Shown here: in pieces, positions 1-64,000 of the stretch | How positions within the stretch are numbered: position 1 is the first letter of the stretch | Layout of the letters: the number at the start of each line of letters is the position of its first letter | NCBI GenBank assembly: GCA_001899235.1 | Contig: MKVR01000050.1 | Coordinates: 116,735 to 180,734 of the forward strand | Length of the DNA: 64,000 nucleotides | From: Nitrosospira sp. 56-18 | Lineage (GTDB): Bacteria; Pseudomonadota; Gammaproteobacteria; Burkholderiales; Nitrosomonadaceae | Direction of reading: 5' to 3' | Notes under the pieces: model-generated | Databases searched by the model: none | Told to the model about the DNA's origin: nothing | What the model saw: the letters and a program-made list of their open reading frames with translations, nothing else | Made by a program: the position numbers and the translations under genes

Positions 1-1254
1 GAATTGTCCGCCGGTATTGGAGCGAAGATTGATGCCATGGGACCAGGTTGTCTGGTCGGTCTGGCTTCCCGCGAAAACGGGACTATTGGCGGGCGACAGG
101 TTATATCGGCGCCCATCGATGTTGACAAAACCGCTTTGCACCAGATTCCCGGTAACAGCATCCCTCAGATAGCTTTGTACATTCGCATGCGCATTGTTTT
201 GCCACATTCCCAGGGTATAGGAAAGCTTGATCGTAGGTGTAATGTCATAGGCGAGTTTCCATTTGAAATTATCCTGGATGGTATGGTTGATGTTTCCGGC
301 GCCCAGCGTCTGGATAGCGGCATTGGTAGGATTTGCTCCGGCGAAAGCGCCGGTTACCGGCGTTCCGCCGCCATTCGCCACTCCACTCGAAACAAGCGCA
401 GTCGCAAAGGTGATAGGCTGGCTGTGGGAATCGAGATGGTTATAATCAAAACGGAACGACAGATCGTTATAGCGATGGCCGAGGTATCCCGAGTACCTCT
501 GGCTCTGGTAGGTATCCTTTGTGCCATAAAGATTGAAAGTCTGCCAGGAGGCTTGCGCATCCGCGCCCGCCTCGAATTTTTCCGGCATTTTTGTGGTGAT
601 ATTGATCACCCCCCCAATGGAATTGCCGGCATAGGCGGCCGAAAAGGGGCCGTACATGATATCGATCCGTTCGATTTCACCGGGCGATACCGTATTCCAG
701 CGCGGCGAACCGGTATTGGTGTTGTTGTTGCCAAGCAAGGACGACAGCAAAATACCGTCCGCATAAATCAGGTTGCGCGCGCTGGCGGAAGTGCCCGAGG
801 TACGCATCCCCACCGGCGCATTGGTATCCCCGATGTAGCGGCTGCGCACCTGAATGGACGGCATGTATTTGATGGCATCCTCGGTAACCATGAGGTTGAT
901 GGCATTGTCCATCCTTTCCCGGGTAATGCTTTCGGTAGTCTGGGGTAACCGGTATCTTTCCTTATCGGTCTGCTTGCTGATCGGTTTCACTTTCCCGCCT
1001 ATCGTCATTTCTGGCATCTGGATCACGGGTTCGTGAGCAGCCAGCTTCATGATGGAGGTGCCAGCAGGAATGGGAGCAGTATCACCTGCCACCGGAAGTT
1101 CGGGCACTGAAGGAATACGCGGCTTCTTGTTCGTCGGCGGTGCGGATTCAGTTTCATTTTTTACAGGCAGGTCCGCCTGGCCTGCTGCATAGACGGGCGA
1201 TATGAAGAGCAGACTTCCAAACGCAAGGAAAACCAAATTTAATCTGGCATCCAT
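1..1254 (-). CDS. TonB-dependent outer-membrane receptor, N-terminal part (cut by window edge)
   Basis: The minus frame stays open from the ATG at 1254 to the window edge (418 codons), so the C-terminal part of the barrel is missing. The protein starts with a signal peptide (hydrophobic LVFLAFGSLLF, cleavage near VYAAG), then a low-complexity linker of about 90 residues, then a plug domain. The plug shows LIYADGILLSSLLG and IMYGPFSAAYAGNSIGGVINI, the typical 'GP..A.YG...GGVINI' signature of TonB receptors. Such receptors import ferric chelates, cobalamin or other scarce ligands using TonB-ExbBD energy; the ligand cannot be told. GGGAGG lies 9 bases before the ATG and supports this start. The ORF track lists only shadows of it because no stop lies in the window. 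Confidence 0.9.
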   Translation of the reverse strand, partial: MDARLNLVFLAFGSLLFISPVYAAGQADLPVKNETESAPPTNKKPRIPSVPELPVAGDTAPIPAGTSIMKLAAHEPVIQMPEMTIGGKVKPISKQTDKERYRLPQTTESITRERMDNAINLMVTEDAIKYMPSIQVRSRYIGDTNAPVGMRTSGTSASARNLIYADGILLSSLLGNNNTNTGSPRWNTVSPGEIERIDIMYGPFSAAYAGNSIGGVINITTKMPEKFEAGADAQASWQTFNLYGTKDTYQSQRYSGYLGHRYNDLSFRFDYNHLDSHSQPITFATALVSSGVANGGGTPVTGAFAGANPTNAAIQTLGAGNINHTIQDNFKWKLAYDITPTIKLSYTLGMWQNNAHANVQSYLRDAVTGNLVQSGFVNIDGRRYNLSPANSPVFAGSQTDQTTWSHGINLRSNTGGQF

Positions 1255-1360
1255 TTCCACGCACCTCCCTCTTTTTATTATGGGAAAAAGCACCTCTAGG
1301 CAAATCAGGGGAATTCAGTTCTTCGAGCGCGAGGATAATCTATTTCCTCCAAAGCAGGGA

Positions 1361-1377
1361 TGCGACAAATTGTCGCA
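1361..1377. promoter_or_regulatory. Perfect 17-bp palindrome, candidate operator
   Basis: TGCGACAAATTGTCGCA reads as two 8-base arms around a central A. It is 107 bases upstream of the TonB receptor start and on the same intergenic side as the Crp/Fnr-family gene. A dimeric repressor or activator would bind such a site. It is not the FNR (TTGAT-N4-ATCAA) or CRP (TGTGA-N6-TCACA) consensus. Which protein binds it is unknown. Confidence 0.45.
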
Positions 1378-1594
1378 CCAACAGGAACTGGCGAATTTAT
1401 AGGGTCCGCTTCCAGATAAAGGAAGGAAATTCAAAGGTGGCAGGATCAGAAGCCAGATGGCGGCTGATAATGGAAACCGGTACGTTGATGACAGGAAATC
1501 CGGGCAGATGAGTGGAGAAATTGCCGGTTTTCCTGCTCCTGCAGGTAAAAACCCGTGTGGATGATCTGTCGGATGGCTAACATCCTGTCCGGGG

Positions 1595-1619
1595 CAGACG
1601 CCGACTGCAGCGGCGTCTG
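1595..1619. repeat. Perfect 9-bp stem hairpin downstream of the Crp/Fnr-family gene
   Basis: CAGACGCCG and CGGCGTCTG are separated by seven bases. It lies about 80 bases past the stop of the minus-strand regulator gene. There is no run of T on either side, so it is not a standard intrinsic terminator, though it could protect an mRNA end. Confidence 0.45.
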
Positions 1620-1699
1620 AGAAAACTCTCCGGGCAACGGCGAGCCTATGCCGGAATAACAAAAATCAAATGATGAAGACGCGTTGCAGGCATCCTGGT

Positions 1700-2506
1700 T
1701 CAGGTAAATTGCGTGGTTATGGTTCTATTCCTGCCTGAGCCAGCCCTTGATGGCATTATCGTCCCGCTTGTCCCGCGAAAATTGGGGATCTGGCTTGCAG
1801 GCGCCTTTGGCAACAACCGGGTATATTCCCTTTTTAGCACTTCATAACCATCGCTTACGCGGTCTTCCAGCAACTTGCGGTTCACCACCGTGATATGGCC
1901 GCGCCGGTACTGAATCGCCCCCGCCGCCTGAAGTGTTTGCGCAGCCTGAGTCACGCTTTCGCGGCGCACTCCAAGCATACTGGCAACCATTTCATGCGTC
2001 ATCGGCAAAGAACCCCCGGATAACCGGTCCAGGCTCATCAACAGGAAACGGCATAATTGCTGTTCAATGGTCTGGCGATGTTCAACTGCGCACTGCTCTG
2101 TCTGCAGAAGCAGCGCCTGGCTGAAGCGCAGCAGCAGTTGCTGCAAGGCTCCGCCGGATTCAAATTCCTTTTTAAGGATGTTCGACTTGATACGGTAGCT
2201 GTAGCCAGGGCTTTGTACCAGCACGGTGGCAGGCGTACGGTCGCAGCCTAGAAGCAAAAACAGCCCGGTTACTCCTTCATTGCCGATCATCGACACTTGC
2301 CGGGATATCCCGGACTCCAATTCGTACATCCGCGCAATGATGCAGGTGGTGGGGAAATACAGGTGGCTGATACGGGAATTGGGTTCATAAATGACATGAC
2401 CCAGCGGTAATTCGACCAATTCGAGAAAAGGAAGCAGATTGGTGTACTCCTGTATAGGCAGGGCCGCAAGAATCTGATTCTGTTTGGGGCTATGCAATAT
2501 AGACAT
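1700..2506 (-). CDS. Crp/Fnr-family transcriptional regulator
   Basis: 268 residues. The first ~125 residues form a cyclic-nucleotide-binding-like beta-roll (IYEPNSRISHLYFPTTCII), followed by a dimerisation helix and a winged helix-turn-helix at about 165-215 (MTHEMVASMLGVRRESVTQAA). There is no N-terminal cysteine cluster, so it is not an oxygen-sensing FNR. The PRPP/phosphate cassette of true cAMP binders is not obvious either, so the effector is unknown. A Ser/Arg-rich tail of about 35 residues follows the HTH. AGAGGAA sits just before the ATG. Upstream (2591-2606) is a sigma-54-like element identical to the one upstream of the PEP-CTERM gene, an unusual arrangement for this family and a possible link between the two genes. 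Confidence 0.88.
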   Translation of the reverse strand: MSILHSPKQNQILAALPIQEYTNLLPFLELVELPLGHVIYEPNSRISHLYFPTTCIIARMYELESGISRQVSMIGNEGVTGLFLLLGCDRTPATVLVQSPGYSYRIKSNILKKEFESGGALQQLLLRFSQALLLQTEQCAVEHRQTIEQQLCRFLLMSLDRLSGGSLPMTHEMVASMLGVRRESVTQAAQTLQAAGAIQYRRGHITVVNRKLLEDRVSDGYEVLKREYTRLLPKAPASQIPNFRGTSGTIMPSRAGSGRNRTITTQFT

Positions 2507-2854
2507 GGAAGTTTCCTCTGGAATAACGATAGGGTTAAGGCTACCGGACTTCGTATCAACCTCAGGCAGTATCCTTTTACTTGTCTATCCAGCAATAATC
2601 ATGCCAAAATTATTTATCTTTTTATTTCATAAGGATAGCTATAAATTTAAAAGGGCATCCAGTTACCGAATTGAGGCACAAACTCAAACTCTTCCGCTAA
2701 TAGATTGAAAAATAAGGAGAATATACCGTCTCCATCTGACGACAATCCAGCCTAGACTTCGACACAATGCGAGCAGATGTTCTATCTGAGCTCTATCTGA
2801 CTTTATAGGGTTTGAAGAAGGTGACTGCAATCCCGTAAAAGTGGCGGGAAGAGC
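2507..2854. other. Intergenic region upstream of the Crp/Fnr-family gene
   Basis: About 350 bases. The part from 2590 to 2665 is strikingly AT-rich and contains the sigma-54-like element at 2591-2606. The rest separates the regulator from the diguanylate cyclase gene; no ORF with coding character is seen. Confidence 0.6.
2591..2606 (-). promoter_or_regulatory. Sigma-54-type -24/-12 promoter element, copy 1
   Basis: On the minus strand the sequence is TGGCATGATTATTGCT, against the RpoN consensus TGGCACGRNNNTTGCW: one mismatch (C to T) and the exact GG-N10-GC spacing. It points at the Crp/Fnr-family gene, whose start is 84 bases further on, which would leave a leader of about 70 bases. The same 16 bases recur at 8728-8743. 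Confidence 0.6.
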
Positions 2855-3754
2855 TCAACATGAGACTCTGACGCAATTGCGTCCACCGCTCTTGGCCTGG
2901 TACATTGCCTTGTCCGCAGACTGGATGAGATCGGTAAAATTCAGGCCGGATCCTGGAACCGCGGTTGCAACTCCAACACTAATGGTTGCCTGCAGTTCAC
3001 CTGATTCCGTTTGTATCAGGCCATCGGCTATCGCGGCCCTTACTCGTTCTGCTACGACGATCGCCCCGTTGCGGTCGCATTCCGGCAGAACAATCATTAA
3101 CTCTTCCCCACCAAACCGTCCGCAGCCATCATAGGGTCTTACCGCATGGGTCATACGCTCGGCCACGTCCCGCAGGACTGCATCCCCTACCAGGTGCCCG
3201 TGGCTGTCATTTATCTTCTTGAAATGGTCTATATCGGCAAAAATAAGGGAAATACAATAATTTCCCCGTTCCTTGCGGGCCATTTCATTTTGCAGGATAT
3301 CAATTATCGTACCCCTGTTATATAAACCGGTAAGCGCATCCCGCGTGGCTTTTGCCCGCAATTCCTGTTCGAGGTTACTAATACGCCGACCCGTCCGGAG
3401 CCTTGCCTGCAGTTCTTCGATGCTGTAAGGCTTGCTGATAAAGTCGTCCGCCCCGGCATCCATGGCCTCCACGGCAGATTCCGGTCCTTGCCGCGAAGTA
3501 AGAAGGATCAGATAAATATATCGATCTCTCACGCTATCGCGAAGCTGTCTGCATACCGTTACCCCATCCATTTCCGGCATCATCCAGTCCAGGGTCGCCA
3601 GCTGGGGCCCTGTGGCCTGTTTAAGCCTATTGAAAGCTGCGGTTCCATCCGTCACCGTCTCCACTTCATATCCGCTGTCTTTCAATGTCTCCTGCAGAAA
3701 TAGCAGGGATACAGGGTCATCATCCGCGATCAGTACTTTCAATTGAATCTCCAT
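2855..3754 (-). CDS. Response regulator with GGDEF domain (PleD-type diguanylate cyclase)
   Basis: 299 residues. Residues 1-120 are a receiver domain: acidic pocket IADDD near residue 10 and phospho-acceptor Asp in TLDWMMPEMDG. Residues ~135-299 are a GGDEF domain with DALTGLYNRG, the metal/substrate segment FADIDHFKKINDSHGH, and active-site motif RFGGEEL. RPYD lies five residues before GGEEL, matching the RxxD inhibitory site that binds c-di-GMP, so the enzyme is probably product-inhibited. It should make c-di-GMP from GTP when phosphorylated. Its start overlaps the end of the hybrid kinase gene by 35 bases, which strongly suggests that the kinase and this protein form one signalling pathway. 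Confidence 0.93.
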   Translation of the reverse strand: MEIQLKVLIADDDPVSLLFLQETLKDSGYEVETVTDGTAAFNRLKQATGPQLATLDWMMPEMDGVTVCRQLRDSVRDRYIYLILLTSRQGPESAVEAMDAGADDFISKPYSIEELQARLRTGRRISNLEQELRAKATRDALTGLYNRGTIIDILQNEMARKERGNYCISLIFADIDHFKKINDSHGHLVGDAVLRDVAERMTHAVRPYDGCGRFGGEELMIVLPECDRNGAIVVAERVRAAIADGLIQTESGELQATISVGVATAVPGSGLNFTDLIQSADKAMYQAKSGGRNCVRVSC

Positions 3755-6700
3755 TGATGAAGGCTTCCAGTTCAGCCGTCAATCCCTCCGCAAGTGCCCG
3801 GAGCCCGTCAAAGCAGGCGTCCACACCATCGATTTCGCCCGCTTTAGCGATCTGCTCCAGTTTTGCGGCGGCATCAGCCACCGGCTGGGCGCTAATAGTG
3901 CTGGCCGCGCCTTTAAGGCGATGGGCGGAACGTGCCACCAGCTCCAGGTCACCAGTGCCCGCGGCTTCCCGGATATCAGCCAGCGTAAGGGGAATTTCCT
4001 GCAAAAAAACGCGAACGAGCCGGATCAGCAATGGCTGTTTGCCGTTAACCCGTTTTAAAGCAGCTTCCGGATTGAATCCCTGGATTGCAAGCGATGTTTC
4101 TTCTGAGCTATTTGCACCCCCAGGTTGAATACCGGACGTTTCTTCCGATTCCAGAAGGCGCAGCAATAACTCCGGGTCGATGGGTTTCGGAATATAGTCG
4201 TCCATTCCCGCAGCAAGGCAACGTTCCCGATCTTCCTTCATCGCAGCGGCAGTAAGCGCGATGATGCGGACATGCTTTCCCCCCGCATTTTTCTCGCGTT
4301 TACGAATCTCGACCGTGGCCTGATAGCCATCCATGCGGGGCATTTGTCCGTCCATCAGGATGACGTCGAACTGCTGCTCATCCAGCATCCTCATGGCTTC
4401 GATTCCATCACCAGCAGTAGCTGAGGAATGGCCCCGGTTTCGCAAGATTTCTTCCACCACTTTCTGATTGATCAAATTATCCTCCGCTATCAACACATTC
4501 AGGGTGCGCGAGGGCTGGGGCCTGCTCGCGTATCCACTTGAAACGATAGGGATACCATCATCTGTCCTGCTCATGGCAACCATGATCGCGTTAAACAGTT
4601 CCGAGGACTTGACAGGTTTTCTCAGGTAACTGGCTATGCCTATTTCCTTATAACGTTTGATTTCATCGTAAGCATCGTTCGAAGAAAGCATCATGATCGT
4701 AGTTCCGGCCAATGCCTGAATATGGCTGACAAGCTCGATCAACTGAAAACCATCGCACTCGGGCATCCGCGAGTCCAGCAATACCAGCGGGTATGTCTTA
4801 CCAAGCGCTGCGGCGTTCAATAACTCCGCCAACGCTTCCGTGCTATTCGTCGCAAGCACCGGCTGCATGGACCAGCTCAAAAGAATCTCTTCAAGAATCA
4901 ATCGGTTTGTGCTGTTGTCCTCGACAACCAGAACCGGCACATTCTTTAGATCCTGCCGGAGTAGGATTTCCGGCTGACGATCCGGAACCGCAAACTTTGC
5001 CGTGAAGTAAAATGTCGTTCCTTTTCCTAGCTCACTTTCAACCCCGACCGATCCACGCATTAACTTGACAAGCTGGGACACGATCGTCAGCCCCAGGCCG
5101 GTCCCTCCATATTTTCGGGTGGTCGAACTGTCGCCCTGCGCAAAGGCATCGAAGATATAGACTTGCTGTTCGGCGGTCATTCCAATCCCGGTATCGGTGA
5201 TATTGAAACGAAGCAGGACATGCTTTGTCGCTGCCTCCTCCAGAGACTCCTGCATAACCCGTAATACCACTTCCCCCTGTTTCGTAAACTTCAGTGCGTT
5301 GCCCGTCAAATTAACGATAATTTGTGCAAGGCGGCCAGGATCGCCTTGCAAAAGAAGCGGCACTTCCGGAGCAACCCGATAAGCCAGCTCTATTCCTTTC
5401 TCATTGGCGGCTGCGGAAAATGCTTTTAACGTGTTTCCAACCAACTCTCGCAAATCGAACTCGATATCATCGAGCTCGAGCTTGTTTGCTTCCATCTTGG
5501 AAAAATCGAGAATGTCGTTGAGAAGCCGTAGCAATGAATCTGCTGAGGATTTTATCAAGGTCATGAACTCCTGTTGCTGGGAAGACAACGGGGTTTTAAG
5601 CATGAGATCGGTAAGGCCGATGACGCCGTTCATGGGTGTGCGAATTTCATGGCTCATGTTTGCCAGAAACGAACTTTTCGCGGTGGTGGCAGCCTCGGCA
5701 GCCTCCTTGGCCCGGTGCAATTCCCTCTCCCGTTGTTTTCGCTCGGTGATATCGCGCAGGAATGCGCCGAACTCATGAGTCTCTCCGCCACTTATCAGCG
5801 AGACGCTGAATTCGATCGGAAGCTCATGGCCGACGCGGTTGCGAGCGGTTAGCTCGATTCTGCGTATGGTGGTGGGAATATCTCCGCCAGTTCCGAGGCG
5901 GTTAACCGTGTCAAAGTACAACGCCCGGCTGGAAGGAGCGATAATCAATTCTTCAAATGACTGTCCCCGGGCTTCTTCGAAAGACCAGCCAAAGGTTGCT
6001 TGCGCCTGCCGATTCCAATCGATGATATTACCGGTACCGTCCATACCAACGAATGCGTCATGCGCTGTCGCCACAATTTGCCTCGTTCGCTCTTCGCTGG
6101 CCCGAAGGGCTTCGTTGGCCCGTTTTGTCTCCGATACATCGTGCGCGACGCAAAATATCTGCCGACGGTCCTTTGCCCATCTGGCCGACCACAGGAGATG
6201 CACAACCGAACCATCTTTGTGAATGTAGCGATTACCGAAATCCCGCGTGGAATGTCCGCTCATGACCTCCGCTGCGAAGTGCCGACTTCGGTCGATATCG
6301 TCTGGATGCACCAACTCAAGATAAGGCCGCCCGGCAAGCTCATCCGCAGTGTAGCCCCAGGTAGCCTCGCAAGCACGACTTACATTGACAAAACATCCGG
6401 ATTCATCAATTGAGCAGATAACATCCAGCGAATTATCCATCATGTCTCTATTCTCTCTGGCCGCTTTTCCAGTCTGGACAATGGATCTGGACAACCCTTG
6501 CCCGATATAAGCAGCTACGCCAAGCCCAAGGCAGCCAAATAGAACAATAGTGAGACGGGAAATAGTCTGCGCCTGCGCGGTTGCTTCATCGGCTTGCTTG
6601 CTGAAATCGCTTACTTCGCGAGATGAAAGACTGACTGCCTCCTTGATGGCCGCCATGTTTTCGGCTTGAGCGGGCAGGTATTTCTGCCAGTAAATCTTTT

Positions 6701-7154
6701 GCGCCGCGCGTGGATTCCGTGTCGCCAAGTGCAAAACCTGTTCTTTTATGGGCAGAATTACTTGTCGATCATGCTCTACCAATTGCCTCAGCATCGCATT
6801 CAACTCTTTGTTTGCGGTGGCTGCTATTGCCGCATCCAGATTTACGATCGCATGCTCATGAAGCTTTTCCTCCTGCTGCTTTTTCTCGTTGAATGCATCC
6901 TTGTCCGCGGGATCAAGCAAAAGGTCAGTAAGCTGGTTTGCCGCTTCCATGAAAGCAACCTGGGCTTCCCGTATAAGAACGCGTGTCCGGTTCAGCAGCA
7001 ATGTCTCTGCTGCTGCGGCATCCACTCTCTGCTGCAGATTCTGGTGAAGAAACAGATTTGTTCCCAGCCCGAGCGCAAGCAGCAAAACAAAGCCACTCGC
7101 AGCGACCACAGTGAAACGCTTATATACAATGGGTTTCAAGAAATCGACGGACAT
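3720..7154 (-). CDS. Hybrid sensor histidine kinase with two PAS, two receiver domains and Hpt
   Basis: 1144 residues. Order: membrane helix at ~14-34, periplasmic four-helix-bundle-like sensor to ~200, second helix ([15 protein letters not shown]), PAS at ~240-345, second PAS at ~360-480, HisKA with [14 protein letters not shown], HATPase with [13 protein letters not shown], receiver 1 (Asp in [13 protein letters not shown]), receiver 2 (Asp in [13 protein letters not shown]) and a C-terminal Hpt with [10 protein letters not shown]. This is a complete His-Asp-His-Asp phosphorelay in one inner-membrane protein; the final acceptor may be the overlapping diguanylate cyclase. The periplasmic signal is unknown. 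The ATG at 7154 has a poor ribosome site, so the exact start is less certain than the domains. Confidence 0.92.
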
Positions 7155-7256
7155 ATGGCAATTAGGCTGGCCGTGAATCGCGACGCCGCAGGGGTGACCC
7201 GTGAAGAGATGCGTTTTATTTCTTGTGAGCGCGCCTTAGCGCTTGAACAGGTCTTT

Positions 7257-7365
7257 AAACCTAAATCCGTTAGTTGATCGCTCTTGGTTTAGGACCATGA
7301 TCCACAAGGATTCTAACGATACTCGACGTTCATCTGCGCGGTGAGTTCGCTACAAGGCCTGACGT
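7257..7365 (+). repeat. Decayed copy of MITE-like family B
   Basis: Starts AAACCTAAATCCG and continues with TTGATCGCTC, CCATGATCCACAA, ACTCGAC and GTTCGC in the same order as the intact element at 38549-38789 (AAACCTAAATCCGGCAGTTG, then CCATGATCCACAAAGCC). The right inverted-repeat end is not recognisable, so this is a truncated remnant. Confidence 0.6.
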
Positions 7366-7399
7366 GCAAGAGTGAGCGAAGCCAATGGAAAACCAAACC

Positions 7400-7428
7400 A
7401 AGGGCATTGACAGCTCGTCAATGCCCTT
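7400..7428. repeat. Perfect 12-bp stem hairpin
   Basis: AAGGGCATTGAC and GTCAATGCCCTT with a 5-base loop (AGCTC). No T tract follows on either strand, so it is not clearly a terminator. It sits at the edge of the decayed family B element. Confidence 0.6.
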
Positions 7429-7481
7429 GATAACGGTGCGCAATTTATGGTGAATCGACAATTCACTGCATAAAAACCTCC

Positions 7482-7563
7482 GTCATTCCGGACGCCGCAT
7501 CAGCGGCGAGCCGGAATCCGGAGCTTTTCAAGCTACTGGATTTCCGCTTTCGTGGAAATGACC
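7482..7563. repeat. REP-like composite palindrome
   Basis: Outer arms GTCATTCC and GGAAATGAC enclose a nested hairpin: ATTCCGG / CCGGAAT with inner GCCGC / GCGGC. Sequences of this kind are widely dispersed between genes in proteobacteria. Only one copy was noticed in the window. Confidence 0.5.
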
Positions 7564-7938
7564 CAAGTATTTATTCAACGCATTTCCGGCTCAGGATACG
7601 AGTCGGACAAATAAATCAGCCTCCAGGAGAACAAGCCTCATTAAACATCAAAAGGGACAAGGAAAGTACCTGTAAGAAATTACAGGTGGGCGAATGCATT
7701 TATCCATAAAACATCATTGGTTGTTTTTATTCTTTTGCGCTGCGGCCCTTCTGACACGTATTGCGTGATTGTTGCGTCTGATCCAGGCAAGCACGGGCGC
7801 GAGCCACCTATGCGAATCTGGCGGATTCATCCAAATTCTCTGGAGCTGCTGAATGTTTTGAAGTGGCGCTGGGAAGGCTGGGGTTGAACCCTGCAGATCG
7901 GCCCAAGGTATCGATATTCAAGACCAGCTGCGGGGGGA

Positions 7939-7950
7939 GGGGGGGGGGGG
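7939..7950. repeat. G12 homopolymer tract
   Basis: Twelve consecutive G preceded by a G6 run one base away, 30 bases beyond the PEP-CTERM gene terminator. Long G tracts are prone to slippage, but this one is not inside or just before an identifiable gene. Confidence 0.7.
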
Positions 7951-7979
7951 AGATCTTTTTGGGAGCTTGGGTGGAAGTC

Positions 7980-8004
7980 TAAAAAATACCCGCTCCAGGC
8001 GGGT
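7980..8004 (-). terminator. Intrinsic terminator of the PEP-CTERM gene
   Basis: On the minus strand ACCCGC, a 5-base loop and GCGGGT are followed by ATTTTTT, about 28 bases after the stop codon. A textbook rho-independent terminator. Confidence 0.85.
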
Positions 8005-8031
8005 TGATTCATGCTCGTCTTTTTTAACCAG

Positions 8032-8676
8032 TCAATTTCCAGCGCTGCGCATTCTCCATCCTAAAAGACCTAGACCGGCTATCAGCATGGCGTAAGTTTC
8101 GGGTTCTGGAACAGGAGACGGATTACCTACACTGGCGACAATGGTGAAACTAAACCAATCGCGGACACGGAAGGGGTCACCCGTGTATTTAGTTCCAGTC
8201 ATAGACAGCGTGGTACCGTCAAACGTACCGGAAAAGTTATCTATCCCACCCATTGATAACCCTGTGCAACTGGTCATTGGCGATAAGATGAAGCAGGGAT
8301 CATTGCTTGCAATGAAATCCTCCCCATTCATCATGAGACCGGGATAGGTAGGGAGCGAAAAGCCCAGTGCGGCTGCGCCCCCGCTATCGACTGCCAACGT
8401 GTCAAACTGAATTATCTGGCGATTAAGCCATACAGGGGTATCACGAATGACGTTGAAACTGCCTGACAGGATAAAGATCTGCGGATCAGGCGAGGGAATG
8501 CAAACGCCCTGGAGGTCACAAATGACAACAACGGAGCTCTGATCGTAAGTTACCGAACTCTGGCTGGAGTCGATGTTGACGACGACCGCGTGTGCGCTGG
8601 TGGCAACGGCAATCAGCACCATGGCCATAAGGGTGAGCACGACCGCATTCCGACAGAATCGAATAGTTAAGTTCAT
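8032..8676 (-). CDS. PEP-CTERM sorting-domain protein
   Basis: 214 residues. It has an N-terminal signal peptide (VVLTLMAMVLIAVATSAHA), a beta-rich secreted body with no recognised catalytic motif, and a C-terminal sorting signal: VPEPETYAMLIAGLGLLGW followed by the basic tail RMRSAGN. In the PEP-CTERM system an exosortase (EpsH) recognises this tail and processes the protein for export and surface or matrix display. No exosortase lies in the window. A sigma-54-type element lies 52 bases upstream and an intrinsic terminator follows directly, so it appears to be a single-gene unit. Its specific role is unknown; family members are often linked to exopolysaccharide matrix and flocs. Confidence 0.93.
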   Translation of the reverse strand: MNLTIRFCRNAVVLTLMAMVLIAVATSAHAVVVNIDSSQSSVTYDQSSVVVICDLQGVCIPSPDPQIFILSGSFNVIRDTPVWLNRQIIQFDTLAVDSGGAAALGFSLPTYPGLMMNGEDFIASNDPCFILSPMTSCTGLSMGGIDNFSGTFDGTTLSMTGTKYTGDPFRVRDWFSFTIVASVGNPSPVPEPETYAMLIAGLGLLGWRMRSAGN

Positions 8677-8727
8677 TATTAGGAAGGATCGCTTATGGGT
8701 GAGCCATGGCTAGATGCTGCAGAAAAA

Positions 8728-8743
8728 AGCAATAATCATGCCA
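8728..8743 (-). promoter_or_regulatory. Sigma-54-type -24/-12 promoter element, copy 2
   Basis: TGGCATGATTATTGCT on the minus strand, identical base for base to the element at 2591-2606 and one mismatch from the RpoN consensus. The GC of the -12 box lies 53 bases before the PEP-CTERM start, giving a leader of about 40 bases. RpoN control of PEP-CTERM genes is known for the PrsK/PrsR system, which is not encoded in this window. Confidence 0.7.
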
Positions 8744-8962
8744 TAGTTCATACATCCCATGGATAGGCAATTTACGGGCTGTTCACGTTTCATAGGCAAC
8801 GATTACGCTTGGTTACATGTAAAGAATTTCGACGTTGCAGAAGTGAAAACGGAACCTAAACTTCGTTACGCCCCCCCCCCGAGTGCCCAATAGCAGAGGC
8901 GATATTCCGTCTGTAAGCGCCCCTTGACTCTCAGGCAAAGTTGCCTCCCAGTTATCCAAAAA

Positions 8963-8995
8963 ATAAAAAAGGGGCAGTCAATAGACTAACCCCTT
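8963..8995 (-). terminator. Intrinsic terminator after the tRNA gene
   Basis: On the minus strand AAGGGG, inner AGTC/GACT pairing and CCCCTT, followed by a T-rich tail (TTTTTTATTTTTT). It begins about eight bases beyond the tRNA 3' end. Confidence 0.85.
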
Positions 8996-9002
8996 GATTA
9001 TC

Positions 9003-9078
9003 TGGTAGCGAATCCCAGATTCGAACTGGGGACCAACGGATTATGATTCCGCTGCTCTAACCACTGAGCTAATTCGCC
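9003..9078 (-). tRNA. tRNA with anticodon CAT, probably tRNA-Ile2 (lysidine type)
   Basis: 76 bases folding into a full cloverleaf with encoded CCA. The acceptor stem is GGCGAAT/ATTCGCT, D arm GCTC-AGTGGTTA-GAGC, anticodon stem GCGGA/TCCGT with loop ATCATAA (anticodon CAT), and T arm with GTTCGAATC. The D arm and variable region (AGCAG..TTGGTC) resemble bacterial tRNA-Ile2, whose C34 is changed to lysidine by TilS to read AUA, more than elongator or initiator tRNA-Met. Elongator Met remains possible. Confidence 0.88.
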
Positions 9079-9277
9079 ACACTCACTCTACTCAGAAGCG
9101 AAATTTTGCCTCCAGGGAGCATTACTGTCAAGATTGACAAAAAATAGTATTTTATTTCAATATATTATTGATACCGGATTGCCGGGAATTTATCCTGTTG
9201 GGCATTCCATCGAATATCGGAAAGACGTCATTTTGGTCGCCCCCAGCCTCGTCTTGCAAACAGAATGCGCTCATACA

Positions 9278-9304
9278 TTGAAAAGCATCCGTAATCTGTA
9301 TAAT
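9278..9304 (+). promoter_or_regulatory. Candidate promoter for a possibly leaderless ubi gene transcript
   Basis: TTGAAA, 15 bases, then a perfect TATAAT that ends seven bases before the ATG at 9311. If used, transcription would begin at or next to the A of the start codon. The 15-bp spacer is shorter than the 17-bp optimum. Confidence 0.35.
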
Positions 9305-9310
9305 GGCCTC

Positions 9311-10480
9311 ATGAAATTCGACGTGGTTATCATTGGCGGCGGACTGGTGGGAGCAAGTCTGGCGCTTGCGCTTAAAGAAAGCGATCTCAAGATTGCGTTG
9401 GTGGAACCGCGTTTGCCTTCCCCTCCTCCTGACGATGACAGCTGGGATGCCAGAATTTACGCCATCAGTCCTGGCAGCGCGCATTTCCTTCGGGACTGTG
9501 GCGCCTGGCAGGAGCTCGACAAGGCACGACTGGCCCCAGTCTATGAAATGGCAGTATTTGGCGATGATCCCGCTGCCCGTCTCGACTTTAGCGCATATGA
9601 CATCGGATCGGCCGAACTGGCTTTCATCGCGGAAAACCGCCAGCTTCAAAATGCTGTCTGGAATACGCTGAAGCGGCAAGAAAAACATATCAGGATTTAT
9701 TGCCCGCTGCAGTGCGCGGCAATCACGCGGACTGACTCCCACGCTGAAATTCAGCTCACCGATGGCAGTAGCATGCAGGCCGCGCTGGTCGTGGGGGCGG
9801 ACGGACTGAACTCATGGGTGCGGGAACAAGCATTGATCGAAATTAACCGGCATTCCTACCAGCAGACAGGTGTCGTAGCCAACTTCAGGGTGGAGCATTC
9901 CCATCGGAATATTGCGTATCAATGGTTTCGCAGGGATGGCGTGCTGGCTTTATTGCCTTTGCCGGATGAGATGGTATCCATGGTTTGGTCTGCAAATGGG
10001 GAAAGGGCAAAAACATTGCTGGACTTGTCCGAAACGAAGTTGTGCCAGGAAGTTTCGGACGCATCCTTCCGTACCCTGGGCGACCTGCAACTTGTCACGC
10101 AGGCGGCTGCCTTTCCACTTAATTTCCTGCATGTGAAAAGCCTGGTGCAGCCCCGCCTGGCGCTCATCGGTGACGCAGCGCATGGTATCCACCCCCTGGC
10201 GGGACAAGGCGTCAACCTGGGGCTGCGCGATGCGCGCGAACTTGCAGCTATTCTTGCCGATCGCGGAATGCAAACGGATTGCGGCGACTTCTTCCTGCTT
10301 CGCCGCTATGAACGTGCCCGGAGGGAAGATATTCTTGCAATGGAAACAGCCACGGACGGGCTGCACAAGTTATTCCAGAACGCCAATCCCACGCTCGTCC
10401 GCTGGCGCAATATGGGACTGGGGATCACCAATCGGCTGCCGTTTGTCAAAAACATGCTGATGCAGCACGCGCTGCACTGA
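9311..10480 (+). CDS. UbiH/UbiF/VisC-family FAD-dependent monooxygenase
   Basis: 389 residues from the ATG at 9311; the ORF track start at 9134 adds 59 residues with no family character. The FAD-binding Rossmann motif comes first (VVIIGGGLVGASLALAL), then WDARIYAISPGS, the NAD(P)H/FAD DG motif (LVVGADGLNSWVR), and the GD/HP motif GDAAHGIHPLAGQGVNLG. These enzymes hydroxylate the aromatic ring of ubiquinone precursors at the inner membrane. Which ring position (UbiH, UbiF or UbiI type) cannot be told from sequence alone. No clear ribosome site precedes the ATG, in keeping with the promoter placed at 9278-9304. dsbC follows after a short gap. Confidence 0.9.
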   Translation: MKFDVVIIGGGLVGASLALALKESDLKIALVEPRLPSPPPDDDSWDARIYAISPGSAHFLRDCGAWQELDKARLAPVYEMAVFGDDPAARLDFSAYDIGSAELAFIAENRQLQNAVWNTLKRQEKHIRIYCPLQCAAITRTDSHAEIQLTDGSSMQAALVVGADGLNSWVREQALIEINRHSYQQTGVVANFRVEHSHRNIAYQWFRRDGVLALLPLPDEMVSMVWSANGERAKTLLDLSETKLCQEVSDASFRTLGDLQLVTQAAAFPLNFLHVKSLVQPRLALIGDAAHGIHPLAGQGVNLGLRDARELAAILADRGMQTDCGDFFLLRRYERARREDILAMETATDGLHKLFQNANPTLVRWRNMGLGITNRLPFVKNMLMQHALH

Positions 10481-10535
10481 ATATCAAGGCTGGCAACAGC
10501 GCGACAATATTTTTTCAATTTGGGGCAATCGAGTG

Positions 10536-11249
10536 ATGCGCTTGAATTCCGTTTTTTTTCCGCTGCTGCTGGGCATGATGTCCGGCGCCGTTCATGCCGA
10601 TGAAGCGTCCCTGAGAAAGGCCTTGTTGGCCGATTTTCCCGGGGAAAAAATTGAAAGTGTAAAAAAAACACCCTATCTCGGACTTTACGAGGTGGTAGTA
10701 GGCGATGAACTGTTTTATACCGATGAAAACGCCAGTTTTCTCTTTTTGGGGCACGTAATCGATCCCAAAACCAAGCAAAGCCTGACCAGCGAACGCCTGC
10801 AGGAAATCAAGGACGCGAGGCGCATCAGCATGGACGAGCTGCCATTGGACCTCTCCATCAAGGCTGTCAAGGGCAACGGCAAGCGCAAACTCGTGGTTTT
10901 CTCCGACCCGAAGTGCCCGTATTGCAAGCGCCTGGAAAAGGAATTGGTAAAAGTCACCGACGTAACCATCTATACGCTGCTCTATCCTGTGCTGAACGGT
11001 TCGCTGCCAACCGCCACGTCGATATGGTGCTCGCGCGACCGCCTCAAGGCGTGGGACGACTTCATGCTGAGAGGTATTGCTCCGCCGGGGAAAGATTGCG
11101 AAACCCCGATCAACACGCTGGTTCAAACTGGACAGAAATACAGGGTGAACGGCACGCCCACGCTGATCTTCGCAGATGGCTCGGTTGTGCCTGGGATGAT
11201 TACCGCTGAAGTGATAGAAAAAAAGCTGAACGCAGCGGCGCCAAAATAA
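10536..11249 (+). CDS. dsbC: Periplasmic disulfide isomerase DsbC
   Basis: 237 residues from the ATG at 10536 (a GTG directly before it at 10533 is the ORF-track start). Signal peptide ending near GAVHA-D, then the N-terminal dimerisation domain (to ~residue 80), a helical linker and a thioredoxin-fold domain with active site DPKCPYCKRLEKE. The cis-proline loop is GTPTLIFADG. It corrects wrong disulfides in periplasmic proteins and is kept reduced by DsbD. Two further Cys (WCSRD and GKDCET) probably form the structural disulfide known from E. coli DsbC. It converges with mltA. Confidence 0.93.
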   Translation: MRLNSVFFPLLLGMMSGAVHADEASLRKALLADFPGEKIESVKKTPYLGLYEVVVGDELFYTDENASFLFLGHVIDPKTKQSLTSERLQEIKDARRISMDELPLDLSIKAVKGNGKRKLVVFSDPKCPYCKRLEKELVKVTDVTIYTLLYPVLNGSLPTATSIWCSRDRLKAWDDFMLRGIAPPGKDCETPINTLVQTGQKYRVNGTPTLIFADGSVVPGMITAEVIEKKLNAAAPK

Positions 11250-11375
11250 ACCAACAGCGCTTGCGGGACGGCATGAGAGCAGGAAGCGGGGAGCGAAGGG
11301 CCTGCCGCCGCCCCTGATCCGTTGCGATTTTTCTTGAACGTATCCGGCTCCCCTGTTTGCTTGGTTGCCTGGCGC

Positions 11376-12584
11376 CTATTGAGCTTGCTGCATCTGAGGC
11401 GCCTGAGACGCCGGAGGTTCGGGGACGTAACCCATGGGCATCAGCACCCACAGTTTGCCTTGCTGCCTCATTTTCCCGGCCTGGTCCCCGGCTTCCGCAC
11501 CGAACCCCCAGAAGAAGTCTGCGCGCACATTTCCCTTGATGGCGCCGCCCGTATCCTGCGCAACCATCAAGCGGGAAAGCTGCTTGTCCGTAGCAGGCCA
11601 GGTAGTGGCAAGAAAAACCGGCGCTCCTTTTGGGATCACGCGCGTGTCAACCGCCAGACTTCTGCCCGCAGTCAGGGGAACACCGAGCGACCCCAGGGGG
11701 CCGGACGCCCCGGTGGGGAGCTCTCGAAAAAAGACGAAACTGGCATTCTCGTTCAACAGCCCGGCCAGCTTGGCCGGGTTTCTCTGGCCCCACGCCCTGA
11801 TGCCCTGCATGGACGCTTCCTCCACGGATAGCTCGCCGCGTTCGACCAATAGTCTTCCGATCGACCTGTACGGATGTCCGTTCTGCTCGGCATAACCTAC
11901 TCTCGCCATCTCCCCATCCTCGAGTTTTAGGCGGCCCGATCCCTGAACCTGCAAGAAAAACAGATCCACGACGTCATCCACCCAAAAAAGCTCTTTGCCC
12001 TTGAGCCGCGCTGGTTCGCTTTCTATTTCCTTTCGGCTGTAATAGGGGACGACTTTGCGTCCTTCCAGGCGCCCGCGCAGCCTCATGTTTTTCAGCGCCG
12101 GATAGACGCCACCCAAATCGATTACAAGAAGCTCATCGGGCGTGGTATAAAGCGGGTACGGGTATTTGCCGGACGGCTTGCGGCTGCCTCTTAAAAGCGG
12201 TTCGTAATAGCCGGTGATGAGTCCCTCTCCGCTACCGTCCGGGTTCAGTACCTGATGCGGGACAAAATGGCTCTCGAAAAATTGCCGCAAGGCAGCGATA
12301 TCTTCTCCCCGCATAGCATCCGCCTGCGCGCAGGTTTCCTGCCACAGCGCCTTATTTTTCAAGACATCGCAACTTTTCAGGAAGGCATCCCACGCTGGCA
12401 CGATATCATCGTCGGCCCAGCCCGTGAGTGCGCTCCAGTCGGATGGCTTGAGCGCGATTCCAGACAGCGCAGCCTGCGGCGTGGCCGGGGCAACAGCCGC
12501 TCCGGTGGAAACGGAAGGAACAGTGGTACAGGCGTGGAGCCATAATGAGGACACAACCACAAGAAAACTTAATTGGTTTTTCAT
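11376..12584 (-). CDS. mltA: Membrane-bound lytic murein transglycosylase A (lipoprotein)
   Basis: 402 residues. The N-terminus is a lipoprotein signal with lipobox LHAC (cysteine near residue 19). The MltA barrel domain follows (GLITGYYEPLLRGSRK), then the 3D domain at the C-terminus with SLAVDTRVIPKGAPVFL and MVAQDTGGAIKGNVRADFFWG, which carries the catalytic Asp residues. It cleaves the glycan MurNAc-GlcNAc bond, making 1,6-anhydro ends, from the inner face of the outer membrane. It ends in a Gln/Ala/Pro-rich tail. Confidence 0.93.
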   Translation of the reverse strand: MKNQLSFLVVVSSLWLHACTTVPSVSTGAAVAPATPQAALSGIALKPSDWSALTGWADDDIVPAWDAFLKSCDVLKNKALWQETCAQADAMRGEDIAALRQFFESHFVPHQVLNPDGSGEGLITGYYEPLLRGSRKPSGKYPYPLYTTPDELLVIDLGGVYPALKNMRLRGRLEGRKVVPYYSRKEIESEPARLKGKELFWVDDVVDLFFLQVQGSGRLKLEDGEMARVGYAEQNGHPYRSIGRLLVERGELSVEEASMQGIRAWGQRNPAKLAGLLNENASFVFFRELPTGASGPLGSLGVPLTAGRSLAVDTRVIPKGAPVFLATTWPATDKQLSRLMVAQDTGGAIKGNVRADFFWGFGAEAGDQAGKMRQQGKLWVLMPMGYVPEPPASQAPQMQQAQ

Positions 12585-12625
12585 CGAATATTGATTAAAG
12601 TTACATGAATTAAACTACACGAATC

Positions 12626-12757
12626 ATGATCGACCCTATGTGGATACTACTGCTGGAAGCGGGGGTAGCGCTATCGCTACTGATTCTCATCGTCTGGTGG
12701 ACCCGGCCGCGCAAAAAAAACGATGAGAACAAACCGGATGATGAAAAACAGGAATAA
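12626..12757 (+). CDS. Small single-pass membrane protein, 43 residues
   Basis: Too short for the ORF track. It starts MIDPMWILLLEAGVALSLLI and continues LIVWW, giving one hydrophobic segment of about 20 residues, followed by a basic patch (TRPRKKN) and an acidic tail (DENKPDDEKQE). The charge pattern fits an N-out, C-in helix. It lies between the divergent mltA and gdhA. The ribosome site is weak. The membrane-protein-like composition is the reason for calling it; function is unknown. Confidence 0.5.
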   Translation: MIDPMWILLLEAGVALSLLILIVWWTRPRKKNDENKPDDEKQE

Positions 12758-12898
12758 GCTCCGCAAAGACAGGACAACATGATAAATTAATAGTTCAAGC
12801 AGAATGCCTACCCGCCAAAACTTTGCGGCTACTGAATCATGCGTGCTGGAGAACAGGCCCGACTAAATACTGGCGATTTCTTGAGGAAGCGCTGATAA

Positions 12899-14266
<1,368 letters not shown>

Positions 14267-14278
14267 CAGTTTTGCAAG

Positions 14279-15643
14279 CTATCTTATCCACATCGTCTTG
14301 ATATTCGAAAATTCCCGAATGCCGTGATAAGACAGCTCCCTGCCAAAACCGGACGCTTTGGTGCCGCCGAATGGCAGGCGTGGATCGGATCGCACCATCC
14401 CGTTTATAAAGGTACACCCCGCCTCGATCTCGCGTGCGATTTTCTCGGCGTGCATGGAATCCCGGCTCCAGATGCTGGAGCCGAGGCCAAAACGCGTATC
14501 GTTGGCGATTCGAATTGCTTCTTCTTCATCGGCAGCACGGATCACGGCGGCAACCGGTCCGAATAATTCCTCGTGATAGGCGCGTGTCTTTGCTGTTACC
14601 CGGTCGAGTATCGATGGCGGATAAAACGCCCCTTCGCCCGAAACCGGCTCGCAACCAAGAACCACCTCCGCTCCTTGCTCTATTGAGTCCGTTACCTGCC
14701 GGTGAAGATACTCGCGTAGATCGAGGCGAGCCATCGGACCCATTTGCGTTGCCTCGCTGGCGGGGTCGCCCACTTTCAACTCGGCCGCTTTCCTGGAAAA
14801 CAAGGACAGGAACTCATCAGCAATTTCGGCAACCGGAATGATACGCTTGGCGGCTATGCAGGATTGACCGCAGTTCTGGAAGCGCGACCTCACCGCAAAG
14901 CTCGCGGCCTGCTCAAGATCGGCATCCTTCAGTACGATGAACGCGTCCGATCCTCCCAGCTCCAGCACACATTTTTTTAAATGCTGCCCTGCATGGGAAG
15001 CAACCTCGCGCCCGGCGTTTTCCGACCCGGTCAGCGTTACCGCATGCACATGGCGGCTTGCAATGGCTCCAGCCACATCCGCCGCCTCTATCATGAGCGT
15101 GGTGAAAACATGCTCGGGGAATCCCGCGTCGCGGAACAGCTGTTCCAGCGCCAGGGCGCACTGCGGGACATTGGAAGCGTGCTTGAGAACACAGGCATTG
15201 CCTGCCATGAGAGCGGGTGCGGCGAAGCGGATGACTTGAAAAAACGGAAAGTTCCACGGCATCACCCCCAGCACGACGCCGAGGGGATCATACAAGACAT
15301 AACTCCTGCCTGCGTCGGTCTGCACCATTTCAGTCTGTATGAAATGTTCTGCATGCACCGCATAAAAATCGCAGGCGAGCGCGCATTTTTCCACCTCGGC
15401 GCGCCCCTCGCGCAAGGACTTGCCCATTTCGAGAGCCATCAGGCGGGCATATTCATCGACGCGTTCATGGAAAAGCACAGCGGCGCGATTCATTCGTTCA
15501 ACGCGCGCACCAAACGCCATTCGTGACCACTCATGCTGAGCCCGGGAAGCATCCTGCAACGCTTCGGCCAGACGATGGCTATCCCAGCTGGGGTAGGTTT
15601 TCAGGGTGGTGCTGGTAGCGGGGTTGAGGCTGATATAGGGCAT
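14279..15643 (-). CDS. NAD(P)-dependent succinate-semialdehyde dehydrogenase (Sad/YneI type)
   Basis: 454 residues, an aldehyde dehydrogenase. It has the cofactor motif PWNFPFFQVIRFAAPALMAGN, catalytic Glu in LELGGSDAF, catalytic Cys in FQNCGQSCIAAKR, and a C-terminal EELFGPVAAV. The short length and the GSDAFIVL / NCGQSCIAAKR wording are typical of succinate-semialdehyde dehydrogenases of the Sad class, which oxidise the semialdehyde to succinate. In AOB this could serve a GABA or 2-oxoglutarate bypass of the TCA cycle. Substrate is inferred from family resemblance. Confidence 0.85.
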   Translation of the reverse strand: MPYISLNPATSTTLKTYPSWDSHRLAEALQDASRAQHEWSRMAFGARVERMNRAAVLFHERVDEYARLMALEMGKSLREGRAEVEKCALACDFYAVHAEHFIQTEMVQTDAGRSYVLYDPLGVVLGVMPWNFPFFQVIRFAAPALMAGNACVLKHASNVPQCALALEQLFRDAGFPEHVFTTLMIEAADVAGAIASRHVHAVTLTGSENAGREVASHAGQHLKKCVLELGGSDAFIVLKDADLEQAASFAVRSRFQNCGQSCIAAKRIIPVAEIADEFLSLFSRKAAELKVGDPASEATQMGPMARLDLREYLHRQVTDSIEQGAEVVLGCEPVSGEGAFYPPSILDRVTAKTRAYHEELFGPVAAVIRAADEEEAIRIANDTRFGLGSSIWSRDSMHAEKIAREIEAGCTFINGMVRSDPRLPFGGTKASGFGRELSYHGIREFSNIKTMWIR

Positions 15644-15792
15644 GATATGCTATTCTTCCCAGTTAGGTGTCCAATGTCGTGTATCGAAGTCCGAGGGTAG
15701 TTCTCTGCTGAAAGCAAAATGGGTGACGTGAGAGATTGCCTTCGCGCTTCCCCGCCAGGCTATTTACGTAAATTAATTAGGTGTGGCAAGTT

Positions 15793-17736
15793 ATGAGAAA
15801 GTTTCTTGTGGGGTTGTTTTTGGTGATTCACGCCGGAACCTCGACGGCTGGCCAGGAAGCTAACTTCATGGCGATGCGGAAAGCGTTCCTGTCGGGCAAT
15901 GCCGGTCACGTGATCGTATACGGCCAACGCTTGCAGGGGCATGCACTGGAGCCCTATGCAGCCTACTATCGGCTCCGCGGCGCCGTTATCAATCTTGATG
16001 CCATCAAGAAGTTTATCAGTCGCTATCCGGACAGTCCACTCAGCGACCGTCTTAGGAGCGATTGGCTGAAGGCCCTGGGAAAGGCGCAGCAATGGGAGCT
16101 ATTCGCGGAAGAATACCCCAATTTGATCGGCGGGGATATGGAGCTCACCTGCTATTCGCTGCAACAGCGCCTGGCCGCCCAGGACCGCAAAGGGTATGAG
16201 GAAGCCCGCCCATTGTGGTTCAGCGCGCGCGATCTCCCGGAAAGTTGCACCCCGCTATTCAAGACGCTGATGAGCGCGGATGTTCTGACGACAGAGGACA
16301 TCTGGGCGCGACTGCGGTTGACGCTGGAAGCGGGCAATGTAGGCGTAGCCAGATGGATCAACGAATACCTGCCGGAAGGCCAGGGTCTCAGTGGCCGCAA
16401 GCTGGCCGCCGCGACAGATAATCCACTACGCTACCTGGAATCACAGCGGCATTCCATAAAGACCCGGGGCGACCGTGAAATCGCCCTTTTTGCCATGCTG
16501 CGCCTTGTTCGGAACGGTCCCGACCAGGCATACGCTTATTGGCCCCGCCTGCGCGGGAGCTTCAGTGAGAAAGATCATGCTTACTTCATGGCACAACTTG
16601 CCGATCAGGCGGCACGCAGGCTTCACCCGAATACACTGAGCTGGTTCGCGGAAGCCGCGAAAACCCGCAGTCCGGCTGTACTGACAGACGATCAGCTCGG
16701 ATGGAAAGCGCGAACCATGCTGCGCGCCGGAGATTGGGATACCGTATTGGATACCATTGATGCCATGTCTCCCCGGGAACAGCGCGCGGGAGTATGGCGT
16801 TACTGGAAAGCCCGCGCTTTGAAAGCCGCAGGCAAAACCACCGACGCCAATGCCATCCTTGCCCCACTAAGCAATGAGCATAATTTTTACGGGCAACTGG
16901 CGGAGGAAGAACTGGGCGTGGCCATCGGTCCCTCATCCGCGCCCCACAAAGTCACACCGGCCGAAATTGCCGCAATCGAACGCTTGCCGAGTATTCAGCG
17001 GTCGCTCATCCTGTACCGGTTGAATCTCCGCCCCGAGGCGGCGCTTGAATGGGCGTGGGCAATAAAGGATCTGGACGACCATCGGCTGCTCGCTGCAGCT
17101 GAAGTCGCCCGGCGCAAGGGCATTTATGACCGGGCCATCCACACCGCCGAGAAAACCGTGCAACATCACGACTTCAACCTGCGTTTTCTTACTCCTCACC
17201 GCGATACGCTGCGCGGCATCCTGAAACAGCAGGAACTGGAACTGGACGAAGCATGGGTATACGGACTCATTCGGCAGGAAAGCCGCTTCATGTCGGATGC
17301 ACGATCCAGCGCCGGCGCGATGGGTCTCATGCAATTGATGCCGGGAACCGCGAAATGGGTGGCAAAAAGACTGGGCATGAAGAAATACCGCAATGCCCTT
17401 GCCACCGAAGTGAATACCAATCTCAAGCTGGGCACCTACTACCTCAAACATGTCCTGACCATGTTCGACAACCAGCCGATGCTTGCTTCCGCCGCCTATA
17501 ATGCCGGCCCCAGCAGAGTGGGACAGTGGCGCGCCGAAAAGGCGATGGAGGGTGCCATTTACGCGGAAACCATTCCCTTCAACGAGACGCGCGACTATGT
17601 AAAAAAAGTAATGAGCAATTCCATGTACTATGCCAGCACGCTCGGCCATCGAGTAAAACCGCTGAAGCAGCGCCTCGGAACTGTGGCATCGAACCAGAAC
17701 ATGGAAAAAATGGCGAAAGAAGATGTTGGGCCATGA
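15793..17736 (+). CDS. slt: Soluble lytic murein transglycosylase
   Basis: 647 residues from ATG 15793 (ORF-track GTG at 15781 is four codons upstream). Signal peptide FLVGLFLVIHAGTSTAG. A long alpha-superhelical U/L region takes up residues ~30-440, and the C-terminal SLT domain has the catalytic Glu in LIRQESRFM followed by SSAGAMGLMQLMPGTAKW and AAYNAGPSRVGQW. The enzyme degrades periplasmic murein by non-hydrolytic cleavage. The stop TGA overlaps the next ATG (ATGA), so it is translationally linked to the SDR gene. Confidence 0.94.
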   Translation: MRKFLVGLFLVIHAGTSTAGQEANFMAMRKAFLSGNAGHVIVYGQRLQGHALEPYAAYYRLRGAVINLDAIKKFISRYPDSPLSDRLRSDWLKALGKAQQWELFAEEYPNLIGGDMELTCYSLQQRLAAQDRKGYEEARPLWFSARDLPESCTPLFKTLMSADVLTTEDIWARLRLTLEAGNVGVARWINEYLPEGQGLSGRKLAAATDNPLRYLESQRHSIKTRGDREIALFAMLRLVRNGPDQAYAYWPRLRGSFSEKDHAYFMAQLADQAARRLHPNTLSWFAEAAKTRSPAVLTDDQLGWKARTMLRAGDWDTVLDTIDAMSPREQRAGVWRYWKARALKAAGKTTDANAILAPLSNEHNFYGQLAEEELGVAIGPSSAPHKVTPAEIAAIERLPSIQRSLILYRLNLRPEAALEWAWAIKDLDDHRLLAAAEVARRKGIYDRAIHTAEKTVQHHDFNLRFLTPHRDTLRGILKQQELELDEAWVYGLIRQESRFMSDARSSAGAMGLMQLMPGTAKWVAKRLGMKKYRNALATEVNTNLKLGTYYLKHVLTMFDNQPMLASAAYNAGPSRVGQWRAEKAMEGAIYAETIPFNETRDYVKKVMSNSMYYASTLGHRVKPLKQRLGTVASNQNMEKMAKEDVGP

Positions 17737-18674
17737 GTATCGACAAAGTCTGCATTTTCGGTGGCAGCGGATTTGTGGGAAGGCATCTCGCCAACCTGCT
17801 CGCTTCCAGAAAAATTCATCTGCGCATTCCCACGAGGCATCGGGAACGTGCCAGAGCGCTTCTCGTGCTTCCCACGGCCGATGTAGTGCAAGCCGATGTA
17901 TACGATGACAGCCAGCTCGAGCGCCTGGTCAGCGGCATGGACGCGGTCATCAACCTGATTGGCGTCCTGCACGGCGACTTTCACGCGGCCCATGTTGAAC
18001 TGCCCCGAAAAATTGCGGCCGCGTGCGCTCGCAATGGCGTAACCCGCCTATTGCACATGAGCGCGCTGCATGCCGGTCCCGATCGCCCAAGCCAGTATCT
18101 GCGCTCGAAGGGGGAAGGTGAAAAGGCGGTGGCAGAGTCCGGCCTTGTCGCCACTGTTTTCAGGCCATCCGTCATTTTCGGTCCTGGTGATGCTTCGATC
18201 AGCTTGTTCGCACGGCTGGCGGGTTTTCTGCCGGTAATGCCGCTGGGATCGCCCGGCGCGCGCTTCCAGCCCGTTTTCGTGGAAGACGTGGCGCGAGCAT
18301 TTGCCGACAGCCTCGATGCATCCCATACTTTTGGCCAAAGCTATGCTTTATGCGGTCCCCACTCCTACACCCTGCGGCGGCTGGTGAAATACGCGGGGCA
18401 CATAACGGGGCATGATCCCGCCATCATCGGGCTGAATGACTCTCTGTCCTATCTGCAGGCGCTGGTACTGGAATGGCTGCCCGGCAGGCTCATGACAAGG
18501 GACAATTATTACTCGATGAAAGTCGACAACGTTTGTTCCCCCGGCAATGGCAATAACCTCGAGGCGATATGGAATATCAGGCCCACGGCGCTGGAGGAAG
18601 TGGCGCCGCTTTACCTGGCGCAGCGTACGCCGCGCAACCGGTACCAGCGCTTGCGCGACCGGGCCCGGCGATAG
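17733..18674 (+). CDS. NDUFA9-like NAD(P)-binding SDR family protein
   Basis: 313 residues from the ATG at 17733 (overlapping the slt stop by four bases; the upstream ORF-track extension is slt read in another frame). It begins with a Rossmann fold (VCIFGGSGFVGRHLANLLA), then NLIGVL and YLRSKGEGEKAV, where Tyr-x-x-x-Lys matches the SDR active-site pair, and FRPSVIFGPGD. This group of atypical extended SDRs is related to the NDUFA9 subunit of complex I and to other quinone-linked proteins. A precise substrate is not known. It is followed by cca after 21 bases. Confidence 0.85.
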   Translation: MSIDKVCIFGGSGFVGRHLANLLASRKIHLRIPTRHRERARALLVLPTADVVQADVYDDSQLERLVSGMDAVINLIGVLHGDFHAAHVELPRKIAAACARNGVTRLLHMSALHAGPDRPSQYLRSKGEGEKAVAESGLVATVFRPSVIFGPGDASISLFARLAGFLPVMPLGSPGARFQPVFVEDVARAFADSLDASHTFGQSYALCGPHSYTLRRLVKYAGHITGHDPAIIGLNDSLSYLQALVLEWLPGRLMTRDNYYSMKVDNVCSPGNGNNLEAIWNIRPTALEEVAPLYLAQRTPRNRYQRLRDRARR

Positions 18675-18695
18675 TGCTCGTCGAATTCATCCGCG

Positions 18696-19931
18696 ATGAA
18701 GACTTATCTGGTTGGCGGCTCGGTACGGGATGAAATTCTAGGTCTGCCGGTAACGGACCATGACCATGTCGTGGTGGGATCGACGCCGGAAGAAATGGTG
18801 CGGCTGGGCTACCGGGCGGTGGGTAAGGACTTTCCCGTTTTCCTTCATCCCGAAACCCATGAGCAATACGCCCTGGCTCGCACCGAGCGCAAGATATCGC
18901 GCGGGTACAAGGGTTTCGAGGTCTATGCCTCGCCGGAAGTTTCGTTGCAGGAGGACCTTGCGCGGCGCGATCTCACCATCAATTCCATCGCCAGGGATGA
19001 GAACGGCAACATCATCGATCCATTCGGAGGAGTAGCCGATCTTGAAGCCGGATTGCTGCGGCATATAGGCCCGGCCTTCACGGAAGATCCGGTTCGGGTG
19101 CTGCGCACCGCCCGTTTCGCCGCTCGTTTCGGTTTCCGCATTGCGCCGGAAACGCTGACGCTCATGAGCGAAATGGTGCATAACGGCGAAGTCGACGCGC
19201 TGGTTCCCGAACGCGTCTGGCAGGAGTTTGCCCGCGGCCTCATGGAGCACAAACCTTCCCGCATGTTTTATGCTCTGCGGGAGTGTGGCGCGCTCACCCG
19301 CCTGATGCCGGAAGTGGATGCTTTGTTCGGCGTGCCCCAACCACCGCAGCACCACCCGGAAATCGATACCGGCGTGCACGTGATGATGGTCATCGATCAC
19401 GCCGCGTGGAAAAATTATTCCCTCCCGGTGCGGTTCGCCGCCCTTACCCATGACCTTGGCAAAGGCACCACGCCACCGGAAGAATGGCCGCGCCATATCG
19501 GCCATGAAGCGCGCAGCGTCAAACTGGTAAGGGAGCTATGCGAGCGCATCAGAAGCACAAACGAAGCCCGGGACCTGGCATTGCTGGTTGCACGCTACCA
19601 TGGAGACGTCCACCACTCGCTCGAGCTGAGGCCATCGACCATCGCCGCCATGCTTCAGGCGGTGGATGCTTATCGCAAGCCGCAGCGGTTCGAAGAATTT
19701 CTACAGGCTTGTGCATGCGATTTTCATGGAAGGCCGGGTTATGCCGAAAAACCCTATCCGCAAGCTGAACGCCTGCGAATGGCGCTCAGCGCGGCGAGAA
19801 GCGTGGACGCGGGCGCAATTGCCGCCGAGCTGGCCAGAACCGCCCAGGATCCCACACGCTTGCCGGCGGCTATCAATACCAGGGTAAATGAGGCGCGTAT
19901 TGCCGAAATAAAGGCGCAATCCTCCCTGTAG
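18696..19931 (+). CDS. cca: CCA-adding tRNA nucleotidyltransferase with HD domain
   Basis: 411 residues, the size of the gammaproteobacterial/betaproteobacterial enzyme. The nucleotidyltransferase core has YLVGGSVRDEILG and the metal-binding DHDHVVVGS (DxD). The RRDLTINSIA motif and EDPVRVLRTARFAARFGF follow. The C-terminal HD phosphohydrolase is recognised by LTHDLGKGTT and HEARSV. It adds or repairs the CCA end of tRNAs; the HD domain gives 2',3'-cyclic phosphodiesterase and phosphatase activity. It is the last gene of the slt-SDR-cca run. Confidence 0.95.
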   Translation: MKTYLVGGSVRDEILGLPVTDHDHVVVGSTPEEMVRLGYRAVGKDFPVFLHPETHEQYALARTERKISRGYKGFEVYASPEVSLQEDLARRDLTINSIARDENGNIIDPFGGVADLEAGLLRHIGPAFTEDPVRVLRTARFAARFGFRIAPETLTLMSEMVHNGEVDALVPERVWQEFARGLMEHKPSRMFYALRECGALTRLMPEVDALFGVPQPPQHHPEIDTGVHVMMVIDHAAWKNYSLPVRFAALTHDLGKGTTPPEEWPRHIGHEARSVKLVRELCERIRSTNEARDLALLVARYHGDVHHSLELRPSTIAAMLQAVDAYRKPQRFEEFLQACACDFHGRPGYAEKPYPQAERLRMALSAARSVDAGAIAAELARTAQDPTRLPAAINTRVNEARIAEIKAQSSL

Positions 19932-19943
19932 TGAACTTACCAC

Positions 19944-19962
19944 GCACCGGATTTAGGTTCAA
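19944..19962. repeat. Right-end remnant of MITE-like family B
   Basis: ACCGGATTTAGGTTCAAA resembles the right end of the element at 38771-38789 (CCGGATTTAGGTT). It sits in the 47-base gap between the convergent cca and dsbA genes, with no left end nearby. Confidence 0.35.
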
Positions 19963-19978
19963 ATACCATGACGCCTTG

Positions 19979-20626
19979 CTACTTCGATCCGCGCTCCTTG
20001 CGTACTTTTTCTATCAAGGCAGTTGCCGTATTGATGGTATCCTGAGGAGTTCCGCCCATCCTCCCACTGGTAAGGTATTTACCATCCACCACAACCGATG
20101 GAACACCAGAAAGCCCATAATCCTTAGACAGGTGCGTTGCGCGGGATACCTGGTTCTGCACGGAAAAAGAATTGTAGGCGTCGATGAATTTCTGGCGGTC
20201 CAGTCCCTGCTTTGCTATCCAGTTGAACAACACGTCATCCTTGGTCAGGTCGATCCCGTCCCGATGAATTGCGTCATAAACCTTGTCATGCAGTTTCTCC
20301 CGTTCGCCAAGCGCATCCAGTGCGTAGAAGATTTTTGCCCCAGGGATCCAGTTGGGGCGAAAAACAGCAGGAATATAACGGAAACTGACATCCTTCGGCT
20401 TATCCTTCAGCCATGCCTTGATATAAGGATGCAGGTCATAACAGTGCGGGCAGCCATACCAGAAGAACTCGATAACCTCTATATTATTACCGCTATCCGT
20501 GGTTTTCGGATGTTTCAGAACCGTGTAATCCCGCCCCTCGACAATTTCGGCCGAGACTCCGGAAATACCAGCAATGCCCGTGCCGAGAAACAAAAGAACT
20601 ACCGCAAGCAAACGCATGGGGATCAT
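19979..20626 (-). CDS. dsbA: Periplasmic thiol:disulfide oxidoreductase DsbA
   Basis: 215 residues. Signal peptide LLAVVLLFLGTGIAGISGVSA, then a thioredoxin fold with the active site EFFWYGCPHCYDLHP and an inserted helical domain; the cis-Pro loop is SGVPSVVVDGKY. It introduces disulfides into exported proteins and is re-oxidised by DsbB. AAGGAG precedes the ATG. It follows a SPOR gene and argS on the same strand with short gaps, probably one transcript. Confidence 0.95.
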   Translation of the reverse strand: MIPMRLLAVVLLFLGTGIAGISGVSAEIVEGRDYTVLKHPKTTDSGNNIEVIEFFWYGCPHCYDLHPYIKAWLKDKPKDVSFRYIPAVFRPNWIPGAKIFYALDALGEREKLHDKVYDAIHRDGIDLTKDDVLFNWIAKQGLDRQKFIDAYNSFSVQNQVSRATHLSKDYGLSGVPSVVVDGKYLTSGRMGGTPQDTINTATALIEKVRKERGSK

Positions 20627-20691
20627 GTTTTCTCCTTGAATGGGTGAACCGATGCTGATGAGGCATACTGCGCCAGCCAGGGGTTATCTTC

Positions 20692-21303
20692 TTACTGTCT
20701 GCCTTCGTGGACCTTGATGAGACTGCTCTGCACACCGTTTTGCTGCAATGAAGCCTGAGCCTGTTTCATATCCTCGGTACCTGTGAAAGGACCCACCCGC
20801 ACGCGATGCCAGATGCCTCTCCCCGGCAAATCCGCAGCCTGGACGAATGCCTCTACTCCCAGCATGGCAAGCCTTGCTTTCAGATTGTCGGCATCTTCCG
20901 CTTTCTGGAATGATCCCGTCTGGAGAAAATACCTGTCGCCGGATGAAGCATGCTGCTCCGCTTGCTTGAACTGCTGTTCCGTTACGGCTTCTTCACTGTT
21001 CGGCAGGATTTTGTAGAATTCGAAACGGGGTTTGCCATCGGTTGCTTTGCCGTTTTTCTCGCTCCCGCCGGAATTCTGCGCACTCTTTTCGATTTGATTG
21101 GCGGTCCCCTTACCCGGCGCGCTATCCACGACCTTTTCATTCCCAATGAATGGGCTGGGCGACTTGTCTATATACATCCATATGGCTATGGCACTCAGAA
21201 GTCCGAGCGCGTAGCCAGTAAACAATCCAAACAGAAAAGCACCCCTGCTTTTGTCGGATACTTGAGAATTCGTCGAAGTCTTATAATCGCGGCTCATGTA
21301 CAT
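20692..21303 (-). CDS. SPOR-domain membrane protein (FtsN-like)
   Basis: 203 residues. Short cytoplasmic N-terminus, one membrane helix (GAFLFGLFTGYALGLLSAIAIWMY), a low-complexity periplasmic linker, and a C-terminal SPOR domain from ~residue 125 (YFLQTGSFQKAEDADNLKARL ... WHRVRVGPFTG). SPOR domains bind denuded glycan strands at the septum. The layout is that of FtsN, though only the domain plan supports that role. GGAG lies eight bases before the ATG at 21303. argS ends 11 bases upstream. Confidence 0.88.
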   Translation of the reverse strand: MYMSRDYKTSTNSQVSDKSRGAFLFGLFTGYALGLLSAIAIWMYIDKSPSPFIGNEKVVDSAPGKGTANQIEKSAQNSGGSEKNGKATDGKPRFEFYKILPNSEEAVTEQQFKQAEQHASSGDRYFLQTGSFQKAEDADNLKARLAMLGVEAFVQAADLPGRGIWHRVRVGPFTGTEDMKQAQASLQQNGVQSSLIKVHEGRQ

Positions 21304-21314
21304 GTGATACTCCG

Positions 21315-23087
21315 CTACATTTTTTCAGGCGCGCTTACGCCAAGAAGATCCAGTCCGTTGCTCAACACCTGGCGGATCGCTGCTATCAGCGCCAGGCGGG
21401 CAAGCCGCAAGGGAACGTCCGGCACGAGAAAACGAGTAGCATTATAGTAGCTGTGGAACTCCCCCGCCAATTCCCGCAAATAAAACGCGATCAGATGAGG
21501 AGACAACTCCCTGGCTGCCGCCTCCACTGTGTCGGGGTAATCTATCAGTTTTTGCAACAGCGACAGCTCTGCGGCACCACTGAGCAAGGACAGATCCGCG
21601 GTGACCAGAATCGCGCTGTCCTCCCCCCATTGGCCGAGCACGCTGCAGACCCGGGCGTGCGCGTATTGTATGTAATATACGGGATTTTCGTTGCTTTGCG
21701 ACTTGGCCAGATCCAGATCGAAGTCCAGATGCTGGTCGCTTTTACGCAGGACATAAAAGAATCGAGCCGCGTCATTTCCCACGTCCTGGCGCAAAGCGCG
21801 CAAGGTAACAAACTCTCCGGAACGCGTGGACATGGAGGCTTTTTTCCCGTCGCGATAAAGGACAGCAAACTGCACCAGGGCGATTTCGAGCTTCGACGGA
21901 TCGAGCGCCAGAGCCTGCATCGCTCCTTTCACGCGGGGAATATACCCATGGTGATCAGCGCCCCAAACATCGATGACGCGGTCGAAGCCGCGCTCGAACT
22001 TGTTGAGGTGATACGCGATATCGGATGCAAAATAGGTATATTGCCGGTTTTCGCGTTGCAGCACGCGATCCTTTTCGTCACCGAAAGCGCTGGAACGGAA
22101 CCATCTGGCGCCGTCCTGCTGATATAAATAGCCGCCTTTCTCGAGCAGGTGAACCGCATCCGCCACCTGCCCGCTGTTGAATAGCGATTGCTCGGAAAAC
22201 CAGGCGTCGAAAACCACCCCAAACTCCATCAGATCATTGCGGCAGTCTCCCAGTTGCTCCGCAAGAACAAAATCGTGAATATAAGCGTAATCTTCCCCAA
22301 GCAGTTTTTTCGCATTGACGATGAGGCTGTCGAGCTGCGCCTCGGCATCAGGCTCGGCATCCTCGCCACCGCTCTTTTCATGGGAAAGGGCTTCGAGCAG
22401 CAGCGCGGGTTCATGCACGTAACGCCCTCCGTGCGCCCTGTGGATCAGCCGTGCCATGTCTCGAACGTATTCTCCCTGGTAGGCATTCCCGGGAAAAAAC
22501 GTGGCAACGCCATTCAGTTCAAGGTAACGCAGCCAGGTGGAAAGTGCGAGGATATCCATCTGCCGCCCTGCATCGTTGACATAATACTCGCGCCAGACAG
22601 CGTAACCGGCTGCATCCAGCACGTTCGCCAGGCTGGCGCCAAATGCTGCGCCACGTCCATGCCCCACATGCAAGGGGCCCGTGGGATTGGCGGAAACAAA
22701 CTCGACCTGAACCTTTGCGCCCTTCCCAAAAGTGCCGTGGCCGAATTTTTTTCCGCTCTCCAATATATGGCGCGGGAACTGCTGCTTGACCGAGGTCTTG
22801 AGAAACAGATTGATGAATCCGGCGCCCGCCATTTCGACCTTTTCCAGATAAGGCGAAACGGAAAGCGCATCGATAAGCAGCCCGGCGATATCGCGCGGAT
22901 TCTGGCGCTGCAGCCTGCCTAGCTGCATTGCGAGATTGCAGGAATAATCACCGTGGCTGGATAGCTTTGGGCGCGCAAACTCTATCGGCAGATCCAAACC
23001 AGAACTCAACATCGACCTTGCACTCAGGACGTCCTGCAGAATTTCGGTAAAGTGGGATTTGAGGTGGAGCTGGGTTTTCGAAAGCAT
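21315..23087 (-). CDS. argS: Arginyl-tRNA synthetase
   Basis: 590 residues from ATG 23087; the ORF-track start is a TTG ten codons earlier with no ribosome site. An N-terminal tRNA-recognition domain is followed by the class I core with PTGPLHVGHGRGAA (HIGH motif as HVGH) and the KMSK-equivalent KASMSTRSGEFVTL. An anticodon-binding DALR domain ends the protein. It charges tRNA-Arg. A TATAAT box lies upstream at about 23121-23126 on the minus strand, but no good -35 is visible. Confidence 0.95.
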   Translation of the reverse strand: MLSKTQLHLKSHFTEILQDVLSARSMLSSGLDLPIEFARPKLSSHGDYSCNLAMQLGRLQRQNPRDIAGLLIDALSVSPYLEKVEMAGAGFINLFLKTSVKQQFPRHILESGKKFGHGTFGKGAKVQVEFVSANPTGPLHVGHGRGAAFGASLANVLDAAGYAVWREYYVNDAGRQMDILALSTWLRYLELNGVATFFPGNAYQGEYVRDMARLIHRAHGGRYVHEPALLLEALSHEKSGGEDAEPDAEAQLDSLIVNAKKLLGEDYAYIHDFVLAEQLGDCRNDLMEFGVVFDAWFSEQSLFNSGQVADAVHLLEKGGYLYQQDGARWFRSSAFGDEKDRVLQRENRQYTYFASDIAYHLNKFERGFDRVIDVWGADHHGYIPRVKGAMQALALDPSKLEIALVQFAVLYRDGKKASMSTRSGEFVTLRALRQDVGNDAARFFYVLRKSDQHLDFDLDLAKSQSNENPVYYIQYAHARVCSVLGQWGEDSAILVTADLSLLSGAAELSLLQKLIDYPDTVEAAARELSPHLIAFYLRELAGEFHSYYNATRFLVPDVPLRLARLALIAAIRQVLSNGLDLLGVSAPEKM

Positions 23088-23241
23088 GCTGCGCAGCAGA
23101 AGACAGTTTGAAGACAACTATTATATAAGATACCGTCGCGAGTTTGATCGTCCCTGCGATCAAACGGGAGATTGAAGAAAAATGGCACTGGCGAGGCACG
23201 CCAATCGCTAACGACGTATCGTTGAGCGATCCCGCGCATGC

Positions 23242-24474
23242 TTACCACCGCAATCTCAGATACCCATCCGCTTCAGTGAAACGGAATCGCACGATGTTGA
23301 CGCCCCGATGGAGAAGGGTCTGCCGCGCAAGAGGCTTGAATGGTCCGGCCGCTGAGCGCGATCGCTCCATCCGCAGCCTCGTTTCACGCGGAGAAAAAAT
23401 TTGCAATTCATATCGCCCGGTCTCGATTTCACGCAGCTGCGGAGCAAATGGCTGGGCCAGCGGCTCGCCCACGAACACACCCTCTCCAGGCCAGGCCACA
23501 CTCTTCCAGTAGGCCTCGATGGCGCTTGCGCCAAGCGCGTAATGAAACATGGCTATGCCCGGAACAGGGAACTTCTGAACATGGTTGCAGGGCTCCACTA
23601 CGGTACCGTAGCTGGCTGTGGCCCCGGCCTCCAGCCAGCGCAGGCTGCTCATCTGGTTTGAATCGGTCAACTGGCCGCCGGATGAAGTCAAATGATCTGC
23701 CAGCGCGCCGGGCAGGAAATCGAGCGTATCGAGCAGAGGAACGCTCTCTGCTCCCGTGAAATAGAAAAACACGTCGTGGCGATCGCTGAGCGCGTCAACT
23801 TCGAGAATCTCCACAGGAAAAACACCCGCAAATAGTTTTGCGGTCTGCTCGAACTGGGCGGATCGCACACTGCGCATTTTGTCCGGTGTTATCATCAGGT
23901 AGGCGCGTCCCTGGGGAAAGCTGCGATCCGAGGAAATACCGCGGTCTATCAGCTCCCTGATCTGCTCGAAATTGATTCCCGCGAGCATCATTGCCGGACG
24001 CAACCCTTGGTCCCGCGCCGGATAAAGCGTGGTAGAACTGTAGTAGGCACTGGGGGCGGTCGGTCCGCATCGGATCGAACAGTAGCGTTCATCGAAACCA
24101 AAAGCCAGTGCCGAAGTCAGCGACATGCAATCCACGCGGTAGGGAGCGGTCCAGGCAACCGCATAGGCTTGCACATGCGCCGGTGTGTTGCGGTCTATCC
24201 TCTTCTTGATCTCAAGAAAATCTTCCTTCGAAATACTGCTCCGGCCGGGTTCAAAGCGAACATGGATCATGTTCGCCTGCGGGATGTGCCGCATTTTCTG
24301 GTAATAATCACCGACACGGCGAGAGAGCGGGTCGGAATCATTAATGACAACCGCAACATCATCGGGCGTGAGGCTCGTGCGCGGCAACTCTATCCGCTTC
24401 TGGGTCTGCGCCTGGGCGGTTGCGGGCCATGCAACCGACAGTACGACGATCAGAATGGCAATCAAGGCTTGCAT
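23242..24474 (-). CDS. Exported protein of the TIGR03790 type
   Basis: 410 residues with a signal peptide (LIAILIVVLSVAWPATAQA) and no membrane helix. Conserved-looking blocks are DDVAVVINDSDPLSRRVGDYYQK, NMIHVRF, QAYAVAWTAPYRVDCMS and the Cys-containing MSSLRWLEAGATASYGTVVEPCNH. These match my memory of TIGR03790, an uncharacterised family reported to occur mainly in genomes that carry exosortase. That would tie it to the PEP-CTERM system, represented here by the gene at 8032. The catalytic role is unknown; the His/Cys-rich blocks could suggest a peptidase-like fold, which is speculation. The family assignment is from recollection and not a search. Confidence 0.7.
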   Translation of the reverse strand: MQALIAILIVVLSVAWPATAQAQTQKRIELPRTSLTPDDVAVVINDSDPLSRRVGDYYQKMRHIPQANMIHVRFEPGRSSISKEDFLEIKKRIDRNTPAHVQAYAVAWTAPYRVDCMSLTSALAFGFDERYCSIRCGPTAPSAYYSSTTLYPARDQGLRPAMMLAGINFEQIRELIDRGISSDRSFPQGRAYLMITPDKMRSVRSAQFEQTAKLFAGVFPVEILEVDALSDRHDVFFYFTGAESVPLLDTLDFLPGALADHLTSSGGQLTDSNQMSSLRWLEAGATASYGTVVEPCNHVQKFPVPGIAMFHYALGASAIEAYWKSVAWPGEGVFVGEPLAQPFAPQLREIETGRYELQIFSPRETRLRMERSRSAAGPFKPLARQTLLHRGVNIVRFRFTEADGYLRLRW

Positions 24475-24699
24475 GCGGCCTTCATGATGGGAATGGTAAC
24501 GAGATGGGATAGAGATGGTCAGGAACTCCCTGGCTTTGGAAGGCGGCGCTTCGCCAAAGACTCGTTAATCAAAAGCCTCCGACCGGCAGCAGCAGCAATT
24601 TCAGATCCTCACGAAGTAATCCCAAAGGGAGTAATCCCGAAGAGGCTGGTATCCATCTCGTGCATAATAACGGCTCGGGAAAAACCAGTCCACCGGCCA

Positions 24700-25830
24700 A
24701 TGCAGCCTCTCCACGAACTCCTTCACCGGCGTGTACCGCAAATACCGGTCACTAGGCTTCTGATAGCGAGCAATTTGATCATCTTCGGCGCAATGCTCGC
24801 CGGGGGGGCGAGCTTGTGGCATTCCTCCAATACCGTGCAACTGGCGTGGGGAGCGAATTTCGGACCGGCCACGCAGGACGGGGAATGGTGGCGTCTTGGC
24901 AGCGCCATGTTCCTCCATTTCGGCGTTATTCATCTCACGCTCAATCTCTGGGCGCTCTGGGACGCAGGGGAACTGGTGGAGCGCATGTATGGGCATGCCC
25001 GGTTTGCCGCCATTTATTTCGCAGGGGGACTTGCCGGCAATCTGTTGTCGCTGGTTGCGCATAAAGGCCTGGCGGTATCCGGAGGGGCCTCGGGTGCCAT
25101 TTTTGGCATGTATGGCGCGCTGCTGGTTTTTCTGTGGCATGAACGCGCGAATCTTCATCCCGAAGAATTTCGCTGGTTCTTTTGGGGGGCTTCGGGTTTC
25201 GCGGTCGTCACCTTAATTCTGGGGCACTTCATCGCGGGTATCGATAATGCCGCGCACATTGGCGGATTTTTGACCGGGATACTCGCCGGCATAGTGTTCG
25301 CGCAGCCCGGCGCAACAAAGGAAGCGAAGGAAACGTCCCTTCGCAGCCGGTTGTTGGCGGCAGCAACCATTGCGCTTTCGATCGCCGTCCTTATCAGCCA
25401 GATACCGAAACCCGCCTACCGATGGAGCGAAGAACTGCAGGCGCGCAAGGAGATCGGGGAATTCCTGCAGGACGATATCGCGATAACAAGGGACTGGCAA
25501 AGCATCCTCGATGAGGGAGCGCACGGCAACATCTCGTTCGAAGAAATGGCGGGGCGGATAGATACGGCAGTGGGTGATCGCTACGAGGAAAGTTTTGAGC
25601 AACTTACGCACTCGCCGCACGATCCGGATCTTCCTTCCGCCTCGAAAGTGGATAGGCTGCGCCAATATGCCGAACGCCGCAGGGATGCTTCCCGCGCGCT
25701 TGCCGAAGGATTGCGCGCCCACAAGCCCGAACAGATTCGCGATGCCATGGAAATGGCAAAGCAGGCGCCCCGGCTGATCGAATCCGGCCGCCCCGATGCC
25801 CGAAAGCCGGAAAAAGGAAATCGGGATTGA
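24700..25830 (+). CDS. Rhomboid-family intramembrane serine protease with long C-terminal tail
   Basis: 376 residues from ATG 24700; the ORF-track start at 24007 is read-through of the antisense side of the TIGR03790 gene. Six or so membrane helices in residues ~15-215, with the oxyanion/helix-turn segment HLTLNLWALW, the catalytic Ser in SGGASGAIFG, and catalytic His in AAHIGGFLTG. A cytoplasmic charged extension of about 150 residues follows (KEIGEFLQDD ... ). Rhomboids cut transmembrane segments of client proteins; the substrate is not known. The start site has a weak ribosome site and could lie slightly upstream. Confidence 0.87.
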   Translation: MQPLHELLHRRVPQIPVTRLLIASNLIIFGAMLAGGASLWHSSNTVQLAWGANFGPATQDGEWWRLGSAMFLHFGVIHLTLNLWALWDAGELVERMYGHARFAAIYFAGGLAGNLLSLVAHKGLAVSGGASGAIFGMYGALLVFLWHERANLHPEEFRWFFWGASGFAVVTLILGHFIAGIDNAAHIGGFLTGILAGIVFAQPGATKEAKETSLRSRLLAAATIALSIAVLISQIPKPAYRWSEELQARKEIGEFLQDDIAITRDWQSILDEGAHGNISFEEMAGRIDTAVGDRYEESFEQLTHSPHDPDLPSASKVDRLRQYAERRRDASRALAEGLRAHKPEQIRDAMEMAKQAPRLIESGRPDARKPEKGNRD

Positions 25831-25944
25831 TCAGGGCGAACAGATGCCAGCTATCGTCTTTCCGTATGCATGCCTGGCCACCGCCCGCGGCGTCCCGCTC
25901 AGGATCCGGTCTTCGTCCATTCACCCGGATAATTTTAAAAAGTT

Positions 25945-25973
25945 TTGACATGCCGAAAGAAATATTGCAACAT
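25945..25973 (+). promoter_or_regulatory. Candidate nrdAB promoter
   Basis: Perfect -35 TTGACA, 17 bases, then CAACAT as a weak -10. It is immediately followed by two NrdR-type boxes, which would place the repressor over the promoter and start site. Confidence 0.45.
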
Positions 25974-25978
25974 TGTCG

Positions 25979-25994
25979 GCACTAGCAATAGTCA
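25979..25994. promoter_or_regulatory. NrdR box 1
   Basis: GCACTAGCAATAGTCA, a degenerate copy of the NrdR consensus ACACWATATATWGTGT with palindromic ACTA/TAGT. Its centre lies 32 bp from that of box 2, the spacing known for paired NrdR boxes. Confidence 0.65.
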
Positions 25995-26010
25995 AACTTA
26001 TCCCAAGCAA

Positions 26011-26026
26011 ACACTAGATATAGTGT
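26011..26026. promoter_or_regulatory. NrdR box 2
   Basis: ACACTAGATATAGTGT, a near-perfect palindrome and close match to the NrdR box. NrdR with bound (d)ATP represses ribonucleotide reductase genes. The nrdA start is 75 bases downstream. Confidence 0.8.
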
Positions 26027-26100
26027 TTGTCTCAGCATCATGACTTCCAGCACCAGCTAATGGAAGAAATAGTTTTCTGTCTAGGAAAGGAGAATCGGAC

Positions 26101-28950
26101 ATGCAGCTTGCAACTGACAATACCCATCGCCCGGTAGTATCCGCGCATGGTTTTTCTTCAGCCCTTTCCTCCAGGGAATCACAGTATTCCCAGTACAAGA
26201 TTATCCGCCGCAATGGTTCCGTCGCCGGTTTTGAGCCAGACAAGATTTCCATCGCCATGACGAAAGCCTTTATCGCCGTCAATGGCGGTCCTGGCGTGGC
26301 GTCAGCCCGGGTGAGGGAAGTCGTTGCGCGGCTGACCGATGATGTGGTGAACGCGCTGATGCGCCGCCAGCCGGCAGGCGGGACTTTTCATATCGAGGAT
26401 ATTCAGGACCAGGTAGAGCTCGCCTTGATGCGCTCCGGTGAACACGATGTGGCGCGATCCTATGTGCTTTACCGTGAGGATCGCGCACGCAAGCGGGCGC
26501 AGCAAAAAGAAATGGCGGGATCGGAGACTCCGGCAAGTATTCTGAACGTGCTGGAAAATGGCCGCCTGACGCCGCTCGACACCGCGCGATTGCTGGCGCT
26601 GATCGAATCTTCCTGCATCGGTCTGGGCGAAGCGGTAAACCCGGTGGTGATACTTGAGGCCACGCTGAAGGACCTGTATGACGAAGTCCCCATGGAGGAA
26701 GTGAGGAAATCGCTTATCCTATCGGCACGGGCACTGATCGAAAAAGAGTCTGCCTATAGTTACGTCACCGCACGGTTGCTGCTGCATACCATGCGGCTTG
26801 AAGTGCTGGGTGAAGAAATCTTCCACGAGGATATGGCGCATCGTTATGCCGGTTATTTTCCTGATTTCATCAAACGCGGCATCGATGCGGAATTGCTGGA
26901 TGAACGGCTGGCGCAATTCGACCTGCCGCGGCTGGCCCGGGCCCTGGACGCCAGCCGCGACTTCAAATTCGGCTATCTCGGATTGCAGACCTTGTATGAC
27001 CGCTATTTCCTGCATGTGCGGGACCGACGTATCGAACTGCCCCAGGCATTCTTCATGCGTGTTGCGATGGGGCTTGCGCTCGATGAGATCGACCGTGAAG
27101 CGCGCGCCATCGAGTTCTATCAGGTGTTGTCCAATTTCGATTTCATGAGTTCCACCCCGACGCTGTTTAATTCCGGCACCCGCCGCTCGCAGTTGTCCTC
27201 GTGCTATCTCACCACGGTGGCGGATAATCTGGATGGCATTTACGAAGCCATAAAGGAAAACGCCCTGCTCGCCAAATATGCCGGCGGACTTGGCAATGAC
27301 TGGACTCCGGTGCGGGCATTGGGCTCGCGCATCAAAGGCACCAATGGAAAGTCGCAAGGAGTGGTGCCATTTCTCAAGGTGGTATCCGATACCGCGGTTG
27401 CCGTAAACCAGGGAGGCAAGAGAAAAGGCGCTGTGTGCTCCTATCTGGAATCATGGCATCTGGATATCGAGGAATTTCTGGAACTGCGCAAAAATACCGG
27501 AGACGACCGGCGCCGCACCCACGACATGAATACGGCCAACTGGATTCCCGACCTATTCATGAAGCGCGTGATGGAGGGCGGCGAATGGACGCTATTTTCT
27601 CCTTCCGATGTGCCTGACCTCCATGAAAAATATGGAAGACAGTTTGAACAGGCTTATCTTGCCTACGAGGAAAAAGTTGCGCGCGGCGAACTTGGCCTGT
27701 ACAAGAAGATTCCGGCACAGCAGTTATGGCGCAAGATGCTCAGCATGCTGTTCGAAACCGGCCACCCATGGATCACCTTCAAGGATCCGTGCAACATCCG
27801 CTCGCCCCAGAATCATGCTGGCATAGTGCATAGCTCCAATCTCTGCACCGAGATCACGCTCAATACCAATGACCATGAAATCGCCGTATGCAACCTGGGA
27901 TCGGTCAATCTTGCTGCCCATCTGAAAGATGGGCAGCTCGACGACGCAAAGCTCAAGCGCACTATCGGCACCGCAATGCGCATGCTGGATAACGTGATCG
28001 ATATCAATTTCTATGCCGTACCCAAAGCGCGTAATTCGAATCTGAGGCATCGGCCGGTAGGTCTGGGCATCATGGGTTTCCAGGATTGTCTGCACAAGCT
28101 GCGCATCCCCTACGCCTCGAATGAGGCGGTGGAATTTGCGGATCGCGCAATGGAAGCGGTTGCCTATCACGCGTATTGGTCTTCCACCGAGATGGCCGAA
28201 GAACGGGGCCGCTATGCTTCTTATCGAGGCAGCTTGTGGGATCGGGGAATTCTGCCCCAGGACACGCTGGATCTTTTGCGCGAGGAGCGTGGGGGTTATG
28301 TCGATATCGACATGACTGCCACGCTGAACTGGAATGCGTTGCGTGAGCGCATCAAAAAGCATGGCATGCGCAATTCCAATTGCCTGGCAATTGCGCCAAC
28401 CGCAACCATCTCCAATATCATCGGGGTATCCGCCAGCATCGAGCCGACGTACCAGAATCTTTATGCCAAATCGAACCTGTCGGGAGAGTTCACCATGGCT
28501 AACGAATATCTGGCAAATGACTTGAAGAAACTCGGGCTTTGGGACGAGGTCATGATTTCGGATATCAAATACTTCGATGGAGCGTTGAGCAAGATAGACA
28601 GAGTTCCGGCCGATATTCGCAGGCTTTACGCCACTGCCTTCGAGATCGATCCGCAATGGCTGATCGAGGCGGCCGCACGGCGGCAGAAATGGATAGACCA
28701 GGCACAATCGCTCAACATTTACATTGCTGGCGTTTCCGGCAAGAAACTGGATGAAACCTACAAGCTTGCCTGGGTACGGGGACTTAAAACCACTTACTAC
28801 CTGCGCTCGCTTGGAGCAACTTCTGCGGAAAAATCCACGGTCAAGGCAGGCTCATTGAATGCCGTGCCCTCGGAAAGCGACCAGGCAACGGGGGTAGCGG
28901 ACCTGAAATATTGCGCCATCGATAATGCGGAATGCGAATCCTGCCAGTAA
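26101..28950 (+). CDS. nrdA: Ribonucleoside-diphosphate reductase class Ia alpha subunit
   Basis: 949 residues. N-terminal ATP-cone (YKIIRRNGSVAGFEPDKISIAM, to ~residue 130) gives dATP-sensitive activity control. Catalytic cysteines are visible: SSCYLTT and VCNLGSVNL for the redox pair and SNLCTEI for the thiyl-radical Cys. PTATISNIIG contributes to the phosphate site. The C-terminal tail AECESCQ provides the shuttle CxxC. It reduces ribonucleoside diphosphates with NrdB. AAAGGAG precedes the ATG. The paired NrdR boxes upstream imply control by NrdR, and nrdB follows after 41 bases. Confidence 0.96.
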   Translation: MQLATDNTHRPVVSAHGFSSALSSRESQYSQYKIIRRNGSVAGFEPDKISIAMTKAFIAVNGGPGVASARVREVVARLTDDVVNALMRRQPAGGTFHIEDIQDQVELALMRSGEHDVARSYVLYREDRARKRAQQKEMAGSETPASILNVLENGRLTPLDTARLLALIESSCIGLGEAVNPVVILEATLKDLYDEVPMEEVRKSLILSARALIEKESAYSYVTARLLLHTMRLEVLGEEIFHEDMAHRYAGYFPDFIKRGIDAELLDERLAQFDLPRLARALDASRDFKFGYLGLQTLYDRYFLHVRDRRIELPQAFFMRVAMGLALDEIDREARAIEFYQVLSNFDFMSSTPTLFNSGTRRSQLSSCYLTTVADNLDGIYEAIKENALLAKYAGGLGNDWTPVRALGSRIKGTNGKSQGVVPFLKVVSDTAVAVNQGGKRKGAVCSYLESWHLDIEEFLELRKNTGDDRRRTHDMNTANWIPDLFMKRVMEGGEWTLFSPSDVPDLHEKYGRQFEQAYLAYEEKVARGELGLYKKIPAQQLWRKMLSMLFETGHPWITFKDPCNIRSPQNHAGIVHSSNLCTEITLNTNDHEIAVCNLGSVNLAAHLKDGQLDDAKLKRTIGTAMRMLDNVIDINFYAVPKARNSNLRHRPVGLGIMGFQDCLHKLRIPYASNEAVEFADRAMEAVAYHAYWSSTEMAEERGRYASYRGSLWDRGILPQDTLDLLREERGGYVDIDMTATLNWNALRERIKKHGMRNSNCLAIAPTATISNIIGVSASIEPTYQNLYAKSNLSGEFTMANEYLANDLKKLGLWDEVMISDIKYFDGALSKIDRVPADIRRLYATAFEIDPQWLIEAAARRQKWIDQAQSLNIYIAGVSGKKLDETYKLAWVRGLKTTYYLRSLGATSAEKSTVKAGSLNAVPSESDQATGVADLKYCAIDNAECESCQ

Positions 28951-28991
28951 TCGACGATTTTTACGGATCAAACAGATAAGGAAAAAAGGCT

Positions 28992-30161
28992 ATGCTGACA
29001 TTTGAAGACGAGGCAGTGCCCTCACCCATGCCCCGGGTGAACGGCATATTGAACAACGTGCACAGGCTCCAGGCCGCCGGCCGCATGAGTACCGGTATGG
29101 AACCAGGCGAAAACGATGTAGCCGGTTTCGCGGAGAATGACAATCGCCGCATCTCGGTTGAAGACAAGCGCATCATCAACTGCAAGGCCGACGTTAATCA
29201 ACTGGTGCCTTTCAAGTACAAATGGGCCTGGGAAAAATATCTTGCCGCCTGCGCCAACCACTGGATGCCGCAGGAAATCAACATGAGCCGCGATATCTCG
29301 CTGTGGAAGGATCCCGATGGCTTGACCGAGGATGAGCGCCGCCTGGTCAAGCGCAATCTGGGCTTCTTCGTTACTGCGGACTCATTGGCGGCCAATAACA
29401 TTGTACTGGGCACCTACAGGCATATTACCAATCCCGAATGCCGGCAATACCTGTTGCGCCAGGCATTCGAAGAGGCAATCCATACCCATGCCTATCAGTA
29501 CATCGTGGAGTCGCTGGGGCTTGACGAGGGAGAAATTTTCAACGCCTATCATGAAGTGGCGTCCATCCGGGAAAAGGACGAATTCCTCATCCCTTTCATT
29601 GACACGCTCACGAATCCGCAATTCAAAACCGGTACACTGGAAACTGATCAGGCACTGTTGAAAAGCCTGATCGTATTTGCCTGCATCATGGAGGGATTGT
29701 TTTTTTATGTGGGCTTTACGCAAATTCTGGCGCTTGGAAGACAAAATAAAATGAGCGGCGCAGCCGAACAATATCAATATATCCTGCGGGATGAATCCAT
29801 GCACTGCAACTTTGGCATAGATGTCATCAACCAGATCAAAATGGAGAACCCGCATCTATGGACCAAGGCATTTCGCGAGGAGATCAATGCATTGATGCGC
29901 GAAGCCATGGAATTGGAATACCGGTATGCGGAGGATACCTTGCCGCGGGGGGTTCTGGGGCTGAATGCGCCCATGTTCAAGGAATATTTGCGCTATATCG
30001 CCAATCGGCGTTGCCAGCAGATCGGCTTGGATATACTCTATCCGGGAGCAAGCAATCCTTTTCCGTGGATGTCGGAAATGATCGACCTGAAAAAAGAGAA
30101 AAACTTTTTTGAAACCCGTGTCACCGAGTACCAAACGGGAGGCACGCTAAGCTGGGACTAA
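28992..30161 (+). CDS. nrdB: Ribonucleoside-diphosphate reductase class Ia beta subunit
   Basis: 389 residues. Ferritin-like fold with iron ligands visible in ADSLAANN (Asp), [13 protein letters not shown] (Glu and His), [10 protein letters not shown] (Glu) and DESMHCNFG (Glu and His). The Tyr four residues after the His in HTHAY aligns with the radical-bearing Tyr122 of E. coli NrdB, so this is a standard tyrosyl-radical diiron subunit and not a Mn/Fe variant without Tyr. It has an N-terminal extension of about 50 residues over the E. coli protein. The C-terminus that docks in NrdA is [11 protein letters not shown]. Confidence 0.95.
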
Positions 30162-30175
30162 ATACTTTGAGGTGA

Positions 30176-30241
30176 ACTCCGGTAGAATCACGATGTCATA
30201 TCGTCGAAAAGACCGGATGCGACGATGATTCATTCCGGAGT
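30176..30241. repeat. Imperfect long hairpin after nrdB
   Basis: ACTCCGG...GAATCA on the left pairs with TGATTC...CCGGAGT on the right, leaving a few bulges. It lies 15 bases after the nrdB stop. There is no T tract, so any role in transcript 3' end formation is uncertain. Confidence 0.4.
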
Positions 30242-30352
30242 CATCCAAACGGGATTGCCGTTATCCGGTATTTTCATGGCTGCGGCATAAGAGCGGTATA
30301 TGCGCTACATAGAAAGGGTTTATTCCGTATAACCTTAAATCTGGAGGTTGAA

Positions 30353-30982
30353 ATGGCAACTACCAAAAAATCTGCGGCACAAGAACCTGCTGTCAAGAAA
30401 TCCCCCGCTACCAAAAAGCCTGTGGCACAGAAAGAGGCTCCATCCAAAAAATCTGCAGCCAAGAAACCAGCCAAGGAACTAGCCGAGAAAAAAACGGCCA
30501 CTACGACAATAGCAAAAGCGAAGACTACCGAAACAAAAGCAAAAGCGCCTTCCAAAAAGGAAGCACCGTTAACAAAAGCTGTCAAGGAATCAACCGAGAA
30601 AAAAGTGGAAAAAAAGAAAGAAAAAAAACCCGCGAAGAAAACAGGCGAAAAGAAAGCGGAAAAGAAAACAGGCGAGAAGAAAACGGAGAAGAAGACAGCC
30701 GAAAAGAAAATAACTGAAAAGAAAACGGAAAAGAAGGCTGAGAAAAAGGCATCCCCTTCCATCACGAAATCGCCGGCATCAAAGGCTTCTGCATCCGAGA
30801 AAACCAGCCCGGTCAAGAAATCGGCGGCCAAGGAACCTGAAAAGAAGGCCGGCTCCACTGGAAAAGCCGAGACGGAAAAAAAGACTTCCACAAAAAAAGG
30901 AGCTAAAAAGCCGGACACATCGGGCCCGGCTAATACCCCCGCTTCCAGTTGGCCATTTCCCCTGTCGGGATCCCGTTCTTGA
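30353..30982 (+). CDS. Histone H1-like Lys/Ala-rich protein
   Basis: 209 residues, nearly all low complexity: Lys, Ala, Glu, Thr, Pro and Ser. Tandem units of the form EKKTGEKKAEKK occupy residues ~85-140, flanked by KKPAKK- and KKSAAK-type motifs that resemble eukaryotic H1 tails and bacterial proteins such as AlgP and the Bordetella BpH1 family. It likely binds DNA without sequence preference and influences nucleoid compaction or regulation. CTGGAGG precedes the ATG by six bases. The C-terminus (SSWPFPLSGSRS) is not basic-repeat and may be a specific contact. A strong terminator follows, so it is its own unit. Confidence 0.85.
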   Translation: MATTKKSAAQEPAVKKSPATKKPVAQKEAPSKKSAAKKPAKELAEKKTATTTIAKAKTTETKAKAPSKKEAPLTKAVKESTEKKVEKKKEKKPAKKTGEKKAEKKTGEKKTEKKTAEKKITEKKTEKKAEKKASPSITKSPASKASASEKTSPVKKSAAKEPEKKAGSTGKAETEKKTSTKKGAKKPDTSGPANTPASSWPFPLSGSRS

Positions 30983-31003
30983 ATCCTTAGGTCCTGTTAA
31001 GGG

Positions 31004-31038
31004 AGGCGGCCGCGTCGACTACCCAAGCCGCCTTTTTT
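31004..31038 (+). terminator. Intrinsic terminator after the H1-like gene
   Basis: AGGCGGC pairs with GCCGCCT around a 16-base loop and is followed by TTTTTT. It starts 21 bases after the stop codon. Confidence 0.85.
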
Positions 31039-31276
31039 CAACAGCACGGTATCGGCTTGTGCATCAGAGGCTGGCTCATTGACCCGCTTTCGAACGGGTA
31101 TCCATGCGAGTCCTCATTTCCCTCATTTGTGATTATTCTCCTGTCTGCTCGCCGGCGCGATCAGCAGGAAAAGGCGTTATTCTTACGCCCCGGCTCGAAT
31201 ATTTACGCTGGTAAAATTTCAGGGACAAGGTTAATATTAACGACGTTTCAACTCAGAAAACCTTAGTGGGGGTACT

Positions 31277-31552
31277 ATGGAACAGCCGGTTCCACAAGAA
31301 TCAGACGATTACGATAGCACGCGTATCGTCGAGCGTCCCGATGGTTTTTATTGGCACGATGAAAAGGAAAGCGACAAGATTTTCGGTCCTTTTCCAACCT
31401 TGCTCGACGCTATTCAGGATATGGAATACAACGCCGAGTCGGACTATGAGCCGGGGGAAACCCTGGAGGAAGCTGAAGACGAGATTGGCATTTCCGACTG
31501 GATAGACCGCGAAACCGGACATCCGGGCGAAGAATCGTTTCTTGAAAATTGA
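31277..31552 (+). CDS. Conserved-looking acidic protein of unknown function, 91 residues
   Basis: A compact acidic protein: VERPDGFYWHDEKESDKIFGPF, then PTLLDAIQDMEYNAESDYEPGE, then an acidic C-terminus (EEAEDEIGISDWID). The F-G-P-F and DAIQDM pieces look like a small alpha/beta fold. No transmembrane helix, signal or Cys. GGGGG lies just before the ATG. The overlapping ORF at 31266 in another frame is a shadow. A TGGTAAAAT extended -10 lies at about 31210. No function is proposed. Confidence 0.75.
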   Translation: MEQPVPQESDDYDSTRIVERPDGFYWHDEKESDKIFGPFPTLLDAIQDMEYNAESDYEPGETLEEAEDEIGISDWIDRETGHPGEESFLEN

Positions 31553-31810
31553 TCTGCAAGCCACGAGATATTCGTAGGCAGATAAATCGGCAGCACCGGG
31601 TTTCCGATCCGCTCCGTTACAGTAAAACCTCTCGCTGAAGAACGGCCCGGATAGGATGCGTGAACTGTAGCCGTCCGCATTCTGTTTCTTTCACCTCCAG
31701 GGCTGAGCGGTCCTAGAACATTCATCTTCGCACAAGTTATAACCTGCATTCACAGGCATTATTGTCCCGCGCGCTTCGCTCCACTTTCCCTGACAAAACA
31801 GAAGGTCTGT

Positions 31811-33220
31811 ATGACTTACCGTGAGGAATATGACACGATGGGCATGGTGCAAGTGCCCGCCGAAGCCTTGTGGGGCGCGCAGACCCAGCGTTCGCTGCAG
31901 AATTTCAGGATTTCGGGCGAACGCATGCCGCTGGCGTTAATTCATGCCCTTGCAATGCTCAAGCGCGCCGCCGCCAGCGTAAACCGCGACCTTGGCCTGC
32001 TGGATGGAGATAAGGCAACAGCCATTATCCGGGCAGCGGACGAGGTGATTTCCGGACAACATGACGCGGAATTTCCCCTCGTCGTCTGGCAGACGGGGTC
32101 GGGAACGCAAACCAATATGAACATGAATGAAGTACTCGCGAATAGGGCGTCGGAACTGCTCGGACAGGACCGCGGAATCAGAATCCGAATTCACCCCAAT
32201 GACGATGTAAACAAGGGGCAATCATCCAACGATATTTTTCCTTCCGCAATGCACGTGGCTGCGGCCCGCTCCATTACTGGTCAATTGAAGCCCGCCATGC
32301 TTGCGTTACGTCAGACTCTGGCCGCGAAAATGGAAGAATTCGCAGATATTGTCAAGATTGGCCGAACCCATTTGCAGGATGCCACGCCGTTGACATTAGG
32401 ACAGGAATTCTCTGGATATGTCTCGCAACTGGATCATGGTCTGAATTACATCGATGCAACACTTCCGCATCTATATGAATTGGCGGCAGGGGGAACGGCC
32501 GTGGGAACCGGCTTGAATACACATCCTGAATTCGCTGCAAGAGTGGCGTCAGCGCTATCGCGAGCGAGCAGCCTGCCATTTGTCGGCGCGCCTAATAAGT
32601 TTCAGGCCCTGGCATCCCACGATGCGCTGGTTTATGCGCACGGCGCGCTGAAAACCGTCGCCGCATCCCTGATTAAAATCGCGAATGATATTCGCTGGCT
32701 CGCGTCGGGGCCGCGCTGCGGTATCGGGGAGCTGCAAATTCCGGAAAATGAGCCAGGCAGTTCCATCATGCCCGGCAAAGTCAACCCGACCCAGTGCGAA
32801 GCAGTCATCATGTCTTGCTGCCAGGTGATGGGCAATGATGTCGCCATTAACTTTGGCGGTGCGATGGGTAATCTCGAACTGAATGTAATGAAACCCCTCA
32901 TCATCCACAACTTTCTGCAAAGCGTGCGCCTCCTTTCGGATGGCATGACAAGCTTCGACAAGCATTGCGCGACCGGAATTGCTGCCAACAGGGAACGTAT
33001 CGATGAGTTGATGCGCAATTCGCTGATGCTGGCTACCGCGCTCACTCCTTATATTGGCTATGACAGCGCGGCAAAAATTGCAAAAAAAGCGCACCATGAA
33101 AAGCTAACCCTAAGGGAAGCCGGAATCGCATCCGGCCTTGTAACAGCCGAACAGTTCGACTCGTGGGTAAAACCGGAGAATATGATTGGCAGCCGTGCAA
33201 ATCAAGGAAGTCCCGAATAA
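31811..33220 (+). CDS. fumC: Class II fumarate hydratase
   Basis: 469 residues. Aspartase/fumarase superfamily signatures: [48 protein letters not shown] and the signature loop [16 protein letters not shown] with the catalytic Ser. The iron-free tetrameric FumC interconverts fumarate and malate in the TCA cycle. AGAAGG precedes the ATG. Downstream lies a MITE copy beginning 37 bases after the stop. Confidence 0.96.
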
Positions 33221-33653
33221 TCGCTATCATGCAATGATTTCCCGAGCCCTGATACCTAGGGAAGCGCTGAACAAATCCTCGCTGAGCGCGTTGCTGGTAA
33301 CATGGGGCGCCAGCAGCCCGCTACGGGGTCGCATCTTCCTCTGGAAGAAACTGCTCCGCCCTGCGCGGTCGCACCATTCGCGTCGTCGCCTTTCGCGCAT
33401 CCCATCCCGCAAAGCTACCGCCGCGCCACCGGAGACTTATTCAGCGCTTCCCTAGAATACGCTTTCCCTGCCTCACCCCCGCTTCTGAAGCAACTTCCCT
33501 GTCCCGAATCTGGTATATTTCGGCTTCTTGCACACGTTTCATACTGACGTCTGAAACCTTGAGGAACCTCTGAAGGCGCCCCACCCCGGATCAAGCCTTC
33601 TCGCCGAAACCTGCGCAGGCACGTCACGCACGAAGCAAACTGGTTGCTTGCGA
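33221..33653. other. Intergenic region holding MITE-like copy A
   Basis: About 430 bases between fumC and the patatin gene. The element occupies 33257-33454; the rest shows no gene and no clear promoter. Confidence 0.6.
33257..33454 (+). mobile_element. MITE-like family A, copy A (198 bp)
   Basis: Bordered by TA on both sides. The left end GGGAAGCGCTGAACAAATC is mirrored by the right end GACTTATTCAGCGCTTCCC, an inverted repeat of 19 bases with two mismatches. No ORF inside has transposase features, so it must be moved in trans. It shares its interior (CTCGCTGAGCGCGTTGCTGG and GCATCCCATCCCGCAAA) with copy B. Confidence 0.8.
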
Positions 33654-34862
33654 ATGTATTCGAGTCCAAATCCACTGCAGCCTAAAGTCGGCCTCGTCCT
33701 GACGGGAGGAGGCGCCCGCGCCGCCTATCAGGTTGGCGTACTGCGCGCCATTGCCTCCATGCTGCCCAAGGTGAGAAAGAATCCCTTCCCCATTATCTGC
33801 GGCACGTCCGCAGGTGCCTTCAACGCGGTCAGCCTGGCGATTTCGGCCCGCAATTATCATAAGGGGCTGGAAGAACTGTCCGCAGTGTGGGAGAACGCAC
33901 ATGTCGGCCAGGCATACCGATCCGATCCCGCCGGCGTATTCGGAAATGCTTTTCGATGGCTTTCTTCCCTGCTCTGGGGAGGATGGATCAAACAACGTAG
34001 CGCCATCTCCCTGCTCGATAATGCGCCGCTTGCTGAAATGCTGGAACGTCACCTGCCATTTCAAGGCATTCAGAGAAGCATCCAGACGGGAGCGCTATCC
34101 GCGCTGGGCATAACTGCCTGGGGCTATACCTCAGGGCAGTCAGTCACGTTTTATCAGGGAGCAGACAACATCGTGCCGTGGAAGAGAGAACGGCGTATTG
34201 GCGTAGCAACCTGCATTGGGGTCGAGCATCTCATGGCATCTTCCGCAATTCCTCTTCTTTTTCCCGCCGTGCGAATCAACCGCGAATATTTCGGCGATGG
34301 ATCCATGCGCCAACTCGCACCCATCAGCCCTGCACTGCACCTTGGAGCAGAACGGGTACTGGTGATTGGCGTACGCAAATCTGTCGAATCCCCGCCAGAT
34401 CGGGTTAAGGTGGACAGTTACCCCACGCTTGCCCAGATAGGGGGCCACATCATGGGGAGCATTTTTCTCGATAGCCTGGATGTGGACCTGGAACGCCTGC
34501 AACGCATCAATACCACGCTTCGGATGATTCCTGAAGAAAGGCTGCAAACCAATGAGATGGGGCTACGTCCGGTGGAATGCATGGTGATCTCCCCCAGCCT
34601 GGAAATCAACACGCTTGCGGAACAGCATGCACTCGCGCTTCCCCGCACCTTGCGTCTTTTTTTTCGCGCCATTGGCGCCATGAGGCGCGACGGCTCATCG
34701 CTTCTGAGCTACATTTTATTTGAAGAACCGTTCTGCCGGGCATTGATCGATCTGGGTTATCGCGACACTCTGCCCCGCAAGCGCCAGATCCTCCAATTCC
34801 TTGGCATGGAAACGGTCTGCGAGGACGACGACAATCCTTCCACTAAACTGGTGGCGGAATAG
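33654..34862 (+). CDS. Patatin-like phospholipase
   Basis: 402 residues from ATG 33654 (a TTG two codons upstream is the ORF-track start). The patatin fold has an oxyanion loop LVLTGGGARAAYQVG, nucleophile elbow CGTSAGAFNA (GxSxG) and dyad Asp in YFGDGSMRQLAP. The canonical GGGxRG is GGGARA here. These cytoplasmic Ser-Asp lipid acyl hydrolases release fatty acids from phospholipids; the natural substrate and role are unknown. The region after ~residue 290 is a C-terminal extension typical of larger bacterial patatins. No signal peptide. Confidence 0.88.
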   Translation: MYSSPNPLQPKVGLVLTGGGARAAYQVGVLRAIASMLPKVRKNPFPIICGTSAGAFNAVSLAISARNYHKGLEELSAVWENAHVGQAYRSDPAGVFGNAFRWLSSLLWGGWIKQRSAISLLDNAPLAEMLERHLPFQGIQRSIQTGALSALGITAWGYTSGQSVTFYQGADNIVPWKRERRIGVATCIGVEHLMASSAIPLLFPAVRINREYFGDGSMRQLAPISPALHLGAERVLVIGVRKSVESPPDRVKVDSYPTLAQIGGHIMGSIFLDSLDVDLERLQRINTTLRMIPEERLQTNEMGLRPVECMVISPSLEINTLAEQHALALPRTLRLFFRAIGAMRRDGSSLLSYILFEEPFCRALIDLGYRDTLPRKRQILQFLGMETVCEDDDNPSTKLVAE

Positions 34863-34949
34863 GAACCGGGATCGGAGTAGCACGGGTTGTGGCCGCATCA
34901 ATTACCAGGAACGAAATCACCCGGCACTAAGGGTTTTCAAGAGGGACAC

Positions 34950-34958
34950 TGGTATAAT
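34950..34958 (+). promoter_or_regulatory. Extended -10 promoter for the terC-family gene
   Basis: TGGTATAAT, a perfect extended -10, about 89 bases before the ATG at 35047. No good -35 is present at the expected distance, which is acceptable with an extended -10. Confidence 0.45.
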
Positions 34959-35046
34959 CTCCATAGCAATCCAGCGAGCCGCCCGCAAACACTCCCTTTC
35001 CAGGGCTCCAAAGACATTACCAAGCCACGCCACCTAAAGTTCAGTT

Positions 35047-35772
35047 ATGGATATAGCCAGTCCGCAATTCTGGGTAGCGGTACTGCAAATCATCGCCATC
35101 GATATTGTGCTGGGGGGAGACAATGCGGTGGTCATTGCGCTTGCCTGTCGCAAACTTCCCGAAAAGCAACGCAACATAGGTATTTTCTGGGGTGTGTTCG
35201 GCGCCATTGCCTTGCGCATGGTGCTAATCTTTTTCGCCCTTTCCCTGCTTGGCATTCCATTCCTGAAGATAATCGCCGCAGTGCTGCTGCTCTGGATCGG
35301 AATCAAACTGCTTCAGCCAGAACCGGAAACTTCAGGGCACGCTGTCACCGCCAGCACTACGCTGCCGGGTGCAATCAAGACGATTATCATTGCCGATGCC
35401 GTAATGAGCCTCGACAACGTCGTCGCCATCGCAGGCGCTGCGCGCGACAGCCTCATTCTGGTCCTCTTTGGCCTCCTGGTGAGCGTCCCCGTCATCGTGT
35501 GGGGAAGCAAATTGGTGATAAGAATCATGGACCGTTTTCCAGCAACCATTATTATCGGTGCTGGCTTGCTCGGCTGGATCTCGGGCGACATGAGCGTCAA
35601 GGATGCTGTTATCAGCGAATGGGTCAGCACCCATGCCGCTTTTCTCCACTGGCTCGCTCCAGCTTGCGGCGCGCTCCTGGTGGTCGCTGCCGGAAAATGG
35701 CTGGGGGGAAGAGCGGAGGCAAAAACCACGCATATTTCGGATCTGGCGGATGACGGAAACAAGCAACCTTAG
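35047..35772 (+). CDS. TerC-family (YjbE-type) integral membrane protein
   Basis: 241 residues with about seven membrane helices. Conserved acidic motifs within helices are IIAIDIVLGGDNAVVIAL and AVMSLDNVVAIAGAA, the repeated D-N pairs typical of TerC/YjbE. Proteins of this family are linked to manganese export and tellurium tolerance, but the substrate here cannot be told from sequence. The stop codon is unusual: TAG at 35770-35772 is formed by the TA border and the first G of a MITE-like element, so the insertion may have replaced or cut short the native C-terminus (now ...DDGNKQP). Confidence 0.9.
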   Translation: MDIASPQFWVAVLQIIAIDIVLGGDNAVVIALACRKLPEKQRNIGIFWGVFGAIALRMVLIFFALSLLGIPFLKIIAAVLLLWIGIKLLQPEPETSGHAVTASTTLPGAIKTIIIADAVMSLDNVVAIAGAARDSLILVLFGLLVSVPVIVWGSKLVIRIMDRFPATIIIGAGLLGWISGDMSVKDAVISEWVSTHAAFLHWLAPACGALLVVAAGKWLGGRAEAKTTHISDLADDGNKQP

Positions 35773-36121
35773 GGAAGCGCTGAATAAATCCTCGCTGAGC
35801 GCGTTGCTGGTAAAATCGGGATGATCATAAGGCGCGCGACGAAGATTGCAGCTGGGACTACGATGCCAGGGAGCGCAACGCCATGGTTCCCCGGAGCGTG
35901 GCCCGAGGGGCCCCGCAGAGCGGGGATCGGGCAGCGGAAGGGATGCTTCGACCGCACCACAGTTTTGTTGGGGCGCAGGCATCCCGCTGCGGGGCCGCAT
36001 CTTCCTTTCGGAAGGCACTGCTCCGCCCTGCGCGGCCGCACCATTCGCGTCGTCGCCTTTCGCGCATCCCATCCCGCAAAACCACCGCCGCGCCAGCAGA
36101 GATTTATTCAGCGCTTCCCTA
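35770..36121 (+). mobile_element. MITE-like family A, copy B (352 bp)
   Basis: TA-bordered. Ends GGGAAGCGCTGAATAAATC and GATTTATTCAGCGCTTCCC form a perfect 19-bp terminal inverted repeat. It holds the copy A interior plus about 150 extra bases, so it is the longest version here, but it still lacks a plausible transposase. It overlaps the terC stop codon at its left edge and lies 50 bases before the uspA start at its right. Confidence 0.85.
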
Positions 36122-36170
36122 GCTCGTCTCTGGGAACAAATGCCACTGTTCCGGTTATGGAGAAAGAACG
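35773..36170. other. Intergenic region almost filled by MITE copy B
   Basis: About 400 bases between terC and uspA; the listed ORFs here (such as 35821-36177 and 35846-36208) run through the element and are not genes. Confidence 0.7.
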
Positions 36171-36596
36171 ATGTTGAAATTTTTGGTGCCGGTGGATGGT
36201 TCGGATAATTCCGACAAGGCCACCGAAAAGTTCATCAAGCTGCTGGATTGGTACACGGAGTTGCCTCAGATACACCTGTTGAACGTGCAGCCCCCGCGGC
36301 GGGGCAATGTGCCCCTTTTCATCGACAAGGAAAGCATCGACTGGTATCACCGGGAAGAAGGCACGAAGGCCTTGAAAGCTGCACGCGCATTGCTGGATCA
36401 TAACGGCATTGCCTATCAATATCACATTGCGGTAGGAAACCCTGCCGAAACAATCGCGCGATATGCGAGGGAGACAGATTGCGATCAGATAGTGATCGGA
36501 CCGCGGGGACTGGGAATAGTGAAAGGTATATTGCTGGGTTCGGTCGCTGCCCAGGTCATGTACCTCTCGACCATACCTGTGCTTCTGATCAAGTAG
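36171..36596 (+). CDS. Universal stress protein (UspA family)
   Basis: 141 residues, one Usp domain. It begins with the beta1/ADP-binding region LKFLVPVDGSDNSDKA and ends with the nucleotide-binding signature IGPRGLGIVKGILLGSVAAQV, fitting G-x2-G-x9-G(S). The motif suggests an ATP-binding type Usp. GGAG lies before the ATG. A pilin-like gene follows. Confidence 0.92.
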   Translation: MLKFLVPVDGSDNSDKATEKFIKLLDWYTELPQIHLLNVQPPRRGNVPLFIDKESIDWYHREEGTKALKAARALLDHNGIAYQYHIAVGNPAETIARYARETDCDQIVIGPRGLGIVKGILLGSVAAQVMYLSTIPVLLIK

Positions 36597-36646
36597 CGTC
36601 GCATGGTTTCGAATGTAATGGTTCATCCAAAAGGAGTCCGGTTAGC

Positions 36647-37135
36647 ATGAGGCAGGACCAAAAAGGCTTGACGTTGATCAATTCAATGATGGTGATTGCG
36701 ATGATTGGCATTCTGACCACAATCGCCATTCCTCCGGCGTATCAGATGTATGAGGATGCACAGGCCCGGGAACAGGTGGTCGAAGCGATGAATCTGCTGG
36801 ACGGCGTGAAAGCCCCCATATCCGAGTTCCATGCAAGCAACGGAAGATGGCCGACCAACGCGGAATTTGACGCTCTCATACCTCACGGGAACGGAAAATA
36901 TGTTGCCAGCCTGACACCTCTCATTCTTCCTTCAGGGTTTCAGGTAACTGCGAAATTCAGGAACAATGGCGTCAGCCCCGGCTTGGTGGAGGGGGGAATG
37001 GGCAGAACCCTGGTATTGGCGACAGCGACGGGCCAAAAATGGATCTGCAATGACAGCAACGATCCTGAAAATGGGTTGCCGGAAATCGTGAAAGGAACCG
37101 TACCGCCAGAGTACCGTCCAGCCGCTTGCAGATAG
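36647..37135 (+). CDS. Type IV pilin-like protein lacking Glu5
   Basis: 162 residues from ATG 36647 (preceded by AAGGAG; the ORF-track start at 36479 lies inside uspA). A type III leader of seven residues, MRQDQKG, is followed by LTLINSMMVIAMIGILTTIAIP, the typical N-terminal helix. After cleavage, position 1 is Leu and not Phe/Met, and position 5 is Asn where nearly all pilins have Glu. Further on lies a pilin-like globular domain (FHASNGRWPTNAEFDALIP) and two Cys near the C-terminus (WICNDS and PAACR) that could form the D-loop disulfide. The Glu5 loss suggests a minor pilin at a filament tip or a protein that assembles differently. Confidence 0.85.
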   Translation: MRQDQKGLTLINSMMVIAMIGILTTIAIPPAYQMYEDAQAREQVVEAMNLLDGVKAPISEFHASNGRWPTNAEFDALIPHGNGKYVASLTPLILPSGFQVTAKFRNNGVSPGLVEGGMGRTLVLATATGQKWICNDSNDPENGLPEIVKGTVPPEYRPAACR

Positions 37136-37438
37136 CAGGCAAGGCAAAGCTCAGGAGGAAGTGTGGCGCATCCAGTTGCTGCATGAATGGGGAAATCGCG
37201 CTGCCTCAAAAATTCCGGAGAATGCATTGGCCGCACCGCGGCGATTGACCAGCATTCTCCAAAGCTTATAATCCTCCTTGAGAGCCCTTTCCTTCCCCCT
37301 CACCCCCTGGTACGCCAGCTTGGGAACGCCGAGCATAACATGCGCCAGTACCATGGGAAGGAAACATAATGGCCCTGTAATGGATACCCTGTCATGGCGA
37401 CCTGGGTGCTATCCGCTTTCCCGGAGCATGAAAAGAAT
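37136..37438. other. Intergenic region after the pilin-like gene
   Basis: About 300 bases. It includes an inverted repeat at 37217-37260; otherwise nothing recognisable. Confidence 0.5.
37217..37260. repeat. 9-bp perfect inverted repeat
   Basis: GGAGAATGC and GCATTCTCC separated by 26 bases that contain further partial pairing (TGG..CCA). No T tract follows. Confidence 0.45.
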
Positions 37439-37894
37439 ATGAACGAATATACCGACCAGATATCCGGATATTTCAATCAGGTGCCCATGTGGCCTTTGGT
37501 CCTGCTTGCAGCAGCACTTGTTTTTTCCGGCATTTATGAACTGTTCCAGCGCAGACTGTATGCCCAGGCTGTCCGCGACTATCGTGCCCGCATGCTGTCC
37601 ACCCTGTCCGGCCTGTACCCCGAACCTGCCAATTGGCCCAAGAGCATCGACACCTACCTTCGCGCCAGGCTGCCGGTCATGGAGGAAATCGTCCTGGACT
37701 TCAAGCCATACGTTCCTCAGAAGGACCTGCCTGCATACAACAGGGACTGGGACGAATACATTCATTTTTGCCGTGCGGAAGTGACGGATGATCAATGCGC
37801 CGCCGCAGAGATGGACCCGGGCAGTGTATCCAATCCCAAGAAAAAATTTCACCATCTTGTATCCAATCTTTTGAGCTACGCAAGGAATGGCTGA
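37439..37894 (+). CDS. Single-pass membrane protein of unknown function
   Basis: 151 residues from ATG 37439; the ORF-track ATG at 37394 adds 15 residues and has no ribosome site, while GGAG lies 12 bases before the chosen start. One membrane helix near the N-terminus (MWPLVLLAAALVFSGIYELF), then a cytoplasmic charged region of about 110 residues (LYAQAVRDYRARMLSTL ... YNRDWDEYIHFCRAEV). No known family recognised. It converges with the gene at 37964. Confidence 0.6.
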   Translation: MNEYTDQISGYFNQVPMWPLVLLAAALVFSGIYELFQRRLYAQAVRDYRARMLSTLSGLYPEPANWPKSIDTYLRARLPVMEEIVLDFKPYVPQKDLPAYNRDWDEYIHFCRAEVTDDQCAAAEMDPGSVSNPKKKFHHLVSNLLSYARNG

Positions 37895-37963
37895 GCACGG
37901 CCATGCCGCCATATCCAGGGGTCCAGGCGCCAGGGTCCGGGGCGGAACGGCAAGGCCAATCCA

Positions 37964-38425
37964 TTATGGCCCATGCCTTGCAAGCTGTCTGTACACACTC
38001 GCCAGACACATTCCAAATGCAATATGAGTGAAGAAGGTGATCCAGTCGCGCGCAATCGAGAACCACGGGAAAATCAATGTAAATCCGTACATGTTTATCA
38101 CGTAGACAGCCATGCCGAAAACGGCCCCGATAAACAGGGAAAACAACCTGTGGAGGCGAAAAGCAAGATAAGCCAGGATGATGCCGTAACCAATGGAAAT
38201 GAAGAAGTGAATGAGGGTTGCGACTATCATTGCCATCCAATCGAATGAAGCCGGCGGAGGCAGTACTTCCGGCCCCATGAGAATCGCGGCGGCCAGGCGC
38301 GCATCCCGATATAGTATTTCCGGCAAGGGCTCCTGGAACAGCCACCATAATGCCACCTGCACCACGGTGGCGATGATTCCTGAAATGATTCCAGCGCCAA
38401 CTGCCGCACGCAGACTGAATGACAT
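37964..38425 (-). CDS. Multi-pass membrane protein of unknown function
   Basis: 153 residues from ATG 38425. About four helices: VGAGIISGIIATVVQVALWWL, MIVATLIHFFISIGYGIILAYLAF, LFIGAVFGMAVYVINMYGF and WITFFTHIAFGMCLASVY. The ORF-track start at 38500 would add 25 residues whose first codons lie in a MITE fragment (38497-38548), so the longer start may be an artefact of that insertion or a real new start. No family assigned with confidence. Confidence 0.6.
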   Translation of the reverse strand: MSFSLRAAVGAGIISGIIATVVQVALWWLFQEPLPEILYRDARLAAAILMGPEVLPPPASFDWMAMIVATLIHFFISIGYGIILAYLAFRLHRLFSLFIGAVFGMAVYVINMYGFTLIFPWFSIARDWITFFTHIAFGMCLASVYRQLARHGP

Positions 38426-38496
38426 GAGATTGCAGAATAACACTTGTTTCTCACCCACGTTGTGCACTGTTATGCCGAGACGCGAAGCGGACGTTT

Positions 38497-38548
38497 GCAT
38501 CCCGCAAGCCGCCGTCGCGCCAGCGAAGATTTGCTCAGCGCTTCCTTA
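38497..38548 (+). mobile_element. MITE-like family A, copy D (right-end fragment)
   Basis: GCATCCCGCAAGCC ... GCGCCAGCGAAGATTTGCTCAGCGCTTCC matches the right ends of copies A-C. The left end is missing. It directly abuts the left end of a family B element at 38549, which suggests that one inserted beside or into the other. Confidence 0.65.
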
Positions 38549-38789
38549 AACCTAAATCCGGCAGTTGACCGCTCATTTCCAGTTTAGAAAACCATGATCC
38601 ACAAAGCCTTTTGGCGGCACTCGACATCCACCTGTATGGTCGGTTCGCCACAGGGACGGATTGCGCGATTTTTGCGGCACATGCTGCGTTGCAACTCCCT
38701 GGAATGGAATGGTCATTCCGCGTCATTGCACCTTGCCCTGCACGCCAAAAACCGCACACTTCACCCTGTCCAACTGCCGGATTTAGGTT
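38549..38789. mobile_element. MITE-like family B, intact copy (241 bp)
   Basis: Perfect 19-bp terminal inverted repeats: AACCTAAATCCGGCAGTTG at the left and its reverse complement at 38771-38789. No internal transposase-like ORF. Related sequence occurs at 7257-7365, and end-like fragments at 19944-19962 and 45008-45047. Confidence 0.8.
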
Positions 38790-38797
38790 AAAAGGTA

Positions 38798-38824
38798 TTG
38801 CAAAAAACCGTTTCGTTTTACAAT
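38798..38824 (+). promoter_or_regulatory. Candidate yqgE promoter next to the MITE end
   Basis: TTGCAA, 15 bases, TACAAT. It begins nine bases outside the family B element and about 100 bases before yqgE. The short spacer keeps confidence low. Confidence 0.3.
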
Positions 38825-38926
38825 GATAGTCAAACATCTGCCGTGCTGGCAGAATATGGCGGAACACCGGGACTCCAGGCAGGTTGATCTATTTCTATAT
38901 GGAGTGCGCATGCAGACCACCCACCC

Positions 38927-39487
38927 ATGCAAAGTATCGACTTGACCCACCATTTTCTGATCGCCATGCCCGCCATGGCTGACCCGTTCTTTGCGCGAAC
39001 ACTTACTTACATTTGTGATCACAACGAACAGGGTGCACTGGGACTGGTAGTAAACAGGCCCATCGATCTGACGCTGAAAGACCTGTTCGAGCAGCTCGAC
39101 ATTTCATCGGAAGGACATCCGCTGGAAAGCCTGCCGGTGATGTTTGGAGGGCCGGTGCAACTGGATCGCGGTTTTGTATTGCATCAGCCGATAGGCGAAT
39201 GGCAATCGACTATGGTGGTGAATCATCAGGTCGGGCTGACCACATCACTCGATATTCTGCGCGCCGTAGCAAACGGGGACAGCCCAAAACAGCTGCTGGT
39301 CGCGCTGGGCTATTCCGGGTGGGCGCCAGGCCAGATAGAGCATGAGCTATCCCAGAATGCCTGGCTCACAGTCCCTGCCTCGCCCAGCGTGATGTTCGAC
39401 CTGCCATGCGAGGAACGTCTGGCGGCGGCAACCCGTCTGCTCGGAATAGATTTTTCCAGCCTGTCCAACGACGCAGGCCATTGCTGA
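38927..39487 (+). CDS. YqgE/AlgH family protein
   Basis: 186 residues, the usual length. Conserved blocks: [40 protein letters not shown], then [16 protein letters not shown] and [22 protein letters not shown] small cytoplasmic protein of unclear function, often encoded directly before ruvX as here. The start has a weak ribosome site. Confidence 0.93.
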
Positions 39488-39589
39488 CAGCTATCCCCGC
39501 GGAGGGACGCGAGGCCTGCGCGCATGAACAAATGAGAGGATACTCTGGCGCGCGATGATGAACATGCTGGAATTGACCATGGCGGAACC

Positions 39590-40003
39590 GTGCTTGCCTT
39601 CGATTTCGGGCGCAAACGCATCGGTGTCGCGGTGGGCAGCCATGAGCTGGGACTGGCGCATCCTCTTGCCACAGTTGATGCCGAGAAAACGGCGAATCGC
39701 TTCAGCGGTATCGAAGAACTGATCAAAGAATGGCGGCCGGTACTATTGGTTGTCGGCTTGCCGGTTCATGCCGACGGAGTTGAGCATGAACTTACCCGGC
39801 TGAGCCGCCGGTTCGCGCAGCAGCTGGGAGGGCGCTTCGGTATTCCTGTCGTGCTCGTGGATGAGCGTTACACCTCCATTTCTGCCAGCTCGGCATTGCG
39901 GGAAGCTGGTGTAAAAGGAAAAAAACAAAAACCCATGCTGGATCAAGTAGCAGCCCAGGTGATATTGCAAGCTTATTTCGATGGAGATGATGGAACTGCC
40001 TGA
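39590..40003 (+). CDS. ruvX: Holliday junction resolvase-like RuvX (YqgF)
   Basis: 137 residues. RNase H-like fold with AFDFGRKRIGVAVG (first catalytic Asp), VVGLPVHADGVEH, VLVDERYTS and PMLDQVAAQVILQAYF with the last catalytic Asp. Known roles are resolution of recombination intermediates and pre-16S rRNA 5' processing. The only in-frame start near here is GTG 39590, with GGCGGA only three bases upstream. The frame is open back to a stop at 39533, and AGAGGA sits well for a CTG at 39545, so the true start is uncertain. It overlaps pyrR by 23 bases. Confidence 0.9.
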   Translation: MLAFDFGRKRIGVAVGSHELGLAHPLATVDAEKTANRFSGIEELIKEWRPVLLVVGLPVHADGVEHELTRLSRRFAQQLGGRFGIPVVLVDERYTSISASSALREAGVKGKKQKPMLDQVAAQVILQAYFDGDDGTA

Positions 40004-40505
40004 CGCAGAGCAGCTACTTGCCAATCTGGCAGATCAGTTGCGCCCCGATATCAACGAGGCCACGGCATTGGTGGGTATTTATACGGGGGGGGTATGGCTA
40101 GCGGAGCGGTTGCATGAAAGCCTGAACATTTTGCTTCCTGTCGGATCCCTGGATGTATCCTTCTATCGTGACGACTTTAGCCAGATCGGTTTACATCCTC
40201 AGGTAAAGCCTTCCGATATCCAGTTCGGGGTGGAGGGCAGCCACATCATCCTGGTGGATGATGTGCTTTTCACCGGCCGCACTATCCGGGCCGCCATCAA
40301 CGAATTGTTCGACTACGGGCGCCCGGCGAGCATTCGCCTTGCCACGCTGGTGGATCGCGGAGGCAGGGAGCTTCCTGTCGCCGCGCAATATATCGCGGCC
40401 ACGCTTGCCTTGCCGCCGGACAAAATGCTGGCCTTGAATAAAAGTACCGAAGGAAAATTGAGCCTGAGCCTGTATGACAGGGCTCCTCGGGACAATGACG
40501 CATAA
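39981..40505 (+). CDS. pyrR: Bifunctional PyrR regulator / uracil phosphoribosyltransferase
   Basis: 174 residues. The PRPP-binding loop [18 protein letters not shown] is clear, preceded by [14 protein letters not shown]. In Gram-positives PyrR binds pyr mRNA to control attenuation; in proteobacteria it may act mainly as an enzyme. No PyrR-binding attenuator was seen. The gene overlaps ruvX upstream and pyrB downstream, so the cluster is translationally coupled. Confidence 0.92.
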
Positions 40506-41445
40506 CCCTCAGCTGAACAGGAACGGCAGATTGCAGCACCTTCTTACCACCGAAGGGCTGCCTGCGCCCGTCTTGTTGAATATACTCGATACCGCCGAGT
40601 CCTTCATGGGGGTAACCGAGCGCGACGTTAAAAAAGTCCCGTTGCTGCGGGGCAAATCCGTATTCAATCTTTTTTTCGAACCCAGTACCCGGACCCGGAC
40701 AACTTTCGAGATCGCCGCGAAGCGGCTCTCCGCGGACGTTGTAAATTTGAATATCGCCGCTTCGTCGCAGTCGAAAGGGGAAACGCTACTGGACACGGTG
40801 GATAACCTCTCTGCGATGCATGCCGACATGTTCGTGGTACGCCACTCCCAAAGCGGCGCCCCGCACCTGATAGCGCGTCACGTAAGGCCGGAGATTCATG
40901 TCATCAATGCGGGAGACGGCCGGCACGCGCATCCCACCCAGGCATTGCTCGACATGTTCACGATCCGCCGCTACAAGCGCGACTTTCATACCCTGCGCGT
41001 TGCCATAGTCGGCGATATTCTCCATTCGCGCGTAGCGCGTTCCCAGATTCACGCATTGACTACGCTCGGGGTACCCGAAGTCCGCGTTATCGCCCCAAAA
41101 ACCTTGCTCCCAGCAAAAGTGGAGCGTCTGGGAGTGCGTGTTTTTCACGAGATGGCGCAAGGCCTGAAAGATATCGATGTCCTGATGATGCTGCGCCTGC
41201 AACAGGAACGCATGCTGAACGCGAGGCTTCCCAGCACCGAAGAGTATTTCAAATACTATGGATTGACACCGGAAAAACTGGCGCTTGCAAAGAGCGGTGC
41301 GATCGTGTTGCACCCCGGTCCGATGAATCGAGGAGTCGAAATCGATTCCGCCGTTGCGGATGGCAGCCAGTCCGTCATTCTGCCACAGGTTACCTTCGGC
41401 ATCGCCGTACGTATGGCGGTCATGTCGATTCTGACCGGAACCTGA
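40495..41445 (+). CDS. pyrB: Aspartate carbamoyltransferase catalytic subunit
   Basis: 316 residues from ATG 40495; an in-frame ATG at 40474 (the ORF-track start) overlaps pyrR more. The carbamoyl phosphate site is [14 protein letters not shown]; the rest of the signature is [11 protein letters not shown], and the aspartate loop is LRLQQERM. It makes carbamoyl-aspartate, the first committed step in UMP synthesis. There is no pyrI downstream; instead a degenerate dihydroorotase follows after seven bases, the arrangement in which the DHOase-like partner is structural for PyrB. Confidence 0.94.
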
Positions 41446-41452
41446 AAGCGCA

Positions 41453-42727
41453 ATGAAGCTGCATATTCAGAACGGGCGGGTAATAGACCCAGGAAGCGGC
41501 CTCGACGGCGTCATGGATGTGTTTATCGCCGCTGGCAAGATCATCGCGATCGGTGATGCTCCGTCGGACTTCCATCCTAATCGGGAAATAAACGCGCAGA
41601 ATCTAGTGGTTTGCCCTGGACTCGTCGATCTGTCCGCGCGATTGCGCGAGCCCGGCTTCGAGTATAAAGCCACGCTCGAATCCGAGATGGTAGCGGCGGT
41701 GGCGGGTGGCGTCACTAGCCTCTCCTGCTCTCCCGATACCGACCCGGTACTGGATGAGCCGGGGCTGGTGGAAATGCTGAAACATCGCGCCCGCAGCCTC
41801 AACCAAGCGCATGTTTATCCGGTGGGAGCCCTGACCCAGGGATTGAGGGGAGAGCGGCTCACGGAAATGGCCGAATTGCACGACGCCGGCTGTGTCGCAT
41901 TCGGACAGGCGGATATGTCGCTGCCAAACGCGCGTATCATGATGCATGCGATGCAGTATGCCGCGACGTTCGGCTTCCCGGTATGGCTGCGCCCTCAGGA
42001 TGCGGCACTGGCCGATGGCGGAGTGGCGCACGATGGCGAGGTGGCGACACGATTGGGCTTGCCCGCGATTCCTGTATGCGCGGAAACCATCGCGTTGTCG
42101 AATATCATACTGATGGCAAGGGAGACCGGCGCAACCATACACTTGTGCCGCATCTCCAGCGCGGAAGGCGTCGCCATGGTAAGGGTGGCAAAGTCCCAGG
42201 GCCTGCCGATCTCGTGCGACGTGGCGGCAAATCATATTCACCTGTCAGAAATGGATATTGGTTTCTTCGATTCCAATTGCCATCTGGTTCCACCGCTGCG
42301 GGGGCTGGGTGATCGCGATTCGCTGCGAGCCGGACTGCTGGATGGTACGATAGATGCAATCTGTTCTGATCATGCGCCCGTCGATGAAGACGCAAAATTG
42401 CTTCCTTTTGCTGAAGCGGAGCCCGGAGCGATTGGCCTGGAGCTATTGTTGCCGCTTACTTTGAAGTGGGCAGCGGAAATGCGAATTCCCCTGCCAGCAG
42501 CTTTATCCAGAATCACGGCCAACCCCGCCCGCATACTGGGCGTGGATGCCGGGTATCTCTCTCTCGGCGGAGCGGCGGATCTATGTATCTTTGATCCCGA
42601 CGAGTACTGGAGAGTGGAGCCTGCCATGCTCCAAAGCCAGGGCATCAATACGCCATTTCTCGGCATGGAGCTGGAAGGAAGGGTAAAATACACTTTGGTC
42701 AACGGCAATATCGTCCACCACGATTGA
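41453..42727 (+). CDS. Dihydroorotase-like protein lacking metal ligands (PyrC'/PyrX type)
   Basis: 424 residues, an amidohydrolase barrel with the N-terminal beta domain (LHIQNGRVIDPGSG). Where active dihydroorotases have PGLVDLHVHLREPG, this one has PGLVDLSARLREPG: both His of the HxH are gone. Other ligand positions are also changed: VWLRPQDAAL lacks the His usually present, and HLCRISSAEG has Arg for the expected His; only CSDHAP keeps its Asp. It is therefore probably inactive as an enzyme and serves as a scaffold for PyrB, as known in Pseudomonas. A true pyrC should lie elsewhere. Confidence 0.88.
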   Translation: MKLHIQNGRVIDPGSGLDGVMDVFIAAGKIIAIGDAPSDFHPNREINAQNLVVCPGLVDLSARLREPGFEYKATLESEMVAAVAGGVTSLSCSPDTDPVLDEPGLVEMLKHRARSLNQAHVYPVGALTQGLRGERLTEMAELHDAGCVAFGQADMSLPNARIMMHAMQYAATFGFPVWLRPQDAALADGGVAHDGEVATRLGLPAIPVCAETIALSNIILMARETGATIHLCRISSAEGVAMVRVAKSQGLPISCDVAANHIHLSEMDIGFFDSNCHLVPPLRGLGDRDSLRAGLLDGTIDAICSDHAPVDEDAKLLPFAEAEPGAIGLELLLPLTLKWAAEMRIPLPAALSRITANPARILGVDAGYLSLGGAADLCIFDPDEYWRVEPAMLQSQGINTPFLGMELEGRVKYTLVNGNIVHHD

Positions 42728-42824
42728 GCAGCGGTCCGGCTTCCCCTGCTTTTGCGATGATTAGTCCGTGCATTGTTCAACCGTCAACCATCAACCGTTA
42801 ACTGGACCTGTTCTCTGAAATAAA

Positions 42825-44930
42825 ATGACCAACCCCCTGCTTGATTTCTCCGGATTGCCGCGCTTTGCGGAAATCAGAACCGAACATATCAGCCCGGCTG
42901 TCAGCGAACTGCTGGCCGAAGGCCGCTCCGTCATCTCAACGATACGCGCCGATACGGCGATACCGAAGTGGCAGAATTTCGTGCAGCCGATGGAAGACGC
43001 GAATGAGCGTCTTTCCCGCACATGGGGGCAGATCTCGCACTTGAACGCGGTAGTAAACACTCCGGAACTGCGGGAAGTGTATAACGCCAATCTCCCCTTG
43101 GTAACGCAATATTATGCTGAACTTTCCCAGGATCAGGTGATGTTCGAAAAGTTCAAGCAGCTTGGACAGGACACGGAATTCGAGAACTTGAGCCCCGCCC
43201 GGAAAAAAATTATCAATGATGCATTGCGTGATTTCCGTTTGGGAGGAGCCGAACTGCCCCCGGAAAAGAAAGAACGCTTTCTCCGTATCCAGGAAGAATT
43301 GTCGGCGCTGTCTTCCAAATTCAATGACAATTTGCTGGATGCAACCAATAACTTCATGCTGCATGTCGAAGACGCCGGGGAAATTTCAGGGATTCCGGAC
43401 GATGTGCTGCAAACCGCCAGCGAATTGGCTAAAAAAGCCCAGGCATCGGGCTGGAAATTCACCTTGCATGCTCCATCATATATACCGCTAATGCAGTATG
43501 CGGACAGTCGGCATCTACGGGAGAAAATGTATCGCGCCTATGTCACCCGGGCCAGCGAGCTCGGTCCTTCCGGCCAGACATCGGACAGCACACCCGATCT
43601 CGACAACACCCCGCTTATCGCAAGGATACTGGAACTACGCAAGGAAGAGGCCCAGCTTCTGGGATTCGATTGCTACGCGGAAGTATCGCTTGCGACAAAA
43701 ATGGCATCGACTCCCCGGCAGGTGCTGGATTTTCTCGGCGAACTTGCCACGAAGGCGCGGCCCTATGCGGAGCTGGACCTGAAGGAGCTACGCCAGTTTG
43801 CATCCGACAGACTGCAAATCCAAAAGCTCGAAGCCTGGGACCTTGCCTATGTGAGCGAAAAACTTCGGCTGGACCGCTATGCCTTCTCCGAACAGGATGT
43901 GAGGCAATATTTCCCCGAGCCCAGCGTATTACGGGGCATGTTCGGGCTCGTGGAAAATCTGTACGACATTGTAATTGCACCGGTGAAAGCAGCCGACGCG
44001 CAACTCTGGCACCCCGACGTCAAGCTTTTCACTATCCGGAGCAGGAAGGAAGAATTGATCGGCCTGTTTTATCTTGATCTCTATGCGCGAGCCGGGAAGC
44101 GCGGCGGAGGATGGATGGACGATGCCATCAGTCGTCGGCGTATTGAGCCGAAACAGGCGGGAGAGCCGTCGATACAGGCGCCGGTGGCGTACCTGAACTG
44201 CAATTTCTCCGCCCCGGTTCATAATAATGGCGAGGCTCGCCCGGCTCTGTTCACCCATGATGAAGTCATCACCTTATTCCATGAATTCGGTCATGGGCTG
44301 CACCATCTGCTTACTCGCATGGAGGATCTGGGCATCTCCGGAATCCACGGTGTGGAGTGGGACGCAGTCGAACTGCCAAGCCAGTTCATGGAGAATTTCT
44401 GTTGGGAATGGGAAGTATTAAGCAATATGGCCAGGCATGTGGAGAGCGGTCAACCCATTTCGCATGTGCTATTTGATCGCATGCTGGCTGCAAAGAATTT
44501 TCAAAGCGGCCTCCAAATGCTCCGGCAGATCGAATTTGCCTTGTTCGATATGCGTATCCATTCCAATTTCGATGCGGGCACGGACAAGACGCCGCTGCAG
44601 TTGCTGGACGAGATCCGCAGTCAGATTGCCGTTGTCATGCCACCCGCATGGAATCGCTTTCCTAACAGCTTCTCCCACATTTTTGGCGGCGGCTATGCGG
44701 CTGGCTATTACAGTTACAAATGGGCCGAGGTGCTGTCTGCGGATGCCTACAGCGTGTTTGAAGAAAGTGCTACCGGCGATGTCATCGATCCCGGCAGCGG
44801 AGCACGCTTCCGTGACGAAATTCTCGCGGTAGGCGGAAGCCGTCCCGCACTGGAATCGTTTATCGCGTTTCGCGGACGCGAACCGAAGATAGACGCACTC
44901 CTGCGCCATAATGGAATGGCTACCCCCTGA
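42825..44930 (+). CDS. prlC: Oligopeptidase A, M3 family metallopeptidase
   Basis: 701 residues, the size of OpdA. The zinc motif is ITLFHEFGHGLHHLL (HExGH) with the third ligand Glu in GISGIHGVEWDAVELPSQFMENF. The FGGGYAAGYYSYKWAEVLSADAY region forms the substrate-binding side. A soluble cytoplasmic peptidase that degrades short peptides, including cleaved signal peptides. It follows the pyr genes after ~100 bases and may be separately transcribed. Confidence 0.95.
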   Translation: MTNPLLDFSGLPRFAEIRTEHISPAVSELLAEGRSVISTIRADTAIPKWQNFVQPMEDANERLSRTWGQISHLNAVVNTPELREVYNANLPLVTQYYAELSQDQVMFEKFKQLGQDTEFENLSPARKKIINDALRDFRLGGAELPPEKKERFLRIQEELSALSSKFNDNLLDATNNFMLHVEDAGEISGIPDDVLQTASELAKKAQASGWKFTLHAPSYIPLMQYADSRHLREKMYRAYVTRASELGPSGQTSDSTPDLDNTPLIARILELRKEEAQLLGFDCYAEVSLATKMASTPRQVLDFLGELATKARPYAELDLKELRQFASDRLQIQKLEAWDLAYVSEKLRLDRYAFSEQDVRQYFPEPSVLRGMFGLVENLYDIVIAPVKAADAQLWHPDVKLFTIRSRKEELIGLFYLDLYARAGKRGGGWMDDAISRRRIEPKQAGEPSIQAPVAYLNCNFSAPVHNNGEARPALFTHDEVITLFHEFGHGLHHLLTRMEDLGISGIHGVEWDAVELPSQFMENFCWEWEVLSNMARHVESGQPISHVLFDRMLAAKNFQSGLQMLRQIEFALFDMRIHSNFDAGTDKTPLQLLDEIRSQIAVVMPPAWNRFPNSFSHIFGGGYAAGYYSYKWAEVLSADAYSVFEESATGDVIDPGSGARFRDEILAVGGSRPALESFIAFRGREPKIDALLRHNGMATP

Positions 44931-45007
44931 TTGCCGTATAGGCCCTTGCGGGATTTGAAGCTAAGCAGCCGGCGGGGCTACGCTGTGTCCATCGCTTTCC
45001 CGCCGAC

Positions 45008-45047
45008 AATCCTAAATCCGGCAGTTGGACAGGTCGGATTCAGGATT
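45008..45047. repeat. 40-bp palindrome related to MITE family B ends
   Basis: AATCCTAAATCCG and CGGATTCAGGATT form 13-bp arms with one mismatch around a 14-base loop that starts GCAGTTG, the same sequence as the family B end. It could be two element ends joined after internal deletion. It sits 77 bases past the prlC stop. Confidence 0.55.
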
Positions 45048-45219
45048 ATTGTTGCAACACCCCTCTTCGGCCGCTAGTATAGCGAACGGTAATCAGATGA
45101 TCCTGCGAGGCTTCCAGCACGCCCTGCGGAATCAAGACTCCAGACTCGCCCAAGGCATCAGGGAGTAAAACAAATGGGAGAGATATCGCATCGCGCCATT
45201 CAATGACAGGAGAATAGAG

Positions 45220-45771
45220 ATGAATCGTATTACCTTGACTGTTGCCATGTTGTGTGGAGCAGTAGTAATTGGCTGCGCACAGACGCCATCAACCCCTCAA
45301 GCGACAAAATATGGCGATGGGGAACTGCCTATTCCGCCGGAATACAAGAGCTGGCCAAAATTTCTTTCTGACGTGCAGCGTACTGACACCAAGCAGGTGC
45401 GTGAGATCTATATCAATCCCATTGGAAATAGCGCGAAAATGGGCGAAGCTTTCCCAAATGGCACCGTTTCGGTAATGGAAATATACAAGGCGCGTGAAGC
45501 CTCTGACGGCACCCCATTAAAAGGGGCTGACGGTAAATTGATAAAAGGGGAGTTGCTCAAGATCGGTGTCATGGGCAAAGGCGCTGGCTGGGGAGAAACC
45601 GTCAACCCTCCCGAACTCAGGAATGGCGACTGGGTTTATGCCATGTATCTGTCCGATGCAAAAACCAAAGCACCTGACGATCTGGCGACCTGCAGGTCGT
45701 GCCACCTGCCGCTGACGGACAAGGACTATGTTTTCCGCTATGACGAGTATTTCCAGAAAAGGGCGAATTAA
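45220..45771 (+). CDS. Cytochrome P460 / c'-beta family haem lipoprotein
   Basis: 183 residues. The signal peptide carries a lipobox (VVIGCAQT), so the mature protein should be a lipoprotein. A single CRSCH c-type haem site lies near the C-terminus. The pattern NGTVSVMEIYKA and NGDWVYAMYLSD fits the P460 fold. In N. europaea cytochrome P460, as I recall, the Lys cross-linked to the haem lies in TVTVKEL; here that position seems to be Met, which would favour an uncross-linked c'-beta-like haem. P460 oxidises hydroxylamine; c'-beta binds NO. AGGAG lies seven bases before the ATG. The alignment is from memory. Confidence 0.85.
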   Translation: MNRITLTVAMLCGAVVIGCAQTPSTPQATKYGDGELPIPPEYKSWPKFLSDVQRTDTKQVREIYINPIGNSAKMGEAFPNGTVSVMEIYKAREASDGTPLKGADGKLIKGELLKIGVMGKGAGWGETVNPPELRNGDWVYAMYLSDAKTKAPDDLATCRSCHLPLTDKDYVFRYDEYFQKRAN

Positions 45772-45807
45772 TCACGACTGGAGTGGCGCCGCTCATCGCG
45801 TCAAAAC

Positions 45808-45833
45808 ACCGCCCGTCAGGATTGAGGGGCGGT
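45808..45833 (+). terminator. Hairpin after the P460-like gene
   Basis: ACCGCCC / GGGCGGT around a 12-base loop, 36 bases after the stop, followed by TCAAAT. No true T run, so a weak terminator at best. Confidence 0.4.
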
Positions 45834-45860
45834 TCAAATACCACTCATAAGGCGGCAATA

Positions 45861-45936
45861 TGGGGAAGCGCTGAACAAATCGCATCCCATCCCGCAAAGC
45901 CGTCGCGCCAACGGAGATTTGTTCAGGACTTCCCTA
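45861..45936. mobile_element. MITE-like family A, copy C (76 bp, internally deleted)
   Basis: Left GGGAAGCGCTGAACAAATC, right GAGATTTGTTCAGGACTTCCC; between them only GCATCCCATCCCGCAAAGCC...GCGCCAAC, the right part of copies A and B. Its right border TA (45935-45936) and first element base give the secA stop codon on the minus strand. The left border is TG and not TA. Confidence 0.8.
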
Positions 45937-48669
45937 GCTGAGCTTGCCGTGGCACTGCTTGTATTTTTTGCCTGATCCGCAAGGACAAGGATCGTTGCGG
46001 CCCACCTTTCCACCCTGCCGGACGAATGGCTGAGGTTTTTCCGCCAGATCCGGTGCTGTTTCTGCCGTATCCTCATTGGCAAGCGCTTCCTCGTAGGGCG
46101 CATGCTGATACTGCACATTGGCCGGCTGACGCGGAGCCTCGGTTACAGCCTCCACCTGTTGCTCGTCTCTTATCTGCACCGTCAGCAGTATGCGGGTAAC
46201 TTCGGTCTTGATCTCTTCGAGCATGGCGGTGAACAACTCGAAAGCCTCGCGCTTGTATTCCTGCTTGGGATTTTTTTGAGCATATCCGCGCAGATGGATT
46301 CCCTGCCTTAAATGATCGAGTGCCGCCAGATGCTCGCGCCAATGTATATCCAGGCTTTGCAGCATTACCGCTCGCTCGTAGTGATGCATGGCCGCAGCCC
46401 CTACCTGCCCCACCTTGCCTGCGTAATGCTCACCCGCTATCGCCGCAACGCGCTCGTCAAGATTATCCGCGTGCAGGTCTCCCTCATTCTCCAGCCATTC
46501 CTGCAGCGGCAACTGCAATAGATATTCGGCGGCAAGCGCCTTTTCCAGTGCGGGAATATCCCACTGCTCCTCGACACTTTGAGGAGGAACATACAGCGCG
46601 ACGATGCTTTTCAGCACATCCTGGCGCATTGCGGCTATGGTCTCCGAGATATCCTGCGACTCGAGCAGCTCATTGCGCTGCTGATAAATCACCTTACGCT
46701 GGTCATTGGCGACATCATCGTATTCCAGCAACTGCTTGCGCATATCGAAATTACGCGCCTCCACCTTGCGCTGCGCATTCTCGATTGCCCGCGTAACCCA
46801 TGGGTGTTCGATCGCCTCGCCTTCCGGCATGTTGAGCTTCTGCATGATGCTGGCGACGCGGTCGGATGCAAAGATGCGCAGCAGCGGATCTTCCAGCGAA
46901 AGATAGAAACGGCTTGAGCCCGGGTCGCCCTGGCGGCCGGAGCGGCCACGGAGCTGGTTATCCACCCGCCGCGGTTCATGGCGTTCGGTACCGATGATGT
47001 GCAGTCCTCCTTGCTTCAGCACTTCATCGTGAAGAGTCCTCCATTGGGTTTGCAGCTCTTCCATGCGTTCGAGTCTGGCTGCCTCGTCGAGACTCTCGTC
47101 CGATCGGACGCGCTCAAGTTCAGGTTCCGGGTTGCCCCCCAGAACAATGTCCGTGCCCCGGCCGGCCATATTGGTCGCGATGGTAATCATTTTTGGACGG
47201 CCCGCCTGAGCAACGATCTCCGCTTCTCTCGCATGCTGCTTTGCATTCAATACCTGATGCGGCAGTTTCTCGCCAGCAAGCAAGCCGGACAGCAATTCAT
47301 TGTTCTCGATGGAAGTCGTCCCCACCAGGACAGGCTGCCCCCTTTCATAGCAGTCCTTGATGTCGGCAATGATGGCACGATTTTTTTCACCCATGGTGCG
47401 GAATACCTGATCCATGCGGTCCACGCGCACCATCGGTCGATGAGTAGGAATGATCACGGTTTCAAGCCCGTAAATCTGCTGAAACTCATAGGCTTCCGTA
47501 TCGGCCGTACCCGTCATGCCGGCGAGCTTCTGATACATGCGGAAGTAGTTTTGAAAAGTGATGGAGGCAAGCGTCTGATTCTCCTTCTGGATGGGTACGT
47601 TTTCCTTTGCCTCGACCGCCTGGTGCAGCCCTTCCGACCAGCGCCTGCCCGACATGAGCCGGCCGGTGAATTCATCCACGATGACCACTTCGCCATTTTG
47701 CACCACGTAGTGCTGGTCACGGTGAAATAGCGCATGGGCCCGGAGAGCGGCGTAAAGATGATGCACCAGATTGATATTTGCCGGATCGTAAAGGCTGGTT
47801 CCAGCCGAAAGCAGCCCGCTTTGCGACAGCAACTTCTCGGCATGCTCGAAACCCGCTTCGCTCAGCAACACCTGCTGGGCCTTTTCGTCCACGCTGAAAT
47901 CACCCGGGCTCTTCTCCGTTTCCTGCCTGACAAGCTTTGGAATCAGGACATTCATGCGGACGTAAATGTCGGTATTGCCTTCCGCCTGCCCGGAAATGAT
48001 CAGGGGGGTGCGCGCCTCATCGATCAGGATGGAATCCACTTCGTCAACGATGGCGAAATGCAGCGCGCGCTGCACGCGCTCGAGCGGATGATTGACCATA
48101 TTGTCGCGAAGGTAATCAAATCCGTATTCGTTATTGGTGCCGTAAGTGATATCGGCCGCATAGGCCGCCTGCTTGTCGCCGTGATCCATCTGCGAAAGGA
48201 TGACCCCGACGCTGACCCCGAGAAACTGGTAAATACGCCCCATCCACTCCGCGTCGCGTCTGGCAAGATAATCATTGACGGTTACCAGGTGCACGCCTTT
48301 TCCAGCCAGGGAATTGAGATAGGCTGGCAGGGTCGCCATGAGTGTCTTGCCCTCCCCAGTTCTCATTTCGGCGATTTTGCCGCTATGCAGAACCATGCCG
48401 CCGATCAGCTGCACGTCAAAATGGCGCATCTCCAACACGCGCTTGCTGGCTTCCCGCACGACGGCGAAGGCTTCCGGGATTAGCGCGTCGATTGCCACGC
48501 CATCAGCTAGGCGCTTCTTGAATTCTTCCGTCTTGGCGCGTAACTCGGCATCGGTCAGCGCCGCAAACTTTGATTCAACCGAATTGATTGTCCCGACTGT
48601 CTGGAAATATTGCTTGATCAGTCGGTCGTTCCGGCTTCCGAAAACTTTCTTGAGCAAATTGTTCAGCAT
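45934..48669 (-). CDS. secA: Preprotein translocase ATPase SecA
   Basis: 911 residues. Walker A is [17 protein letters not shown], the DEAD-like motif [17 protein letters not shown], the arginine-finger region [28 protein letters not shown]. The C-terminal zinc motif [17 protein letters not shown] binds SecB. It drives post-translational export through SecYEG. The stop codon TAG is shared with a MITE-like element at the 3' end. Nevertheless the protein ends within a residue or so of E. coli SecA (…GRLQ), so little or nothing was lost. An intrinsic terminator at 48704-48740 separates it from the M23 gene. Confidence 0.97.
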
Positions 48670-48703
48670 GAAATTTCGAAATATTCCTGTTCAGCAGCCG
48701 TCC

Positions 48704-48740
48704 AAAAAATTAGGGGGTGAGGTTTTTGGCCTCACCCCCC
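48704..48740 (-). terminator. Intrinsic terminator of the M23 peptidase gene
   Basis: On the minus strand GGGGGTGAGG, a 7-base loop and CCTCACCCCC are followed by TAATTTTTT. A perfect 10-bp stem, so the M23 transcript probably ends before secA. Confidence 0.88.
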
Positions 48741-48764
48741 GCACGAGAGTATTAGCAATCCGAC

Positions 48765-49682
48765 TCAACTGGGCATCTTCAAGAACCGGGATGGGTTTTG
48801 TGGCAAGCCCTTGTGCCTGACCTCAAAATGCAGATGCGGGCCGGTAGAACGGCCAGTGCTGCCCACTTCGGCAATCTTTTGTCCTCTTACCACAATCTGG
48901 CCTACTTTGACCATGCGCTTGGAGGCGTGGGCATAGCGGCTGACCAGATCGTTGCCGTGGTCAACATCTATCATATTACCATACTCAGCATGATAACCGG
49001 AATACACCACTACCCCATTCGCCGCTGCTACAATGGGAGTGCCCTTGGAGGCGATGAAATCAACCCCCTCGTGAAAAGCAGTCCTTCCCGTAAAAGGATC
49101 GATACGCGAGCCAAACCCCGAGGAATACCATTTCACATTTACGGGCATGACGGACGGAAGCATTTTTTTCTTCAACCTGTCCTGCATCAGCAATGAGTCC
49201 AGGGCGCCGAGCTTGTCAGCACGGTCATCGACCATGCGTGACAACTCCTGAATCCTGTTGTTCAACTCAATGAATGACATTTCCTGCGACGGCAGGCTGG
49301 GCACCATCCCGTCCTGCGCGGGGGTTTGATTAAACAGGAACTCCTGCGGCTTGATACCCGCCAGTTCCGCAAGACGCGCGCCTACGGAGTCCAGCCGTAA
49401 CAGTTGCGCCTGCATCTGCCCCATTCTGACTGCCATGGCATTAAGGCTGTCACGCAAGTAGGACTGGCTTTTTTCCTGCTCTTCCTGCTGCATGCTCAAA
49501 ACCAGCGAACGCAGCATCGGACTGTCGATCTTGTCCGCGTAGCGCAAAGAGAGGTAGTTGAGGCACATCGCCATCAGCACCGCCGCCGCCAGAAATGCGC
49601 CTGCAAAAACCACGAGATGCCTGTGGGTCAGAGTGACCGTCCTCGGCTTTGCCAAATTATTGGAAATCAGAATAATATTCAT
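48765..49682 (-). CDS. M23-family zinc metallopeptidase, membrane-anchored
   Basis: 305 residues. One N-terminal membrane helix (VVFAGAFLAAAVLMAMCL), a coiled-coil region to ~residue 170, then a LytM/M23 domain: SGFGSRIDPFTGRTAFHEGVDF (HxxxD ligands) and STGPHLHFEVRHKG (HxH). All metal ligands are present, so it is probably an active periplasmic endopeptidase cutting murein cross-links. GGGGG precedes the ATG by six bases. The order DUF721 / M23 / secA beside the dcw cluster is common in betaproteobacteria. Confidence 0.93.
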   Translation of the reverse strand: MNIILISNNLAKPRTVTLTHRHLVVFAGAFLAAAVLMAMCLNYLSLRYADKIDSPMLRSLVLSMQQEEQEKSQSYLRDSLNAMAVRMGQMQAQLLRLDSVGARLAELAGIKPQEFLFNQTPAQDGMVPSLPSQEMSFIELNNRIQELSRMVDDRADKLGALDSLLMQDRLKKKMLPSVMPVNVKWYSSGFGSRIDPFTGRTAFHEGVDFIASKGTPIVAAANGVVVYSGYHAEYGNMIDVDHGNDLVSRYAHASKRMVKVGQIVVRGQKIAEVGSTGRSTGPHLHFEVRHKGLPQNPSRFLKMPS

Positions 49683-49708
49683 CTTATTCCCCCGGTTAAA
49701 GTCCAGTC

Positions 49709-50215
49709 ATGAGCGTTCGGAAAATCAATTTCTATCTTGATGCACTCAGCCTGATCCCTGATCATCGAAAGCTATTTGCCAACATGCAAAAGCTCACTGA
49801 GCTGCAACAAGTTTTTTTTGAAATTGCTCCGCGCCAACTGAGCCAATTCTGCACTTTGGGTGCATTCTCTGAATCTGAAGGAAACCTGGTTATACACGCC
49901 TCAAACGGCGCGATCGCTGCCAAAATCAGGCAGATGGTTCCCTCGTTGTTACGAAAATTCAAGGTAAGGGGTTACGAGGTTACTTCAATTCGGATTGCTG
50001 TGCAAGCGGATTGCAATTCTGCTACCGGTTACGATCCGCTGGCTGCCAGCCGGACCGCAAAGCGCCGGATAGCCCGGGCCGGGCTGGAAAGCCTGGCTCA
50101 GCTTGCCAAGAATTTGCCGGAACCATCGTCAATGTCACCGTCTGCATCTCCATTAAAAAACGCCATCGTTGCCCTGCTTAAGACACAAGCGAAGCCGAAT
50201 GAACCCTCTGAATAG
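49709..50215 (+). CDS. DUF721 / DciA-like protein
   Basis: 168 residues. The N-terminal half has the DUF721 fold (LQQVFFEIAPRQLSQFCTLG, NLVIHASNGAIAAKIRQMVPSLL), and the C-terminal half is basic and low in complexity. DUF721 proteins related to DciA load the replicative helicase, but the function here is not proven. It is divergent from the M23 gene with only 26 bases between the two starts. Confidence 0.82.
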   Translation: MSVRKINFYLDALSLIPDHRKLFANMQKLTELQQVFFEIAPRQLSQFCTLGAFSESEGNLVIHASNGAIAAKIRQMVPSLLRKFKVRGYEVTSIRIAVQADCNSATGYDPLAASRTAKRRIARAGLESLAQLAKNLPEPSSMSPSASPLKNAIVALLKTQAKPNEPSE

Positions 50216-50390
50216 GATTCGCAAGACGACAGCAATATAACAATCAGATCAAATTACTGCGAGACACGGGTCATATCCCCTTTCCATTGATCCCACAAAC
50301 ACCTCCGAAGGCTGGGTTATCGAAATACCTAAGCCGGAAGCTGGCATTCCGGGTTGATTCCCGGAGCCCTTCGCAGGAGGAAGACGAAGA

Positions 50391-51554
50391 TCAATCTGCC
50401 TGCTTTCGAAGGAATGCCGGAATATCGAGCGTATCCACACCCGATTGCTTCAGGGCTTCCACAGTTGCGTCGCGCCTTCTGTTTGTACGGATTGCAGCGG
50501 GAGCATCCAGCTCCTTCCAGCTTATCGAGTCCGCCTGCACATTATCCGTCCCGGTGCGAGAATGGATGACACTCAGCGATTTGGGCTGGGGCCGGCTTGT
50601 CACCCCCCCCAGTCCCGTCGCCACCATGGTGACCCGCAGATTATCCTGCATGTTTTCATCGATCACTGTGCCGACGATTACGGTGACATCGTCCGCGGTA
50701 AAATCCTTGATGGTGCTCATGACTTCATGAACCTCCCGCATCTTCATCGCCGCGCTTGCGGTAATGTTGACCAGCACGCCTCTTGCGCCCGAAAGATTGA
50801 CATCTTCCAGCAGAGGACTGGCGACGGCCTGCTCCGCGGCGATGCGCGCCCTGTCGATGCCCGAAGAAAACGCCGAACCCATCATCGCCATCCCCATTTC
50901 CGACATCACGGTCTTTACGTCAGCGAAATCCACATTGACCAGGCCCGGGCAATTGATGACTTCCGCGATGCCCGCAACCGCGCCGTACAGAACGTCGTTG
51001 GCGGCCTTGAATGCGTCGAGCATGCTGACATCTTCCCCGAGAACCATCATCAGCTTATCGTTGGGAATGACGATCAGGGAATCCACATATTGGGACAGCG
51101 CTTCCATTCCCGCCTGCGCAGCCCTGATTCGCCTTCCCTCAAAAGCAAAGGGCTTGGTAACCACCGCAACGGTGAGAATACCTAACTCGCGGGCGACCTG
51201 GGCGACGACCGGCGCTGCACCGGTACCGGTGCCACCGCCCATTCCAGCAGTAATGAACAGCATGTCGGCACCCTCGATCAGTTCGGCGATCCGGTCGCGA
51301 TCCTCCATCGCCGCATTGCGCCCGACTTCCGGATCAGCTCCCGCGCCCAATCCCTTCGTAATGCCGGAGCCAAGCTGCAACAAAGTACGCGCCTGGTTGC
51401 GCTTGAGCGCCTGCGCATCGGTGTTTGCGCAGATAAACTCGACGCCCTGCACCCCGTTCTCGATCATATGATCCACGGCATTGCCGCCGCAACCGCCGAT
51501 ACCGATGACCTTGATGATGGCTTCCTGTGTTTGTGTATCCATGATTTCAAACAT
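50391..51554 (-). CDS. ftsZ: Cell division protein FtsZ
   Basis: 387 residues from ATG 51554 (AGGAG nearby; the ORF-track start is 13 codons earlier). GTPase signature GGGTGTGAAPVVAQVA; NTDAQALKRNQA; the T7 synergy loop LVNVDFADVKTVM with the catalytic Asp. The C-terminal conserved peptide LDIPAFLRKQAD binds FtsA and other partners. It forms the Z ring. It is the last gene of the dcw operon, and lpxC does not follow. Confidence 0.97.
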   Translation of the reverse strand: MFEIMDTQTQEAIIKVIGIGGCGGNAVDHMIENGVQGVEFICANTDAQALKRNQARTLLQLGSGITKGLGAGADPEVGRNAAMEDRDRIAELIEGADMLFITAGMGGGTGTGAAPVVAQVARELGILTVAVVTKPFAFEGRRIRAAQAGMEALSQYVDSLIVIPNDKLMMVLGEDVSMLDAFKAANDVLYGAVAGIAEVINCPGLVNVDFADVKTVMSEMGMAMMGSAFSSGIDRARIAAEQAVASPLLEDVNLSGARGVLVNITASAAMKMREVHEVMSTIKDFTADDVTVIVGTVIDENMQDNLRVTMVATGLGGVTSRPQPKSLSVIHSRTGTDNVQADSISWKELDAPAAIRTNRRRDATVEALKQSGVDTLDIPAFLRKQAD

Positions 51555-51693
51555 AATGCTTCTCCTGTTGATGCTGTTAATGGACTGAACCAAATAGGTT
51601 GCTACAAATTCCCGCCTGTGCCTGCTATGCCCGTATACCTGCAGGGGCTCACGTTTTTTATTAGAACGACCTTGTTGCCATATCCTCCAGCTG

Positions 51694-52929
51694 TTAGAAA
51701 TTGACCTGGAACCAGCTCTTCATCCTTTCGAGAATGCGAGTGAAGGAATTGCCCTGCAGCCGGACGTGCTGGTTCAGCCGAAATTGCTCCATGCCCGCCT
51801 GGATCAGGCCGATGCCGGTGGAGCATCTCGGGTTCAGGACCACTTCTTCCAGACTGCCACGATAATGGGGAAGTCCGAGCCGCACCGGCATGTGAAATAT
51901 CTCTTCGCCGAGCTCTACCATGCCTTGAAGAGAACTGCAGCCACCGGTGATGACGATGCCGGATGAAAGCAATTGCTCGAAACCGCTTTGGCGCAGTTCG
52001 GCCTGTACCATCGAATAAAGCTCTTCCACGCGCGGCTCGATGACTTCCGACAGGGTTTGCCTGGAAAGCTGGCGTACGCCCCGGTCCCCAACGCCCGCCA
52101 CTTCCACCAATTCATGCGGATCAGCCATGCCCCGCAGGGCGCAGCCATAACGGCATTTGATGTCTTCGGCATCCTTGGTCGGGGTGCGCAAGGCCATTGC
52201 AATGTCATTGGTGATCTGATCTCCAGCGATGGGGATCACCGCGGTATGTCTTATCGCGCCGTGGGTAAAAACTGCGATATCGGTGGTGCCTCCGCCTATA
52301 TCCATCAGGCATACGCCCAGATCTTTTTCATCTTCCGACAACACCGCCATGGCCGAAGCCAATGGCTGCAATACGAGGTCACGCACCTCCAGGCCGCATC
52401 GCCGCACGCACTTCATGATGTTCTGGGCGGCAGATACTGCCCCGGTGACGATATGGACCTTTACTTCCAGCCGTACCCCGCTCATTCCGATGGGTTCTCG
52501 CACATCTTCCTGGCCATCTATGATGAATTCCTGATTGAGGACGTGGAGGACCTGCTGATCATTGAGGATATTCACCGCCTTGGCTGTCTCCACCACCCGT
52601 TCCACATCCATCCTGGATACTTCCTTGTCCTTGATCGCCACCATTCCATGAGAATTGAAGCTCTTGATATGGCCACCGGCAATGCCGGTATATACCTCCC
52701 TGATCTTGCAATCCGCCATCAGCTCCGCTTCCTCCAGCGCGCGCTGGATCGCGCTCACCGTGGTTTCGATATTGACCACCACGCCTTTCTTGAGCCCACG
52801 GGATGGATGGCTGCCTATGCCAATTACCTCGAACCCACCCTCGGGTTTCATCTCCGCGACAATAGCCATGATCTTGGAAGTGCCGATATCCAGCCCGACA
52901 ATGAAGTTCTTGCTTTCGCTGCTTCTCAT
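51694..52929 (-). CDS. ftsA: Cell division protein FtsA
   Basis: 411 residues. Actin-like ATPase with FIVGLDIGTSKIMAIVAE, the phosphate loop MDIGGGTTDIAVFTHG and an adenosine motif IVITGGCSSLQGM. The C-terminal amphipathic helix RILERMKSWFQVNF anchors it to the membrane. It tethers FtsZ to the inner membrane. A 139-base gap separates its stop from the ftsZ ATG and may hold a promoter. Confidence 0.96.
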   Translation of the reverse strand: MRSSESKNFIVGLDIGTSKIMAIVAEMKPEGGFEVIGIGSHPSRGLKKGVVVNIETTVSAIQRALEEAELMADCKIREVYTGIAGGHIKSFNSHGMVAIKDKEVSRMDVERVVETAKAVNILNDQQVLHVLNQEFIIDGQEDVREPIGMSGVRLEVKVHIVTGAVSAAQNIMKCVRRCGLEVRDLVLQPLASAMAVLSEDEKDLGVCLMDIGGGTTDIAVFTHGAIRHTAVIPIAGDQITNDIAMALRTPTKDAEDIKCRYGCALRGMADPHELVEVAGVGDRGVRQLSRQTLSEVIEPRVEELYSMVQAELRQSGFEQLLSSGIVITGGCSSLQGMVELGEEIFHMPVRLGLPHYRGSLEEVVLNPRCSTGIGLIQAGMEQFRLNQHVRLQGNSFTRILERMKSWFQVNF

Positions 52930-52993
52930 CTAATCCCGTTAATCCTGTAACCTTCGATCACCTGCCCACCTTTTTGAGCCGCTTGCGCCCAGC

Positions 52994-53707
52994 TCATTGC
53001 ACTGCAAAGCCGTTGGGATACCTCAGATCGACACGGATCAATCGCCTGTTCAGCAACGTCGCGGCGCTGCCCTCCAGTCTGGCGTATCGTCTCAGTCTCG
53101 CTTCCATCTGCTCTCGTCCCAGTTCCAGCACGGTTCCCTGCTGCAGGCTTATCTGCCATGCCCGCCGGGGTGAGAGCGTCAGCTTTTGGATCCTTTGCCG
53201 CAGAGGATGAAGCAATCTGGCAAAGACGTCATAGTGACGGACCATATCGCGGGCACTCTCCGAAGGCCCATCGAAAACAGGCAGATGCGAATCGCATGGC
53301 GCATCGAAGACCTCGCCCTGCAGATTCACCAGACCAGCGCTGCCCCAGCATGCCAGTGGTATTTGCTCTTCCAGAATCACTTCCAGGCCGGGGGGCCAGA
53401 CCCGGCGAACAACAGCATCTCGCACCCAGGGAAGTTTCATGAAGGCGATGCGCGCTGCAACCAGATCCACAGTAATGAAGCCTTCCTTTATTTCCTTTCG
53501 CACCACGTCCGCCAGTTCTTCCCGCGTCACATGCTCGAGGGGCTTGAGGTCGCCGCTATCCAGGTTCGCGCCCTGGAACGCCACCGCCTTCAACGGAAGG
53601 ACAGGCAGGTTCAACGCCCATCGGCCGATGTGATACAAGGCTACTGCCAGCGCCAGGGCCAGCAATGAACTCGTCAGCCCATTGAGCGATTGAGGATTAC
53701 CCCACAT
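52994..53707 (-). CDS. ftsQ: Cell division protein FtsQ
   Basis: 237 residues. A membrane helix at ~14-30 ([16 protein letters not shown]) follows a short cytoplasmic N-terminus. Then a POTRA-like domain ([21 protein letters not shown]) and the FtsQ domain with [30 protein letters not shown]. It recruits FtsB/FtsL. Its start overlaps ddlB by 11 bases. Confidence 0.94.
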
Positions 53708-54614
53708 GCGCCAGCTCCAGTATTCGCAATACCAGGTCCTCGAAAGATATTCCCGCGGCTTTTGCCGCCATTGGCACCAGGCTGTGAGTAGTCATGCCGG
53801 GCGAAGTATTCGTTTCCAGGAAGTAGGGCTGGTTCGATTTGTCCAGTATCAGATCCACCCTTCCCCATCCTTCGCATCCCAGCACCCTGTGGGCTTGCAG
53901 CGCCAACATCTGGATGGCGCGCTCCTGCTCGGCGGGCAAGCCGCTTGGGCAGAAGTACTGCGTCCTTTCCGAAAGATACTTGGCATGGTAGTCATACAAA
54001 CCGCTGGAGGCTTCGATTCGCACCAGAGGCAAGGGAACATCTCCAAGAATGGAGACGGTAAGTTCCGCCCCTTCGATAAATTCCTCCGCCAGTACGAGCG
54101 AGTCGTGCTCAGCGGCAAGCCGCCAGGCGCCCGCCAATTCGCTTGCGGCTGTCACCTTGGTGAGCCCGATCGTCGATCCTTCGCGTGATGGCTTGACAAT
54201 CAGAGGCAGGCCAAGCTCTCTCGCGATCTCGCGAAAATCACTTTGCTCATCGAGCAGAACATGGCGTGGCGTCCTGATGCCCACGGCCTGCCATAACAAC
54301 TTGGTCCGCCATTTATCCATTGCCAGCGCGCTCGCCAGCACGCCACTGCCGGTATAAGGCAGTCCCATGAGTTCCAGGGCGCCCTGGACGGTGCCGTCCT
54401 CCCCATAGCGTCCATGGAGGCAGATGTGAGCCCGATCGAAACCCTGGTGCAAAAGGGCTTGAATGGGAAGCTCGGAAGGATCGAACGGATGGGCGTCGAC
54501 GTTCCTCCGGCGTAGCGCATCGAGTACCGCTGCCCCGCTTTGCAGGGATATCTCGCGCTCGGCCGAACGCCCGCCCAGCAGAACCGCGACTTTCCCAAAT
54601 TCTTTGTTATTCAA
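53697..54614 (-). CDS. ddlB: D-alanine--D-alanine ligase
   Basis: 305 residues. ATP-grasp enzyme: [42 protein letters not shown] and the metal/D-Ala site [18 protein letters not shown]. It makes D-Ala-D-Ala for the murein stem peptide. Its ATG overlaps the murB stop by four bases (ATGA). Confidence 0.95.
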
Positions 54615-55660
54615 ACGTCATTCTCCTGATGCCGGGTGATGTTGCTTGATGGGGCATGAAACGGCGCTCCAGCGATTCGCACTTCCTGGATCAACTCCAT
54701 TCCCGTTTGCTTTCTCACGGTTTCACGCACAGCGATAATTACGGCTTCGATATCCTCCGCAGTGGCTTCTCCGGTGTTTACGATAAAATTGGCATGCTTG
54801 GGCGAAACCATGGCCCCGCCGATTCGAAACCCCTTCAATCCACATGACTCGATCAGTCTTGCCGCATGATCCCCCGGGGGATTGCGAAATACCGAGCCCG
54901 CGTTAGGAAGATTCAATGGCTGGCTGGCGGCTCGCCGGGCAAGCAGTTCCTTGATCTTTCTGCGCGACTCCGCATGGCCGCCTGGCTGCAACCGGAACCA
55001 GGCTCCTGCGAACCATTCCTCGGGAACAGCCACGCCGGCGCTATCGGCCGCGCTCCCGGACCTCGGCCGGGACGCAGCTCCCGGCTTTAAAGCGACATGC
55101 CGGTAGCCGATCTGATAATCGGCGGGAAACCGCGAACAAACCTGGCCTGAGCGCGTGAACGTCTGCACCTGCTCGACGATTTCCCACGTTTCGCTGCCGT
55201 AACACCCCGCGTTCATGGCAAGCGCGCCGCCGACCGTTCCTGGAATACCGGCCAGAAATTCGGCGCCCCCCAGGTCATGCCGGGCCGCGAACCGGGCAAT
55301 TTTTGCGCAGGTTACCCCCGCTTCGGCATAGATCAATCGCTTTTCTCCCTTTTCCCTCTCCATGAAAAGGTTATTCAATCGCGCATGCAACACCAGAACA
55401 GTACCGCCCCATCCTCCATCGCGAATCAGGAGGTTGCTGCCCAGGCCCATTACATATAAAGGGTCGCCCCCCGGAAGCTCGCGTAAAAACCGCCGGAGAT
55501 CGTCAAGATCCGCCGGCAGATACAAACGCTCTGCCCTTCCGCCCGCGCGCCAGGAAGTGTACTTCTTCATCGGCTCATCCAGGTGCAGTTCACCTCGAAG
55601 GGCGCGCAAATCATGGCCCGATTCAATGTGCGGCATATCCAATAAACTTCCAGAAATCAT
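54611..55660 (-). CDS. murB: UDP-N-acetylenolpyruvoylglucosamine reductase
   Basis: 349 residues from ATG 55660 (a GTG precedes it at 55663). FAD-binding region: [16 protein letters not shown] and [23 protein letters not shown]. Catalytic Ser in [20 protein letters not shown]. It makes UDP-MurNAc. The stretch around [23 protein letters not shown] is an insert compared with the compact enzyme and looks like a low-complexity loop. Confidence 0.93.
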
Positions 55661-55670
55661 CACCTGGTTC

Positions 55671-57086
55671 TCATGGTCCTTTCGCCAGATGGGGCGCCAC
55701 CGCGCCTACCGATCCCGCTCCCATCACCAGAACCACGTCCCCATCCTGGGCTGCGCTCTGGATAGCAGCAGGCAGTTCATCGATGCTCTCCACGTAGATG
55801 GGCTCGATTTTCCCCAACACCCTCAGCGCACGCGCAAGCGACTTGCTGTCGGCGGCGACGATGGGCGTTTCGCCCGCCGGATAAACATCGGCCAGGAGTA
55901 AAACGTCCGCGGTTGAAAGCACCTTGACGAAATCCTCGAACAGGTCTCGCGTACGGGTATAGCGATGCGGCTGGAACGCCAATACCAGCCGCCGACCGGG
56001 AAAGGCGCCGCGTGCCGCCGCAATCGTGGCTGCCATTTCCACTGGATGATGGCCGTAATCATCAACCAGCGTGAAATGCCCTCTGCCAGTTGTTTCCGTC
56101 CCGTGGCCCATGAGATCGATTTCGCCATAACGCTGAAAACGGCGATCGACGCCCTCGAAGTTGGCGAGCGCCCTGATGATTGCTGCGTCTTTTACCCCGA
56201 TCTCGTTGCAGACTGCGATGGCTGCCAGCGCATTCTGCACATTGTGCAAACCTGGCAGGTTAAGCATGATCTTGAGCTTGCGCGCTTTGCCATTCACCCC
56301 TATCACTGCGGTGAAATGCATCCGGCCTTCGTTATGGCTGATATCGATGGCGCGGACTTGCGCGGCATCGGACAAGCCATAGGTAGTGATAGGCTTCGTG
56401 ACCGCTGGCAGAATTTCACGAACGTTTCCGTCATCCAGGCACAACACCGCCATTCCGTAAAATGGCAGATGCTGCAAAAAATCGATGAATGCCTGCCTGA
56501 GCTTGCTGATATCGTGCCCGTAGGTTTCCATATGGTCGGCATCGATATTCGTTACTGCCGCGAGTACGGGCTGCAAATGCAGAAAAGAGGCATCCGATTC
56601 GTCCGCCTCCACGACGATGAACTCTCCGCGTCCCAGCTTTGCGTGCGACCCAGCGGCTTCCAGTCTGCCGCCGATAACAAATGTCGGGTCCATTCCCGCT
56701 TCCGCCAGGATACTGGCCACTAGGCTCGTCGTGGTGGTCTTTCCATGTGTTCCCGCGATGGCGATTCCCTGGCGCAATCTCAACAGTTCCGCCAGCATGA
56801 TGGCGCGCGGCACAACGGGAATATTCCGCTCACGCGCCGCCATGACTTCCGGGTTATCCGGGCTGATCGCTGTGGACGTCACTACTGCATCCGCGGGTTC
56901 CACATGGGCGCGCGCATGCCCGGTATGGATAATGGCGCCCAGCTTTTTCAGCCGCCGGGTGATGGCGGTACTGCTCAAATCCGAGCCGCTGACCTGGTAG
57001 CCCAGGTTCAGCAGCACCTCGGCAATTCCGCTCATGCCCGAGCCTCCGATACCCACGAAATGCACGTGCTTGACCTTGTGCTTCAT
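55671..57086 (-). CDS. murC: UDP-N-acetylmuramate--L-alanine ligase
   Basis: 471 residues from ATG 57086; the ORF-track start is a TTG 14 codons earlier. [29 protein letters not shown], the ATP loop [51 protein letters not shown] and [16 protein letters not shown]. It adds L-Ala to UDP-MurNAc. Its start is 100 bases after the murG stop, a longer gap than elsewhere in this operon, and its ribosome site is weak. Confidence 0.95.
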
Positions 57087-57186
57087 GCCGGCGAATCCGA
57101 TAACCGCCAGCAACCGCCGGTGAAACAATGGGAAACATGCGTCATTGATGCGCTCATGCGCCTGTTTTTTCTTTCATGACCAGATC

Positions 57187-58257
57187 TCATTTCACGATTT
57201 CCATGCATGCGTCCGCTACGAACCTGGTCGAATCCGGCTTGGCCAGTTGCCGCGCACGTATCGCCATTTCCATAAGCTGCTTCCGGGTGAACGCGGTGAG
57301 CAACTCCGCAAGATATTGCGGGGTAAGCTCATGCTGCGGCACCAGCACAGCCGCGTTCCTGTCGCTCAGAAACCTCGCGTTGAACGTCTGATGATCGTCC
57401 ACGGCATAAGGAAAGGGCACCAGGACGCTCGCGACCCCGGCGGCAGTCAACTCTGCTATGGTCAACGCGCCCGCGCGGCAGACCACCAGGTCGCACTCCG
57501 CGTAGCGTGTCGCCATGTTTTCGATAAATGGAAGCAGATCTCCTTCCACCTCCATCTCCGCATAGCTTTTACGTACGGCCTCAAGATGCCGCAGCCCGGT
57601 CTGATGCGTTATTGACGGCCTCCCCCGTTCGGGAATCAATCTCAATGCCTGCGGCACGACGGTATTGAGCGCCTGAGCCCCCAGGCTGCCACCGATCACC
57701 AGCAGCCTGAGCTGTCCCTGGCGGATTCCATATCTTTTTTCAGGGACCTCCACCTCGGTTATCTCCCGCCGAACAGGATTTCCCGAAAAAACCACTTTCC
57801 TTCCATCCCGGATCGCTCCCGGAAAACCCAGCAACACCTTATCGGCAACCCTTGCCAGAATCTTGTTGACAAGCCCGGGTATCGAATTCTGTTCATGTAT
57901 GAGTAGCGGTTTCCCGAGCAGCGAAGCCATCATCCCGCCTGGGAAGGCGGGATAGCCACCCATGCCCAGCACAACGTCGGGGCGGGCGTTCAGGATCACG
58001 CGAGCGCTTTGCCAGAACGCAATCAGGAGACGCAGCGGCAAGGTAAGCCAGGTCACGAAGCCCTTTCCGCGCAAACCGGAAAAACGGATGATTTCAAGGT
58101 CATGTCCCCGCCCCGGTACGAGCCTCGTCTCCATCCCGCCTTCCGTGCCCAGCCATACCACACGCCACCCGGCTTGCTTCAAATATTCCGCCACGGCCAG
58201 GCCCGGGAACACATGACCGCCGGTTCCTCCCGCCATGATTAGAATGGTGTGGATCAA
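57187..58257 (-). CDS. murG: UDP-GlcNAc:lipid I N-acetylglucosaminyltransferase
   Basis: 356 residues. GT-B fold with MAGGTGGHVFPGLAVAEYL (G loop), MGGYPAFPGGMMASLLGKPLLIHEQNS and the second nucleotide-binding site DLVVCRAGALTIAELTAAGV. It makes lipid II on the inner face of the membrane. Confidence 0.95.
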   Translation of the reverse strand: MIHTILIMAGGTGGHVFPGLAVAEYLKQAGWRVVWLGTEGGMETRLVPGRGHDLEIIRFSGLRGKGFVTWLTLPLRLLIAFWQSARVILNARPDVVLGMGGYPAFPGGMMASLLGKPLLIHEQNSIPGLVNKILARVADKVLLGFPGAIRDGRKVVFSGNPVRREITEVEVPEKRYGIRQGQLRLLVIGGSLGAQALNTVVPQALRLIPERGRPSITHQTGLRHLEAVRKSYAEMEVEGDLLPFIENMATRYAECDLVVCRAGALTIAELTAAGVASVLVPFPYAVDDHQTFNARFLSDRNAAVLVPQHELTPQYLAELLTAFTRKQLMEMAIRARQLAKPDSTRFVADACMEIVK

Positions 58258-58294
58258 ATCTGCTCACCCCGCCCAATAAAAGATGAGTGTGGAC

Positions 58295-59482
58295 TCATGC
58301 CGCATAACCATTCATCAATTGCCGATTTTCCCAGTCGATGCGCAACAGAACCGCGAGCGCAATGCAGCTGACCAGAATACTGCTGCCACCGAAACTCATC
58401 AGCGGCAAGGTCAACCCCTTTGTCGGCAGCACTCCCATGTTCACTCCCATATTGATGAGAGCCTGGAAACCTATCCATACACCGATACCATGCGCCACCA
58501 GCGCGGAAAACGCGCGCTCCCGGATAGCGGCCTGCCTGCCAATAACGAATGCGCGCAACACTACCCAGCCGAACAACGCGATGACCGTGAGAACCCCGGC
58601 GAAACCAAGCTCTTCCGCGATGACTGCCAACAGAAAGTCGGTATGCGCCTCCGGCAGGTAGAAAAGCTTTTCCACGCTGCCCCCCAGACCCACTCCCAGC
58701 CATTCACCACGTCCGAAGGCGATCAATGCATGGCTCAACTGATATCCTTTTCCGTAGGGATCGTCCCATGGATCCATGAAGCCAAAAAAGCGCTGCATGC
58801 GGTAAGGCTCCATCCAGATCAATGCCAGCAGGCTGGCCACCACAAAGCCGGCCAAGCCCGCGAACAGCTTCAAGCCGATGCCCCCCAGAAACAATATGGC
58901 CATCACGACAGCCGTAATGACAACGAACGCGCCGAAATCCGGTTCGAGAAGCAACAGCGAACCCAGACCCAGCATGACGACCAGCATGGGAAGAAAACCC
59001 TTGCGAAAACTGTTCAGATAAGCTGCTCTGCGAACCGTGTAGCGGGCGGCATAGAGAATGACAAATAATTTCATGAATTCCGAAGGCTGGAAATTCACTA
59101 CCAGCAGCGATATCCAGCGGCGGCTGCCATTAACCTCGCGGCCTATGCTGGGGACAAGCACCAGGACGAGCAGGATTGCCCCCACGAAAAACAGATGAAA
59201 CGAGTACTTTTCCCAGTACCCCGTAGGTACCTGAAATGCAAGCAGGCCTGCGAGCAGGCTCACAGCCAGATAGATGCCATGCCGGATGAGAAAATGCGCC
59301 GGATCGCCGTTGCCGTCCTGGCCCGCTTCCGCAATGGCGATGGAAGCGGAATAAACCATCACGAGCCCGAGGCCAAGCAATAGGACCGACGACCAGATCA
59401 GGGAGTGGTCGAAATGAGACACGGCTTTTTTCTGACCGATGCTTGTCTGGTATATCATTGCCTTGCGCGCGGTTTGCATCAT
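58295..59482 (-). CDS. ftsW: Cell division SEDS glycosyltransferase FtsW
   Basis: 395 residues from ATG 59482, whose GGGAG ribosome site lies in the end of murD; the ORF-track start is inside murD. About ten membrane helices. Conserved parts are [51 protein letters not shown] and [20 protein letters not shown]. It polymerises septal murein with FtsI. The ATG overlaps the murD stop (ATGATG). Confidence 0.95.
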
Positions 59483-60891
59483 CGCGCTCCCTTTGGGAGC
59501 GCCCGCACAGCCGCGACGAATACTTCGGACCGATGCACGTAATTCCTGAACATGTCCAGGCTTGCGCATGCCGGCGACAAGAGCACCGCGTCCCCCTGTT
59601 TCGACAGCGCAAACCCTTGCTGCACCGCCTCTTCCATGTTCGAGGCAAAATATAGCGGCACGCCGCCACGCTCCAGCGCAGCGGCCATATTTTTCGCGTC
59701 CCGCCCTATCAGCACCACGGCACGAGCATGTCGGGCAACAGGCCCGGCCAGCGGCGAAAAATCCTGGCCTTTGCCGTCTCCACCTGCTATCAGCACGACC
59801 GTTTGGGACAAACCATTCAGGGCGGCCACCGTCGCGCCTACATTCGTTCCCTTGGAGTCATCGTAAAATGTCACATCCTCCATCACCGCCACTTTCTCCA
59901 TCCGGTGCGGCAATCCCCTGAATTCGCGCAGCGCTTCGAGCAAAGGTTCCAGAGGCAACGCCAGCGCGCGGGATAATGCCAGTGCGGCGAGCGCATTGGT
60001 CGCGTTATGCCGACCTGTTACCGCAAGCTCGCTGGCTTTCATCAGCCGCTTCTTCCCCTGCACCAGCCAGATGTCATTTCCTTCGGATAGCAGGCCATAA
60101 TCCTCCTCTCTCTCAGGCATACCGCATCCGAATGTCACTTGCTTCCTTCCGCTCGACCCCATGGCGCGGACCAGAGGATCATCCCGGTTGATCACCTGCA
60201 CGCCTTCCCTATCGCCACTCGGGCCGCTCTTCAGAAATATCCCAGCTTTGGCAGCTGCGTAATCCTCCATGCTCGCGTAACGGTCGAGATGATCTTCAGT
60301 CACGTTCAGCACGGTTGCCGCATCCAGGAACAGGCTTTGTGTGGTTTCCAGCTGAAAACTCGACATCTCCAATACCCACGCCCGTGGAAATCGCCCCATA
60401 TCCTGCCGGCGCATCCATGCATCCAGCACGGCCGGCCCTATGTTTCCCGCAACCTCCACGTCCCAGCCGGCCTTCCTGGCCATTGCACCCACCATGGCGG
60501 TTACGGTAGTCTTGCCGTTGGATCCGGTAATGCCGATAATTCCGGGTCTTGCGGCGTCCTCCTGTTGCATGGTCTGCAAGGCCAATGCAAAAAGCTCCAT
60601 GTCGCCTACGACTGGAACGCCATTCGCAACAGCCCGCCTGACCAGCGGTTCGGACAGAGGCACTCCGGGGCTGATGCCGATAAGATCGACGCCCGAAAAT
60701 GCCCCGGCATCGAATCCGCCTTCATATATCCTGGCCTCAGGCAAACTCTGCCTGAACTCCGCAAGGCGCGGCGGAGCCAGACGGGTGTCGGCTGCACGTA
60801 CCGTCGCTTTGCAGCGTGATAGCCACTTGGCCATCGACAAGCCGGTTTCCCCGATTCCGAGCACCAGCACGATTTTTCCCCGCAGATCCAT
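59479..60891 (-). CDS. murD: UDP-N-acetylmuramoylalanine--D-glutamate ligase
   Basis: 470 residues. [35 protein letters not shown], the ATP loop [39 protein letters not shown] and [17 protein letters not shown]. It adds D-Glu to UDP-MurNAc-L-Ala. It is 9 bases after mraY. Confidence 0.95.
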
Positions 60892-60900
60892 TACCTGGCG

Positions 60901-61986
60901 TTACCTCAACTTCAACGACGACAAGCCGAACAGCACCAGCATCATGGTGATGATCCAGAAACGCACCACCACTTGGTTTTCTTTCCAGCCCTTCAGTTCA
61001 TAGTGATGATGGAGGGGAGCCATTCGAAAGATGCGTTTGCCGACAAGCTTGAACGATGCTACCTGCAGCATGACCGAAAGAGTTTCGACCACGAATACGC
61101 CACCCATGATGAGTAGCACGATCTCCTGGCGTATGATGACCGTCACGATACCGAGCGCGGCACCGAGCGCGAGTGCGCCGACATCTCCCATGAAAACTTC
61201 CGCGGGATAAGCGTTGAACCAGAGAAAGGCAAGTCCCGCACCTGCCAGTGCGCCGCAGAATACCGCCAGCTCTCCAGCTTGAGGTATATGCGGAATGCCA
61301 AGGTATTTGGCGAAAACCGCATGGCCGGCGACATACGCGAATATCGCGAGGGCACTGCTGATCATGACGGTAGGCATGATGGCGAGGCCATCCAGGCCAT
61401 CGGTGAGGTTTACGGCATTACTGGTTCCCACGATGACAAAGTAGGCGAGTGCCACAAACCCGACCAGCCCCAGGGGTATGGCGACCTGCTTGAAAAATGG
61501 CACGATCATGGTGGTCTGCGCGGGCAACTCGGCGGTCAGGACGAGGTACAGTGCAGCGAACAGGGCTATCAACGATTGCCAGAAGAGCTTCGCCCTGGCG
61601 GAAAGTCCCTTGGGGTTGCGATAGACTACCTTGCGGTAGTCATCCGTCCAGCCGATCACGCCGAACCCCATTGTCGTTATCAGCACTACCCATATGTACC
61701 GATTGCTCAGATCCGCCCACAGAAGCGTGGTAATGGCGATCGATACCAGTATCAGCGCGCCGCCCATGGTAGGCGTGCCCGCTTTGATGAGATGCGTCTG
61801 GGGACCGTCGTCCCGTACCGACTGTCCGATCTTGTAAGCGGTAAGCTTCCTTATCATCGCTGGCCCGACGATGAAAGAAATCGCCAGAGACGTCAGCGCC
61901 GCCAGAACGGTCCGCAACGTGATATAGTTGAACACATTGAAAACACGTATGTCTTTGCTAAGCCACTGGGCAAGTTCTAGCAGCAT
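60901..61986 (-). CDS. mraY: Phospho-MurNAc-pentapeptide transferase
   Basis: 361 residues from ATG 61986, the usual MraY size; the ORF-track version adds 46 residues of non-coding character. Ten membrane helices with [43 protein letters not shown] and [11 protein letters not shown] (catalytic Asp and His-rich loop). It transfers phospho-MurNAc-pentapeptide to undecaprenyl phosphate, making lipid I. A 127-base gap separates its start from the murF stop. Confidence 0.95.
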
Positions 61987-62113
61987 GTCAGCCCCGCCTG
62001 GAGGAGATTCTGGTTCCTGCCGAGCTGCAGGAGCAGGGAGGTAAGGCGGCACCGCTCGCCCACGAAATTCATAATCGATAAATCCACAATTTACAAAATT
62101 TGCAATCCGCCGA

Positions 62114-63574
62114 TCACTGTTCAAAACGGGCTGCGACCCGTTCCATCCGCATGAACCGTGATCCCTTTATCAGCACGGTCGTATCGGGCGTCAACTCGCT
62201 TTCCACCTCCGCCAGCAACCCCTCGATTTCATCGAAGTGTTTCGCCCCCGGTCCGAACTGGTCCACGGCATATGCGCTGAATTCGCCCAGGGCGAACAAC
62301 TTGTCGATACCCGAGAACCGTGCCTCGGCACCAATGCGGGCATGCGCATCTCTCGCGCTGTCGCCCAGCTCGCCCATGTCCCCAAGCACCATGATCTTTT
62401 TTCCATCAGCCTTTGCCAGAACGGCCAATCCCGCCTTCACCGATTCCGGGTTCGCGTTGTAGCTGTCATCTATCAGGATCGATCCATGCAAGCCGTGCTT
62501 TCTCTGCATGCGTCCCTTCACCCCGCGGAACTGGCTCAATCCCGCAGCTATGGCTTTCCCTTCGATACCCATCGCTACCGCTGCTGCTGCCGCCGCCAGC
62601 GCGTTGCATATGTTGTGCACTCCCGGCACCTGCAACTCAACCTCCTCCGTGCATGCCGGCAGCAGCAGACTCATTCTGCTGCCTGGAGAATCGAGCGGGG
62701 AGTGGTGCGGATCAAGCGGATCGAGTTGGTAGCGGGCGCTTACCGCTGGCTTTCCACCCAACCCGAATTCGAGTATCTTTCTGCTCTTTCCGTCCCTTTC
62801 ACCTCCTTTGGCTCTGCCCCCCCTGGCGCCCTCATCCATCCCTGCGGCCAATTTGCGCCACAGCGGCGCATAGGAGTCATCCGCGTTGATGACTGCGATA
62901 CCCTGCTCGTCAAGCCCTTCAAAAATTTCACCTTTGGCATAAGCAACCGCTTCCACTGAACCGAGGTCGCGAGTATGTGCCATGCCCGCATTGGTAATCA
63001 CCGCCACGCTCGGCCTTGTCAGCCGGCTCAAGTAGGCAATTTCTCCAGAATGATTCATACCCATTTCGATTACAGCGTACACATGCTGCTCGCGCATCCG
63101 CAAAAGCGTCAGGGGGACACCGATGTCATTATTGAGGTTGCCCTCGGTAAACAGCACTCGCTCGGGACCAGGTGTGCGTTGTCCGCGCTGCGCCGCCTGT
63201 TGCAGAATGGACGCAAGCATTTCCTTGACCGTCGTCTTGCCATTGCTGCCGGTAACCGCCACCACCGGAATGGCAAAGCGATCACGCCAGTACTTCGCCA
63301 ACTGCCCCAGCGCAAGGCGAGGATCCTTCACCAGGATCAGGGGAATGCCGGCGCCCTTGCTGGCCGCGCAATCCTGTCGAACCAGGGCGGCGGAAGCGCC
63401 CTTTTGCTGTACTTCCGGCAGATAATCATGGCCATCGAATTTTTCGCCTGTCAGGGCCACGAACAGATTACCCCGGCCGATCGTCCGGCTATCGGTACTC
63501 ACGGCGGTGAAGGAAACATCCTGGCCGCTCGATTCCGCATGCAGGGCATGAGCCGCTTGCCGCACCGTCATCAT
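62114..63574 (-). CDS. murF: UDP-MurNAc-tripeptide--D-alanyl-D-alanine ligase
   Basis: 486 residues. The N-terminal recognition domain ([28 protein letters not shown]) is followed by the ATP loop [32 protein letters not shown], and [17 protein letters not shown]. It adds D-Ala-D-Ala. A loop at about residues 250-300 ([18 protein letters not shown]) is rich in Gly, Arg and Lys and longer than usual. ATGA overlap with the murE stop. Confidence 0.94.
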
Positions 63575-64000
63575 ATTTTTGACGCCCCCCCGGCGCGGGG
63601 CTCCGCCAAGGCTCGCTGCGCAACCTCGGCATCGCTGAACGGATATTTCTTCCCGTTAATCTCCTGATATGATTCATGGCCCTTCCCGGCAATGAGCACC
63701 ACATCACCCTTTTTTGCGCCTCGAATCGCGCGCGAGATGGCTAGCGCCCGGTCCTCCTCGACATGATGGTTTGAACCGGCACCCGCCAGGATCTGGTCGA
63801 TAATGGTTCGCGCGTTCTCGCTTCGCGGATTATCGTTCGTAACGATGACCTCATCGGCCAGCTTCGTTGCCAGCGCGCCCAGCAAAGGACGCTTGCCTTG
63901 GTCACGTTCTCCCCCACATCCAAATACACAAATCAATTTTTCATCGCGAAATTCTGCTGCCGGATACAGCCTTATAGTCGTTCCTGCATTCCCCTGAGTG
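63571..64000 (-). CDS. murE: UDP-MurNAc-tripeptide synthetase MurE, C-terminal part (cut by window edge)
   Basis: 143 codons up to the edge; the ORF-track start at 63936 is not the real start since the frame is open to base 64000 (…LYPAAEFRDEKLICVFGCGGERDQGK). Features: GCGGERDQGKRPLLG, TNDNPRSE (the DNPR motif tied to meso-diaminopimelate specificity) and VLIAGKGHESYQ. It adds meso-Dap in murein precursor synthesis. The stop overlaps the murF start. Confidence 0.93.
   Translation of the reverse strand, partial: TQGNAGTTIRLYPAAEFRDEKLICVFGCGGERDQGKRPLLGALATKLADEVIVTNDNPRSENARTIIDQILAGAGSNHHVEEDRALAISRAIRGAKKGDVVLIAGKGHESYQEINGKKYPFSDAEVAQRALAEPRAGGASKI

Follow-up and report, generated by a model that had tools for sequence, protein, structure and literature searches.

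Two minus-strand genes of Nitrosospira sp. 56-18, encoding a Crp/Fnr-type regulator (1700..2506) and a PEP-CTERM protein (8032..8676), are preceded by the same 16-nt element, TGGCATGATTATTGCT, which raises the question whether both belong to one regulon. They are located in a stretch of 64,000 nucleotides, referred to here as the window. Sigma-54 is an unusual RNA-polymerase subunit, and the specificity of its promoters is set by an upstream enhancer. The enhancers of the two promoters differ, so that the inference of a common regulon from the common core fails. The sequence points, with good probability, to one sigma factor serving two regulons that differ in their activator. As a general warning, evidence for a common regulon comes from the enhancer, and not from an identical -24/-12 element.

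An exact search found TGGCATGATTATTGCT on the minus strand at 2591..2606, 84 nt before the ATG of the Crp/Fnr gene, and at 8728..8743, 51 nt before that of the PEP-CTERM gene, in agreement with the positions given in an earlier note on this DNA. The fit to the RpoN consensus described there was also confirmed, as the element has the -24/-12 form with exact GG-N10-GC spacing and deviates at one base only, a T for the consensus C at position 6. Besides these two exact copies, the 54 contigs of the genome (3.29 Mb) contain only one copy with one mismatch (C15:119344), located upstream of another PEP-CTERM gene, and the reversed-pattern control gave 0 copies. Both sites are very probably genuine sigma-54 core promoters.

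The identity of the two elements had been regarded as unlikely by chance. This holds for two unrelated 16-mers, but not for two strong sigma-54 cores. Based on the composition of 53 distinct sigma-54 cores found genus-wide, a random pair of cores agrees completely with P=0.0036, and 0.2-1.1 identical pairs are expected per genome for 11-25 cores. In another species, a FeeM-type acyltransferase gene has TGGCATGATTATTGCT as its promoter core too (L257), and the promoters of Crp/Fnr orthologs differ from one another in the spacer bases of the core. Given this chance rate, the additional copy and the differing spacers, the identity needs no further cause than two good sigma-54 cores, and TGGCATGATTATTGCT is a recurrent strong core, no regulon tag. 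Single core-like sites are weak evidence, because one-mismatch look-alikes of TGGCAYGNNNNNTGCT number 174 in the genome, too near the 98 of the reversed control, and enhancers are therefore needed as evidence. A strict core precedes only a minority of the 36 PEP-CTERM genes of this genome, so that the association of core and gene is insufficient on its own.

The PEP-CTERM gene encodes a protein of 214 aa with the C-terminal PVPEPETYAMLI. Upstream of proteobacterial PEP-CTERM genes, Haft et al. 2006 (PMC1569441), whose study included N. multiformis, described a sigma-54 motif 2 and, separated from it by 32-92 nt on the far side from the gene, a motif 1 with TTTACA at its end. The window gene matches this site, associated with PrsK/PrsR, without notable difference. 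Its PrsR-type enhancer, corresponding to motif 1 (CGTCGAAATTCTTTACA), is located on the minus strand at 8818..8834, separated by 74 nt from the core, which corresponds to motif 2. Both elements of this complete layout are conserved in the ortholog of a related species (G017, L243). A PrsR matrix of 17 positions was built from 15 sites of other promoters (TGTCGGAAATNTTTACA), omitting the window gene and its ortholog; its top match on both strands of the whole window is 8818..8834, with a score of 18.6 (runner-up 12.8). In the scan of 23 genomes of the genus, TTTACA combined with a core yielded 46 matches versus 1 control. The genome also encodes PrsK (907 bits) and PrsR (758 bits). This conserved layout, together with the presence of both proteins, makes it very likely that the gene is controlled by PrsR, as the earlier note had assumed. 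Similar to the window gene, the PEP-CTERM gene pepA of Aquincola tertiaricarbonis possesses a -24 (TGGCAC)/-12 promoter, which has been mapped (PMC9850573). The rpoN dependence of pepA is experimental, whereas that of the window gene is predicted from its sequence.

Two homopolymer tracts, one G-rich and one of C, lie on either side of the PEP-CTERM gene (7932-7952 and 8870-8880) and are possible spots of slippage or sequencing error. In other Nitrosospira genomes, PrsR-type promoters composed of TTTACA and the core TGGCACGAATTCTGCT are conserved at five loci (L226, L227, L241, L245 and L246). Four out of these five have a receiver-GGDEF-like gene downstream, with domains assigned partly by eye, which suggests cyclic-di-GMP signalling within the PEP-CTERM regulon. 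In the genome of strain 56-18, TTTACA abuts TGTCGTTTTTCAACGACA beside a core at C52:78844 (L162), upstream of a small secreted-protein gene adjoining a PEP-CTERM gene; dual input of PrsR and GlrR is possible at this promoter.

The Crp/Fnr-type regulator (268 aa) contains an HTH_Crp_2 domain (PF13545, E=2.6e-15), and its closest named relative is found in Nitrosospira sp. Nsp2. Its sensory part gave no match to a Pfam cyclic-nucleotide domain, and near full-length matches to Crp/Fnr-type chains were obtained in PDB with E of about 0.002-0.004. Upstream of its core no TTTACA was found, and PrsR-type motif 1 is missing, the best PrsR-matrix score of this region ranking 392nd in the window. Of the layout of Haft et al., this promoter has motif 2 only. 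Instead, a GlrR/QseF-type enhancer, TGTCGTCAGATGGAGACG, is present on the minus strand at 2727..2744, 120 nt upstream of the core. This site is imperfect (TGTC-N10-GACG, seven out of eight fixed bases) and exact in three orthologs (L115, L116, L117), which carry a perfect palindrome at the same place. The upstream alignment reads TGTCGCCAATTGGCGACA in G015 and G022, TGTCGCGAAGTAGCGACA in G001, and TGTCGTCAGATGGAGACG in the window. A fourth homolog (L118, G021) has the core and no recognisable GlrR-type enhancer. In all four homologs the core is located at an equal distance from the start (-97 to -100 in the scan). A second enhancer-like site, TGCCTCAATTCGGTAACT (2661..2678, minus strand), 66 bp promoter-proximal to the first, is weak alone and lies in register with stronger second sites of the relatives.

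A GlrR-type matrix was derived from 25 TGTC-N10-GACA sites located before non-Crp genes of the genus. The top match in the 64-kb window is 2727..2744 with 13.2, followed by a runner-up with 9.5, and no position on either strand of a 54-kb background scored above it. Because the window sequence was not selected by the exact pattern, this rank is an independent test. The inverted repeat at 2724-2744 is also positive in a weak test for terminator-like sequences.

The GlrR operator is given as TGTC-N10-GACA (PMC8745638), and the binding consensus of QseF/GlrR as TGT-N12-ACA, with IHF assisting (PMC6075780). The E. coli promoters of glmY and rpoE (PMC6075780) are alike in having such an enhancer upstream of the -24/-12 core, and glmY carries TGTCGCTTTCTGGCGACA and TGTCTCTTTTTAGCGACA, which have the form seen in Nitrosospira. 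A further likeness is the presence of IHF-like sites at some promoters of the class, clear for those of non-Crp genes. Nevertheless, three enhancers are present in E. coli, and usually two, 65-66 bp apart, in Nitrosospira.

RpoN is encoded in the genome (C20, 465 bits), along with only four full sigma-54 activators: PrsR, an AtoC/ZraR-like protein, a receiver-less NorR/PspF-like protein (C2:220105) and a GlrR-like protein. The best NCBIfam match of the last is GlrR, with 611 bits, under the equivalog cut-off of 763. With E. coli GlrR it shares 56% identity and the complete recognition-helix segment RNRTEFYKLL, from which the other three activators differ. Similar to E. coli, the gene order is a kinase (31% identical to GlrK), a small lipoprotein-like protein, too diverged for a QseG match, and then glrR. 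The presence of glrR was established in this genome alone. The glrK/glrR locus had no enhancer match of at least 9 with the GlrR-type matrix, and thus no sign of autoregulation. Taken together, the Crp/Fnr gene is probably under GlrR; binding, activation and the pairing of activators with sites are what we infer from the sequence features.

Another activator, such as the receiver-less NorR/PspF-like protein, might act on a sigma-54-dependent Crp/Fnr gene. This protein has no assigned operator here, and some second sites of Crp/Fnr promoters read TGTTGC-N6-GCAACA, not TGTCGC-N6-GCGACA. However, TGTTGC-N6-GCAACA, located upstream of many Crp/Fnr paralogs, fits TGT-N12-ACA as well, and the Nitrosospira sites match the operators of E. 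coli GlrR. The recognition helix of the NorR/PspF-like protein (KERRALGKLL) is unlike that of GlrR, which is the sole ground for its exclusion. The AtoC/ZraR-like protein has a palindrome near its own operon, as described below. A different activator is therefore considered unlikely.

The two-component operon of the AtoC/ZraR-like protein (L206:3690-8882, C2) possesses its own sigma-54 core, TGGCACGGTACTTGCA, and about 60 nt upstream the palindrome GTTGTCCG-N5-CGGACAAC. This operon is likely autoregulated.

The GlrR-type arrangement was found across Nitrosospira. In 23 genomes, TGTC-N10-GACA located 92-122 nt upstream of a core gave 32 matches versus 0 reversed-pattern controls, with a usual spacing of 115-119 nt. 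GTYGC..GCRAC with a core gave 14 matches versus 1 control, and Crp/Fnr genes were downstream in 13 of the 14. With the GlrR-type matrix, a top-scoring site was detected in 26 out of the 27 Crp/Fnr promoters of the genus that have a core, most of the 26 possessing a second site 65-66 bp closer to the promoter. Among the inspected loci, the TGTC-N10-GACA targets include thirteen FeeM-type acyltransferase genes (one tested: PF21926, E=5e-54), four epsA-like genes (one tested: TIGR03020, 278 bits), three cyanophycin-synthetase-like genes (one tested), three orthologs of the window Crp/Fnr gene and, by eye, two subtilisin-like protease genes. IHF-core matches occurred before 11 of 25 non-Crp genes versus 0.8 in shuffles; before Crp/Fnr genes there was no clear enrichment (3 of 27 versus 1.1). 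These targets differ from glmY and rpoE, the targets of GlrR/QseF in E. coli. No paper on a Nitrosospira GlrR regulon was found in the literature covered, and such a GlrR-sigma54 regulon is likely new.

PrsR could also activate both promoters, which would make the Crp/Fnr gene a member of the PEP-CTERM regulon, as the earlier note had proposed. The identical core would fit this, and so would the distance of 6 kb between the two genes on the same strand, but TGGCATGATTATTGCT occurs in the GlrR-type promoter of a different gene too, and the Crp/Fnr upstream region ranks 392nd for the PrsR-type enhancer and first for the GlrR-type. Moreover, no homolog of the window PEP-CTERM gene was found within the 17-20 kb examined around the Crp/Fnr homologs of G015, G022, G001 and G021, three of which keep the GlrR-type site. 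A TonB-receptor gene stays nearby in L115-L117. The proposed membership in a shared regulon is not supported, and PrsR control of both genes is very unlikely. A looser link of the Crp/Fnr gene to exopolysaccharide is nonetheless possible, since GlrR-type promoters precede epsA, encoding an XrtB/PEP-CTERM-associated regulator, in several other Nitrosospira species.

The descent of the Crp/Fnr promoter was analysed with a protein tree of 51 Crp/Fnr homologs. In one Nitrosospira clade all 22 members have the core, while in the clade of the window gene, with 13 members, the core is present in five and missing in eight. No sigma-54 core was found at the homologs outside the genus (L069, L070 and L072-L076). 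The presence of the core on the tree needs 4 changes versus 17 in shuffles. From this distribution, the Crp/Fnr promoter appears to be an old feature of the subfamily in this genus that some members have lost, and not one taken over from the PEP-CTERM neighbour. That the Crp/Fnr element arose by chance or has decayed, the gene being transcribed from elsewhere, including by read-through from upstream histidine kinase/GGDEF genes, is very unlikely, as the loss in eight clade members and the many look-alikes of TGGCAYGNNNNNTGCT are outweighed by the exact GG-N10-GC match and by four homologs with the core at equal distance, three of them with the enhancer in place.

For two regulons under one sigma factor, the following mechanism is proposed. 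PrsR, the known regulator of PEP-CTERM genes, would bind at 8818-8834 and switch on the PEP-CTERM gene. The GlrK-like kinase would phosphorylate GlrR (QseF), which would bind at 2727-2744 and probably also at the weak site 2661-2678. Bound GlrR would loop to the RpoN-polymerase at 2591-2606 and switch on the Crp/Fnr gene, whose product would act as a second-tier regulator. The Crp/Fnr subfamily has several copies per genome, many with the stereotyped double-enhancer promoter. There is about an even chance that a previously undescribed GlrK/GlrR-sigma54 cascade directly drives this expanded subfamily, the FeeM-type N-acyltransferase, EpsA and cyanophycin synthetase. If so, an envelope sensor would be tied to decisions on matrix, lipid and nitrogen storage in soil ammonia oxidisers, the regulation of which is little known. 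Two putative sigma-54 regulons, alike at the core promoter, are hereby separated, and a concrete, testable GlrR regulon is predicted beyond enteric bacteria.

Further palindromes were observed in the genus. At L225 (G014 C250) a Crp-type palindrome is accompanied by a core, and no Crp/Fnr gene was found downstream. Two near-identical palindromes, TGTCTCC[GC]GTTGGAGACA, are present at L205:2996-3013 and L083:1995-2012, where no core was seen beside them; these are perhaps terminators or other operators.

What the first reader, a model, noticed from the sequence alone, without database searches (positions are those of the whole stretch)
45220..45771. P460-family haem lipoprotein with Met at the cross-linking Lys position
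The motif NGTVSVMEIYKA aligns, from memory, with the DGTVTVKEL of Nitrosomonas cytochrome P460 whose Lys is bonded to the haem. Met here would prevent the cross-link, favouring c'-beta-like chemistry (NO binding) over hydroxylamine oxidation. The lipobox also predicts membrane anchoring, unlike soluble P460.
Basis: partly seen in the sequence, partly recalled or inferred. Interest (0 to 1): 0.5.

Follow-up and report, generated by a model that had tools for sequence, protein, structure and literature searches.

The report
Lipid-anchored cytochrome c'-beta with methionine
An ammonia-oxidising soil bacterium of the Nitrosospira group carries a predicted membrane-anchored relative of a known haem protein (cytochrome c'-beta "Met") that has lost the lysine needed for hydroxylamine chemistry; the protein type is already known, but the lipid anchor and its separate family branch do not appear in the papers I could search.

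Summary
ORF 45220-45771 (+) encodes a 183-aa lipoprotein of Pfam PF16694 (Cytochrome_P460). This is not a new departure: the closest solved structure is 7S5O, N. europaea cytochrome c'-beta-Met (Met79 at that place). The query also matches its Arg cap (Arg54 = Arg46) and its missing distal carboxylate (Gly116 = Ala109). So it belongs to the c'-beta-Met kind (CytS), predicted not to oxidise NH2OH. "NO binding" is only part of what is known: c'-beta-Met has an Arg in its pocket and peroxide/ferryl chemistry. Less ordinary: all 29 distinct Nitrosospira/Nitrosovibrio-type sequences have a lipobox and none of 35 Nitrosomonas sequences does. The two forms are about 31% identical and sit in separate clades (one-family clade rejected). 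The gene is in 23/23 genomes of the genus, between prlC and secA in nearly all, while true P460 is in only 11/23. The same genome also has a P460 with Lys and Glu intact. Verdict: real, mostly explained, modest interest.

The parts
45052..45080 (+). candidate promoter TTGCAA-17 nt-TAGTAT
   Evidence: Single match in the window (0.12 expected at up to 1 mismatch). By eye on the alignment, recognisable in 11 of 19 upstream regions of the genus. Only about 8/12 to the sigma-70 consensus and missed by the consensus scan, so tentative.
45207..45214 (+). region of the ribosome-binding site AGGAGA
   Evidence: Sequence; an AGGAG-type site is present in most of the aligned genus upstream regions.
45220..45771 (+). 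cytochrome c'-beta-Met (CytS-type) lipoprotein, 183 aa
   Evidence: PF16694 E 1.6e-26; best PDB match 7S5O by sequence E 4.6e-17 and by fold E 3.9e-11, TM 0.65/0.75.
45265..45276 (+). lipobox V16-I17-G18-C19, predicted lipidated Cys19, followed by Ala20 (not Asp)
   Evidence: a lipobox in 29/29 distinct Nitrosospira/Nitrosovibrio-type sequences and 0/35 Nitrosomonas.
45379..45381 (+). Arg54, equivalent of NeCP-beta Arg46 distal cap
   Evidence: Same alignment column as 7S5O Arg46; invariant in both AOB groups.
45475..45477 (+). Met86, at the P460 cross-link Lys position (NeP460 Lys70, NeCP-beta Met79)
45565..45567 (+). Gly116, at the distal carboxylate position (NeP460 Glu96, NeCP-beta Ala109)
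   Evidence: Gly or Ala in all Nitrosospira/Nitrosovibrio-type and Nitrosomonas sequences.
45691..45705 (+). haem c motif C158-R-S-C161-H162, proximal His
   Evidence: Sequence; His162 invariant.
42825..44930 (+). upstream neighbour prlC-like oligopeptidase (Peptidase_M3)
   Evidence: PF01432 E 8.4e-137; next to the cytochrome in nearly all genus loci. Synteny marker, no functional link.
45934..48669 (-). downstream convergent neighbour secA
   Evidence: SecA domains; conserved order in most genus loci. Synteny marker, no functional link.

Best explanation
The gene encodes the Nitrosospira-lineage form of cytochrome c'-beta-Met (CytS): a c-type, presumably five-coordinate haem protein of the P460/c'-beta fold. 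SHOWN by sequence: haem motif CRSCH with His162; Met86 in place of the cross-linking Lys; Gly116 in place of the proton-accepting carboxylate; Arg54 in the distal-cap column; a lipobox Cys19. INFERRED: the haem is a canonical, un-cross-linked haem c (no 460-nm band); it does not oxidise hydroxylamine; its open distal site under Arg54 binds NO/CO and reacts with H2O2 to give a ferryl, peroxidase-like species; the protein is lipidated at Cys19 and, with Ala at +2, sorted to the periplasmic face of the outer membrane. The most likely job is mopping up or buffering NO and peroxide made during ammonia oxidation. My estimates: about 0.95 that it is c'-beta without a Lys cross-link, about 0.9 that it is a lipoprotein, about 0.5 for the NO/peroxide-handling role.
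For: PF16694. 7S5O is the top match by sequence and by fold. Met, Arg and Gly/Ala pocket positions match 7S5O column for column, and the review's Table 2 gives Met79/Arg46/Ala109 for NeCP-beta. Profile alignment against 25 P460s puts Met86 on the Lys and Gly116 on the carboxylate. Conservation in 29/29 Nitrosospira/Nitrosovibrio-type and 35/35 Nitrosomonas sequences. Gene in 23/23 genomes of the genus and 95/99 good family genomes. The genus is amoA-bearing. NeCP-beta lacks the cross-link, does not oxidise NH2OH, forms ferryl with H2O2 and oxidises guaiacol; K70A P460 gains guaiacol activity (PMC11928373).
Against: Only about 31% identical to the characterised Nitrosomonas type and in a different clade, so activity may not transfer. 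The AlphaFold model is moderate (pLDDT 73, 12-sequence alignment, no haem), so pocket geometry was not examined. No gene neighbour points to NO or peroxide metabolism. The physiological role of any c'-beta is unproven.
Confidence: 0.8

Rival explanations
1. It is mainly a reversible NO (gas) carrier or buffer like McCP-beta, without meaningful peroxide chemistry.
For: c'-beta proteins without the cross-link bind NO and CO, and NO buffering is the common proposal (PMC11928373). NO is an obligate intermediate in these organisms (PMC6967387).
Against: McCP-beta and TtCP-beta have Phe caps and Phe at the cross-link position. This protein has Arg54 and Met86 like the peroxidase-like NeCP-beta.
Confidence: 0.3
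2. It is a hydroxylamine-oxidising cytochrome P460 whose cross-link is made by another residue (K90 or Met86 itself).
For: Same Pfam family and fold; K90 is conserved in the lineage.
Against: K90 never aligns with the cross-link Lys and is Ala in 7S5O. The distal carboxylate is also absent (Gly116). NsP460, with the cross-link but no carboxylate, is inactive. The same genome already has a P460 with both Lys and Glu.
Confidence: 0.04
3. It is an electron-transfer lipoprotein (low-spin cytochrome) with Met86 as an axial ligand, not a ligand-binding protein.
For: Met is a common axial ligand; a membrane anchor suits electron transfer (general knowledge).
Against: In 7S5O the aligned Met79 belongs to a pocket described as open to ligands, with an acetate in it.
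Confidence: 0.05

Closest known systems
Cytochrome c'-beta-Met (NeCP-beta / CytS) of Nitrosomonas europaea, PDB 7S5O
   Same: PF16694 fold, CXXCH, Met at the Lys position, Arg cap, no distal carboxylate, near-universal in its genus
   Different: About 31% identity; the Nitrosomonas form has an ordinary AxA-type signal peptide, this one a lipobox; separate clade and different gene neighbourhood
Betaproteobacterial MAG lipoproteins L077, L079-L083 (Rhodocyclaceae, Hydrogenophilales, Burkholderiaceae, Comamonadaceae, one labelled Gammaproteobacteria)
   Same: Met at the Lys position and lipobox; group with the Nitrosospira form (95/69, 89/91)
   Different: 46-61% identity; Phe in the carboxylate column; some have Lys for Arg at the cap
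Cytochrome P460 (CytL), e.g. NeP460 2JE2/2JE3 and the P460 of the same genome on contig C15
   Same: Fold, CXXCH, PF16694
   Different: P460 has the cross-linking Lys and (active forms) a Glu/Asp; here Met and Gly
Cytochrome c'-beta with Phe (McCP-beta 6HIH, TtCP-beta 7EAD)
   Same: Fold; no cross-link
   Different: Phe61 and Phe cap instead of Met and Arg
CytS of Nitrosospira multiformis, Nmul_A2484 (annotation in PMC4940428)
   Same: Presumably the same gene (inferred; annotated as cytochrome c' beta)
   Different: Sequence under that tag not checked; no anchor or Met is mentioned in the passages read

Membership tests
Cytochrome P460/c'-beta superfamily (PF16694) | Pfam profile over the curated cut-off | tested here: met
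   93.5 bits against 27
Cytochrome P460/c'-beta superfamily (PF16694) | C-terminal CXXCH haem motif | tested here: met
   C158-RS-C161-H162; His162 invariant
Cytochrome P460/c'-beta superfamily (PF16694) | beta-sheet fold of the solved members | tested here: met
   Model pLDDT 73; top PDB match 7S5O, all 25 matches with E <= 0.001 are P460/c'-beta
Cytochrome P460 (catalytic) | Lys at the haem cross-link position | tested here: not met
   Met86
Cytochrome P460 (catalytic) | distal carboxylate (Glu96/Asp102) | tested here: not met
   Gly116
Cytochrome c'-beta-Met | Met at the cross-link position, no Lys | tested here: met
   Met86 = Met79 of 7S5O
Cytochrome c'-beta-Met | Arg distal cap (Arg46 in NeCP-beta) | tested here: met
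   Arg54 in the same column; side-chain orientation not tested
Cytochrome c'-beta-Met | small residue in place of the carboxylate | tested here: met
   Gly116; Ala or Gly in all relatives of both AOB groups
Cytochrome c'-beta-Met | un-cross-linked high-spin haem; ferryl/peroxidase-like activity; no NH2OH oxidation | not testable with these tools
   needs purified protein
Orthologue group of Nitrosomonas CytS (NeCP-beta clade) | same clade and neighbourhood as the Nitrosomonas gene | tested here: not met
   Two clades; a single Nitrosomonadaceae clade is rejected (delta lnL 110, p-AU 6e-75); no shared neighbours prlC/secA/pyrC
Bacterial lipoprotein | lipobox after a short hydrophobic signal, conserved among orthologues | tested here: met
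   VIGC19; 29/29 Nitrosospira/Nitrosovibrio-type sequences
Bacterial lipoprotein | signal peptidase II cleavage and lipidation | not testable with these tools
   needs palmitate labelling, globomycin or fractionation

The most novel reading that the evidence does not exclude
Ammonia oxidisers of one family carry two anciently diverged, non-orthologous c'-beta-Met proteins that exclude each other: a free periplasmic one in Nitrosomonas and an outer-membrane-anchored one in Nitrosospira/Nitrosovibrio, the latter shared with other Betaproteobacteria. Tethering a ferryl-forming, NO-binding haem at the outer membrane would then be a lineage-specific way of intercepting NO or peroxide at the cell surface.
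Probability: 0.35. Interest if true: 0.4.

Novelty: new member of a known kind. Interest (0 to 1): 0.25.

Why it matters
CytS is found in nearly all bacterial ammonia oxidisers and its role is openly unresolved (PMC6967387). All c'-beta-Met biochemistry cited in the review comes from the Nitrosomonas protein. If Nitrosospira, a major soil nitrifier group, uses a diverged, membrane-anchored form, conclusions on NO/N2O handling should not be carried across unchecked. The divergence also offers a reason why it could be missed by similarity search: a genome paper reported cytS absent from N. briensis C-128 (PMC4964001), yet N. briensis Nsp8 has it here (L078).

Tried and rejected
(1) IYKA Lys as the cross-linker: rejected by MAFFT, HMMER and hhalign alignments. 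(2) Wrong start codon or artefactual lipobox: rejected, conserved across the genus with an RBS in place. (3) Functional operon: none; prlC and convergent secA are only synteny markers, and Nitrosovibrio-like (g4) and Nitrosomonas loci do not share them. (4) Terminator and consensus promoter scans gave nothing above chance; the conserved TTGCAA-17-TAGTAT site is kept as tentative. (5) NCBIfam: no hit. (6) AMO search in this assembly: no hit, but the genus has it and several other drafts miss it too, so read as an assembly gap. (8) Comammox Nitrospira cytS, which the literature reports, was not placed in the tree.

Full report
WHAT IS THERE. The ORF at 45220-45771 (+) is a 183-residue protein with a clean start, an AGGAGA ribosome-binding site and a signal sequence ending in the lipobox V-I-G-C19. 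It matches a single Pfam family, PF16694 Cytochrome_P460, at 1.6e-26, and has the haem motif C158-RS-C161-H162. Its remembered comparison is exact: the N. europaea P460 chain reads RDGTVTVKELVSVG.

IS MET AT THE CROSS-LINK POSITION? Yes. Alignments by MAFFT with NeP460, NsP460 and the genome's own P460, and hhalign against 25 P460s, of which 24 have Lys in that column, put Met86 on the Lys. They put Gly116 on the distal carboxylate. The Lys in IYKA is four residues away and never takes the position.

WHAT IT IS. The best solved relative by sequence is 7S5O (E 4.6e-17). By fold of an AlphaFold model (mean pLDDT 73) it is again 7S5O, E 3.9e-11, TM 0.65/0.75, and every match with E <= 0.001 is a P460 or c'-beta structure. 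7S5O is N. europaea cytochrome c'-beta. Its review (PMC11928373) lists Met79 at the Lys position, Ala109 at the carboxylate position and Arg46 as distal cap. The literature name is cytochrome c'-beta-Met. The query has Met86, Gly116 and Arg54 in those three columns. The finding is therefore a member of a described kind.

WHO HAS IT. The host is in the genus of Nitrosospira (named relatives; AmoA in 16 of 23 genomes of the genus). The gene is in 23/23 genomes of the genus and in 95 of 99 good genomes of the family, one copy each. A P460 like the genome's own is in only 11 of 23 genomes of the genus. The host has both: contig C15 carries two adjacent P460-family genes, one with Lys and Glu intact and a second, longer one with Lys but Phe in the carboxylate column. 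So c'-beta-Met is the core protein of the genus and P460 the accessory one, in line with reports that N. multiformis lacks cytL but has cytS (PMC4940428).

TWO FORMS IN ONE FAMILY. All 29 distinct Nitrosospira/Nitrosovibrio-type sequences carry a lipobox; none of 35 Nitrosomonas sequences does, these having an ordinary signal peptide. The forms are about 31% identical. In a 108-sequence tree the lipoproteins form a group with Rhodocyclaceae, Hydrogenophilales, Burkholderiaceae and Comamonadaceae lipoproteins (95/69). The Nitrosomonas proteins, with 7S5O, group with Thiotrichaceae and other gammaproteobacterial proteins (100/100). In a reduced tree a single Nitrosomonadaceae clade is rejected (delta lnL 110, p-AU 6e-75), while the lipoprotein group stands at 89/91, suggestive but not firm. 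Only 142 columns were available. The gene sits between prlC and convergent secA in nearly all genus loci, but not in the Nitrosovibrio-like (g4) or the Nitrosomonas loci examined. Transfer or old duplication with loss are both possible; I did not separate them.

HOW IT PROBABLY WORKS. Without Lys there is no cross-link, and without the carboxylate no NH2OH oxidation is expected even if a cross-link formed (NsP460 is the precedent). An open haem under an Arg, as in NeCP-beta, is reported to form a ferryl with H2O2 and to oxidise guaiacol; removal of Lys70 from P460 also unlocks guaiacol oxidation. I therefore rate NO/peroxide handling as the best guess (about 0.5), above pure NO carriage. These activities are inferred, not shown. 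Lipidation is strongly indicated; Ala at +2 suggests the outer membrane by the E. coli sorting rule (general knowledge, untested in Nitrosospira).

NOVELTY. Met variant, fold and gene are known. I found no paper in the held library that reports the lipid anchor or the two-clade split, but most subscription papers, including the two primary c'-beta-Met papers, are not in it.

Noticed in passing
G000 contig C15 ~76.6-77.8 kb (locus L004:819-2031, - strand): Two adjacent P460-family genes in the same genome: a 197-aa P460 with Lys and Glu (predicted active) and a second of about 220-232 aa with Lys but Phe in the carboxylate column. A similar adjacent pair is seen in some Nitrosomonas genomes and in G002.
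   Followed up: partly
L152 (G096:C1:1308223-1308681): A P460-type (CytL) protein of a Nitrosospira genome with Leu at the cross-link Lys position and Ala for the carboxylate: a natural Lys-to-Leu P460.
   Followed up: no
L087, L095, L097 (Hyphomicrobiaceae and related) and L088, L093, L094, L096, L099, L102, L106, L115: Relatives with Gly or Leu in place of the cross-link Lys and an Arg cap; Gly is not among the substitutions listed in the review passage read (Phe, Met, Leu, Val, Ile, Glu).
   Followed up: no
L078 (N. briensis Nsp8): Carries the lipoprotein c'-beta-Met, whereas cytS was reported as not detected in N. briensis C-128 (PMC4964001). The published absence should be rechecked.
   Followed up: partly
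window 45052-45080: TTGCAA-17 nt-TAGTAT element upstream of the gene, recognisable in about 11 of 19 genus upstream regions; candidate promoter.
   Followed up: partly
G000 whole assembly: No AMO (PF02461) hit in this 99.9% complete draft though the genus has up to three copies; probably repeat collapse or loss in assembly.
   Followed up: partly
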